A stretch of DNA of 42,579 bases, from positions 1 through 42,579 of the forward strand of contig JAWCKG010000016.1 in assembly GCA_038852285.1 (NCBI GenBank), read 5' to 3'. Each line of letters begins with the position of its first letter. Position 1 is the first letter of the stretch. The notes under the pieces are model-generated. The model had not been told where the DNA came from. It did not search any database and saw only the letters and a program-made list of their open reading frames with translations. Source of the DNA: Candidatus Bathyarchaeia archaeon (lineage in GTDB: Archaea > Thermoproteota > Bathyarchaeia > 40CM-2-53-6 > DTGE01). Positions 1-42,579 of this stretch are shown here, piece after piece. The translations under genes were made by a program, and so were the position numbers.

Positions 1-498
1 ATAATCGTCTACGACGCATACAAGGCGACGCTCCGCCATGATCTTTCCAATTATACGCTTCCTCACCTCCGCAGGGGAGGATAAAAAATCCCGCAGATCG
101 GCGCACATATAAATTCCATCCTCGTCGACTGGGAAGTCAAACTTCCTCAGCTCCTCGACGGTTAGCTTTCTCATGTTTTCTGTTCTACCGGTTATATACA
201 CCAAGTCGAAGTGTTCAGACCATTCATGTACCACATCAACTGCGTTTGGCATCGGCTCATCAAAGGCGAGAAAACGCTCACCGACATCGTCCAAACATAG
301 CAGAATCCTCCAAAACTTAAACCATAAATCCTCTCCTACACGATATCGCCGCATGATTTCCCTCGAACTTAAGGATTCCACTTCGAAGCGTGGAATTTCA
401 AGACCAATCGCTTCACTCCATACGGCATGCTTCCTACCATCTGTATTGATCAACGTGTCATCAACGTCAAGTAGAACGGTTTTCCTCCGCCCTTTCAA
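1..498 (-). CDS. HAD-superfamily hydrolase, C-terminus cut off by window edge
   Basis: Open frame on the minus strand that runs off the left edge, so only about 166 N-terminal residues are visible. The start is probably TTG at 498, preceded by a strong GGAGGAG ribosome site. Residues 11-15 read DVDDT, the HAD motif I with the nucleophile and acid Asp. Residues 103-107 read ITGRT, which fits motif II. The visible end reads VVDDY, a good motif IV with acidic Mg2+ ligands. The region between motifs I and II has a helical cap, as in phosphoglycolate-phosphatase-like or haloacid-dehalogenase-like members. It is therefore likely a soluble Mg2+-dependent phosphohydrolase. The substrate cannot be read from the sequence. 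It is divergent from the broken mobB gene to its right. Confidence 0.8.
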   Translation of the reverse strand, partial: MKGRRKTVLLDVDDTLINTDGRKHAVWSEAIGLEIPRFEVESLSSREIMRRYRVGEDLWFKFWRILLCLDDVGERFLAFDEPMPNAVDVVHEWSEHFDLVYITGRTENMRKLTVEELRKFDFPVDEDGIYMCADLRDFLSSPAEVRKRIIGKIMAERRLVCVVDDY

Positions 499-606
499 GA
501 CTCCTCCTTCCTTAACACCAGTAAGCCCTACCCATCTTTTCCTAGGTAAAACATTAACAAGGATAAAAACGATATTCCTATCTTTAATGGATAGGTGAAA
601 CGTCAG

Positions 607-1411
607 TTGAGTGGATTAACCCTTAATATCCCGGTAATCGCCGTTTTGGGTCGGATAACCGGGAAAACCCTCTTAGCTGAATCACTAATCAGATCCCTAG
701 TGAGGTAAGGCTACAGGGTCGCGTCCGGTAAGCATGTCACGAAAAAAGGTTTCTCCATAGAGAGGAAGGAGCCTAACAGTTGGAGGCATAGGATGGCTGA
801 AGCTTCTAAGGTGGTGATAGCCTCCGGATGTGAAAGTTCCCTCTTTTCCTTTGAGAGGCTCATAAGCCTACAAGACCTGTTAAGATACGCCGGATACGAC
901 TTCATGGTTCTCGAAGGATTTTCAAACCTTGTGGCAGGCGACCCAAGGGTTGGAAAGATTCTATGTTTTAAGGAGACAGGGTAGAAGCATGATTTCAACC
1001 TAACCCCACCCATCATTGGAGTTTACTTGCTTTTGGAAGATAAGGGAAATGATAAGCTGAACGCGTTAATGGAGGATGCTTTAGAATTTTAGAATATGTG
1101 AGAAGGGAAAGAGGAGTCTTGAGTAAACTATCGAGTTTACCAGTCCTTGACTGCAGGAAACGCGGCTATTCACCTTGTTGGAAGATCGCGGAGGCTTTAT
1201 GGGAGGGGGAGACTGCCCATGAGAAGTGCGAGGCTGAAAAAAGCGTTAAATTGTGCTTGAAGGTGGAGGACGTGGACACCCCCCTTCAACCCTTGTATCA
1301 GAGATCATTAGGAAGAGCATCCATGGCATGGTTTCAACGGTGAAAAAGGTCTCCGTGAAGGAGGATGAAAACGTAGCGATCGAGATTAGGGGGTTTAAAC
1401 ATCCACGTTGA
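607..1411 (+). pseudogene. mobB: Broken mobB-like gene (molybdopterin-guanine dinucleotide biosynthesis protein B) with C-terminal Fe-S-like domain
   Basis: From a TTG near 607 one frame gives a P-loop-like GRITGKT, then an in-frame TAA at about 712-714. It continues in the same frame with GFSIER, SWRH, FMVLEGFS and a KIL segment, the order expected for MobB (nucleotide binding, then the SWRH and VEGF regions). The frame stops at 984. A second block at 1089-1330 encodes DC-RKRGYSPC-W with a further Cys about 22 residues on, resembling the small 4Fe-4S domain found at the C-terminus of archaeal MobB proteins. The second Cys of that motif is Arg here. A one-base shift near 1301 is needed to reach the conserved IIRKSIHGMVS segment, which ends at TGA 1409-1411. 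The P-loop is one residue short of GxxxxGKT. There are thus at least one nonsense change and two frame changes. MobB links the GMP moiety in molybdenum cofactor maturation. Confidence 0.7.
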
Positions 1412-1496
1412 AAGTTTAATGAACTTTATTAACACATTTATATTCAACGGCGCATATTTACAATAACTAATCCGTATTCCAGAAAAGGGTCGATAA

Positions 1497-3062
1497 ATGA
1501 GGGAAGCCAAGGTGATGGGAAAAACAATCCTTCTGCTCTCACTGCTGATTCTCGCGGCGGCCTGCGTCTCCTTAACGCCGCCAGCATTCTCCCAAGAATT
1601 CCCCCACATCGAAGCGAGAAAAACGATCACGCCTAGCAAGGCGGCTCAGGGATCCAATGTGGAGATCACCATCACGCTGAGAGGCGCGGGCGGGATGATC
1701 CTAACGCCTGTCGACGTCGCCCTAGTTATGGATCGATCGGGAAGCATGCAGGGGACGAAAATTGAGGACGCTAAGAAGGCCGCGAAGGCCTTTCTGAACT
1801 ACAATGACGAAAGGGATAGGGTTGCGTTAATCTCATACAGCAGTGATTTAAAGGTAGGCGAGTTAGTTTACATGAACGAGGAGGGAAAAAACACCCTTAA
1901 GGCGAGCATCGACGCCATGAGGGCTTGGGGGAGCACGGACATATACGACGCATTGGTGGCGGCTATGGACCTGCTTCTAGCGTCCCCGAGAAGCAACGCG
2001 CCCCCGGTTATCGTATTGTTGAGTGATGGACTTCACAACTGGCCCACCCTCCTGCCGGACTCGGCGTTTCAGGCCCTGGCCGCGGATGCCAAAAACCAAG
2101 GCGTCATAATATACACGATCGGTTTAGGCGGTGATGCAGACCATAATAGACTCAGGCTGATAGCTGAAACCACAGGAGCCTCATACTATTTCGCACCCAC
2201 CTCGGATCAGCTTCAAGCCATATACGAGGAGATAGCGAGGAAGCTGTCCTTCGCCGGAACTAATATCGAGATAACGGAAACCATCCCCCCATACATGACC
2301 TACAACAACGACGCCTCCAAACCTCCCGCCAGCCAGACAGGAGATGGTGGGCTTATATTAAAGTGGAAGCTGGGGCACTTGAAGGTGGGTGAGGAATGGG
2401 AGGTCACGTACACTGCTAGAGCGGGTTTAGCTGTTGAATCTAACGATCAGACCATTCAGACGAAGGTTGAGTACATCACCGCTGAAGCGGCCTCCGCCAT
2501 CATAAACCTCCCACCTGGACTCATATACCATGACATCAGGGTTTCAAACTTCACCGTCGAACCACCCGTGGTGTATCAAGGCGAACTGGTGAACATAACC
2601 GTAAGCTTAGTGAACCAAGGCCTCATACAGGACAGAGTTGAGCTAAGAACCGTCTACGACGATACTGTATTGGATACTAGAACGGTTACGCTGGGCGCCG
2701 GGGAGTCAAAGACCATCGAGTTTAACTGGAATACTAGCGGCGTTGAGGGAAGCGTGGAGGGAACGAAATATAATGTCACGGTAATAGCTGATCCCGAGGC
2801 CACAATATGGGAGACGAATAGAGAGGATAACCAGATGACGAGGGAGTTGGAGGTTAAGGTGCTACCGGAGAACGTCTGGTGGATTATAATCGTCTTCATC
2901 ATCGTAACAATAATCACCGTTGGAGGGATTACTTACGCGAAGATGAGGCCGGCGGAGGTCTCCTACAACTGTCCTTCTTGCGGTGGAGCATTGAGATACG
3001 ATCGAGTGCGAAGGGAATGGTACTGTACACGGTGTGGAAGAAGATATAGGACACGAACCTAA
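1497..3062 (+). CDS. Secreted/membrane VWA-domain protein with CARDB-like domain and C-terminal zinc ribbon
   Basis: 521 residues. A signal peptide (hydrophobic LLLSLLILAAA, residues about 11-30) is followed by a von Willebrand factor A domain with a MIDAS motif DRSGS near residues 79-83 and a LLSDG strand. A CARDB-like beta domain of about residues 345-450 has the typical V.N.G and ETNREDN pattern. One transmembrane helix (about 462-482, VWWIIIVFIIVTII) leads to a cytoplasmic tail with CPSCGG and CTRCGR, a four-Cys zinc ribbon. The layout predicts an outside metal-dependent adhesion or binding module anchored to an inside zinc ribbon. Start choice: ATG at 1497 or ATG at 1515, which is preceded by AAGGTG. 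It stands alone, so no partner is indicated. The function of the VWA ligand is unknown. Confidence 0.85.
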   Translation: MREAKVMGKTILLLSLLILAAACVSLTPPAFSQEFPHIEARKTITPSKAAQGSNVEITITLRGAGGMILTPVDVALVMDRSGSMQGTKIEDAKKAAKAFLNYNDERDRVALISYSSDLKVGELVYMNEEGKNTLKASIDAMRAWGSTDIYDALVAAMDLLLASPRSNAPPVIVLLSDGLHNWPTLLPDSAFQALAADAKNQGVIIYTIGLGGDADHNRLRLIAETTGASYYFAPTSDQLQAIYEEIARKLSFAGTNIEITETIPPYMTYNNDASKPPASQTGDGGLILKWKLGHLKVGEEWEVTYTARAGLAVESNDQTIQTKVEYITAEAASAIINLPPGLIYHDIRVSNFTVEPPVVYQGELVNITVSLVNQGLIQDRVELRTVYDDTVLDTRTVTLGAGESKTIEFNWNTSGVEGSVEGTKYNVTVIADPEATIWETNREDNQMTRELEVKVLPENVWWIIIVFIIVTIITVGGITYAKMRPAEVSYNCPSCGGALRYDRVRREWYCTRCGRRYRTRT

Positions 3063-3161
3063 CCGTTTTCATAGCTACTTTTATGCTTGAATTGCGCTTG
3101 GGGAGCGGCATAAGTAGTAAAGGCTTTGCTCGGCAGGCTTTATTTTCTTAAGCCTTACGGT

Positions 3162-3410
3162 TTACTTCTCCTCCTCTCGGCTTTTTCTTTCCTGCTTCTC
3201 AACGGATTTTGGTTTAAGGAGGACAATGTCTCCTATCGCCTTTATAGCGTTGAATGGAATGCTTTTCTCCTCTCCTTCAAGGTCGATTATCAGAAATAGT
3301 TTTCCATCCAAAGTGAACTCCACGTCTGAGACAGCTCCTAGTCTAATGCCTTGGTGGTCGATTACGTCTATACCTACCAAATCCTCTTTCCTAAAGCCTC
3401 TTTTCGACAC
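3162..3410 (-). CDS. PRC-barrel domain protein
   Basis: 82-residue protein that is almost entirely one PRC-barrel: the segments GIDVIDHQGIRLG, SDVEF, LFLIIDLEG, IPFNAI and GDIVLL give the alternating strands of the fold. A charged Lys/Glu tail of about 15 residues follows. The start is GTG at 3410 behind a GGGGGTAGGG stretch. PRC-barrel proteins serve as RNA-processing or photosynthetic subunits. In haloarchaea some (CdpB) act in FtsZ-based division. Which of these applies here cannot be told. It is convergent with the VWA gene and not in an obvious operon. Confidence 0.8.
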   Translation of the reverse strand: MSKRGFRKEDLVGIDVIDHQGIRLGAVSDVEFTLDGKLFLIIDLEGEEKSIPFNAIKAIGDIVLLKPKSVEKQERKSREEEK

Positions 3411-3669
3411 AGCCCTACCCCCACAGTAAACTATGTTGATTATATATAAAACTATGATCGATCCTCTTAAACCGTAACTTTTAGGTTACCTGATCCTGAA
3501 ACCTTGATTCGATTAACCTTTAAACTTGCCATTAAACACATTTATCCAGGCTCAGAGGCGATCTACGTTTTGCCTCTTATCCAATTAAAAATAGGGTTCT
3601 AGTTAAGCTTATACCATGTTGTGTGAATGAAAAGCTTGCGCATTAAGCCCTTTTCGAGGTGGATAGACG

Positions 3670-4680
3670 TTGCTGGTTACGGCTTGCGGCATAGCTGTAA
3701 CGGACGTTATCGCCGCTGATCTGCCTCGAATCGCTGAGCCCGGGGAAATTGTGTTCGGGCCGAGGGGTAATGAAATCCACATTGGTGGACATACATGCAA
3801 CGTAGCGGTGGACCTAGTGCAGATGGGAATTCGAGGTGAGGACGTCAGCGCGATCATACCGATAGGCCCAGACCATTTAGGCAGCTTCCTCGAAGAGGCT
3901 TTAAGGAGCCACGGGATTATCACCCATCCGTTAAGGGTTAACGTTCGAACATCATCCAACCTCATCCTCGTTGTCAAGGGAGAGGATAGAAGGTTCCACG
4001 CCGATGTGGGGGCTAATTTACACATGGACCCGGAACGGGTTATGGAGATAGTTCGAGAAGAAAGGCCCACCATATTTTATATTGGAGCCACAGGCTGGCT
4101 TGGAAGGTTTGATGAGAAACTCTCTCAAGTCTGCCGGGAAGTTAAAGGAATGAAAAGCCTCATCCTCGCCAGCGTCATAGCCCCGTATGGAAAGGATTGG
4201 AGCTATATTACTCCATCCTTAAGGTTCATCGACATATTCCACGGCAACATCTATGAAGCCTCCCATATTACGGGTGCCGACAACCCGTTCAAAGCCGCCG
4301 AGCTTATCGCTAAGCATGGCTCTAAGGTGATCTTAATATCGGCGGGTGAGAAGGGGCTCTATGCTATGGTAAAGGGCCGAATCATCATGGCACCATCATT
4401 CAAGGTCGAAACCGTGGATCCAACCGGAGCTGGAGACGCCTTATGCGCAGGTGTCATGTACAAGCTTTTAAACGAACCATATCGATCGAGAATAGGACCC
4501 GATGGGGGGCTAGAGAGCTTAAGCTTGGAGGATTGGAAGGATGTTTTGATGTACGCCCTGGCCTGTGGGGCCGCATGTTGCACAGCCACAGGAACCACAA
4601 CGGCCGTGAGGCCTGAAATCATCCAGGAGATACTTGAAAATCAAGCTGAAGAATTTATGAGCAGGGTAGAGGTCAAGTGA
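3670..4680 (+). CDS. PfkB-family carbohydrate kinase
   Basis: 336 residues. PfkB signature 1 is seen as GGHTCNVAVDL near residues 39-50. Signature 2, DPTGAGDALCAG, lies near 246-258, with the anion hole GAG and catalytic Asp. The N-terminal G/D substrate-binding region and the central N-x-x-E (NIYEAS) are present. This predicts ATP-dependent phosphorylation of a sugar or nucleoside in the cytoplasm. The start is TTG at 3670 after GAGGTGG; no ATG in frame fits better. It lies upstream of fae-hps on the same strand with a 286-base gap. A role in supplying or using sugar phosphates is therefore possible but not shown. Substrate (ribose, KDG, fructose-type or nucleoside) is undetermined. Confidence 0.85.
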   Translation: MLVTACGIAVTDVIAADLPRIAEPGEIVFGPRGNEIHIGGHTCNVAVDLVQMGIRGEDVSAIIPIGPDHLGSFLEEALRSHGIITHPLRVNVRTSSNLILVVKGEDRRFHADVGANLHMDPERVMEIVREERPTIFYIGATGWLGRFDEKLSQVCREVKGMKSLILASVIAPYGKDWSYITPSLRFIDIFHGNIYEASHITGADNPFKAAELIAKHGSKVILISAGEKGLYAMVKGRIIMAPSFKVETVDPTGAGDALCAGVMYKLLNEPYRSRIGPDGGLESLSLEDWKDVLMYALACGAACCTATGTTTAVRPEIIQEILENQAEEFMSRVEVK

Positions 4681-4966
4681 ATTCTATCGGCCTATGGATG
4701 CGGCGCCTATCGCCGCTCGTTTGTGAGTAGTTTCGTGGAGAAAGCGTTTAGCCCGAATCCTTCTCAGATTTATTAGCGATAATGATTACTTCGAAAGTCC
4801 CCTCTCATGTGCGTTTAGACAGCTCGCTTCACATTGAATAAATTCTTACAGTTGTCGCAACCCTCTTCATGCTTTCGAATCCAAGCCTTCTCGCGAGTCG
4901 GCTTACAACCATAAATCGATTTCCATGAACTTAAGCTTAAAATACGGCGATGGGTGAACAATTGGG

Positions 4967-6169
4967 ATGTTTGAGGTGAAAATGGTGTTCGCCGTCGGTG
5001 AGGCTCTTATAGGTAGTGGGGGTGAAGTCGCCCACGTAGACCTCCTAGTAGGCGATAAGAATGGCCCAGTTGGACAAGCATTCGCAAATGGAATGGCTCA
5101 GCTGTCTCAGGGCCACACCCCATTATTGGCCGTCATTAGACCTAACCTGCTCACGAAGCCATGCACCCTGATAATACCGAAGGTTACTGTCAAGGACAGC
5201 GAACAGGCTTCGAAGGTGTTCGGCCCAGCCCAGTATGCGGTGGCTAAGGCTGTAGCTGACTCAGTTGAGGAGGGGGTCATCCCAGCTGATAAGTTGGATG
5301 AGTGGGTCATCGTATGCGGAGTGTTCGTGCATCCTGAGGCTAAGGATTACCGGAAAATATACCAGTATAACTATGGAGCTACGAGGCTGGCTCTTAAAAG
5401 AGCCCTTGAGAATTATCCAGGCATGGATAAAATTATGTATGAGAAGGATCGGGCTGTGCATCCCATCATGGGCTTCAGGGTTCCGAGGCTTTGGAAACCA
5501 CCTTACCTTCAAGTCGCTTTGGATATACCTGACGTGGAACGGGTTAAACAGGTGGTACGTCAGATTCCAAGCAGCGACCAACTCATATTGGAGGCGGGAA
5601 CACCCCTGATTAAAAAATACGGGGTGCGCATCGTTAAGGAGCTTAGAGAAGTCGCTGGAAACGCCTTCATCATAGCTGATTTGAAGACGATGGATGTTGG
5701 ACAGGTAGAGGTGGATTTAGCCTTTGAGGAAACAGCTGACGCCGTAGTGGTATCCGGGAGGGCCTCCAAGCAAACCATAGAGAAGTTCATCGACGAAGCG
5801 AAAAAATGTGGAATATACGCCTTCCTAGATCTATCTAACGTAGAAGACCCAATTGCACTGCTGAAATCCCTGAAGGAGTCTCCAGAGGTCGTTCTCATCC
5901 ACAGGCCCATCGACACTGAGCAGGAGGCAAAACAACGATGGGAGTTAATTAAAGGCCTCAAAAAAGCCGTAAAAAGGAAGATCTTGGTAGCCGTGGCTGG
6001 GGGGATAACACCTGAGAATGTTCAGGAGGTTCTGAAACTCGGCGCAGACATCATCGTAGTCGGACGATACATAACACAGTCCAGAGACGTTACACACGCC
6101 GCAAGAGAATTCCTCAAATACATGGGAGAGGACATAGATCTCTTCCGCGTCCACTACGCGACCGAGTAG
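4967..6169 (+). CDS. fae-hps: Bifunctional formaldehyde-activating enzyme / 3-hexulose-6-phosphate synthase
   Basis: 400 residues in two fused domains. Fae (about 1-165) condenses formaldehyde with tetrahydromethanopterin. It shows GEALIGSGGEVAHVDL with the catalytic His at 23, GDKNGPVGQAFANG and the conserved HPEAKDY region. Hps (about 170-390) is an orotidine-phosphate-decarboxylase-like barrel with LQVALD, LEAGTPLIKKYG, IADLKTMD and VAGGITPENV. In archaea lacking transketolase-based pentose synthesis this fusion typically runs in reverse, making ribulose 5-phosphate from hexulose 6-phosphate while Fae traps the released formaldehyde. Two starts are possible: ATG 4967 (GGGTGA nine bases upstream) or ATG 4982, which aligns with the usual Fae N-terminus. 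No phi (hexulose isomerase) gene is adjacent. Confidence 0.95.
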   Translation: MFEVKMVFAVGEALIGSGGEVAHVDLLVGDKNGPVGQAFANGMAQLSQGHTPLLAVIRPNLLTKPCTLIIPKVTVKDSEQASKVFGPAQYAVAKAVADSVEEGVIPADKLDEWVIVCGVFVHPEAKDYRKIYQYNYGATRLALKRALENYPGMDKIMYEKDRAVHPIMGFRVPRLWKPPYLQVALDIPDVERVKQVVRQIPSSDQLILEAGTPLIKKYGVRIVKELREVAGNAFIIADLKTMDVGQVEVDLAFEETADAVVVSGRASKQTIEKFIDEAKKCGIYAFLDLSNVEDPIALLKSLKESPEVVLIHRPIDTEQEAKQRWELIKGLKKAVKRKILVAVAGGITPENVQEVLKLGADIIVVGRYITQSRDVTHAAREFLKYMGEDIDLFRVHYATE

Positions 6170-6257
6170 AGAACAAACCATAATATTCGGCTGAAAACAA
6201 CGCAAAATTGAATAGCATCATGATTCATCGCATTGGATGGAAGTAATGGAAATAGGG

Positions 6258-6352
6258 GCGGGGGTCGCCGAGTCAGGTCAAAGGCGCAGAACAGCGTAAG
6301 CTTCAGGAGCCTGTCCCGAAGGGGTTCGTGGGTTCGAATCCCACCCCCCGCA
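6258..6352 (+). tRNA. tRNA-Leu (anticodon CAG) with a probable 10-base intron
   Basis: Acceptor GCGGGGG pairs with CCCCCGC, T-arm GTGGG/CCCAC encloses TTCGAAT, D-arm GCC/GGC, and a long variable arm (TCCC...GGGG) marks a class II tRNA. As written, the anticodon stem does not pair. Removing AACAGCGTAA (6290-6299) restores a perfect CAGGC/GCCTG stem around the loop TTCAGGA, giving anticodon CAG. The intron would then lie between positions 29 and 30, a non-canonical site. No CCA is encoded; the gene ends at the discriminator A. Confidence 0.85.
6290..6299 (+). other. Predicted tRNA-Leu intron at position 29/30
   Basis: This is the only ten-base removal that makes the five-base-pair anticodon stem perfect. 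The segment plus downstream exon can form a short AGC-GTAA-GCT hairpin. Splicing by an archaeal endonuclease that accepts relaxed bulge-helix-bulge sites would be required. Boundaries are inferred from stem repair only. Confidence 0.55.
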
Positions 6353-6773
6353 CTAAATTCAGTTAGGATCTAAATTTAATTTCATTCTTAGCATTTTTTA
6401 TAATTTTTCAAGAAGGCCCGCCTTTCCTTCAGCACAGTAAATCTAAGCTCACGTACGAGAGCAGCGGCCTGACAGGTTCACAATAAATCCTCAGTGTCGG
6501 AAGGAAGAGTTGGGCCAGACTGCCTCTATTGCAACGCTTCAAAAGATTTCACATTTTAGGGAATCCTGAGAAATACATTAAGTTACGAATCATTTAAAGT
6601 GAAATGACTTCTATTATTCGGGAATTCTTAAAACATAATTGTTGAGGAAGATGTTAGAACTTGCGCATTAAACCTGATAACTTTAGCTAACTGAGCGATG
6701 AAATGTAAAAGGGGGTTGATTAGGATAAAAAGTTTCGAGAAGAGAAACGTCAGATAATGCTCTATACGCCTGT
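6353..6773. other. Gene-free stretch after tRNA-Leu
   Basis: No convincing gene was found. The minus strand has a 27-codon open stretch near 6380-6465 (reading QAAALVRELRFTVLK, ending in a stop) with no start codon. It looks like a leftover 3' end, not a working gene. The rest is AT-rich and featureless. Confidence 0.4.
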
Positions 6774-6926
6774 CTAATACTTTCTATGCTTCTGGAAACA
6801 TTCCCTACAGTAGACTGGCCTCCCTTCTGTAGGCTTAAACGGAACCTCCGCTTCAGCTCCACAGTCAGAACATGTGATTTTATACATTGTTCTGGGGCTG
6901 CCGTATCTACGCCTTTCGTAACTCAT
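6774..6926 (-). CDS. 50-residue zinc-finger microprotein (CxxC...CxxC)
   Basis: The sequence starts MSYERRYGSPRTMYKITC. It contains CSDCG and, after GRPVYC, a second pair CREC, then ends FQKHRKY. Two CxxC knuckles about 20 residues apart make a classic small zinc ribbon. The pattern 'VPF.P..GRPVYC..CF' is widespread in archaeal and bacterial small zinc-ribbon proteins of unknown role, probably nucleic-acid or protein binding. The ATG at 6926 is in a clean frame to TAG at 6774. It is transcribed toward tRNA-Leu and appears to stand alone. Confidence 0.75.
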   Translation of the reverse strand: MSYERRRYGSPRTMYKITCSDCGAEAEVPFKPTEGRPVYCRECFQKHRKY

Positions 6927-7157
6927 CTATTTCCTCACCATTTAATACTTTAGTTATACGAGAGATCTATTAGAAATAGAGTCGTCCCGTATACTGGCCA
7001 CTATATCATGGGTCCCGGCTTTTAAAGTTTACTTAAATTTAGCTATTCCTAACACATGAAACTTCGAGTAAAATATTCATCATGTTTGGGAATGTAGTTA
7101 ATTCACCGCTTAAAATCCCCATTTCAAAGGGAGATGGGGATCTTCGAGTAAGAGGAC

Positions 7158-7825
<668 letters not shown>

Positions 7826-8002
7826 AGGTACGGCTCCATTGGACTGATCGGGTGTCTGCAAGCCCTAAAATGGTAACAGAGTTGATTGAAAGCCTTAAGT
7901 CAGCTAGGGTTGGATTCATGATCTTTCCCGAGCAGTCAACGAACAAAAACGATTTATAGTTCCTCAACAACTTAGAATAAGTAAAGCTGACAGATTGATG
8001 AG

Positions 8003-8254
8003 GTGAATGATGTGGCGATTGTGCCCTTCTATCCTGGAATGGTAAGGCCTGTTGTACCCAGTTATATTACATTCCAACCGGCATACTATCCAACCATCCC
8101 AGCTTTTTTGGGCTTAGCTGTCCCCGTACAAACCTACCCAACCATATCCGCTCCCATGATTCCGTTTGAGTGGTCTGGAGTGAGTCACCATTACCGATTC
8201 GCTAACGCCGCCTATAATCCAGGAAGCTTTTGGATATGGCCTCCAGATCGATAA
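8003..8254 (+). CDS. Small proline/tyrosine-rich protein of unknown function
   Basis: An 83-residue open frame starting GTG at 8003, or GTG at 8012 behind GAGGTGA. The protein is rich in Pro, Tyr and Phe: FYPGMVRPVV, FQPAYYPTIPAF, FWIWPPDR. It has no Cys, no clear helix-forming stretch and no signal peptide. I do not recognise a family. The composition resembles low-complexity structural or surface segments. It lies just after a decayed ATPase, so it may itself be a fragment. The good ribosome site argues for a real gene. Confidence 0.45.
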   Translation: MNDVAIVPFYPGMVRPVVPSYITFQPAYYPTIPAFLGLAVPVQTYPTISAPMIPFEWSGVSHHYRFANAAYNPGSFWIWPPDR

Positions 8255-8647
8255 CCTTATAAACAAAATTGGCCGTTAGCTACGCAGACGCAGCAGTAAC
8301 CCATATTGTTAAATTTAGTTGGGCGCCCAAAGATTCCCCCAATTGCTGCAAAGCCTAATATGTCTTAAGCAGGGCTTCAGTAAAGTCGCGGTTATTACAG
8401 ATGGTGGATGCATCAAAACTTTATGAAAACGATCGGCGATTAATCTCTCTACTATTCTTGACCGGACCTTTGGTGGCCTTCGCAAGGGGAAGGGGTAAAA
8501 TCATCGCTTGAGTTGGCTAAGTTCTTAATAAAATGGCTTGTATCTTAAGGCTTAGTTTAAAAGTCTTCCATGAGTGGCTTAATACGTTTCTTTGAAAAGA
8601 CATATCTTATATGCGAGTACTAGATAAGTTAATGTAAGGTGATGTAG
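8255..8647. other. Gene-free stretch with a promoter near its right end
   Basis: No supported gene was seen. One 36-codon plus-strand frame from ATG at about 8401 has no recognisable content. Near 8604-8614 the sequence TCTTATATGC is a plausible TATA box for the small gene starting at 8648. Confidence 0.4.
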
Positions 8648-8827
8648 GTGGGAAAGTTGACAATTTACCTCGCGAAGGATGAAGAGGAGAAGATTAAGGC
8701 CATAAAGAATGCTCTGTTGAACGAGATTCCAGAAGTTTCCGTCGACTTCAGTAAAAGCAGAATTGTAAGGATGGCCATCGATAAACTATACTCTATCCTA
8801 TATCACGATAAAGCTGGGAAAAAGTAG
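8648..8827 (+). CDS. 59-residue protein, probable ribbon-helix-helix-type regulator
   Basis: Starts GTG at 8648 after AAGGTGAT. The sequence begins MGKLTIYLAKDEEEKIKAI and continues through SVDFSKSRIVRMAIDKLYSIL. A short N-terminal beta strand (KLTIYL) followed by two helices joined by a turn, with 'SKSRIVRMAI' as the second-helix signature, is the pattern of MetJ/Arc (RHH) DNA-binding proteins and antitoxins. No toxin gene follows; the next gene is on the opposite strand. Assignment is by pattern only. Confidence 0.6.
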   Translation: MGKLTIYLAKDEEEKIKAIKNALLNEIPEVSVDFSKSRIVRMAIDKLYSILYHDKAGKK

Positions 8828-8887
8828 CGTTCAGCCTTTACGGCATTCCTAGAATCTACGAATTAAATCAGGCTTGCAGATCGATGA

Positions 8888-10015
8888 TTATGTCGAAGGT
8901 TCGCCGTGGGGCAACACGACCACCTTCATTCCGCCCAGAGACCTTTGAACCTCAAATGCCTCGTTTATGCGTTCCAAAGGAAATTTATGAGTTACCATTT
9001 CGCGGAAAGGATATTTCCTCCACTTTCCCCCCATGAACCTTAAAAACTCGAATTCATGTCTCGCCACTTTAGAATAGGAGCCTACGATCTTTATCTGCCT
9101 ATTCGTTATGAAGTACGGGTTTACAGCTACTGGGCCGTAGTCGGCGTATGCCCCCACCTCCAAGATTCTTCCTCCGTCCCTAACCATTGAAACGGCCTCC
9201 TGGATGGCGCTGGGAATCCCCGTACAATCCATGACTACGTCGGGTCCGTATCCTCCGGTCAACTCCTTAACCATTTTGATCCTCTCCTCCGGGGTTCTTA
9301 CCTCATTTATGTCGATTACATGCGTGGCTCCAATCCTCTTGGCGAATTCAAGCCTCTTCGCCGGTCCACCAATCATGATTGTTTCTAACGCTCCCCTTTC
9401 CATGGAGAGGATTAAACCAAACATGCCTATCGGACCTGAGCCTTGCACCGCGACTATGTCGTTTAAATTGATCTCAACGTTCTCCAAGCCGGCGATCATT
9501 GTTGGGCCAGCGCAGCCCACCGCTGATATGGCGAGAGTTGGAAGGTCCTCAGGAACCTTGAAGATGTAGGTTCCAGCTGGAAGGTAAATTTGCTCCGCGA
9601 ATCCTCCGAATAAGTGGGGTGGCCTGTCCGAAGGAGTGCTCAAACCTATCGCTTTCCTGTTGAGACATCTCGTCGGGGAATTCCTTAAACAGTAGTAGCA
9701 TCTCCCACACGTTATTCCTATCGCCCAGTATATTCTGTCGCCTTCAGACAACGGTTTCCCCATTGAGTCTTTGGTAACGCTCCTCCCTAATTCCTCCACC
9801 ACTCCGACACTTTCATGTCCAAGGATCACCGGAGTCTTCACCCATGGGACCTTGCCAGACCAGACGTGAATGTCAGTTCCGCAAATCCCGGCGGTTAGGA
9901 TCTTCGCTAATACGGCGTTGTCTTCTACGGTAGGTTTAGGGAAGTCTCGAATTTTTAATGGCTCATTCGCTTTTTCAAATACAGCCGCCTTAACCATGTC
10001 CATAACCACTCCCAT
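8888..10015 (-). CDS. Zinc-dependent medium-chain alcohol dehydrogenase
   Basis: 375 residues. The catalytic zinc ligands are Cys45 in GICGTD and His67-Glu68 in GHESVG. The structural zinc site has Cys103, 106, 109 and 117. A Rossmann GSGPIG motif lies near residue 200 and the C-terminal half is a typical NAD(P) domain. This predicts oxidation or reduction of an alcohol/aldehyde or polyol with NAD(P). It is the last gene of a three-gene minus-strand set with a ferritin-like protein and an acyl-CoA-type aldehyde dehydrogenase, so alcohol and aldehyde steps may be sequential. M1, M5 or M7 could be the start; M7 (VKAAVFEK) fits the family best. Confidence 0.9.
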   Translation of the reverse strand: MGVVMDMVKAAVFEKANEPLKIRDFPKPTVEDNAVLAKILTAGICGTDIHVWSGKVPWVKTPVILGHESVGVVEELGRSVTKDSMGKPLSEGDRIYWAIGITCGRCYYCLRNSPTRCLNRKAIGLSTPSDRPPHLFGGFAEQIYLPAGTYIFKVPEDLPTLAISAVGCAGPTMIAGLENVEINLNDIVAVQGSGPIGMFGLILSMERGALETIMIGGPAKRLEFAKRIGATHVIDINEVRTPEERIKMVKELTGGYGPDVVMDCTGIPSAIQEAVSMVRDGGRILEVGAYADYGPVAVNPYFITNRQIKIVGSYSKVARHEFEFLRFMGGKWRKYPFREMVTHKFPLERINEAFEVQRSLGGMKVVVLPHGEPST

Positions 10016-10076
10016 TAGGTTATTTAAACTTCATCATTTTGAACATTGAATTATAACGTGGTGAAGGCTGTCGTCA

Positions 10077-10511
10077 TCACCCTTCATCGGCTATTAATTT
10101 AAGCTTACGTTTTTGGCTTTCTCTGGAGAATTGAGCGAGAAGCTCGCTGGCGTCTGGTGAAGCGTAAATGATCGTTGCCGAAGCCTCCTCGTAGAGCTTC
10201 TGTAAAGCATCCTCTAACTCCGCCGCTTTCTCAAGGCTGTATTGACTCCCTTCTCGCATCTTGTTAATTTGAACCGTGTAATGCTCCAGGTTTAGACCCG
10301 TGATCGGCTCTAAGGAGAATTCCGTAACAGTTAATTGACGCACCCTATTTAAGGACTCAACTCGGCCTATGCTTTCCCGAATAGTTTGGGAAAGCGTTTC
10401 CCTTAAGGCTTTGTCTTTAACCTCTTTTGCGAGGTGCTCGTAGAACTGGGCCACGCCTCGCTCTACTTCGATTAACGCGCTTATCACCTGGCTGAAAGTG
10501 TACTTTTCCAC
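10077..10511 (-). CDS. Ferritin-like (rubrerythrin-type) domain protein
   Basis: 144 residues, all helical. The first helix carries EVERGVAQFYEHLA, with Glu15/17 and Glu25-His26 in the spacing of ferritin-like metal-binding helices. A later helix has AELEDALQKLYEEA. There is no rubredoxin domain, unlike the rubrerythrin at 18.9 kb. It may bind a di-iron centre or keep only the fold. It sits between an aldehyde dehydrogenase (22 bases upstream) and an alcohol dehydrogenase (61 bases downstream) on the same strand, suggesting co-transcription. The role within that operon is unknown; peroxide protection of the dehydrogenases is one possibility. Confidence 0.65.
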   Translation of the reverse strand: MEKYTFSQVISALIEVERGVAQFYEHLAKEVKDKALRETLSQTIRESIGRVESLNRVRQLTVTEFSLEPITGLNLEHYTVQINKMREGSQYSLEKAAELEDALQKLYEEASATIIYASPDASELLAQFSRESQKRKLKLIADEG

Positions 10512-10533
10512 GCCTACCGCCCACTAATCCAAT

Positions 10534-12009
10534 TTACCACCTGGCTATCACGATTTTCTTGTCGGTGAAGAAGTCTACGCAGTCTATTTGCCCGTGCAAC
10601 ACTCCGAAAAACGAGTCCTTCCATCCTCCGAAGGGGAAGAACGCCATTGGAGCGGGTATTCCTAAGTTTATTCCTATATTTCCCGCCTTCACTTGCGTTC
10701 TGAACTCCCTGGCCGACCGTCCGCTTGACGTAAATATGCATGCGGCATTCCCATAATTGCTCTTGTTGATCATTTCTACGGCTTCGCTAAGGCTTTTAAC
10801 CTTGATGATGCTGGCGACTGGTCCAAAGATTTCCTCTTTAGCTATCTTCATATCCGTTGTAACGTCGTCGAATATTGTCGCGCCTATGAAATAGCCTTTC
10901 GGATATTCTTTCACCTCAACGTTCCTTCCATCCAATATGAGCTTCGCCCCATCCTGCAGTCCGCTCTCAATGAAGCCAAGTATTCTCTCCTTGGATTTTC
11001 TGGTAACAACTGGACCCATCTCCACCGCTTCATCAAGCCCATATCCCAATCTAAGTTTTGAACTAGCCTCGAGGAATTTGTCCCGTAGCTTCTCGTAGAT
11101 TTCACCTACGGCGACGAGGTTTGCTCCAGAAAGGCATCTCTGACCCGTATTTCCGTAAAAGGAGGGCATCAACGCCCTGATGCAAGATTCTAGCTCCGCG
11201 TCCGGCATCACCACTACGAAGTTTTTAGCGCCCGCCTGCACTAGGGCTCTTTTCCCCATTTCCCCCGCCTGTTTGTAGATTTGTTTTCCCACCGCGGTTG
11301 AGCCAACGAACGCCACCCCCTTCACATCAGGGTGAGATATCAATGCCTCAGAAACTTCGCGTCCTCCGTGAACTAGGTTTATCACGCCGGGTGGGAAGCC
11401 AACCTTCTCCATGATCTTAACGGTCCAATGCAAAGGTAGTGGACAAATCTCGCTTGGTTTCGCCACCACCGTGCACCCAAGCGCCAACGCGAAGGGTATG
11501 AACCAGAAGGGCGCTAAAGAGGGAAAGTTGAACGGCCCAAGTACCGCGAAAACCCCTAAAGGCTCCTTTATCAGGGTCTCGTCGATTCCGGGAGCTATTT
11601 GATCCATTCGCTCCCCTTTGGCTTCCGTATAGGCTATCGCGCAGGCGGATTCCACGTTTTCTACAAGCCTCCTCATCTCACCTCTGCTTTCATCGATGAT
11701 TTTTCCATGATTTTGGGTAGTGATCCTCGCGAGGTCCTCCAAGCCTTCTTCTAACACGTTTTTGAGTTTGTAAATGTATTGCACCCTTGTGGGCATGGGG
11801 AGATTTTTCCATCTCTCGAACGCGTTTTGAGCGGCCTCGACGGCCCGGTTTACCTCCTCCTTTAAAGCGTACGGAACCTCCGCGATCACCTCATCTTTCG
11901 CCGGGTTCATTACGGGCGCAACGTTCGGGGAAGAAGAATCAACCCATTCCCCCTCAATGAAAAGCTTCAACCTGCCATAATTTCCCTGAACCTCAGGTAG
12001 CAAAACCAT
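10534..12009 (-). CDS. Aldehyde dehydrogenase of the methylmalonate-semialdehyde (CoA-acylating) type
   Basis: 491 residues, the normal family length. The active site GQRCLSG (Cys near residue 292) is clear. The region where ordinary aldehyde dehydrogenases have the general-base Glu reads QAGAKNFVVVMPDAE. This lacks that Glu, as in methylmalonate-semialdehyde dehydrogenase (ALDH6/MmsA), which transfers the acyl group to CoA. GSTAVGK gives the NAD-binding turn and EEIFGPV the C-terminal signature. The likely product is an acyl-CoA from malonate or methylmalonate semialdehyde or a related aldehyde. It is first in a set with a ferritin-like protein and an alcohol dehydrogenase. The HTH regulator 180 bases upstream on the same strand may control it. 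Confidence 0.85.
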   Translation of the reverse strand: MVLLPEVQGNYGRLKLFIEGEWVDSSSPNVAPVMNPAKDEVIAEVPYALKEEVNRAVEAAQNAFERWKNLPMPTRVQYIYKLKNVLEEGLEDLARITTQNHGKIIDESRGEMRRLVENVESACAIAYTEAKGERMDQIAPGIDETLIKEPLGVFAVLGPFNFPSLAPFWFIPFALALGCTVVAKPSEICPLPLHWTVKIMEKVGFPPGVINLVHGGREVSEALISHPDVKGVAFVGSTAVGKQIYKQAGEMGKRALVQAGAKNFVVVMPDAELESCIRALMPSFYGNTGQRCLSGANLVAVGEIYEKLRDKFLEASSKLRLGYGLDEAVEMGPVVTRKSKERILGFIESGLQDGAKLILDGRNVEVKEYPKGYFIGATIFDDVTTDMKIAKEEIFGPVASIIKVKSLSEAVEMINKSNYGNAACIFTSSGRSAREFRTQVKAGNIGINLGIPAPMAFFPFGGWKDSFFGVLHGQIDCVDFFTDKKIVIARW

Positions 12010-12190
12010 CCTTTAACATCCCTCCTTCACATATCCACATTAAGCTCCATCTTAACAACAGCTTCAATTATTAACATTTACGATGAAAGGCGCCGTATGA
12101 GCACTATTTCGTAAGTATGGAGGTTTATCGTGAGAGGAATATTGAGTCCCGGGGCTTCGTGTTATGGCTTTAGCTTCGAATTGGCCCTTT

Positions 12191-12616
12191 CTATATTCTC
12201 CTGTATTTCAGCCCCAATCTTTCATCTATGCTTTTCGCTATCTTCCTTACGTTTTCCAGTATTCTATGTATGTCAGATTCGATTTCGTCAAGGGTCATTT
12301 GTAGGCTATCGGTTCTAAGCTCATAGTATCTGCTTCTTCTAAGAACTATGCCGCATCGGATCATCTTGTTCAGGTGGTGGACAACCGCGCCCCGCGTGAC
12401 GCCCACTAGCTCAGCTAATTCGTCGCTGGTTACCCCTATTTGGTTGTGCGCCCGTTCCAGTAGCTTTTCGAAAATTTTGATTACCGTTTTATCCTTGTCC
12501 CTTTCGCTTAGGAATCCAAGCGACTTGCATAGCCATTCAACGTCTTCTAGAAGCTCATCCCTCGTTGGGGGGCGAAGGCGTTTTATCTCGTACTTGGCTA
12601 ATACGTCGCGGCTCAT
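12191..12616 (-). CDS. Winged-helix transcription regulator (ArsR/MarR-like)
   Basis: About 141 residues from ATG 12616. A longer reading from 12658 would begin inside the TATA element and is unlikely. Residues 60-105 hold a winged helix: TSDELAELVGVTRGAVVHHLN, then MIRCGIVLRRSRYYEL as the wing. The C-terminal part (IESDIHRILENVRKIAKSID) is a long helix suited to dimerisation. No metal or ligand site is recognisable. It lies just upstream of the aldehyde dehydrogenase operon and divergent from cdc48, so it may regulate either or itself. Confidence 0.75.
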   Translation of the reverse strand: MSRDVLAKYEIKRLRPPTRDELLEDVEWLCKSLGFLSERDKDKTVIKIFEKLLERAHNQIGVTSDELAELVGVTRGAVVHHLNKMIRCGIVLRRSRYYELRTDSLQMTLDEIESDIHRILENVRKIAKSIDERLGLKYRRI

Positions 12617-12656
12617 ATCGCTCCCTAGGGGTCTTTTTTGATGGGTGAATATTAAC

Positions 12657-12682
12657 AAAAGATATATTTATATATTTCTGTT
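12657..12682 (-). promoter_or_regulatory. TATA-type promoter for the winged-helix regulator
   Basis: On the minus strand this reads AACAGAAA followed by TATATAAATATATC, a good BRE plus TATA box. It is placed about 45 bases before the ATG at 12616, which supports that start codon over the longer open frame. It lies in the divergent region shared with cdc48. Confidence 0.55.
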
Positions 12683-12759
12683 AAATAAAAATTAATATAG
12701 TCAACAATAAATTTGACAAGTTAAAGAGATGTTAAAAAGATGAGATGCAACCTCCATAA

Positions 12760-14985
<2,226 letters not shown>

Positions 14986-15220
14986 ACGGCAAATCCCCAG
15001 ACTCTTCACCCTCAAGTGAATGCATTTCAAAAAATGCTTCTTAATCAGTGTGAAAACCTTCCCTGAACTCTTTATTCAAGTAATGAAATAATCTTGTGTC
15101 TACCCTAGAGGTTACACCTGCAAGGAATATGGTAAAATAAAGGAGTAAAATAGGTCAAGAGTTTGGATACATTTGAATATGAAGACGTCGCTATTAAGTT
15201 TGCGGAAGTTAAGCTGAGAA

Positions 15221-16228
15221 ATGAAGGATTGGCCCATGATGAGGATTAAGGCCGTAGCCATGTTCTCCGGCGGATTAGACAGCATACTGGCGACGAAGCT
15301 TATGCTTGAACAAGGCGTAGATGTGAGGGCGTTAAGCTTCGCCTCTCCATTCTCCATTGATGGGAAGGAGGGACAATTAACAGCGATCATAGCTGAGAAG
15401 CTGGGAATTCCTTTGAAAAAAGTGTTTATGGATGAAGATTACCTAGAGATTGTTAAGAATCCTAAACATGGTTATGGGCGATACATGAATCCGTGCATCG
15501 ACTGTCGAATCTACATGTTAAAGAAGGCGAAAGAATACGCCGATGAGATAGGTGCAGCCTTCATTTTCACAGGGGAGGTCTTGGATGAGAGACCCATGTC
15601 CCAGCGTAGGAAGGCCTTAGAGATTATCGAAAAGGAGGCGGGGCTGGTAGGCAAAATACTTAGACCTCTTTCGGCGAAACATTTTCCTGAAACCGAGGCG
15701 GAGAGGAAGGGTTGGGTTGACAGGTCAAGGCTCTTGGACTTAAAGGGTAGATCGAGGAAAAAGCAGATGGAGCTGGCAAAACTTTTTAATATAAACGATT
15801 ATCCACACCCATCTGGCGGATGCCTACTGACTTACAAGGAGTTCGCGGCCAAGGTTAGGGACCTCATTGAACATCAAAGCAAATTGAGCTTTAAGGACAT
15901 AATGTTGCTGAAGGTCGGTAGACATTTCCGGTTTGGAGAAAATAAAATTATAGTTGGAAGAAATGAGAAGGAGAATGAGCAGCTCTTATCTTTGAAAGAC
16001 GTTAAGGATGTTTGGCTTGAAGCCTCGGGGTGTGGAAGCCCAATAACCCTTCTGCAGGGACCTGTGAAGGACGAGGCGATTGAATTAGCGGCAAGCATTA
16101 CTGCAAAATACTCGGATTATCAACGCACACCTGTCGATATAGCTGTGCATAAAGAAGGAATACAGAAAACCATTAAAGTAGACCCCATAACGGACGAATT
16201 TCTGAATACATTTAGAGTGAAATGGTAG
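15221..16228 (+). CDS. PP-loop ATPase, MnmA/ThiI-like tRNA thiolation family
   Basis: 335 residues. The PP-loop SGGLDS near residues 16-21 binds ATP for adenylating a uridine. CIDCRIYM (about residue 92) gives a CxxC pair, and further Cys occur in PSGGCLLTY and ASGCGSP, usual in sulfur-transfer tRNA enzymes. There is no THUMP domain, so it is not a complete ThiI. It resembles the archaeal group annotated as tRNA 2-thiouridylase/methyltransferase-like. The probable role is thiolation of a tRNA uridine. Start is ATG 15221 or ATG 15239 (RIKAVAMF). It stands as a single gene. Confidence 0.75.
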   Translation: MKDWPMMRIKAVAMFSGGLDSILATKLMLEQGVDVRALSFASPFSIDGKEGQLTAIIAEKLGIPLKKVFMDEDYLEIVKNPKHGYGRYMNPCIDCRIYMLKKAKEYADEIGAAFIFTGEVLDERPMSQRRKALEIIEKEAGLVGKILRPLSAKHFPETEAERKGWVDRSRLLDLKGRSRKKQMELAKLFNINDYPHPSGGCLLTYKEFAAKVRDLIEHQSKLSFKDIMLLKVGRHFRFGENKIIVGRNEKENEQLLSLKDVKDVWLEASGCGSPITLLQGPVKDEAIELAASITAKYSDYQRTPVDIAVHKEGIQKTIKVDPITDEFLNTFRVKW

Positions 16229-16329
16229 CCTTCGAGATTTTACTGGGGTGCTGCCTGGCTTTCAGTATATGTCATCTTTTTGACTTAAAAAAAAGGTGTA
16301 TAGGATAGTTTGGGATTCTGGCCGCTGAC

Positions 16330-16491
16330 CTATAAGGCTTTTAGTTCATTTGACTTAATTTTAGCGACTAAAGTGTTCCACTCTTCTTTGCTTAAGGTTA
16401 CTTGATTCCCCTCTTCTCCAATTCTCACTTTATCGTCCTCTAATTCAACAGCTGGACAACATCCGCTTTTTCCACATAGATATAGCTTCAT
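16330..16491 (-). CDS. 53-residue Cys-containing microprotein of unknown function
   Basis: ATG at 16491 to TAG at 16330. It begins MKLYLCGKSGCCPAVEL, giving a CxxxxCC cluster. Next come RIGEEGNQVTLSKEEWNTL and a charged helical tail. The Cys cluster plus 'GEEGN.V.L..EEW' looks like a recurring small archaeal/bacterial protein. I do not know its function. A metal or Fe-S site or a redox role is possible. It is convergent with the PP-loop gene. Confidence 0.7.
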   Translation of the reverse strand: MKLYLCGKSGCCPAVELEDDKVRIGEEGNQVTLSKEEWNTLVAKIKSNELKAL

Positions 16492-16855
16492 GTTTTTCAC
16501 CAATGTTTGTTGGCAGAGTTAAACACACCGTTATTTAAAGGTTTACCCTAAACTTTTATATGACGGTAAGATAAAGACTCTGTTTAGGCTTTGTTTATAC
16601 GATTTATATTTAATGGCTCAGTACATAGGAAGAGCTTATTTTGCCATCATTGCACCTCTGGTTTCATGAATAGAGACCCATTTTGCTTGATGAACAGTGG
16701 TGAGTCTTATTGGCTTCAATATGATGTTGTGTTTCCAGCGTAAGCTTTAAAAATGGGGGGTTTGAGGTTTAATTTTGCGGTGTTTTTTACTATATTAATT
16801 TGTCGGACCGCCATGTTGGCAAGAAAAGTTTATATGATCTCTTATTGGAGGTTTG
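16492..16855. other. Gene-free stretch with thioredoxin promoter
   Basis: No gene was seen. AGTTTATATGATC near 16827-16839 is a TATA-like element about 25 bases before the thioredoxin start. The rest is AT-rich without repeats I could recognise. Confidence 0.45.
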
Positions 16856-17308
16856 ATGATCGAAATGAGTTTGAACGGTCAAGATGACTCAGAACTTTTA
16901 AAAATTAGAATGAAGAAAATTAGGGAAATGGCTGGGAAGCTCTCTACGGACAAGTTGAGCACTGAACCTGTCGACGTGACGGATGGTGAATTTTCTAACT
17001 TCATCGAAAAACATAGGCTTGCGATCGTTGATTGCTGGGCTGCGTGGTGCGCCCCTTGCAGGATTCTCAGCCCAATAATCGACCAACTCGCCAAAGAGTA
17101 CGCTGGAAGAATTGCCTTTGGAAAGCTGAACGTGGATGAAAACCCATCAACAGCCTCTAAATTCTCAATTATGAGCATCCCAACCATACTTGTTTTCCAT
17201 AAGGGAATTTTAGTGGATAAGCTGATTGGAGTACACCCATATCAGATACTGAAGACTAGGATAGAAGACTATTTAAACCGATTCGAAGGGTCACAGGAGA
17301 AAAGCTGA
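16856..17308 (+). CDS. trx: Thioredoxin
   Basis: About 150 residues with active site WCAPC near residues 64-68 and the cis-Pro loop SIPTILVF. The fold covers about residues 45-145. An N-terminal extension of about 40 residues (rich in Lys and Met, helical) precedes it; ordinary thioredoxins are about 105 residues. It acts as a protein disulfide reductase in the cytoplasm. GGAGG lies seven to nine bases before ATG 16856; TTG 16853 is an alternative. It is followed by acylphosphatase on the same strand after 134 bases. No thioredoxin reductase gene is in the window. Confidence 0.92.
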   Translation: MIEMSLNGQDDSELLKIRMKKIREMAGKLSTDKLSTEPVDVTDGEFSNFIEKHRLAIVDCWAAWCAPCRILSPIIDQLAKEYAGRIAFGKLNVDENPSTASKFSIMSIPTILVFHKGILVDKLIGVHPYQILKTRIEDYLNRFEGSQEKS

Positions 17309-17442
17309 AGCATGCATTACTATTACCTTAAATCCACCTTTGTAAGTAGAACGGTAAAGCAGTAAAGAAACTATTTCAAGCGTCGTTTAACCCAAACCTA
17401 ATGAAGCAATTCGATTAAGCCCTATTTACGGGGTGGTGTGAA

Positions 17443-17721
17443 ATGACGGTGGTTAGGGCCCATTTATACATAAGCGGTAGGGTGCAAGGTGTTTTCTTCA
17501 GATATGAGACAAAGGCCATGGCGCTTAAACTCGGCGTTAACGGCTGGGTCAGGAACCTTCCCAACGGCCAAGTTGAAGCTTTATTGGAGGGTGAGAAAGA
17601 GAATGTGGAGAAGCTCATAGAATTCTGTCGGAAAGGGCCTCCAGGCGCTCACGTCACCCAAGTTGAGGTTAGATGGGAAAGTCCAATGGGCGATCTTAAA
17701 AGCTTCATGATCAAATACTAG
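17443..17721 (+). CDS. acyP: Acylphosphatase
   Basis: 92 residues, full length for the family. The signature [12 protein letters not shown] contains the phosphate-binding Arg20. GWVRNLPNG contains the catalytic Asn38. The enzyme hydrolyses carboxyl-phosphate bonds of acyl phosphates such as carbamoyl- or bisphosphoglycerate-type mixed anhydrides. ATG at 17443 follows GGTGTGA. The next gene, a DUF89 phosphatase, is 83 bases downstream. The two could share a transcript and both may clear damaged or unwanted phosphorylated metabolites. Confidence 0.93.
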
Positions 17722-17804
17722 GCGCTTTGAATAGGTTTATTCTACATTCCCCATGAAATTTTTCTAACACTGAGTCAGGCATAGGCGGTTGGAGTTGATA
17801 CGTC

Positions 17805-18704
17805 GTGAAGGCGGGCATTGGATGTGTTCCATGCACTGTGAGAGCGGCGCTTGACATGGCTGAAAAGGCCTCTAAAGATGAGCGGGAGGTCTTGATTATT
17901 TTAAGAAAAACTTTGCGTTTCCTTTCCGCTGTTGATTACTTCGAAAAGACGCCTGCCGAGCTGCATACAATTGTTTCAAGAATCGTCAAGGAGGTAACTG
18001 GGAACCCGGATCCATTTAAGTCGATTAAACAGGAGTGCAATAAAAGGGCTTTAAAGCTTATAGCTTCGCTTACGAAAATGATGGAAGGCTTGGATAGTTT
18101 AGAGCGTCTGAATTTGATGATTAAAGCCTCCGTGTATGGCAACGCCATGGACTTCGAGGTTGAAGGTTACGATTTTAAATTGGAGGAATTCGAATTAAAC
18201 TTAGCGAAGTGCGTAGAGCGGAACCCGATAATAAACGATGTGGGTAAACTGTTGATTTTACTTAAAAACTCTGGAAAAATCATGTATTTGCTTGATAACG
18301 CTGGGGAAATCGTCTTTGATAAACTGCTTATACAAGAGATTTCTCAACTATTCAAATGTAAGATCGTCGCGGTGGTTAAACAAAGTCCTGTCCTGAACGA
18401 CGCTACTATTGAAGACGCGAACATGGTTGGGTTAACTGATGTATGCGAGGTGATCTCGACTGGAGATGATCATATAGGTGTTCACCTTGATACTTCTTCC
18501 TTAGCGTTTAAAGAATCTGTTGAAATGTCAAATCTATTGATCGCGAAAGGTCAGGGAAATTTTGAAACTCTAACCGAGTACCGTTCGATGATTAAAAAAC
18601 CGATATGCCACTTATTCAAAGTTAAATGTAAGGTGGTTTCTGATTATATGAAGGTTCCAGTAAATAGTGATGTAGTTTCGGTTTGGAAGCCTAGCGTTCA
18701 TTAA
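17805..18704 (+). CDS. DUF89 / ARMT1-like damage-control phosphatase
   Basis: 299 residues. The family hallmarks are LLDNAGEIVFD near 162-172, LNDATIEDA near 197-205 (Asp and Asn metal ligands) and KGQGNFETL near 246. The N-terminus has C7-x-x-C10, common in the archaeal members. DUF89 proteins are Co2+/Ni2+/Mn2+-dependent phosphatases acting on side-product sugar phosphates. Start GTG at 17805. It follows acylphosphatase on the same strand. The substrate is not predictable; with fae-hps in the same genome, pentose or hexulose phosphates are candidates. Confidence 0.88.
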   Translation: MKAGIGCVPCTVRAALDMAEKASKDEREVLIILRKTLRFLSAVDYFEKTPAELHTIVSRIVKEVTGNPDPFKSIKQECNKRALKLIASLTKMMEGLDSLERLNLMIKASVYGNAMDFEVEGYDFKLEEFELNLAKCVERNPIINDVGKLLILLKNSGKIMYLLDNAGEIVFDKLLIQEISQLFKCKIVAVVKQSPVLNDATIEDANMVGLTDVCEVISTGDDHIGVHLDTSSLAFKESVEMSNLLIAKGQGNFETLTEYRSMIKKPICHLFKVKCKVVSDYMKVPVNSDVVSVWKPSVH

Positions 18705-18914
18705 AAGTACCTTAAAAAGAAATGAGCTAACCGTTTTAACGAAGCTTACCCGGCTTGGAATATGTATTACTAATTAATGATGCCGGGAGATTGTTATTTT
18801 TGCGTATCCGTATTTTTCCTAACCCTTTTGTATTTTGGTACGTTTCAGAGCAGGTCCGATTTTCTCTATTATTATGAGGATGTGTTCTCGTGTGGTGGTG
18901 TTAAGGCTTCATTT

Positions 18915-19418
18915 TCAGTAGGAGATGAATTTGTTTTTGGGTGCCCCGCATATAGGACATCTGCTTGGGGCTTCTCCTTCAACTGTGTATCCGCACATTG
19001 AGCATACTTGTATTTTTTCTATGTCAACGTCTCTTCCCTCGGTGGCTGATTGTTTGGCTTTTTGGTAGAGGCCTAAGTGTATTTTTTCGGCTTGTAGAGC
19101 CCAGTTCACGGTTCTTTCAGCCCCTTTCTCTTCTTGAAGCTTCGCTACTGCGACGAAAGAGGGGTACATTTCCTCTACTTCGTATGTTTCACCCTCTATG
19201 GCGGCTTGGAGGTTTTCTTTAGTGGTTCCGAGGTTTCCTAGGGCTTTATAATGGTTAGTTGCGTGCACTTGTTCTGCGAAGGCTGTAGCCTTGAATAATC
19301 TGGCTATGTTGGGGAAGCCCTCTTCCTCGGCTTTGGTGGAGAAAATTAGGTATCTTATATGGGCTTGGCTTTCACCTGAGTATGCGGTTTCTATGTTCGA
19401 CGTCGTTATTTTCTTCAT
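18915..19418 (-). CDS. rbr: Rubrerythrin
   Basis: 167 residues. The ferritin-like domain (1-130) has the di-iron ligands in YSGESQAHIRY, EAEEEG-type helices and EQVHATNH. The C-terminal rubredoxin domain has CSMCG and CPICGAP. The protein is an NAD(P)H-linked peroxidase with an FeS4 centre that protects anaerobes from peroxide. A TATA-like TTATAAAC lies about 35-40 bases before the ATG and no ribosome site is visible, suggesting a short or absent leader. It is divergent from the Lrp regulator at 19545. Confidence 0.95.
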   Translation of the reverse strand: MKKITTSNIETAYSGESQAHIRYLIFSTKAEEEGFPNIARLFKATAFAEQVHATNHYKALGNLGTTKENLQAAIEGETYEVEEMYPSFVAVAKLQEEKGAERTVNWALQAEKIHLGLYQKAKQSATEGRDVDIEKIQVCSMCGYTVEGEAPSRCPICGAPKNKFISY

Positions 19419-19450
19419 TTATAACACTTTTAACAGGCTTAATGAACGAC

Positions 19451-19462
19451 AAGTTTATAATC
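19451..19462 (-). promoter_or_regulatory. TATA box of rubrerythrin gene
   Basis: The minus strand reads TTATAAACTT. Transcription would begin about 10 bases before the ATG at 19418. Confidence 0.45.
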
Positions 19463-19544
19463 AGGACAAATATATTAATTTTACGTCATGAAAAGTCGCA
19501 TATAATTCATTTATCATCATGAAAGCTGATTAAGGCCGTCTAAA

Positions 19545-19973
19545 ATGGTCGACCAAACGGACCTCGAAATCTTAAAAGTCCTAGAAAAGGATTCAAGCCT
19601 TCCCTACGCTGAGGTCGCGAGAATTCTCAAAATGAATGAGGCCACGGTTAGAAAAAGAATCCTCACGCTAAAAGAAAGGGGCGTCATAAAAAAGTTCACC
19701 ATCATAGTGGATCCCTCGAAAATCGGCTTAAAATCGGTCGCCATCATCGGACTGGACGTAGACCCCGCAAAGCTACTGGAGGCCTGCGAAAAGCTTTCCC
19801 AGATCCCTGAAATAAGGTATGTCGCCACATCCACGGGAGACCACGTGGTCATGACCGAAGTTTGGGCGACCGACGGAAGACACCTCTCCCAAATAATATC
19901 AGAAAAAATCGGGAAAATAGAAGGCGTAAAAAAGGTATGCCCCGCACTCATACTGGAGAAAATAAAGGAGTAA
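19545..19973 (+). CDS. Lrp/AsnC-family transcription regulator
   Basis: 142 residues. The N-terminal HTH (about 4-50) has DLEILKVLEKDSSLPYAEV and NEATVRKRI as the recognition helix. The C-terminal RAM/AsnC ligand-binding beta sheet (about 65-140) has VAIIGLDV and YVATSTGDHVV. These proteins form octamers and respond to amino acids or related metabolites. ATAT-rich sequence at 19498-19506 could be its promoter. It is divergent from rubrerythrin with a 126-base shared region, so it could control that gene as well as itself. The effector is unknown. Confidence 0.9.
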   Translation: MVDQTDLEILKVLEKDSSLPYAEVARILKMNEATVRKRILTLKERGVIKKFTIIVDPSKIGLKSVAIIGLDVDPAKLLEACEKLSQIPEIRYVATSTGDHVVMTEVWATDGRHLSQIISEKIGKIEGVKKVCPALILEKIKE

Positions 19974-20075
19974 GAAGTAAGATTAGGAATGGCCAAAAAA
20001 CTTTAATCTACTATTGAAACCTACTTATAATTGAGGTGCCGAGGTAGCTCAGCCTGGGAGAGCACCCGGCTGAAG

Positions 20076-20091
20076 ACGGTTCATGGGAGAA
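20076..20091 (+). other. tRNA-Phe intron 1 (canonical position 37/38)
   Basis: 16 bases between the anticodon loop base 37 and A38. The intron's TTCA can pair with the anticodon TGAA, as in the central helix of archaeal bulge-helix-bulge sites. Removal restores CCCGG/CCGGG. Confidence 0.65.
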
Positions 20092-20100
20092 ACCGGGGTG

Positions 20101-20120
20101 ACGGACCCGTTCCGACCCAA
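20101..20120 (+). other. tRNA-Phe putative intron 2 in the variable loop
   Basis: The variable region is 20 bases too long. It holds a strong CGGA-CCCGT-TCCG hairpin flanked by GGGT and ACCC. Removing about 20 bases, for example 20101-20120, leaves GTGTC, a normal five-base variable loop. The exact ends are uncertain by a few bases. Confidence 0.5.
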
Positions 20121-20360
20121 TCGCGTGTTCAAATCACGCCCTCGGCACCAAACCAATATTCGGAACGCCTAACTGCGATAAGGTTCTATCCTTAACGAAT
20201 AACGGTAAGCCCAACCTGAGGCTTGAGAAAGCGATCTTTTTCGAATCTGATAGCCATCAAAATTCTAATTAGAATAACCCTTTTGGCGACAATCCTAGAA
20301 GCCATCTCACTAAAGACTCGACAGCAAAATATTTTAAGAATAACCGAGTAGTCTAAATGG

Positions 20361-20450
20361 GCGGCCGTAGTCCAGCCTGGTCTAAGACGTCGGCCTGCCA
20401 ACCGAGGCAGAGCGCCGGTGACCCGGGTTCAAATCCCGGCGGCCGCACCA
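20361..20450 (+). tRNA. tRNA-Gly (anticodon GCC) with a 12-base intron, CCA encoded
   Basis: Acceptor GCGGCCG/CGGCCGC, T-arm CCGGG/CCCGG with TTCAAAT, D-arm GTC/GAC, encoded CCA. Loop CTGCCA carries anticodon GCC. Removing 20401-20412 joins it to C38 and restores TCGGC/GCCGG. The intron's GGCAG pairs with CTGCC of the anticodon loop, as expected for a canonical 37/38 archaeal intron. Confidence 0.9.
20401..20412 (+). other. tRNA-Gly intron (position 37/38)
   Basis: Twelve bases, ACCGAGGCAGAG, inferred from anticodon stem repair and from pairing of intron GGCAG with exon CTGCC. Confidence 0.65.
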
Positions 20451-20658
20451 GATTTCAATTTCGATGCGCTCCTACCCTTTTTATGAATAAAGTTCAAAAT
20501 CGTTTGGAAAAACTAGGCGACCTTAAAGTTTAGTAATCGCTACATTTTCATGAAAATCTAAGGTATGATCTAAGGCCGGTATTGACCTTGGAAGTTCTGA
20601 GAGAGGGTTAACATTGAAGAAAAGGAGAAAATAATTCTAGGCGTGAGCTCTCTTCCTT

Positions 20659-21417
20659 TTACTTGTATGCTTTTACTTTAATGCTAGTGATTTTTCCAAC
20701 TAATCTGCTGTCAAGTCCTGATTCATGAAATGTATTTTGAGATACGACGCTGACATCCTTGAACCCAGCTTTCCTTATAACATCTAGATATTCGCTTTTC
20801 TCCAGTGCTCCAGCAATGCAACCAGCCCAAGCCTCAAAGTTTTTTCTGAGATCCTCTGGCAGTTTGCCTTCTGTAACCAGATCAGAAATCATCATTCTCC
20901 CACCATGTTTTAGGACTCTGTATGCTTCTTGGAATGTTCTTAGCTTATTTGGAGAGAGATTAATGACGCAATTGCTGATGATCACATCAACTGAGTTATC
21001 TTCAAGAGGCAGGTTCTCAATTTCGCCAAGCCTGAATTCTACATTTTTGTATCCAAATTTCTTTGCTGTTTCCCTTGCTCTCTTAATCATCTCCTCTGTC
21101 ATATCAACCCCAATGACATAACCTTTTGGCCCGACTTTATTCGCTGCTAAGAATACATCAATCCCCCCTCCGGAGCCTAAGTCCAGGACTGTTTCTCCTT
21201 CCTTTAAATCTGCTAAAGCTGTTGGATTGCCACAGCCCAAGCCCATGATAGCCCATGCGGGTATACTTTTTAGTTCTTTTTCAGAATAACCAATAGCTCT
21301 AGCTTGCTCTATCACGTCAAGCCCGCAGGAACCGCAAACTGAACAGCATGAACCGCCTTCTTCAACTATCCTTGAATACCTTTTCTTTACAACTTCTTTT
21401 ATTTCGTTCTTTTTCAT
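20659..21417 (-). CDS. arsM: Arsenite S-adenosylmethionine methyltransferase
   Basis: 252 residues. SAM-binding motif VLDLGSGGG near 77-85. Arsenic-binding cysteines typical of ArsM are present at Cys62 (GLGCGNP), Cys150 (ISNCVINL) and Cys200 (WAGCIAGA). An extra N-terminal cluster CCSVCGSC (24-31) is also seen in microbial ArsM proteins. The enzyme methylates As(III) to methylated arsenicals. It lies 16 bases after arsR on the same strand, forming an arsR-arsM operon. The coding sequence looks more AT-rich than its neighbours, in line with lateral acquisition. No ArsB/Acr3 efflux gene is nearby. Confidence 0.93.
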
Positions 21418-21433
21418 TCTTAACTCCTCCGAT

Positions 21434-21709
21434 TTAACAACAAGATTTTAGCCCTGTTATTCCCAAGTTTAACAATATTTTCTCAACTTCACCATCCTTA
21501 ATACTGTAAATAATATTCCTACCTTTCTTCTCGTTCTTCAAAATTCCCGCTTCAACCAAAATTTTGAGATGTCTTGAAATTGTTGTTTGATCTCTCTTTG
21601 TCATTTGCGTGAAATCACAAGCACAGTATTTATGATTTAAGAGGTATCTGACTATTTTAAGTCTCGTTTCGTCTCCTAAGGCTTTGAAAAATTTCACTTT
21701 ATCCTCCAT
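21434..21709 (-). CDS. arsR: ArsR-family metal-responsive repressor
   Basis: About 91 residues from ATG 21709; a reading from 21721 adds four residues and would start inside the operator. The winged helix includes [26 protein letters not shown] and an IIYSI wing. YCACDF gives the CxC metal-binding pair of the alpha-3 (ELCVCDL-type) site that senses As(III)/Sb(III). The C-terminus ends SCC, a possible third thiol ligand. It is first in the operon with arsM and probably represses it until arsenite binds. A TATA box about 25-40 bases upstream leaves little or no leader, suggesting leaderless translation. Confidence 0.92.
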
Positions 21710-21712
21710 AAT

Positions 21713-21750
21713 TGTATGCATATATGTACATACATAAATACTTTACTTTT
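21713..21750 (-). promoter_or_regulatory. arsR promoter with inverted-repeat operator
   Basis: TGTATG at 21713-21718 and CATACA at 21729-21734 are perfect inverted arms separated by ten AT-rich bases. They sit between a TATA-like AAAGTATTTATG on the minus strand and the ATG at 21709. This is the place and size expected for an ArsR operator. Confidence 0.5.
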
Positions 21751-21901
21751 CGAGCCCCAACGCTTCCATTAGAATTAAGCACCAGACTTAATCAAAATCC
21801 AAGCGGCCGCGCCAAGAAATGTGACGAACGAAATAACTGCGTTCTACCTCTACGGCGCGGAAGAAGTATAGAAGAAAGAGAAAGAATCCTTAATTTAACG
21901 T

Positions 21902-22672
21902 GTGCAATTATTGAAGGTTATGTCATATGATCCGTTAAAGTTGGCACGGGAAATCGAGAGCGTAGTGACTAGGGGAAGTCTTAGAAAATACTACAGAACC
22001 GCTAGGCCGGGGCGGTGGTATGGAGGTATCGCGACAGCTGACTGCTGTGGCTGTTGTTTGAAGTGTGTGTTCTGTTGGAGCGGGGCGCCGAGGGACAACC
22101 CCAGCGGGATCGGAAGGCTTTATTCTCCAGAGCACATATTTAACAAGCTTGTTGGCTGCGCTGAAAAGTTCGGCTATGAAAGGTTGAGGGTCAGTGGAAA
22201 CGAGCCGACCATAGGTAAAGAACATCTCTTCAAACTGCTCGACTTGACAGATCAGACCCATTACAAATTTATTCTCGAATCGAATGGAATAATGATAGAT
22301 TCCAGTTATGCCAAGCAACTTTCGAAGTATAAATGCGTCCACGTTAGGATTTCACTAAAAGGAACAAGCCCGAAGGAGTTTTCAACGCTTACAAAAGCTA
22401 CGCCTGAGGCCTTCAACTTGCAGTTAGAAGCTTTAAAAAATCTGCTGGACGCCGGCGTACCATGCCACCCCGCCGTCATGTTATCGTTTAGCCACAAGAA
22501 GAACTATGAAGCGTTAAAAAATAGATTACGCGAGGTTGACTTAAGCCTATCCAGAGAGTTGGAAGAAGAATACGTTTTCCTCTATCCCCACGTTATTGAA
22601 CGACTAAGCAGAGAAGGCATCAAACCACACGTAGCGTACAAACCAAACAAAATACCCAAAGAATTGATTTGA
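21902..22672 (+). CDS. Radical SAM protein of unknown specificity
   Basis: 256 residues. The Fe-S motif CxxxCxxC is Cys51, Cys55 and Cys58 in CCLKCVFCW, preceded by two more Cys (48, 49). Then come VSGNEPTIG, the glycine-rich SAM-binding strand, ILESNG and VRISLKG of the partial TIM barrel. The C-terminus lacks an auxiliary-cluster domain. It resembles archaeal PflA/MoaA-like single-domain members. The glycyl-radical enzyme or peptide it might act on is not in the window. GTG 21902 or ATG 21920 could be the start. It is divergent from the ars operon. Confidence 0.85.
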   Translation: MQLLKVMSYDPLKLAREIESVVTRGSLRKYYRTARPGRWYGGIATADCCGCCLKCVFCWSGAPRDNPSGIGRLYSPEHIFNKLVGCAEKFGYERLRVSGNEPTIGKEHLFKLLDLTDQTHYKFILESNGIMIDSSYAKQLSKYKCVHVRISLKGTSPKEFSTLTKATPEAFNLQLEALKNLLDAGVPCHPAVMLSFSHKKNYEALKNRLREVDLSLSRELEEEYVFLYPHVIERLSREGIKPHVAYKPNKIPKELI

Positions 22673-22955
22673 TTTGAAAGAAAACGATTATTAAGAAAAG
22701 ATTAAAACCTATTTCTAAGGCAAACACTCTCGGCGACCTCCCTTTAATCGAAACCCCCGGATTAATTGAGAACACCTAATTATTGGGAGGCCTTTCAGCG
22801 CTCCCACTGAGGTTCCAGCTGGTGATCCAGCTTGTCCAAGAGGCGATTATACTGCTCGATCTAACGGCCGGCCCCGAACCATTCACCAACTTAACGATGT
22901 TTTCCATAACTGAAGCATCGGCGATCAATAGGAGGCTTAACCTTCCACCAGCCCC

Positions 22956-24092
22956 CTAGTTGATTTTTATGGGGTATTCGCCATGCTTTCGAGCGTAGTC
23001 GTACATGGCTACTATCTTCTCAGGGGAGGAGTCGGCTTGGAGATTGTGGGATGAGGCGAGTATGTAGCCTCCGCCAGGCGCTAGGGCCTTAATTTTTCCC
23101 TTAACCTCCTGCTCAACATCCTCCAACGTTCCTAGAGAGGACATGACTCGCTGAACGTCGATTCCTCCGTGAAAGCATATTTTCTCCCCGAACTCTTCCT
23201 TCAGGGATTCGGGGTCCATGCCCTCCGCTAGGGGTTGAATCGGGTTGAGGATGTCAACCCCTATCTCTATTAAGTCATTTATGATGGGCCTTATGGCTCC
23301 GCAGCTATGGAAGAATATTTTAACGTTAGGCGCTTTCCCCTTAATGAAGCTGTAAAGCCTCTTCAGCCTTGGCTTAAAGATTTTCCTCCAGTCTTGAGGT
23401 GAAATTAGCATGCCCCTTTGATGTCCTGAATCTAACGATGTTCCGTAGATTATTTGAACGTATTCGCCGACCTCGCCTAGAAAGTTATCGTAGAAGCCCA
23501 TGAGCAGCTCACACATTTTATCCATGTAGGCTTCCACAACTCTAGGGTTTAACTTGAGGTTGAGGAGGAAACTTTTCATCCCCATTAAACAAAGGCCTGG
23601 GTCAAACATGTCCATGGAAGGCAGCATTGGAAAACCCATAACGGCGTAACCGGTTTCCTCAAATAACCTCCTAGCATCCCTTCTTAAACCCTCAGTTCTC
23701 CCAGGCGCGTAGGGGTCCGGGTAAGGGTAATCTTCAACATCTTCCACCTCCACCGCCCCTGCTAGGGGGTAATGGATTATCTCATAGTATTCACCGATAA
23801 CCTTAAACCTTCTACCCCACTCATCCTCCAAGACTCCCCCTGGAAGCCTCCTGGGAACCCAGCCCTTAGGACGTTTAAAATAGACTCTACGAACATCTAT
23901 GTGAAGCCTCTCTAAAACCCTCTCGCAAACCTTTAAGGGCTCAACCCAGCCCCACTTCACCACATCCTCATCCTGAACCCCTAAATAACGCTTAACGTTA
24001 AGGTAAGCGGTTGGCGTTATGAACAGGTCCAGAGGAACCCTATCAGGCTCCCTATGCTCAACAACGTCGAGAACACGATCCCTAGGCCTCAT
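22956..24092 (-). CDS. Uroporphyrinogen-decarboxylase-fold protein (MtaA/CmuA-like methyltransferase)
   Basis: About 378 residues from ATG 24092 (MRPRDRVLDVVEHREPDRVPLD, the usual start of this family); ATG 24140 gives 16 more. FFHSCGAI near the middle of the C-terminal half is the HxC zinc-ligand motif of methylcobamide:thiol methyltransferases. ASSHNLQADSSPEKI is the conserved C-terminal block. True haem-pathway UroD lacks the HxC motif, so a corrinoid-linked methyl transfer or O-demethylation role is more likely. It is divergent from the epimerase gene at 24368, sharing a 276-base promoter region. The substrate is unknown. Confidence 0.8.
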   Translation of the reverse strand: MRPRDRVLDVVEHREPDRVPLDLFITPTAYLNVKRYLGVQDEDVVKWGWVEPLKVCERVLERLHIDVRRVYFKRPKGWVPRRLPGGVLEDEWGRRFKVIGEYYEIIHYPLAGAVEVEDVEDYPYPDPYAPGRTEGLRRDARRLFEETGYAVMGFPMLPSMDMFDPGLCLMGMKSFLLNLKLNPRVVEAYMDKMCELLMGFYDNFLGEVGEYVQIIYGTSLDSGHQRGMLISPQDWRKIFKPRLKRLYSFIKGKAPNVKIFFHSCGAIRPIINDLIEIGVDILNPIQPLAEGMDPESLKEEFGEKICFHGGIDVQRVMSSLGTLEDVEQEVKGKIKALAPGGGYILASSHNLQADSSPEKIVAMYDYARKHGEYPIKIN

Positions 24093-24367
24093 AAACTTCA
24101 CGCCCCTAAGGCAAGTCGCCTCTAAACTCTTAACTTTCATTTAGTATTTGAAATCTCACCGGTTAGATCGTAAATTCTTGTTAGCTAAGTTTCTCAGAGT
24201 CCACGTCCTCCCGATAATATTTTATTAAGAATATTTCTATAAAAGGTTCGCTCCCGCTAAGTGCATATTCGTTCGAAACGTGCATTAATTGAATGTATCG
24301 ATAGGGTTAAAAACATGATCTAAAAACATTAATGATGCGCGTCGTTTAGACCGCGTTGGGAAGTTGA

Positions 24368-25207
24368 ATGAAGTATTCTGTTTCAAACTGGATTTATGGT
24401 GAAGAGCCTATAGAAAAGACGTTGAAGCGGCTTTCCAAGTTTGGTTATGACGGCGTGGAGGTGAAGGGGGCTCCGGAGCGTTACGATGTAGGAGAATTGA
24501 GGGATGTTTTGTCCAGCTACGACCTTGAGGTTTCCTCTATATGCGGCCTATGGCCGTGGGATAACACGGATCACATGAAATCCAACGACCTCGCTAACCC
24601 AGATGAAAAGGTGAGGACGAAAGCCGTTAAATACGTTAAGGATTGCCTGACCTTCGGCAGCCAGCTGGGAGCCTCCTGCATGGTGGTCGTTGTGGGGGGT
24701 TGTGGGAAAACCATGAGGCTACATGAAAAGGAGTGGGAGTTCGGCGTTGAGTCGGTGAGGTTGGCTGGAAAACACGCTGAGGACGTAGGCGTCACGATGG
24801 CCATTGAACCCATCAACCGATACGAGCTATTCCTATTAAACAACGTGGATCAAGGGTTAAGGTTCGTTAAGGACGTGAACATGGACGGTGTGAAGCTTAT
24901 GCTTGACACCTTCCACATGAACATTGAGGAAACCGACCCCGCCGCCTCGATCAGGAAAGCGGGAGAATACTTGGTTCACCTCCACGTCGCCGACAGCAAC
25001 AGGCAATCCGTCGGTAGAGGCCACACCGACTTCAAAGGCATTGTGAAATCCCTGAAGGAGATCAACTATAAAGGATATTTAGCCATGGAGCCCCTCCCCC
25101 CAACCGCCGCTAACGTCTACGATTTAAGCCAGCTGGATCCATCCCTACTGGACCTATACGCCGAGGAATGTATAACTCAACTTAAGTTCTACGAAAAAGT
25201 CACATGA
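24368..25207 (+). CDS. Sugar phosphate isomerase/epimerase-like TIM barrel protein
   Basis: 279 residues of the AP-endonuclease-2 / xylose-isomerase-like fold. Conserved metal-binding acidic and His positions can be seen in AIEPINRYE (Glu), LMLDTFHMNIEE (Asp and His), LHVADSNR and YLAMEPLPP (final Glu). This arrangement matches D-psicose/tagatose 3-epimerases and related sugar isomerases. It is divergent from a methyltransferase-like gene and beside an FGGY kinase, suggesting a sugar or polyol catabolic step. The start ATG at 24368 has GGGAAG nearby. The substrate is undetermined. Confidence 0.85.
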   Translation: MKYSVSNWIYGEEPIEKTLKRLSKFGYDGVEVKGAPERYDVGELRDVLSSYDLEVSSICGLWPWDNTDHMKSNDLANPDEKVRTKAVKYVKDCLTFGSQLGASCMVVVVGGCGKTMRLHEKEWEFGVESVRLAGKHAEDVGVTMAIEPINRYELFLLNNVDQGLRFVKDVNMDGVKLMLDTFHMNIEETDPAASIRKAGEYLVHLHVADSNRQSVGRGHTDFKGIVKSLKEINYKGYLAMEPLPPTAANVYDLSQLDPSLLDLYAEECITQLKFYEKVT

Positions 25208-25606
25208 GCACCCGCAGGAGCTTATGCGGATTAAGCCTTAAGCCCCTTCTCCCTTCACAATAATGTTTCTCCATCAATGTACAGTAAGTCTCACATCATC
25301 GAGCTGAGCGTAGTAAGATGGAAGAGGAGAAACCCTTACCCCCGCCAACCCTGCGGCCAGATTCTTTTCCCTCTCGACGCAAGCCCGTCAGTTACATGGG
25401 ACCCGCAAAATAGTGAAATTCAAAAAGGACACCTACCCCCTTCAGGATGCGGGAGGATCCGTTGTAGGAACATGCGCCCTAGAATGAGTAACTCAGCTTA
25501 AGTTCTACGAGAAAGGCAAGGGCAAACCTCCACTTCTGGTTTCCCGAGGACTCGATAAAGGAAGGCCGACTGGAACCAACTAAGACTAAAAAATAAAAAA
25601 GGGATG
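25208..25606 (+). pseudogene. Decayed stretch holding the 3' tail of a second epimerase copy
   Basis: 25481-25515 matches the tail of the intact epimerase gene (25165-25199) at 30 of 35 bases. In the matching frame it reads VTQLKFYEK after a stop. Upstream, one frame from about 25414 (KFKKDTYPLQDAGGSVV) runs into that stop. The remaining 200 bases show no recognisable gene. This suggests a lost tandem paralogue. Confidence 0.55.
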
Positions 25607-27130
25607 TTAGAATTGCTTGTAAATCTCTTTTAAGGATTCGTATAGGGCTCTGAAAATCTTGTACTGCTTGTCGTAGACAACCCTGTTCTGAGGTTCAGGC
25701 TTAACCTTCTCCGTGACTTTAACCCAATCCCTTATCGCCTCGTAGCCTTTCAACGCTCCGCATCCCACCCCAGCCAATAACGCGTCCCCAAGCGGGGCTC
25801 CAACGGCGCCCGCGATGTACTCCATCACCCTGCCTGTGACGTCGGTCATGATCCTCCTCCACAAAGCCGACCTGGCTCCCCCATCGACCAGCAAGGCGCG
25901 TTTCAGCGGCATACCCGCCTCCAAGGCGGCTTCAACACTGTACCTTAAAGCGTAGGCTACTCCTTCTAAGAAGGCTCTGAAGACATGCGCCTTCGTGTGA
26001 TATACGGTCAGCCCAGCTAAGGTTCCCCGGACGTGATCATCCCAGTAGGGGGCTCTCTCCCCGATCATCATGTGGGGGAGGAATACTAGGCCGTCGGAGC
26101 CTGGAGGCACCTTCTCAGCCATCAAATCTAGGACGGCGTACCCGCTGAGGCCTAGTTGACCAGCTAGCTCAGTCTCCCGTCTTCCCAACTGGTCCCTAAA
26201 CCATCTGACGCAGTACCCGGCGGTAACCACGCCAGCGAATGAGTAAAGCATTTCACGGTCCCGGATGACGTAGGGATAGTTCACCAGCTTAGGGGATAGG
26301 CGAAGCTCGCCGTTGATGAATCCGTTGCACATGGAAGTCCCCAGCATACAGGAGAGGTCTCCGTCCTCTATCGCCCCCGAGCTTAGGGCACTTACCGGCG
26401 CGTCTATACCCCCCGCCATCACCGGCGTCCCTTTACGAAGCCCAGTTAACTCCTCTCCCTCCCGGGTTACCTCCCCCACCACATCCTTAGCCATCGATAG
26501 CATCTCGGGGAAGAGGCTTCTAGGTATGCCAAGCTCGTCCATCAACTCCTCGGACCAAACCCTTTTATGAATGTTGAAGATACCGCCGTAGTTTCCCGCG
26601 CTGGAAAGGTCGGTTGAAACAGACCCCGTAACCCTGTACGCGCAGTATCCGTTCGGGGTTAGGATGTGTTTAGTTCTCTCCCATATCTTAGGCTCTTTGA
26701 ACTTCACGTATAGCATCTTCGTGTACCCGTAGTAAGGGTCGATGACATTGCCGGTCACCTTGAATATCTCCTCCTCTCCGATTCGCTCCCTCACCCATCG
26801 GCATTCATCCATCGCTCTCCTATCAGCCCATATCAAGCTGGGGCGAAGCGGCTTCATCTCCTCGTCGCAGAGCACGCCGCTCCCACCGTACAAGCTGCTA
26901 ACGCATATCCCAGCGACATCCTTAGAGTCAACGTCAGAGGCTTTCAACAGCGATTTCACCGTTTCGCAGAAGGCGTCAAACCATGTGCTCGGATGCTGTT
27001 CAGCCCAACCGGGCTTAAGGGATATAACCCCATACTCCTTGAACGCAGACGCTAAAATCTTACCCTCCACATCCACTAGAACAGACTTCGTTCCGAGGGT
27101 TCCAATGTCCACACCGATAAAGTAGGTCAC
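25607..27130 (-). CDS. FGGY-family carbohydrate kinase (xylulokinase-like)
   Basis: 507 residues. The N-terminal ATPase motif GVDIGTLGTKS is followed by WAEQHPSTWF, typical of xylulose kinases. The catalytic Asp lies in GGIDAPVSAL. LLVDGGARSALWRRI is the adenosine motif. Length and motifs indicate a sugar or polyol kinase of the ASKHA fold. GTG 27130 has GAAGGT at a good distance; TTG 27139 is an alternative. It is convergent with the epimerase at 24368. Together with that isomerase it could phosphorylate a ketose for the pentose-phosphate or RuMP pool. Exact sugar (xylulose, ribulose, gluconate) is not decided by the sequence. Confidence 0.88.
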   Translation of the reverse strand: MTYFIGVDIGTLGTKSVLVDVEGKILASAFKEYGVISLKPGWAEQHPSTWFDAFCETVKSLLKASDVDSKDVAGICVSSLYGGSGVLCDEEMKPLRPSLIWADRRAMDECRWVRERIGEEEIFKVTGNVIDPYYGYTKMLYVKFKEPKIWERTKHILTPNGYCAYRVTGSVSTDLSSAGNYGGIFNIHKRVWSEELMDELGIPRSLFPEMLSMAKDVVGEVTREGEELTGLRKGTPVMAGGIDAPVSALSSGAIEDGDLSCMLGTSMCNGFINGELRLSPKLVNYPYVIRDREMLYSFAGVVTAGYCVRWFRDQLGRRETELAGQLGLSGYAVLDLMAEKVPPGSDGLVFLPHMMIGERAPYWDDHVRGTLAGLTVYHTKAHVFRAFLEGVAYALRYSVEAALEAGMPLKRALLVDGGARSALWRRIMTDVTGRVMEYIAGAVGAPLGDALLAGVGCGALKGYEAIRDWVKVTEKVKPEPQNRVVYDKQYKIFRALYESLKEIYKQF

Positions 27131-27366
27131 ATTAATCAACCTTCACAGACAATTTTAGTTAATTCACTAAACATTTACCCTTTTATCTTCACTTAAGGCA
27201 TGTGTTTAATCGATTATTTATTGCTTTCACGCGCAGGATACGTGTAAGTGGACACTTCTGTCCCCCTGGCATTGGTATATTTTGTTATATCTTGTTATAC
27301 GGCGAAGTGTGCCCCTCTGTTCCAGCTGATAAAACTTTAACCCTCCATCGTCCTACATGAGGATTC

Positions 27367-27718
27367 GTGAAGTTTGGCTTTTACGGTGTAAGCGCCATCG
27401 CGACTTGGTGATTAACCATCTGCTTACCCGAGGAGGCCTCCGAATAGCGGCCGCTGTGGACCATGATCCCGGCAAAATCGGTCATGATCTAGGCGTAGTC
27501 ATAGGGGCCCGTAGTCCCTTCGGGGTTCCAGTTTCAGAAGATGGGGAGGCTTGATCGAATCGAAACCCGATGTCACGGTCCACGCCGCTACCTCGAGGCT
27601 TAAAGAAGTGTACACGCATGTAATGGAGTGTGTTGAAGCTGGGTCCCAACACGCCCTAGCCGGCGGATTCAACCGAAACCTCGCTTGGAATCGTGCGCGG
27701 TTCAACCATCAAACCTGA
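27367..27718 (+). pseudogene. Broken N-terminal half of a 2,4-diaminopentanoate-dehydrogenase/DapB-like gene
   Basis: A GTG at 27367 behind GAGG starts VKFGFYGVSAIAT, a Rossmann start. A frame change near 27405 leads to LVINHLLTRGG, IAAAVDHDPGKIGHDLG and VIGARS. A second near 27550 leads to ESKPDVTVHAATSRLKEV and VMECVEAGSQ. This order matches the NAD(P)-binding half of Ord/dihydrodipicolinate-reductase-like enzymes. The C-terminal catalytic half is absent. The fragment ends five bases from the 3' end of the convergent gene. Confidence 0.7.
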
Positions 27719-27722
27719 GGCT

Positions 27723-28361
27723 TCAGCTCCACCATTTCTTCCGCCTCGGCATCGCGATGATCTCTCTGATCTCCAGCCTCTTTCCCTCATCCTTAGAGAA
27801 GAGTAGTCCAGGGTATGTTCCTCTGATGATGGCGGCTGAGTCAGCCCCCTCACCTGTGCCGCCTACGCCTATGACGTCTTTGTAGGGCTCTAGGTATCCG
27901 TATGAAACCGCCGCCAACACCACTTCAACTGCGACCTTTATCCCTTGGCTGAACGAGTATAAGACCTCCTTAACAATTAAATCTGGGAACACCGTGTTCC
28001 ATCGACTTCCATCCATGACTGAGCTGTGGAAAGGGTAGAGCACGTTATCTATAACTACGACTCCGAGGCTTACCAGCTCCTTTCTCAACTCGGGTTTAAG
28101 GCAAGGCCAATCACCCAGCTCCAGCTCCCTCCTGTACGGACTCTCCGTGACGCAGTAAACCTTAGCCTTGCCGCGCAGGGCTTTGGCGAACCGTAAGGCT
28201 GTTTCCCCGGAAGTGCTGGCGACCACAACATCTCTGATCCCCGTTTCCTCAACCCTCTTCACTACGGCTTCAACCACATGCTCCGTGTTCTCCTTACCAG
28301 GCTCATCGAAATAATAATCCTCCCTCACAACCTTACCCATATCATTCACCGAAACCTTCAT
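27723..28361 (-). CDS. Pyruvate-kinase C-terminal-like (PK alpha/beta) domain protein
   Basis: 212 residues. YYFDEPGKENTEHVVE begins the domain. VVVASTSGETALRFAKAL matches the effector-binding fold found at the C-terminus of pyruvate kinase, which exists alone in many archaea. There is no kinase barrel, so it is not pyruvate kinase. GVGGTGEGADSA near residue 170 is a conserved glycine-rich loop. The function is unknown; a ligand sensor or a cryptic enzyme is possible. ATG 28361 is preceded by GGTGAAAG. It follows the CDF transporter gene on the same strand after 113 bases. Confidence 0.75.
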   Translation of the reverse strand: MKVSVNDMGKVVREDYYFDEPGKENTEHVVEAVVKRVEETGIRDVVVASTSGETALRFAKALRGKAKVYCVTESPYRRELELGDWPCLKPELRKELVSLGVVVIDNVLYPFHSSVMDGSRWNTVFPDLIVKEVLYSFSQGIKVAVEVVLAAVSYGYLEPYKDVIGVGGTGEGADSAAIIRGTYPGLLFSKDEGKRLEIREIIAMPRRKKWWS

Positions 28362-28474
28362 CTTTCACCCTTTACAGAACTCATCGAGCCCGCCATCATT
28401 ATATAATCTTTTGCCTTCAACTAGAACCTGAAGAATGGAGGCCGCTTTCATGAAGGTGTTTAAAAGCTTCCCTT

Positions 28475-29824
28475 TTAACTGGGTTCGGTGTGAACCTCCA
28501 CTTCAGCGGATGGAACCGCCTTCTGAACGGCTTCCTTAACCCTCTCCGCCAACCGATGGCTTTCATAGACGGATAGGCCTCCATCCAACTTGCATTTAAC
28601 CAGAAACACCGACTTCCCCTCGACGTTGAAGACGGATAAAACTTTCATCGAGCGAATCCAACGGAACTTACGCTGCTTCATCACCTCTCTCAGGGCGCGC
28701 TCCGCCTCCGCCTCCCCAGTTAACCCCCCAGTTCGAACCCCACGCTCATGAGGTTCGATGTGAATTAAGGTCTCGGTTAAAGAGGGAATCTCCTCCCTGA
28801 GTCGATTTTCCACCGAGTCCGCTATCTTATGGGCCTCTAACAAACTTATCTTAGGATTCACGAGGACGTGAACGGACAACGCGGACCCAGAGTCAACATT
28901 CGTAACCGTTATCTTATGGGCATCCTCCACACCTTCAACGCTGAGACAAACGTTTCGAGCAAGCTCCTTTAAGTCCACATCCTCAGATGAGGGCTCCACG
29001 TGGATGACGGCACTGACGTCTTTAAATCGCCTTCTCAACCTTTCCTCCAGCTGAGAGGCGATGAGGTGAGCTTGATCAACGGTCTGCCCACCCTTCACCT
29101 CGATGGAGGCGTCCATAAAGGTTTCATCCCCTACCCTCCTCACCCTAAGTTCACGAAGCCTACTCACACCATTCGACCCGAGAATAACAGACTTCACAGC
29201 CTCCACGTAAGCGGGGGAAACCCTGTCGCTTAGATCCCTGAAAGCGTCTCTAATCACCCTCAGACTCAGATAAGTTAACATGCCTCCCAGCAAGATGGAG
29301 GCCGCTGGATCCCCATAATACACTTTAAAGTGAGCTAAAAGTAACCCGACTAAAGCGATAAGCGTGGACGCAAAGTCGGATAAGGCGTGTAACCTATCCG
29401 CTCGAACCGCTAAACTCTCAGAGATGCGGCTCAACGCCTTAATCCTCATAACGTCGATAAACAAAGTGTACAAAGCCGCTCCCACCCCTATCAACCCCGG
29501 TTTAACTTCAACTGGACTAAAAAGCCTACCCGTAGCCCTGTAAACCAACAACGCGGAAAAAGACGTCAAAGCTAATCCGCCGAAAAGACCGCCCAAGGAC
29601 TCCACCTTCCCATGTCCATACATGTGGTCTCTGTCAGGAGGCCTAGTGGACCATGTGACCGCAGCCAGTAACATGGCCGTAACCAACACGTCTAGGGAGG
29701 CGTGAGCCGCGTCAGCTATAAGGGCCAGGCTCCTGGTGAGTAGGCCAGCTACCCCTTCAACAAATACCGCTGTCGAGATCAACGCCAATGATAACCGTAA
29801 CGCCCCGACGCGGCTGTGAAACAA
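28475..29824 (-). CDS. Cation diffusion facilitator with three C-terminal domains
   Basis: 449 residues. Six transmembrane helices lie in about 1-200. The metal site is DAAHASLD (TM2, D-x-x-H-x-x-x-D) and HALSDFAS (TM5 HD pair). After this come three successive cytoplasmic dimerisation-type domains at about 215-285, 290-365 and 380-449. Each shows a beta-alpha-beta pattern with conserved IHVEP or IHIEP or VHTEP ends. The usual CDF has one such domain. It probably exports Zn2+, Fe2+, Mn2+ or Co2+ in exchange for protons. TTG 29824 is the likely start. Confidence 0.88.
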   Translation of the reverse strand: MFHSRVGALRLSLALISTAVFVEGVAGLLTRSLALIADAAHASLDVLVTAMLLAAVTWSTRPPDRDHMYGHGKVESLGGLFGGLALTSFSALLVYRATGRLFSPVEVKPGLIGVGAALYTLFIDVMRIKALSRISESLAVRADRLHALSDFASTLIALVGLLLAHFKVYYGDPAASILLGGMLTYLSLRVIRDAFRDLSDRVSPAYVEAVKSVILGSNGVSRLRELRVRRVGDETFMDASIEVKGGQTVDQAHLIASQLEERLRRRFKDVSAVIHVEPSSEDVDLKELARNVCLSVEGVEDAHKITVTNVDSGSALSVHVLVNPKISLLEAHKIADSVENRLREEIPSLTETLIHIEPHERGVRTGGLTGEAEAERALREVMKQRKFRWIRSMKVLSVFNVEGKSVFLVKCKLDGGLSVYESHRLAERVKEAVQKAVPSAEVEVHTEPS

Positions 29825-29970
29825 TCTTACACCCCTCTTCCCCTTTAACCCTACCCTGGAGAACGGTTTAAGGTTACCGCTGAGACATGATATGGGAACA
29901 ACAGTTCACCGACGTCAAAGATGGGATAACAATATATTGGTGGAAATAGAAGATTATTTGCGGGAGCGTT

Positions 29971-30249
29971 ATGACTTTAGGCTTCATCATACTGTATAGA
30001 TTGAAGGAGTTAACCTCGGATCAGGCGAATATGGCGAGGCAGAGGTGGAGTAAATTTAAGTCCGAGATGTGGCCGAGCGACGTTAAACTGGTGGGCGAGT
30101 ATGGGCACGCCTACGGAAGCGATTACAATGGCTTCTTAATAGTGGAGGCCCCTACGTTCGAAAAATTTCGGGAATTTCACTTGAAGTTCAGGGATTACAC
30201 GAGATGGTACGTTCAATCCACTAGAACCATCACCGGAGTCAAGGAATAA
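29971..30249 (+). CDS. Small DUF3303-like protein
   Basis: 92 residues: GFIILYRLKEL, WSKFKSEMWPSDVKLVGEYGH, FLIVEAPTFEKFREF. The alternation of strands and helices suggests a ferredoxin-like/dimeric alpha-beta barrel fold typical of DUF3303-type proteins. No catalytic residue is evident. ATG 29971 follows GGGAGCG. It stands between two minus-strand genes on its own promoter region. The function is unknown. Confidence 0.65.
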   Translation: MTLGFIILYRLKELTSDQANMARQRWSKFKSEMWPSDVKLVGEYGHAYGSDYNGFLIVEAPTFEKFREFHLKFRDYTRWYVQSTRTITGVKE

Positions 30250-30406
30250 GGGTAAGCGCTCTTCCTTCCCCCATTTTATTTAAATGGAACCCGAGAAGCA
30301 GGAGCCTACACTGTTCCAAATTTAAGCCTAAACAGCCAAGGATCTAAGGCGAAAACTAATGACGAAAAGGATTTGATCCTTCTGTGGCGAATTTACGGTT
30401 AAGCAT

Positions 30407-32299
30407 TTACTGGGTCTTGAACCCCAGCTTGCTTAAGAGCTCTTTTGTTTTAGGATATTTTTCCAAGCTCTTATATGGGAGATACATGCTTTTCACGTAT
30501 TCTTCTAGGAACATAGGGTGAGTCGCCAACTCGATGAACGTAGCTTTAGCCGATATTCGCTCCGCCTCAAGTCTCTCGTCGATGTTCAGCAAGGCGAGTT
30601 TGGCTCCGCTTCCAGCCGCGTTTCCTATGGGCACGATCCTCTCCAAATCCACTTCTGGTAACATGCCAATCGTCCTAGCGTTTTCAGGGTCGATGTACGA
30701 GCCGAAGGCGCCTGCTAAAAAGATCTTGTCAACATCCTCCTCTCGCAACTTTAAGTGGTTTAGCAGTATGGTTGTGGCGGCGTGGATGGCGGCTTTCGCC
30801 TTAACGATTTCATTGATGTCCCCTTGCGTGATGACTATGTCCTTGCCGATTCCCGTTTTCTCCGCTAGAGCGACCACTAATTCATATCCTTCATCCCCCT
30901 TTCGAACGTGGTTCGACTCTAACGCGTTAAACCCTGATCTATGGTTCAATATTCCCGCTTTCATCATCTCAGCGATCGCGTCGACGTATCCGGAGCCGCA
31001 GATCCCTACCGGTGGTTGATCTCCGATGGTTCGATACATAACTTCTAAGGTTTCTGGGTCAATGGAGATTCGTTCGATGGCGCCGGCGGCGGCTGTCATC
31101 CCCCATTTTGTAGCCCAACCCTCAAACGCCGGCCCGGATGGGGCGCTGGTGACCGTTAAACCCAACTCTCTTTGGCCGCAGTCTATCTCAGTATTCGTCC
31201 CTATGTCTAACGATAAGGTAGGGTTCTCAGCGTCCGCTATCCTAGTGACGAGGCATACGGCCACGTTGTCAGCTCCTACGAAGCTCTTGACTGTTGGAAG
31301 CGCGTGAAGGTAGCCGCTTCGATTTATCCGTAACCCAACATTCTCCGAGGGAACTGTGAACGATCGCCGTAGGACCTGGGTGTAAGGGCTTTGCGACAAA
31401 TACCTTGTTTCCAAGTTTAAGAGGAAGTGATGCATGACCGTGTTGCCGACAACAACCGCTTCATAGACTTTCGCCTCACCTATCCCCACGCTTTCACACG
31501 CCTCATGGACCAGCTTGTTTAAAGCCTCAACCACCACTTCATGGAGCTTTTGAAGGTTTTCAGGCGCTCTGTTGGCGTACGTCATCCTAGTCATAATGTC
31601 TTCTCCAAACGCTCTTTGAGGATTCTCCATGGAGGCTGTGGCCAGCTCCTCGCCGTCGATGAGGCTTAAAAGGTAGAGGGCAATCTTCGTTGTTCCCACG
31701 TCCACCGCCACTCCGAACCCCTCCTTAGAGGTGTCCCCCGCTTCGATGTCGACTACCTCTTTACCCCATACCACAGCGGTTAACCTCCAGTCGCCTTCAC
31801 GAAGAGTCGCCGGAAGCTTTCTGAGGGCGTTTAACCCGATGGAAACCTCACTTAAACCATACTCGCTCCTTAACGTTTCTAGAAGCCTCTCTTCGTCGGA
31901 TCTCTGATCTTCAAGACACGCGAAAGGAACGTGAACGTAATATTTTCTAACCATCGGCTTCAACGGAGCCTCCACTATTACCCCTTCTGTTTGAAGCCTC
32001 ATCCTCCCCCTCCTGCTGGAGGGGAGTATGTAAACCTCCATGTCGCTTCGCGGTTTAACCATGCACGCTAAACGGTAGCCTCTCTCAATTTCATCGTTGC
32101 TAAGAATCCTCCGTTCTCTAGGCGTAGGGGGAGGTACCCCGCCATCGCTTACAATTATCTTTACCTTACATTTTCCGCATACTCCTCTACCGCCGCAAAT
32201 GGACTCAACGGCCACGCCTCCCTTCAAGGCGGCGTCGAGGAGGCTTCCCCTTTCGATGAAAACGGTTACCTCAGAGGGCTTAAACGTTATTTTCCACAT
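30407..32299 (-). CDS. RACo-type corrinoid protein activator (2Fe-2S and ASKHA domains)
   Basis: 630 residues. The N-terminal [2Fe-2S] ferredoxin domain has Cys35, Cys41, Cys44 and Cys79 in CGGRGVCGKC and RLACM. The linker is followed by an ASKHA ATPase (DUF4445) with FGVAVDVGTTKIALYLL, LSLDIGTNTEI, GICGSGYVDA and FLAGAFGSYI. Such proteins use ATP to reduce accidentally oxidised Co(II) corrinoid back to Co(I), restarting methyl transfer. The corrinoid protein gene lies upstream on the same strand (34409-35098). ATG 32299 overlaps by one base the stop of the upstream 91-aa ORF. Confidence 0.92.
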   Translation of the reverse strand: MWKITFKPSEVTVFIERGSLLDAALKGGVAVESICGGRGVCGKCKVKIIVSDGGVPPPTPRERRILSNDEIERGYRLACMVKPRSDMEVYILPSSRRGRMRLQTEGVIVEAPLKPMVRKYYVHVPFACLEDQRSDEERLLETLRSEYGLSEVSIGLNALRKLPATLREGDWRLTAVVWGKEVVDIEAGDTSKEGFGVAVDVGTTKIALYLLSLIDGEELATASMENPQRAFGEDIMTRMTYANRAPENLQKLHEVVVEALNKLVHEACESVGIGEAKVYEAVVVGNTVMHHFLLNLETRYLSQSPYTQVLRRSFTVPSENVGLRINRSGYLHALPTVKSFVGADNVAVCLVTRIADAENPTLSLDIGTNTEIDCGQRELGLTVTSAPSGPAFEGWATKWGMTAAAGAIERISIDPETLEVMYRTIGDQPPVGICGSGYVDAIAEMMKAGILNHRSGFNALESNHVRKGDEGYELVVALAEKTGIGKDIVITQGDINEIVKAKAAIHAATTILLNHLKLREEDVDKIFLAGAFGSYIDPENARTIGMLPEVDLERIVPIGNAAGSGAKLALLNIDERLEAERISAKATFIELATHPMFLEEYVKSMYLPYKSLEKYPKTKELLSKLGFKTQ

Positions 32300-32574
32300 T
32301 ACTTAACCATCCAACGGTTATTCAAGATCTCGTAAGATTGAGTGTAAAATACGTCTCTAGGAACCCTTAAGGCTTCTTCAGGGGTTTCGAAGATCGGTAT
32401 TCTTCCTCTATGAAACTGTAACATAAATTCATAGGTGATTATTGGATGGGTTGCCACCCTAAGCTCCCCGCCTTCGCCCTCTAAACATTCGTTTGCCCTA
32501 TGGGTTATTTCACCCGTCGCCTTCGCCGTTAGAGCGCAGATATCAACGATCACTGTTCTAGGCGTTTTTCCCAA
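32299..32574 (-). pseudogene. Truncated PIN-domain (VapC-like) toxin gene
   Basis: A 91-residue frame from TTG 32574. It has TVIVDICALTA (first PIN Asp), a short helix region and ATHPIITYEFMLQFHRGRIP, in which Tyr-Glu matches the conserved PIN Glu. The C-terminal half with the remaining acidic residues is absent; the frame ends DVFYTQSYEILNN. VapC toxins are normally about 130 residues. It follows an AbrB-like antitoxin gene, the usual partner. The stop overlaps the RACo start by one base (TAATG). It is probably an inactive remnant. Confidence 0.5.
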
Positions 32575-32621
32575 AGCCTTCTCATCCTCATCTGACTTCC
32601 TCTCAACGTTTTCAGCTGTAG

Positions 32622-32788
32622 TTAAGCCCTTTGCACAGCCATGGAACTTCTCCCAACCTGCTCCTTCACCAGATTAATGGCCCAATCTTTCAGGGAAATC
32701 TTTAACACATCTCCATTCGCGATGCACCTTCATCCCTAACCTCTTTAGGGATAACTATCGTTTCCCGGGAACCCACCTTGACTTTCAA
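32622..32788 (-). pseudogene. Frameshifted AbrB/VapB-type antitoxin
   Basis: From TTG 32788 the frame reads KVKVGSRETIVIPKEVRDEG, the swapped-hairpin AbrB signature (normally VGxxGQIxIPKExR). A one-base shift near 32727 is then needed to reach ANGDVLKISLKDWAINLV and QRA before the stop at 32622. The length of 167 bases is not a multiple of three. TATA-like AAAATATAAAT lies near 32822-32836, so it may still be transcribed. Confidence 0.65.
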
Positions 32789-33203
32789 GTTTTCAACATA
32801 TCAAACAGGATGATAAAATTAGATTTATATTTTTATCCGATAAAATTTCCTTCAATCCTTCAAAACCCCCTGATCAGAGGCTGGCTAAGCAACAGCCACC
32901 TGAATTTTAACATATTAGACAGGCCTCTAAAACTTGTTGAAGACGCTCAGCTTGGATGACACGCGCGTCTCCCGACCACCACTGCGCGGTAAACTCTCGC
33001 GTCCATTAACCTATTCCCCCCCACATTCTTCGCATTAACGCTGCTCGCCAGCCTACTGCCCACTAAAAGTTAAGACAGGCCCTAAACCTCTTAAAGGGGC
33101 TCTATCCATCATTTTCTCAGGCTATTTAGACCATATTTTGATCCGAAGCCTTTCAGCCAGCCCTATCTTTTTAACAGGATGAGGCCTTAAAGCAGAGGAT
33201 GGT
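32789..33203. other. Gene-free stretch between methyltransferase and AbrB remnant
   Basis: The right part holds nothing I recognise. The left part (about 32815-32840) has an AT-rich stretch that reads AAAAATATAAAT on the minus strand, a plausible promoter for the AbrB/PIN/RACo unit. This means RACo need not be co-transcribed with the corrinoid genes. Confidence 0.45.
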
Positions 33204-34412
33204 TCACAGGGATATGGGATATTTTCCGTAGGTTCTAGCGGCTTCCACCATCGCCCTCACGTTTTCAACAGGGGTATACCCTCCCACCTCGCAGGGCGTC
33301 ATGACCACGGCGGTGGTGTAGGGCGTTGTATGCTTGATAAACGTTTTAACCATATCCCTCACCTCGCCGGGCGTTCCATGCATTAACAGCTGCGTGGTTG
33401 GGGAGCTCATGGCGCACCTCCTACCCTTACACAGCTTGGCGACCCATTCATACCATTCAGGCCACGACATCTTGTATTGGCTCATGGGGGTGTCGAATTG
33501 AATTGCCTTTACGCCAGGGGCCTTGGTGGCTAAGAACTCCAGGGTTTCCTTCAGGTTGCGTCCACATACGTGCCAGAATAGGTTTTTAAAAATCCGCCTC
33601 GCCTTTTCAAGGTAAATCTCCTCGTACTCCCCGAATTCCTGCCACTGCTTCGGCCCCCAGGTCCTCCCCCCACCCCACGCGCAGAAGAATTCGCACCCAC
33701 GCTTCGCCGCGAATTCTCTATAACCGTCTAAGCTGGCCAGCCTTTCCTGCAAAACAAGGTCAAAGTAGTCGTGGAGTTTCTGTTTCGGCTCTGTGATGAG
33801 CCATTTCACGAGCCTCTGCACCTCCACCACGGTTTCAGCGTGGTTGGAAACGGTGGCTGACCCCGTTATCACAGGGATAGAATTGTTCATTTTGTTTTGA
33901 AACTCCAGCAGTTGCTGGCAATGCGGTATGAAATAGTCTCCCGCATGTCCATAGCCATATTTTTCCCAGACCTTTTCTTGAAAAAGCTTGATCGCGTCGT
34001 CTAAGGTTGTGGCTGCTGGTTTAAATACTACGTAGTCCCTTGGCCCTCTAATCACGTAGTGGTCCTTTCTCTTTTCAGGTGGAATAAGTGGGTCAAGTTC
34101 CTCTGAAAGGTCAACGTATTGCCAAATCGCGTCCCACCTGAACTCGGCCCAAGTCTTGATCAAGGCGTGGGTTCTCTTAGCCACCGCATCTGGGCCTTCA
34201 AAGATCTCCCACGCGGTGTATCCCTGGTAATAGCATGGCCAGTAATCAGCCTCTGGGGCTAATGGAACCATGTCAGGCTCCTCTAAGTTGAAGGCTTTCT
34301 CCATCCTCTCCCAATGTGTCATCTCGCCGATGTTCTCTACGCCTCTAAGTATGCGGGCCCATTCATCGACTGAGAGTGGTTTCCCGCTTACCGAGGCCGC
34401 CTTTTCGCTCAT
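33204..34412 (-). CDS. Uroporphyrinogen-decarboxylase-fold methyltransferase (corrinoid partner)
   Basis: 402 residues from ATG 34412 (MSEKAAS), which overlaps the upstream corrinoid gene's stop in ATGA; a longer open frame reaches 34484 but would sit deep in that gene. FWHVCGRN near residue 270 is the HxC zinc-ligand motif that activates a methyl acceptor or substrate. GEMTHWERMEKAF is the family N-terminus and MTPCEVGGYTPVENVRAM the C-terminal conserved block. Overlap with the corrinoid protein strongly suggests they act as a methyltransferase/corrinoid pair. The direction (substrate to Co(I), or methyl-Co to acceptor) and the substrate are unknown. Confidence 0.85.
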   Translation of the reverse strand: MSEKAASVSGKPLSVDEWARILRGVENIGEMTHWERMEKAFNLEEPDMVPLAPEADYWPCYYQGYTAWEIFEGPDAVAKRTHALIKTWAEFRWDAIWQYVDLSEELDPLIPPEKRKDHYVIRGPRDYVVFKPAATTLDDAIKLFQEKVWEKYGYGHAGDYFIPHCQQLLEFQNKMNNSIPVITGSATVSNHAETVVEVQRLVKWLITEPKQKLHDYFDLVLQERLASLDGYREFAAKRGCEFFCAWGGGRTWGPKQWQEFGEYEEIYLEKARRIFKNLFWHVCGRNLKETLEFLATKAPGVKAIQFDTPMSQYKMSWPEWYEWVAKLCKGRRCAMSSPTTQLLMHGTPGEVRDMVKTFIKHTTPYTTAVVMTPCEVGGYTPVENVRAMVEAARTYGKYPISL

Positions 34413-35098
34413 AGGGTTTTCAACCCGAGTTTTTCCTTCATGAGTTTTTTCATCTCCTCGGCAGCCACCCAAGCGTCGTCCCAAGCCCCATCGGCTCCGA
34501 ACTCAACTGCCTTCCTATAGTTTACCGCCGGGCCTCCGCAAACCACGATGACCTTATCCCGCAGCCCAGCGTTTTTTAACGCCTCAACCACCTTCGGAGT
34601 GTTATAAAATGTTTCACTCATATAGGTTCCAATTCCCACGATGCTCGCGTTATGCTCTTTTACTGCTTCAACGTATTTTCTGGATGGAACCTCAACTCCT
34701 AAGTCGATTACTTTTAACCCGATTTCAGCCGCGAAAACCGCTTTAGCGACATCTTTTCCCACGGTGTGGACGTCTCCATATATGGTGCCGATGACCATAA
34801 CTCCGGTGAACGGTTGCTCGCCCTTCCTCGCCTCCAACGATGGTCCAAGGGCCTCCATGCCAGCGTAGAACGCGTCCGCCGCGACTAAGACCTCTGGCAT
34901 AAAAACCTCCATTTTATTCCATTTTTCACCGATTATCCGCATACCCTCGGCTAACGCTCGAATCGCCTCAGCTGGATCCAAATTAGCTTCTAACGCCTCC
35001 TCCGCGGCGTTCCTAGCGGCTTCAGCGTTCAGGGAAACGACCGCGTCAGTCAACTTGGATAGGATGAGCTCTTTTCCCGGGTTTAATCTAACCCCCAT
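34409..35098 (-). CDS. B12-binding corrinoid protein (MtaC/MtbC/MttC-like)
   Basis: 229 residues. The N-terminal four-helix cap (B12-binding_2, about 10-90) has the usual EALGPSL end. The Rossmann B12 domain has DVHTVG at 109-114, where His111 is the lower cobalt ligand (DxHxxG). IGIGTYMSETF and VVCGGPAVN are the later conserved loops. This small corrinoid protein carries the methyl group between two methyltransferases. It overlaps the downstream methyltransferase by four bases and follows a 110-aa protein four bases upstream. Fits of this arrangement are known for methylotrophic and O-demethylase systems. Confidence 0.95.
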   Translation of the reverse strand: MGVRLNPGKELILSKLTDAVVSLNAEAARNAAEEALEANLDPAEAIRALAEGMRIIGEKWNKMEVFMPEVLVAADAFYAGMEALGPSLEARKGEQPFTGVMVIGTIYGDVHTVGKDVAKAVFAAEIGLKVIDLGVEVPSRKYVEAVKEHNASIVGIGTYMSETFYNTPKVVEALKNAGLRDKVIVVCGGPAVNYRKAVEFGADGAWDDAWVAAEEMKKLMKEKLGLKTL

Positions 35099-35102
35099 AA
35101 AA

Positions 35103-35435
35103 TCACTCTCCCAACCATTTTAGAAAGTCTTTCCAAGACCTAAACTCTTTTTTTCCACCGGCGTAAATAACCTCAACCTTACCAACCTTTCGCATCTGAT
35201 CCTCATCGTTTAAAACTTCCTCTGCATCTCTGAACTCTTTAAACTCTGAGGCCTCCCAGAACTTATAGTACTCAGTAATGTCGTCCTTTCCTCTAGCCTT
35301 GGCTTCACCGTTCGATATCCATAAAGCGTCAAGTTCGAAGTCAACTTTCAATTTGGGAGATTCGCTTGTTTTCAGTTCTTTGCGAAGCTTTCTTTCAAGT
35401 TTTTCGGTCAACTCTTTTAAAGTTAAATGGCCCAT
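35103..35435 (-). CDS. 110-residue protein of unknown function heading the corrinoid operon
   Basis: The sequence begins MGHLTLKELTEKLERKLRKELKT, a strongly charged helix. It then has VDFELDALWISNGEAKARGKDD, a second helical acidic part (KFWEASEFKEFRDAEEVL), and ends KVEVIYAGGKKEFRSWKDFL. No Cys and no membrane segment. I do not recognise a family. Its stop is four bases before the corrinoid protein start, so it is almost certainly translated with it. It could be an accessory, chaperone or regulatory subunit. Confidence 0.75.
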   Translation of the reverse strand: MGHLTLKELTEKLERKLRKELKTSESPKLKVDFELDALWISNGEAKARGKDDITEYYKFWEASEFKEFRDAEEVLNDEDQMRKVGKVEVIYAGGKKEFRSWKDFLKWLGE

Positions 35436-35653
35436 AACAGCACCTCCCTAACCAAGTCTCCGCTCCAAGCGAGTTTACAATTTGTGTGCGTTAATGAGGA
35501 TCTGTAATTTTTGTTGCTTTGAGACTATTTAAATCTCTCGATTTGCTTTTCTTCCTCATAGATTGGAAGGCTGTTGATTATAGGCCGTCAGGTATGAAGA
35601 GCTTCTTTTAATCCTAGCCTCTACTGAAGGCTATGGTGACGAGCTTCTATGAA

Positions 35654-36203
35654 TGAAAGCGGTTGGTCATCCATTTAGGCTTATGGATAAGCGTGTTGAG
35701 TTCTTGACTAATGTCCGCTACCTATTCTCCACGCCTTATAGAGAGCCTGAGGCTTCACAAGAGCCTTAGCAGGCTTATACCAGGCTTCTATCAGCCAACT
35801 ACCCTTGAGTTAGGAGATTATCTCGAGGCTTAACTTATCCCTTTACAAGCCTTTAAGGGAATCTAAGCTTCTAGGGAGGCTGAAGGGCGTGAAGGGGCTG
35901 TGAAGGTAAATGGCGACGGCGCGTATGACAGCTCTGAGGTCTAAGACTGGAGGCGTGGAGGCTGCCGTCAAGCCTGGTGGAACAGTCGGCTGGACACGCC
36001 TCAGAAGCCGGGAGCGGCAGTCTAGATGTGTAGGGGTTTAGGCCGTAAGGGTTAGGTGGGCTTAAATGTTATGGGAGGCGATGGGGCTTGAAGGTGGTAT
36101 ACACAACCTTTAAGCGAGCATTCGGAACTCGCGATGGCGAAAACCCTAGAGAACATGGGTAAAGCTAGCAGCGAATGCTCTTGTACGCAACATACTCTTG
36201 AAC
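35654..36203 (+). pseudogene. Decayed DDE transposase (IS5-like) remnant
   Basis: Successive frames give NVRYLFSTPYREPEASQ, then SLSRLIPGFYQPTTLELGD, then GRLKGVKG, then KVNGDGAYDSSEV, the second catalytic Asp region of IS5-type transposases. Near the end comes KRAFG then MAKTLENMGK, a typical C-terminal segment. Several frame changes and stops separate the pieces and the central part with the first Asp is deleted. No inverted repeats were recognised. The rest of the 845-base gap 35436-36280 has no other gene. Confidence 0.6.
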
Positions 36204-36280
36204 CTGTAAACTCGGATGGGGGGAGCAAGCCGAAGAAGAGATAAGGAGCATAAGAGAGATAAATTAGTCCACATAGTTAT

Positions 36281-37909
36281 TTATTCGTGGGTCAAGATGT
36301 ATGTTTCAGTTAATACTGGGTCTTTTTCAACCTCCTTAAGCTCTTTTAAACATTTTTCCCTTTCAACCAGGTCTTCTATTTCTTGGATTTTTTTCACGTC
36401 TTGTATTAATAATCTGTTAAGCGCCACGTTTTTCAACTCCAATTCAGTTACTCTTTCAGATAACTTACCATACTTCCCCTTCAATGTGACTAAACGCTCA
36501 ATGGAGTCTAAAATTAAGTTACTCACCTCGTTCACGTCGAAGTGTTCTGTTTCATAGTTTATCCAGTCAACCCATATCGGCTTTTCTGCGGCCTGATAAT
36601 GGGAAAATAATGTACGACTTCTCATTCTGTATCCAACTTTATCCGGGTTGTAGAAGGCTATTGAGCCTGGATCCAAGATAACCATTGGACCGTACTCAAT
36701 GTCGATCCAATCGCTTTTAAAGCTGAAAATCCTATCCCAAAGCTTCCATGTGAGTTTAACGGTTTCCATAGTTTCATGGGCTAATACTCCCATGAAGAAA
36801 AAGGTGATGGGTAAGTCTAGTTTAAGACATGATTTAGCTGTTTCGATTATGGATTCATTTGTGTAATCTCTACCATGCGCCTGCCTTACATGGTCAACTC
36901 CGGATTCAGGGGACATTGTTAACGCTACTTTATCCGCTGGCTTAAACCGATGCAAGGTTTTAATGAATTCAAGATTTGGAGGTTTGAAGAGCTCCAGGGT
37001 TACATGCTCAATTTTCGACCACCGCTGCGCGCTTAAGATTTTAAACATGTTTTTCCAGTAGTCGTCTCCCCCCATTCTTACGTCTTGGAACAGAAAAACA
37101 GAGTTAAAACCCTGCTCATCCAAACGCTGGAAGTCTTCTAGGATTTTTTCTGAGCTTCTAAACGCGGGCTGTGTTCTCGAGAAGAGTTTTTTGTATGAGT
37201 ACGCTGATCCACCGCACGTCACACAGTTGAATAAGCATCCTCTACATATGGGGAGTTGCCATACCTTCAGCCTTTTGCTCCCCATTTGAGCGTGGTGTGT
37301 TTGAGTCGGAGGCTCTATTAAATCGGTTCTCGTAAACTCATAGTTGTCTAAGCTTTCCGGCGGAGCCACCACCGCATTGACTTTAACCTTCCCATACCTA
37401 TTCCTATACGTTATATTTGGCACGTCATCGAGCTCACATTTCTCAACTCCTTGCTTTAATTTCGCTAAGGCTTCCTCGCTTTCACCCCGTACAACGGCGT
37501 CGACGTAAGGAAACTTTTGAATGATTTCCTCATTAAAGCATGTGGCAGTTAACCCTCCTAGCACTAAAAAGCTGTCTGGGTGAACCTTCTTGCATATTCT
37601 AGCAAGCTCTAACGCTCCCTGTACATGAACGCACCAATGGAGATCTATGCCGAAGATTTTTGCGTCAACCTCCTCAAGGTAGCCTTCTAGGTTAAACTTC
37701 GGGTTAAGTAGCATTCTCTCACCAACGTTCACTATCTTAACATCGTATCCTATTCTATCCAGGAAATCAGCGATGCTTATCAAACCGATTGGAAAAGCCG
37801 TGAAAACGGGCGTTGATCTAACAGTTCTCGCTATAGGACCTGGAAACCACGGCTTCTCCCTAAAATCTATTAGACTCGGCGGGTGGAGGAATATGAAATC
37901 TTTTCCCAA
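36281..37909 (-). CDS. Cobalamin-binding-domain radical SAM enzyme
   Basis: 542 residues. The N-terminal Rossmann B12-like domain (about 1-150) has FPIGLISIADFLDRIGYDV, GIDLHWCVHVQGALE and VLGGLTATCF. The radical SAM core (about 215-440) has CLFNCVTC, with Cys225, Cys229 and Cys232 as CxxxCxxC. A C-terminal helical tail (about 470-542, KLSERVTELELKN) looks like a coiled coil. Members of this class methylate unactivated carbons or do other radical chemistry with cobalamin. TTG 37909 is the likely start. It lies alone between transposase remnants. The substrate is unknown. Confidence 0.85.
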   Translation of the reverse strand: MGKDFIFLHPPSLIDFREKPWFPGPIARTVRSTPVFTAFPIGLISIADFLDRIGYDVKIVNVGERMLLNPKFNLEGYLEEVDAKIFGIDLHWCVHVQGALELARICKKVHPDSFLVLGGLTATCFNEEIIQKFPYVDAVVRGESEEALAKLKQGVEKCELDDVPNITYRNRYGKVKVNAVVAPPESLDNYEFTRTDLIEPPTQTHHAQMGSKRLKVWQLPICRGCLFNCVTCGGSAYSYKKLFSRTQPAFRSSEKILEDFQRLDEQGFNSVFLFQDVRMGGDDYWKNMFKILSAQRWSKIEHVTLELFKPPNLEFIKTLHRFKPADKVALTMSPESGVDHVRQAHGRDYTNESIIETAKSCLKLDLPITFFFMGVLAHETMETVKLTWKLWDRIFSFKSDWIDIEYGPMVILDPGSIAFYNPDKVGYRMRSRTLFSHYQAAEKPIWVDWINYETEHFDVNEVSNLILDSIERLVTLKGKYGKLSERVTELELKNVALNRLLIQDVKKIQEIEDLVEREKCLKELKEVEKDPVLTETYILTHE

Positions 37910-38053
37910 ATTAACATCCTACCTGTTCAATGCCCGGGCAAGGTGCGATCAGCACCTAGGATTAAATGCGAAGCTCTTTAGAACTAAAGAATTTAGGAGC
38001 AACTGAAATGATTAGATTTCTTCTCGGACAAGAGTTAATCCCCCACGCGTTTT

Positions 38054-38287
38054 TCATGAGGAGATAAGCCCCATGAGGAGCATCAAGAGGAAAAAGGGAA
38101 TCATTGTAGCCCATAAATGAAAGGTGAACGTTAAGACGCCTCCATCCAGTAAAAGGAAAGATGATCCTAAAAATACGCCAGCCACGTTATAAAACAATAT
38201 CAAGGGCCTAAACTTTTTAGAAAGCCCCCTCATTACTATTGTAGCTACAATAACTCCGAAAGCGATCAATGTTACATATTCTATCAA
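38054..38287 (-). CDS. Small membrane protein, unknown
   Basis: 77 residues from TTG 38287 behind GAGGGG. Three hydrophobic segments can be seen: YVTLIAFGVIVATIVM, LILFYNVAGVFLGSSFLLL and HLWATMIPFFLLMLLMGLI. This predicts an inner-membrane protein with two or three helices. No charged pair or motif gives a function. It is upstream of the B12 radical SAM gene on the same strand, 145 bases away. Confidence 0.5.
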   Translation of the reverse strand: MIEYVTLIAFGVIVATIVMRGLSKKFRPLILFYNVAGVFLGSSFLLLDGGVLTFTFHLWATMIPFFLLMLLMGLISS

Positions 38288-38565
38288 AATACTCGCCCCC
38301 TCTACTTTTCAAACCTCTCGATTACACAAACTAACTTCATCACCATTAAGTTGGAGACTAAAGTTTATGCTTTCTAGATTAATTCCATTTTTTATACATA
38401 GATATGTGAGTTTTCATGGATGAAGACTGGCCATATGTCTGTTTTAAATATTTACGCCTCCCGAAACAATCAATCCACAAACCAAGAATTTAAGTTTTTT
38501 CTTTTTGTTTAAAATGTTCTTAGCTGAAAACTTCTTGAACTCCAAGTTCATTTCAACTCTCTTCA
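38288..38565. other. Short gene-free segment
   Basis: AT-rich, with no gene recognised. The following 1.2 kb (38566-39739) is transposase remnants and spacer. Confidence 0.4.
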
Positions 38566-39440
38566 ATGAAAATAATGAAGATGGTGAGAGAATTCGAGGC
38601 TCTCTTCAAGATCTTCGACTCTCTGAATTTAGGGTTAGTGGAAAGGGTCAGAAAAGTCTATTGGCAGGCCACGTCGAAACCCACTCGGCATGTTTAAAGC
38701 AGAGAACCGTCAAACGGCTAATGAGGATAGATAGCTACCCGGGCTCTACCACCTCCTTATGGATGACGAGGCGTTACGAAGCCTCTGCGATATCTAGGAG
38801 GGGAGAGCCATATATCCATCCCATAACGCTGCGCTTCAAATAGTGAGTTGATCTGTAAGGCTTCAGGGCGTCATGGCGCATTTCTTCACGAAGCTTTACA
38901 GGACGGGTTTCATGACGCTGAGACAGTGACGCTCGACGCCTATTCCTCTAAGCTTACAAGGTGAGAGACACCAAGGACAGGCAACGAGGATCCTCCGATT
39001 CCGACGCCCAGTTACGAAACTGAGGCAGAAATGTGGTTTTTGGGTCTGGTGCCCACCTAGCCAAAGTCTTCAGCTAGATGGCTCAGGCGCCATTCACAGG
39101 TCTATTAATGTTCAATGAGAGGGAGGTCTTGTCCATCCTCCTGCAGACAGCACCACAACGCAGAATAAAGAATATGGCCGTCGAGTCCCAGCATTCTACC
39201 GAAGTCGTCATAGAAGAAGTGAAGTACTTCAGAGTAGAACCCCCTACCCAAAACCACGAAAGGCGAACAATTCATTCTCACCTCGATCTGAGATTTCGCA
39301 CCCGCATAACAGCCCGTCTTGAGAGGTTCTATCGATAACTGTCAGCTTTGAAGCGGTCTGTCTCACGCCTAGGATTCCTCTTCAACCCTCTTGGGCAGTG
39401 GAGTCTCAATAGAGCTGTCGCTGATCAGGGTTTCCGCTGA
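38566..39440 (+). pseudogene. Decayed DDE transposase remnant
   Basis: The first frame gives MKIMKMVREFEALFKIFDSL. Later frames give LYHLLMDDEALRSLCDI, HDAETVTLDAYSSKLTR (with the first catalytic Asp), RDTKDRQRGSSDSDAQ, then NEREVLSILLQTAPQRRIKNMAVESQ (second Asp lost to Glu) and ITARLERFYR. Stops and frame changes occur throughout. The order fits an IS4/IS5-like DDE transposase. It is dead as written. Confidence 0.6.
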
Positions 39441-39600
39441 AGTGCGGTATGTGGGCGTTCTCGTAAGCTGAGGCTCGTAGTCTCAGATCGGCGTTATCAG
39501 CTTTAAGCTCCTTAACCCTTCTCTTCGGCCTTTCGCAGCTGGAGAGGCTAATCCTCGAATACCACGGATCTATTGGCTCTTTTCTCCAAAAATTTCTCAT
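39406..39600 (-). pseudogene. IS66-like transposase N-terminal remnant
   Basis: The minus-strand frame ends RVKELKADNADLRLRASAYENAHIP. This is the leucine-rich coil plus 'YENPHTPxS' signature at the start of IS66-type transposases. It is cut off shortly after that signature. It borders the plus-strand transposase remnant, as if two elements had inserted side by side. Confidence 0.4.
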
Positions 39601-39739
39601 CCTCTTAAAGGACGAGTCTTCACTTATCTAGGGTTATTCTTCCCATAAGATAACTATGGATATTCTACACTTCATTCTCTACTTTATACCAACGCTCACT
39701 CAAACTCAACGATCTAAAAATTGATAGAAAGACAAATGA

Positions 39740-40810
39740 ATGAGATCAGCTAAACGCATACTACGGGAAAGACTCAAAATGGCTAAGAGTTCGCTTGAAA
39801 GGTGCTTGGAGGCGTTTGACGGAGAATCGGATCGGATCCCTTTCGCGCCTTTTATAATGCACTTCGCCGCTGAGCTTCTTTCAATCGATTATTCTTCACA
39901 ATATTGTCAAAATTATAATTATGTTGTCGAGGGTCAGATCAAATGCTGGAAAAATTTTGACCTAGATGTTGTATGCGTTTCCACAGATGCTTATAGGGAG
40001 GCTGAAGGATGGGGCGTTAAGGTCTCATACGATATGCACACGCCTTATCCAGTAAGGCAGCTGGACATAGGGAGTTTCGACTCCGTGGAGGCCCCAGAAG
40101 TCATGTCGGGGAGAATGCTGGATAGAATAAGAGCAGTGGAGAAGTTGTCTCGATCGCACGGAAGTGAAGTTCTAGTCATAGGCTGGATCGAAGCCCCGTT
40201 CGCCGAGCTATGCTGCCTATTCGGAGTTTATCAAACGTTGCTGTTGGCGAGGAGAAACCCCGCTCTGCTGAGGAGAATACTAGATAGAGTTGTTAAAGTC
40301 CAAGAAGAATTCGCCAAGGCGCAGATAGAGGCTGGAGCGCACGTGATAGGCGCTGGGGACTCGATCATCTCGCAGATAGGACCTGGTGAGTACAAAAGGA
40401 CCGCTCTCGACACGACGAGAAAGCTATTCCATGCCTTGAAAGTCCCTGTGCTGTACCACTGTTGTGGGGACAATTCAATCGTCAATAAAGATGGAGACAT
40501 GTTGAAGTTAATTGCTAGCAGTGGCGCGAAGATAATAGACATAGACACCCAGGTGAACCTAAAGGTCGCGAAAGAGAAGATCGGTGAATGCTGCATCAGA
40601 GGAAACGTGAATACCACAATATTAGGCGATCCTATGGCTACCACAGAAGCTATTTTTGACGCCTGCAAAGAGTCTGTAGAAACAGGCAAGATTAACGGAA
40701 GATATATGTTCGCAGCGGGCTGCGAATGGCCTTGGAGGCCTCTGAACATTGTATCAAGAAATCTAGGGATAGCGAAAGCAATAGTCTTGGCTTATGGAAC
40801 TTATGCATGA
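39740..40810 (+). CDS. Uroporphyrinogen-decarboxylase-fold protein, methyltransferase-like
   Basis: 356 residues. ATG 39740 or ATG 39779 (MAKSSLERCLEAF). SDRIPFAPFIMHFAAELL is the family N-terminus. LYHCCGDN near residue 236 is the HxC zinc-ligand site. FAAGCEWPWRP near 330 is the C-terminal block with the additional Cys. These features fit methylcobamide-dependent methyltransferases over haem-pathway UroD. It is followed on the same strand by an epimerase-like gene, but a decayed transposase segment lies between them. The partner corrinoid protein may be the one at 34.4 kb. Confidence 0.8.
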   Translation: MRSAKRILRERLKMAKSSLERCLEAFDGESDRIPFAPFIMHFAAELLSIDYSSQYCQNYNYVVEGQIKCWKNFDLDVVCVSTDAYREAEGWGVKVSYDMHTPYPVRQLDIGSFDSVEAPEVMSGRMLDRIRAVEKLSRSHGSEVLVIGWIEAPFAELCCLFGVYQTLLLARRNPALLRRILDRVVKVQEEFAKAQIEAGAHVIGAGDSIISQIGPGEYKRTALDTTRKLFHALKVPVLYHCCGDNSIVNKDGDMLKLIASSGAKIIDIDTQVNLKVAKEKIGECCIRGNVNTTILGDPMATTEAIFDACKESVETGKINGRYMFAAGCEWPWRPLNIVSRNLGIAKAIVLAYGTYA

Positions 40811-41377
40811 ATACTCGGAATATATAGGCCCTTCGATCGTTTCTTGGGCTCCATTAAGTTAAGCTCACCTCCTGCATAAAGGCTATCAACCTTAACGCTT
40901 CTATGCTCGATGGCCCAGCTTTGATAGGCTTATCGAAGCCTACATGGCCCTTTTGGAAGGCATCTTCGGAGTAGAAGAGGCTGAAAATGGTCTTTAGACT
41001 AGGTGTAGGCTAAGGAGGATACAGAATAGATGGAGTTTTTGCGAAAATTATAGGCCACACTCTCGCCTTCTTCAACAGGCTCCGATACGCAAGGCAGCTT
41101 AACATCCAGCTCGAGCCCATACTTCCAAGCGCAAAGGAATGAGCCGTAGAACCGAGAAGGCCCAGCCAAACAGCCAAGCAAACCCGTAAGCCCGGCACAG
41201 CCAGACTAGAAGACAATACGTAAGACAACTCGTCAAGAAGTCGATAAGAAAAAAACCCAACGCAGAGTTTTAAAACACAGTCCACAAGTTCATACAAAAT
41301 TAATTAGCCGACAACTCTCATCAAATAGTAAGACTTAAATCCGAAAAATCCGTATATACCTATATAGGTGTTTAATC
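40811..41377. other. Spacer with a probable transposase C-terminal remnant and a promoter
   Basis: Between 40920 and 41142 two plus-strand frames read FDRLIEAYMALLEGIFGVEE and, after a shift, RIDGVFAKIIGHTLAFFNRL then ARQLNIQLEPILP to a stop. These look like a transposase tail; I am not sure of the family. The rest is featureless except for the promoter at 41351-41369. Confidence 0.4.
41351..41369 (+). promoter_or_regulatory. Promoter with overlapping palindromes before the epimerase gene
   Basis: GTATATAC (41352-41359) and ACCTATATAGGT (41358-41369) are perfect palindromes, ending nine bases before the ATG at 41378. They could serve as a TATA element and operator, with a very short leader. 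Confidence 0.4.
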
Positions 41378-42349
41378 ATGAAAGTTGGTTTAGATTCGGT
41401 TTCTTATACGGGCTATTTCTTTGAAGGAAAAATTCCTACTTTTGAGGAGGTCATCGAAAGAGCAGCGAAGTGGGGTTATGACGGGGTTGAGCTTTTCCCG
41501 CATCGACCTATGGCGCACCCATTGGATTTAGATCAGAAAAGAAGGAAGAACATTTTAGAGCTCGCCGAATCAAAGGATATCGAAATCGCATGCGTCGGTG
41601 CAGCAACGAATTTCATGCAGTCAGACCACATACTGGCACAAACCCAAGATAAGGAGCTTCTCTTTGTTCGTGAGTGCTGTAAACTTGCTAACGACCTTAA
41701 TGTGAAGATAATGAGAATCTTTGCAGCATGGATTGGATACTTCAAACCGCCTTACGCTGATCAAGGATACAGCTCCACTGCTATGCATTCTCGATCCATT
41801 GAAGTCTCCACTGAAGATGATTATCTGAAACAATGGGAATTCGTTAGACGAGGCATCAAAGAGGCGGGAATGATTGCCAAGGATTACGGGGTTACCTTAG
41901 CACTTCAGAACCATCCACCGCTAACGATGAATACTGAGGACACAATGGCTATGGTTGACGAAGTCAATTTGGACAACGTGAAGATGTGTTTAGACTGCTG
42001 TCTAATCGCTGACCAAGACGACAAAGCAATAGATAACTTAGTTAAAATGGTAGGAAAAAGAATGGTCCACTCACACATCATCGGAATCAAATTTAAACAG
42101 TCTCTGGTCGGAGCATATGGGTTTGAGGAAGTAGTTCCCGGCGAAGGACGAGAAAACTATCCCGCCTTTGTAAAGGCTTGCAAGGACATAGGATACAAAG
42201 GGTACTTCGATTATGAGCAGTGCTCACCGATAATCCTCAAAGGGCATAAGAAGGCGACTATAGAAGAGGTCGATAGAAGAGCGCAAGCAGGTCTCAAATA
42301 CTTCAAGAACCTATTGAAGGAGATGGGAGCCTACACAGGACATAAATAA
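41378..42349 (+). CDS. Sugar phosphate isomerase/epimerase-like TIM barrel protein
   Basis: 323 residues of the xylose-isomerase-like family. GYDGVELFPHRP near the start, LALQNHPP (Gln or Glu position), VKMCLDCCLIADQDD, HSHIIGIKF and YFDYEQCSPI give the order of metal-ligand strands. The canonical Glu in the first ligand strand is replaced by Gln-Asn (LQNHPP), as occurs in some members. It is longer than the epimerase at 24.4 kb by about 44 residues, mainly in an insert around KPPYADQGYSSTAMHS. It follows a methyltransferase-like gene. The substrate is unknown. Confidence 0.82.
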   Translation: MKVGLDSVSYTGYFFEGKIPTFEEVIERAAKWGYDGVELFPHRPMAHPLDLDQKRRKNILELAESKDIEIACVGAATNFMQSDHILAQTQDKELLFVRECCKLANDLNVKIMRIFAAWIGYFKPPYADQGYSSTAMHSRSIEVSTEDDYLKQWEFVRRGIKEAGMIAKDYGVTLALQNHPPLTMNTEDTMAMVDEVNLDNVKMCLDCCLIADQDDKAIDNLVKMVGKRMVHSHIIGIKFKQSLVGAYGFEEVVPGEGRENYPAFVKACKDIGYKGYFDYEQCSPIILKGHKKATIEEVDRRAQAGLKYFKNLLKEMGAYTGHK

Positions 42350-42579
42350 TCCCTCTTTTCTTTTTAGGACGAGAACGTGTATTTGAGTCCACTAATTCTG
42401 GTCTAGTTCTTCTTATTCCTGCATGCCTATAGGTTTCTACGTCTATTAAGGACTAATTAATAATTTATGAATTATAAATAACGCTCTTGTTAAGGACATG
42501 GCGCTTGGCTGTATGCGGTTGGATTAAGTATGGCCAGGGTTCTTTGGACTCTGTCTAGGTGGCGTGTGTTGCGGAGGAG

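Follow-up and report, generated by a model that had tools for sequence, protein, structure and literature searches.

In archaeal tRNA precursors, the intron is cut out at a 4-bp helix that lies between bulges, with the border after the second bulge base (PMC4307357, section 14). Section 4 of a 2014 review (PMC4090602) lists 29/30 as a non-canonical intron position, names Crenarchaeota and Nanoarchaeota as rich sources and gives a length range of 11–129 nt; it also describes split tRNA-Ala genes of Caldivirga maquilingensis that are divided at 29/30. An intron in the anticodon stem of a tRNA-Leu of Sulfolobus tokodaii was cut in vitro by S. tokodaii EndA at a predicted BHB-like structure (PMC4307357, sections 14 and 15; the anticodon is given as GAG in the former and as CAG in the latter). 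Relaxed BHB motifs (bulge-helix-loop, hBH) are described for (αβ)2 and ε2 endonucleases, and K44 of A. pernix EndA is the conserved lysine of the Crenarchaea-specific loop (CSL) that is required for broad substrate specificity (PMC6379350).

The window (the whole stretch of DNA analysed, 42,579 nt, from a Candidatus Bathyarchaeia archaeon) carries a tRNA-Leu(CAG) gene that is interrupted at the same point by ten bases (Table 1). It shares its insertion point with the crenarchaeal 29/30 introns and splits, whereas its ten bases stand against the 11–129 nt given in section 4 of the review, and its host belongs to another archaeal class. The intron thus falls short of the smallest size in that range by one base. 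Like the S. tokodaii intron, as described in sections 14 and 15 of PMC4307357, it lies in a leucine anticodon stem, in a different lineage. The sequence-only reading had placed such introns mainly in intron-rich Crenarchaeota-like lineages and had considered ten bases very short, and both remarks agree with section 4 of the review. The kind of intron and its position are already known; this example is unusually short, and related species have longer introns at the corresponding site. A limited search of titles and abstract openings, covering short archaeal introns and Bathyarchaeota/Bathyarchaeia tRNA introns, found no archaeal intron shorter than this one and no example from this class.

Table 1. 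Features of the interrupted tRNA-Leu(CAG) gene and its predicted splice motif, in window coordinates.
Feature	Position	Strand	Basis
tRNA-Leu(CAG) gene, unspliced, G1 to A73	6258..6352	+	direct reading; intron-free ortholog 83/85 identical
5′ exon, positions 1–29	6258..6289	+	comparison with intron-free ortholog; deletion scan
Intron, 10 bases, AACAGCGTAA, at 29/30	6290..6299	+	top single deletion; unique splice-motif placement; same-site introns in 14 other genomes
3′ exon, positions 30–73	6300..6352	+	comparison with intron-free ortholog; deletion scan
Exon half of central 4-bp helix, G24 C25 G26 C27 (GCGC)	6284..6287	+	motif placement; minimum-energy fold of precursor
Intron half of central 4-bp helix, GCGU	6294..6297	+	motif placement; minimum-energy fold
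Six-base loop AG/AACA, predicted 5′ cut between 6289 and 6290	6288..6293	+	fold; border rule of PMC4307357, section 14
Three-base 3′ bulge AA/G, predicted 3′ cut between 6299 and 6300	6298..6300	+	motif placement
Outer helix, 5′ half, A21 A22 G23, pairs with 6301–6303	6281..6283	+	motif placement; absent from minimum-energy fold
Outer helix, 3′ half, C31 U32 U33	6301..6303	+	motif placement; absent from minimum-energy fold

Removal of 6290–6299 yields the anticodon stem CAGGC/GCCTG with all five pairs formed and the loop TTCAGGA, in which the anticodon is CAG. The spliced gene has 85 bases, sound stems and a variable arm of 14 bases; CCA is not encoded. Its computed fold has an uninterrupted anticodon stem, and removal of the intron restores an ordinary tRNA, the behaviour that marks archaeal endonuclease-spliced introns. 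Among 1426 single deletions of 3–25 nt, that of 6290–6299 ranked first by cloverleaf score (30.75 versus 19.45 for the undeleted gene), and the next best (28.35) had the same length slid by 1–2 bases; both the cloverleaf and the splice-motif scoring follow a simple scheme of our own, so the score figures are indicative. The border is unambiguous by slippage, because 6289 differs in base from 6299 and 6290 from 6300. We thus confirm that ten extra bases lie exactly between positions 29 and 30. The identity of the gene, the place and length of the intron and the perfect anticodon stem left by its removal had all been proposed from the sequence alone, and each of these proposals stands; the uninterrupted relatives discussed below are likewise leucine tRNAs.

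The putative splice motif is built from both exon and intron. Exon bases GCGC pair with intron bases GCGU at 4/4 positions (one G-U), and the 3′ bulge AA/G is closed by an exon–exon helix AAG/CUU that pairs 3/3 by position and is missing from the minimum-energy fold. Full splice-motif pairing occurs at one of 1273 placements in the gene (intron length 7–25) and no other placement scores equally; at this site, the full score was reached by 1.2% of random ten-mers and by 0.23% of trials with the shuffled intron. In its minimum-energy fold the precursor has the GCGC/GCGU helix and the six-base loop AGAACA, and the remainder of the anticodon arm is paired otherwise. Because the outer three pairs are missing from it, the computed fold backs the central helix only. 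The strict hBHBh′ motif was not found: the intron-internal helix h′ has 0 bp and a six-base loop takes the place of the second bulge. Since there is no intron-internal helix, we class the intron as relaxed bulge-helix-loop and not as the strict motif. Compared by description with the relaxed motifs of (αβ)2 and ε2 endonucleases (PMC6379350), it shares the bulge and 4-bp helix, the other cut in the loop and the CSL lysine of the enzyme; its loop is of only six bases, four of them intronic.

The same gene was then compared across relatives. The sole same-family genome in our searches (here G001) has an uninterrupted Leu(CAG) gene (G001:C3:61379-61463) that is identical at 83 of 85 positions; since this nearest genome lacks it, the intron is dispensable. 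The class was searched (256 genomes) with the pattern AAAGGNGCAGN{8,30}TCAGG, which matched in 93 genomes; many of these matches are due to chance, because a reversed control also matches many genomes. Twenty matches were chosen by eye and fetched. Fourteen of them, spread over 13 genomes, proved to be Leu(CAG) genes interrupted at 29/30 by an intron of 16–26 nt, and five hold no tRNA. A 12-nt intron, AGCAAAGCGTAG, was found in genome G247, where the gene is cut by the contig end after the variable arm. With the intron removed, all 14 fetched orthologs form 5/5 anticodon-stem pairs, and the central helix has 4/4 pairs in ten and 3/4 in four. Including the window, at least 15 genomes (16 genes) carry a 29/30 intron in Leu(CAG), a lower bound because only 20 matches, selected by eye, were fetched. 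The lengths are 10 (window), 12, 16 (two copies in one genome), 18, 19, 19, 20 (four genes), 21, 24, 24, 26 and 26 nt. By script count, an intron-internal helix of 4–5 bp is present in six of the 14 fetched introns and one of 1 bp in four, and the window intron has none.

Of the 256 genomes, 56 were found to have an uninterrupted Leu(CAG) gene, and this set does not overlap with the 15 that carry the intron; 185 genomes showed neither form by the patterns used. Four families (f1, f11, f15 and f20) contain both interrupted and uninterrupted genes, so gain or loss of the intron has occurred more than once. A search of the phylum (398 genomes) with a stricter pattern matched seven genomes, namely that of the window, four others already known and two (G324 and G450) with very short inserts that were left out of the count; its reversed control gave none among the matches listed. 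One of the 14 fetched genes, a tRNA-Leu with a 29/30 intron in genome G006, has no normal contiguous T arm after the variable arm, which makes a further intron likely. The 16S gene of the window genome is 84.3% identical to that of G104 (Candidatus Bathyarchaeota); two pieces from another Candidatus Bathyarchaeota record, G107, match it at 86.5% over 1105 bases and at 83.1% over 734 bases. Bathyarchaeia is thus the likely lineage of the window genome. The 16S gene of G001 measures about 1806 nt against 1498 in the window genome, with alignment gaps of about 70 and 240 bases that suggest rRNA introns in G001.

Given that the assembly is a draft of 42 contigs and that the closest relative lacks the ten bases, they could be accidental, in a tRNA gene that is dead or wrongly assembled. 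We consider this very unlikely. Together the 85 exon bases form a sound tRNA, all but two of them matching the relative; the insert itself carries the splice motif, and introns lie at the same place in 14 other genomes. Moreover, the genome is 99% complete and no uninterrupted Leu(CAG) was found in it by pattern, and CUG accounts for 59 of 356 leucine codons in eight ORFs of the window; tRNA-Leu(TAG) might also read CUG.

A second alternative keeps the intron and moves the cuts, by one base or more or to another length. The slid deletions of the same length do give fair cloverleaves (28.35 versus 30.75), and for S. tokodaii a predicted border proved wrong biochemically (PMC4307357, section 14). 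However, the splice-motif scores of the three slid versions listed fall below zero and their products would mismatch the uninterrupted genes of relatives, which makes displaced cuts very unlikely. That there is no intron and the gene works as another tRNA, such as the tRNA-Thr(CGT) named by ARAGORN for the unspliced gene, is scarcely credible, since even our best reading without splicing has to accept a broken anticodon stem and a variable arm of 24 bases, since elsewhere in the genome (G000:C2:120864-120959) there is a predicted tRNA-Thr(CGT) with an intron at the canonical site, and since the closest uninterrupted relatives are leucine tRNAs. The unspliced gene also scores below the gathering threshold of the Rfam tRNA model and goes unreported there; two standard gene finders therefore misname or miss it.

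The genome encodes two proteins with a tRNA-intron endonuclease domain. The alpha subunit (L001, 187 aa) aligns over nearly its full length with chain 3p1z_B (7.6e-50); we take 3p1z to be Aeropyrum pernix EndA. Read off this alignment, L001 has the catalytic triad Y124, H132 and K163, and its K40 is aligned to K44 of 3p1z_B. In the second subunit (L002, 171 aa) both endonuclease domains score above the Pfam cut-off, and by eye no histidine stands at the aligned active-site position, as expected for a putative structural subunit. The pair would fit an (αβ)2, crenarchaeal-type endonuclease: a two-subunit enzyme with the triad in one subunit together with the CSL lysine, as far as sequence can tell.

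The deletion and motif scans, the intron-free and intron-bearing orthologs and the endonuclease genes together argue strongly for a non-canonical archaeal tRNA intron of minimal size and relaxed bulge-helix-loop type, very probably cut by the two-subunit endonuclease, which is the most likely candidate for its excision. We propose the following course from transcription through cleavage and ligation to refolding. In the precursor, intron bases 5–8 (GCGU) would pair with exon positions 24–27 (GCGC), a stretch that the mature tRNA divides among the D stem, position 26 and the anticodon stem. Exon positions 21–23 would pair with 31–33, giving an outer helix, a three-base bulge, the 4-bp helix and the six-base loop. 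The endonuclease would cut after the second loop base and after the second bulge base, a tRNA ligase would join 29 to 30, and the released bases could then form the normal D and anticodon stems of tRNA-Leu(CAG).

The leucine gene is one of many interrupted tRNA genes in this genome. By automatic placement, at least one intron of 10–30 nt is present in 21 of 24 well-scored tRNA genes. The census counted genes with a spliced score of at least 28, that is, 24 of the 36 candidates with recognisable ends; the 12 dropped include an intron-free tRNA-Arg(TCT) with a score of 26.6. The solver is home-made, sound for single introns and prone to over-fit genes with several introns or a long variable arm. 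Eleven further stretches picked up by the T-arm pattern had no recognisable tRNA ends. Heavily interrupted tRNA genes are thus seen in a class beyond the well-studied Thermoproteales.

One of these genes, tRNA-Val(CAC), has a ten-base intron, AACATGGGAA, at 37/38 that is absent from Val(CAC) of G001; ten bases are therefore not a freak of one gene. The two introns share an AACA-NNNN-AA plan in which NNNN pairs with the 5′ exon, the valine intron lying at the canonical 37/38 and the leucine intron at 29/30. A ten-base intron in tRNA-Gly(CCC) has an uncertain border and was left out of our claims. Two introns each are predicted for tRNA-Arg(GCG) and tRNA-Arg(TCG), with lengths of 14 and 13 nt, respectively, at 29/30 and 14 nt in both at 37/38.

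Taking the leucine and valine genes together, we tentatively suggest that ten bases may mark a functional size class at the low end of archaeal tRNA introns, stripped down to a cassette AACA-NNNN-AA (four loop, four pairing and two bulge bases) that could be placed at different sites (29/30 in Leu, 37/38 in Val). The leucine site might then represent a series within one gene and one class, from 26 nt (several of the longer introns having an internal helix) to 10 nt, where this helix is missing, shaped by repeated gain or loss; until it is cut out, the intron might hold the precursor in a fold incompatible with the D stem. We regard this joint reading as possible, somewhat short of probable. 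The leucine intron would set a lower bound on what an archaeal tRNA-splicing endonuclease must recognise, namely little beyond one bulge and a 4-bp helix, with a six-base loop and no internal helix. The natural versions, which share one site in one gene and measure 10, 12, 16, 18–21, 24 or 26 nt, offer a ready series for a test of endonuclease recognition.

Several minor observations were made along the way. The 29/30 intron of tRNA-Arg(GCG) ends in ACGCGTAA, much like the AGCGTAA of the leucine intron. Within the window, tRNA-Gly(GCC) (20361–20447, + strand) has a 12-base intron, ACCGAGGCAGAG, at 37/38 with a complete splice motif, and a tRNA gene of 110 nt (20038–20147, + strand), probably Phe(GAA), apparently contains more than one intron, with borders left unplaced by the solver. 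Two long tRNA genes of the same genome (L083 and L087), perhaps both for lysine, are identical over their first 47 bases, including an apparent common D-arm intron. Judged from their translations, the window ORFs at 22956–24140 (−), 30407–32299 (−), 33204–35098 (−) and 39740–40810 (+) resemble uroporphyrinogen-decarboxylase-family methyltransferases, a corrinoid protein and a ferredoxin-domain reactivase.

Follow-up and report, generated by a model that had tools for sequence, protein, structure and literature searches.

Organization of the gene cluster

The window, by which we mean the whole 42,579-nucleotide stretch of Candidatus Bathyarchaeia DNA analysed here, carries a reverse-strand operon of four genes, encoding an orphan protein of 110 aa, a corrinoid protein (CP), a URO-D superfamily methyltransferase (MT) and a RACo-type reductive activase (Table 1). 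The first three are tightly packed: a gap of 4 bases (35099-35102) separates the 110-aa gene from the CP gene, and the ATG of the MT gene sits in the end of the CP gene with an overlap of 4 bases. The RACo gene follows less closely, with 905 bases between it and the MT gene. The preliminary description, made from the sequence alone, had recognized a packed corrinoid methyl-transfer unit with a RACo activator further down, and both the ORF coordinates and the domain content bear this out. Pfam models identify B12-binding and B12-binding_2 domains in CP, a URO-D domain in MT (35.9 bits against a cut-off of 23.9) and a complete RACo architecture of linker, middle and C-terminal domains plus Fer2 (PF14574, 287 bits). 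The NCBIfam models agree with Pfam, CP and MT falling under every curated cut-off there. The activase has the features that define RACo, namely a Fer2 domain with a C-x5-C-x2-C pattern together with linker, middle and ASKHA domains.

Table 1. Features of the corrinoid methyl-transfer operon and of the insertion within it (positions in the window).
Feature	Position	Strand	Basis and remarks
TATA-like box TTTAAATA	35526..35533	-	98 bases 5' of the ATG of the 110-aa gene; consensus match only
110-aa orphan protein	35103..35435	-	operon gene 1; ORF list
Corrinoid protein (CP), MttC/MtbC-like	34409..35098	-	PF02310 + PF02607; B12 motif DVHTVG
Zinc-type corrinoid methyltransferase (MT), URO-D superfamily, 402 aa	33204..34412	-	PF01208; probable MT1
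Broken MazE/AbrB-type antitoxin fragment	32705..32797	-	PF04014, E = 3.6e-4, below curated cut-off
91-aa ORF	32299..32574	-	no family match; between MT and RACo
RACo-type reductive activase	30407..32299	-	Pfam; 2Fe-2S cysteines C35, C41, C44

In the sister genus the spacing between MT and RACo is only ∼150 bases, compared with 905 in the window, where the interval contains the MazE-type fragment, lying in another frame than its apparent continuation, and then the 91-aa ORF. Positions 32299-32797 are probably the relics of a toxin-antitoxin pair, now decayed, which set RACo apart from the other operon genes, with the 91-aa ORF possibly a remnant of the partner toxin gene. Two further genes flank the operon: just upstream and on the same strand is a TIGR04190-type B12-binding radical SAM protein (36281-37909; 408.6 bits against a cut-off of 500), and convergent to RACo is a 92-aa protein that matches DUF3303 below threshold (29971-30249).

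A conserved operon in a second genus and the methyl acceptor

A sister genus of the same family (L006, L008) has the genes in the order MtrH (divergent), 110-aa protein, CP, MT and RACo, and Pfam confirms that the gene adjoining the 110-aa gene there is MtrH. The earlier statement that no methyl acceptor gene is adjacent stands locally, the window having no MtrH, but not for the wider picture: the genome has a single MtrH on another contig (C27), and in the sister genus MtrH lies directly beside the 110-aa gene. The acceptor is thus probably supplied in trans by the MtrH of the other contig, whose neighbourhood also encodes an MttB/MttC pair and a URO-D protein. In this pair (L010:5585-10419) the MttB frame stays open for 507 aa and so has no in-frame pyrrolysine codon; it is possibly of the glycine-betaine/non-Pyl kind.

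Window and sister genomes each have exactly one RACo, found in this operon both times. Given that B12-binding_2 domains occur at four places in the window genome, along with seven URO-D proteins, its single RACo probably serves several systems, the other corrinoid proteins of the genome included. CdhC/ACS is present in both genomes; for the window genome, CdhC together with MtrH points to an archaeal origin. In each genome two CdhC/ACS-beta genes lie ∼4 kb apart (L039 and L040 on G000:C10; L038 and L041 on G001:C1), with open frames of ∼475 and 700-736 aa, i.e. of archaeal-like and bacterial-like lengths.

A lineage-restricted 110-aa protein

We consider the 110-aa ORF a real gene, because it has a good ribosome-binding site (GGAGG) and the TATA-like box, because a 48% identical frame occupies the same operon place in the second genus, and because the substitutions between the two favour third codon positions (39, 40 and 75 at codon positions 1, 2 and 3, respectively). 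It is the fastest evolving among the four operon genes (window versus sister dN of 0.48, compared with 0.38 for RACo, 0.25 for CP and 0.16 for MT; dS is saturated).

A search among 60 relatives returned one good match, in the family's one other genus represented. Beyond this sister genus, no relative was found in the 257 genomes of the class and no credible one in a phylum sample of 398 genomes, where three short matches (L042-L044) were dismissed, two lying inside long unrelated frames and one running across a stop, with an E-value equal to the chance expectation for 398 genomes. A weak match in another genome (L007 in G056) overlaps an antitoxin-like frame and was likewise attributed to chance. 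Nothing was found by an exact-pattern scan of 85,000 species genomes, in plasmids, in viral contigs, or in six bacterial genomes carrying the MT, including their CP-MT operons. Searches of Pfam, NCBIfam and PDB sequences gave no match, and those of PHROGs gave only chance-level ones (E of 0.05 or worse). An AlphaFold2 model (pLDDT 81, pTM 0.72; shallow, as it was built from two sequences) predicts an N-terminal helix, beta strands and a C-terminal helix. A PH-like fold was rejected (best PDB fold match E = 0.19, TM 0.27), and comparison with a viral fold library yielded nothing credible. The absence of a known family, as first described, is upheld by all of these searches.

The preliminary description had proposed the protein as a possible new component, to be judged by its co-occurrence with corrinoid proteins and doubted if homologous operons lacked it. 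The two archaeal operons show this co-occurrence, whereas no bacterial CP-MT operon does; the gene is thus missing from homologous operons in bacteria, but not from the sole other archaeal operon found. Its absence from bacterial operons with orthologous CP and MT argues against a general component, and judging from sequence we regard it as a lineage-restricted accessory and not as a core part of CP-MT systems. Most likely it would bind CP or the CP-MT pair, in protection, assembly or substrate gating. A precedent for a lineage-restricted small protein binding a corrinoid methyltransferase is MtrI of Methanosarcina, which binds Mtr via its cobamide under oxygen; MtrI, however, is a helical protein of 68 aa encoded by a stand-alone gene and acting on the membrane Mtr complex (PMC12774963). 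We found no sequence relation between the two.

It is possible, though we are inclined to doubt it, that the 110-aa protein is a chance neighbour, a small regulator or stress protein sharing the promoter, which would be compatible with the Mto-like system proposed below. Its absence from every bacterial CP-MT operon, its rapid evolution and its occurrence in two genomes only are what this would predict, but the gene stays first, directly before CP, in two genera while the surroundings (MtrH, antitoxin remnant) changed, and no DNA-binding family was found for it. The protein offers a testable candidate for small proteins that assist soluble corrinoid methyltransferases.

An unassigned URO-D subfamily with an MtaA-type zinc site

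The preliminary description had allowed that the methyltransferase might lack zinc ligands on alignment, and this concern can be set aside: H281, C283 and C374 of MT (METHYLTRANSFERASE) are invariant in 8/8 MT sequences aligned, and they align with the H-x-C...C ligands of MtaA (4AY7); the MT model, too, finds its best fold match in 4AY7 (E = 2e-11). MT is 79% identical between window and sister genus; its identity to the remaining URO-D proteins in the comparison is just 16-20%. Membership of the MtaA/CmuA family was rejected on its score (37.3 bits against a cut-off of 235.4 for TIGR01463). In the PDB, phmmer reached a single sequence, CdmB (9RUI, E = 2e-6), and membership of that family was rejected as well, because MT keeps the zinc ligands and CdmB is zinc-free.

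Among the class genomes and the phylum sample, no genome outside its own family has this MT. Outside the family, the nearest relatives of MT (50-56% identity) come from Planctomycetota and Acidobacteriota, and the genome collection yielded five Planctomycetota loci and one Bryobacteraceae (Acidobacteriota) locus at 51-54% identity. The subfamily is sparse, since in 294 genomes from the phylum of one bacterial carrier (L028) the only match was in that carrier's own genome. Its sequence features place MT in a little-known, unassigned URO-D subfamily with an MtaA-type zinc triad.

The CP-MT pair in bacteria

In each bacterial locus with the MT, a CP gene precedes it. The CP of the window shares 43-46% identity with the complete CPs of the bacterial units, compared with 34-35% for two other CPs of the window genome. 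It has the motif DxH(T/S)VG in common with the bacterial unit CPs, where the own-genome CPs instead have DxHDIG. CP and MT are therefore co-inherited as a pair. A Met_synt_B12-type protein, in RACo's stead, follows the pair in four bacterial loci (L029-L032, Planctomycetota/Bryobacteraceae). In the Planctomycetota locus L030 (4266-7892), a homocysteine S-methyltransferase stands before CP, then MT and the Met_synt_B12 protein; in L029 (5321-8811), a canonical MtaA-like URO-D protein comes after MT.

Although the loci are few, the L030 set may be a methionine synthase (MetH) in pieces, its pterin domain replaced by MT, and these few loci also suggest that MT1 and CP form one donor-side pair, to which different acceptor and reactivation modules can be joined. 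The pair is seen with two reactivation modules (RACo and Met_synt_B12) and with three kinds of possible acceptor (MtrH, MtaA-like protein and homocysteine S-methyltransferase), and this variety of partners turns the nature of its donor into a question that can be defined biochemically.

A probable Mto-like corrinoid methyltransferase system

Because MtrH, a URO-D MT, CP and RACo occur together in an ACS-containing genome, the composition is of the Mto type, and we consider it probable that the window operon is a Mto-like corrinoid methyltransferase system with the URO-D MT as MT1, MtrH as acceptor, RACo for reactivation and the 110-aa protein as accessory. We infer the direction of methyl transfer, the acceptor and the partner of the 110-aa protein as follows. 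The zinc MT would bind a methylated donor and move its methyl group to Co(I) of CP, giving CH3-Co(III)-CP; an MtrH-type methyltransferase would hand the methyl on from CP to a tetrahydropterin of the H4MPT type, from which it may reach acetyl-CoA synthase (ACS); RACo, using ATP and an electron of low potential, would return Co(II) corrinoid to Co(I); and the 110-aa protein, whose gene leads the shared transcript, would act as a lineage-specific accessory on CP or CP-MT. The leading candidates for the donor are methoxylated aromatics or methyl-sulfur compounds; which methylated compounds anaerobes can use is decided by the substrate-specific enzyme in a given corrinoid system.

The conserved second-genus operon speaks for the Mto-like system, and the joining of homocysteine S-methyltransferase, CP, MT and Met_synt_B12 protein in L030 for the MT1 direction. 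The low score of MT against the MtaA/CmuA model and the lack of MtrH in the window speak against it, as does the high dN of the 110-aa gene. The known MtoABCD systems of Methermicoccus shengliensis and Archaeoglobus fulgidus likewise combine an MtrH-like acceptor, a URO-D MT1, a CP and a RACo-type activase (PMC8630106, PMC8359953), and the sister genus has all four components in one cluster; in Methermicoccus shengliensis, MtoA is MtrH-like and transfer to the pterin is supported by assay (PMC8630106). In contrast, the window cluster is without MtrH and without an MFS transporter and has the extra 110-aa gene, and neither a transporter nor an aromatic-degradation gene lies beside the unit, in which it differs from the mto cluster of A. 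fulgidus, against whose MtoABCD the published Mto criterion is set (at least 35% identity; PMC8359953). MT and MtoB apparently belong to distinct subfamilies, and the likeness to Mto is drawn from gene composition.

A more far-reaching reading, which we hold to be rather unlikely as a whole, is that the 110-aa protein represents a novel, dedicated subunit binding CP or the CP-MT complex, that the MT subfamily demethylates a substrate outside all known corrinoid systems, and that this CP-MT pair has, in bacteria, taken the place of the pterin domain in a methionine synthase that was split up.

MtaA-type zinc activates the thiol acceptor. The URO-D MT could accordingly be an MT2 that, as MtaA does, transfers methyl from methyl-CP to a thiol (CoM or homocysteine), the donor enzyme lying elsewhere; in both its zinc triad and its best fold match it agrees with MtaA. 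We nevertheless judge this quite unlikely, because an MtrH-type acceptor is already present in the sister operon, because bacterial loci can have separate acceptors beside MT (the homocysteine S-methyltransferase of L030 and the MtaA-like protein of L029), and because MT, for all its likeness in fold and H-x-C...C ligands to the soluble CoM methyltransferases MtaA/MtbA, scores so far under the MtaA cut-off at a length of about 402 aa.

That the operon encodes a dehalogenation system for chloromethane or a similar haloalkane, like CdmBCA of Acetobacterium dehalogenans, is highly improbable. CdmBCA also joins a URO-D MT1 to a separate corrinoid protein, and CdmB is the one weak PDB sequence match of MT, but this chloromethane methyltransferase works without zinc, its third ligand Cys missing in the alignment where 8/8 relatives here keep it, so that the zinc ligands of MT argue against a CdmB-like reaction. 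The acceptor in that system, CdmA, is a tetrahydrofolate methyltransferase (PMC13222342).

Besides the Mto-like systems, type 1 mlp clusters bring together a URO-D protein, a CP and a RACo-type activase, often with the acceptor gene missing, but each such cluster has two or three MtaA-like proteins (Mlp1-3; PMC10418091). The defining arrangement of Mlp2 and Mlp3 beside CP is not found here, the unit having one URO-D protein, far from MtaA. Two other URO-D proteins are encoded in the window. One (39740-40810), on the other strand and 4.3 kb from the operon, has a complete H-x-C...C set and is MtaA-like but below the cut-off; the other (22956-24140) has the H-x-C, and a His aligns where the third zinc ligand, Cys, would be.
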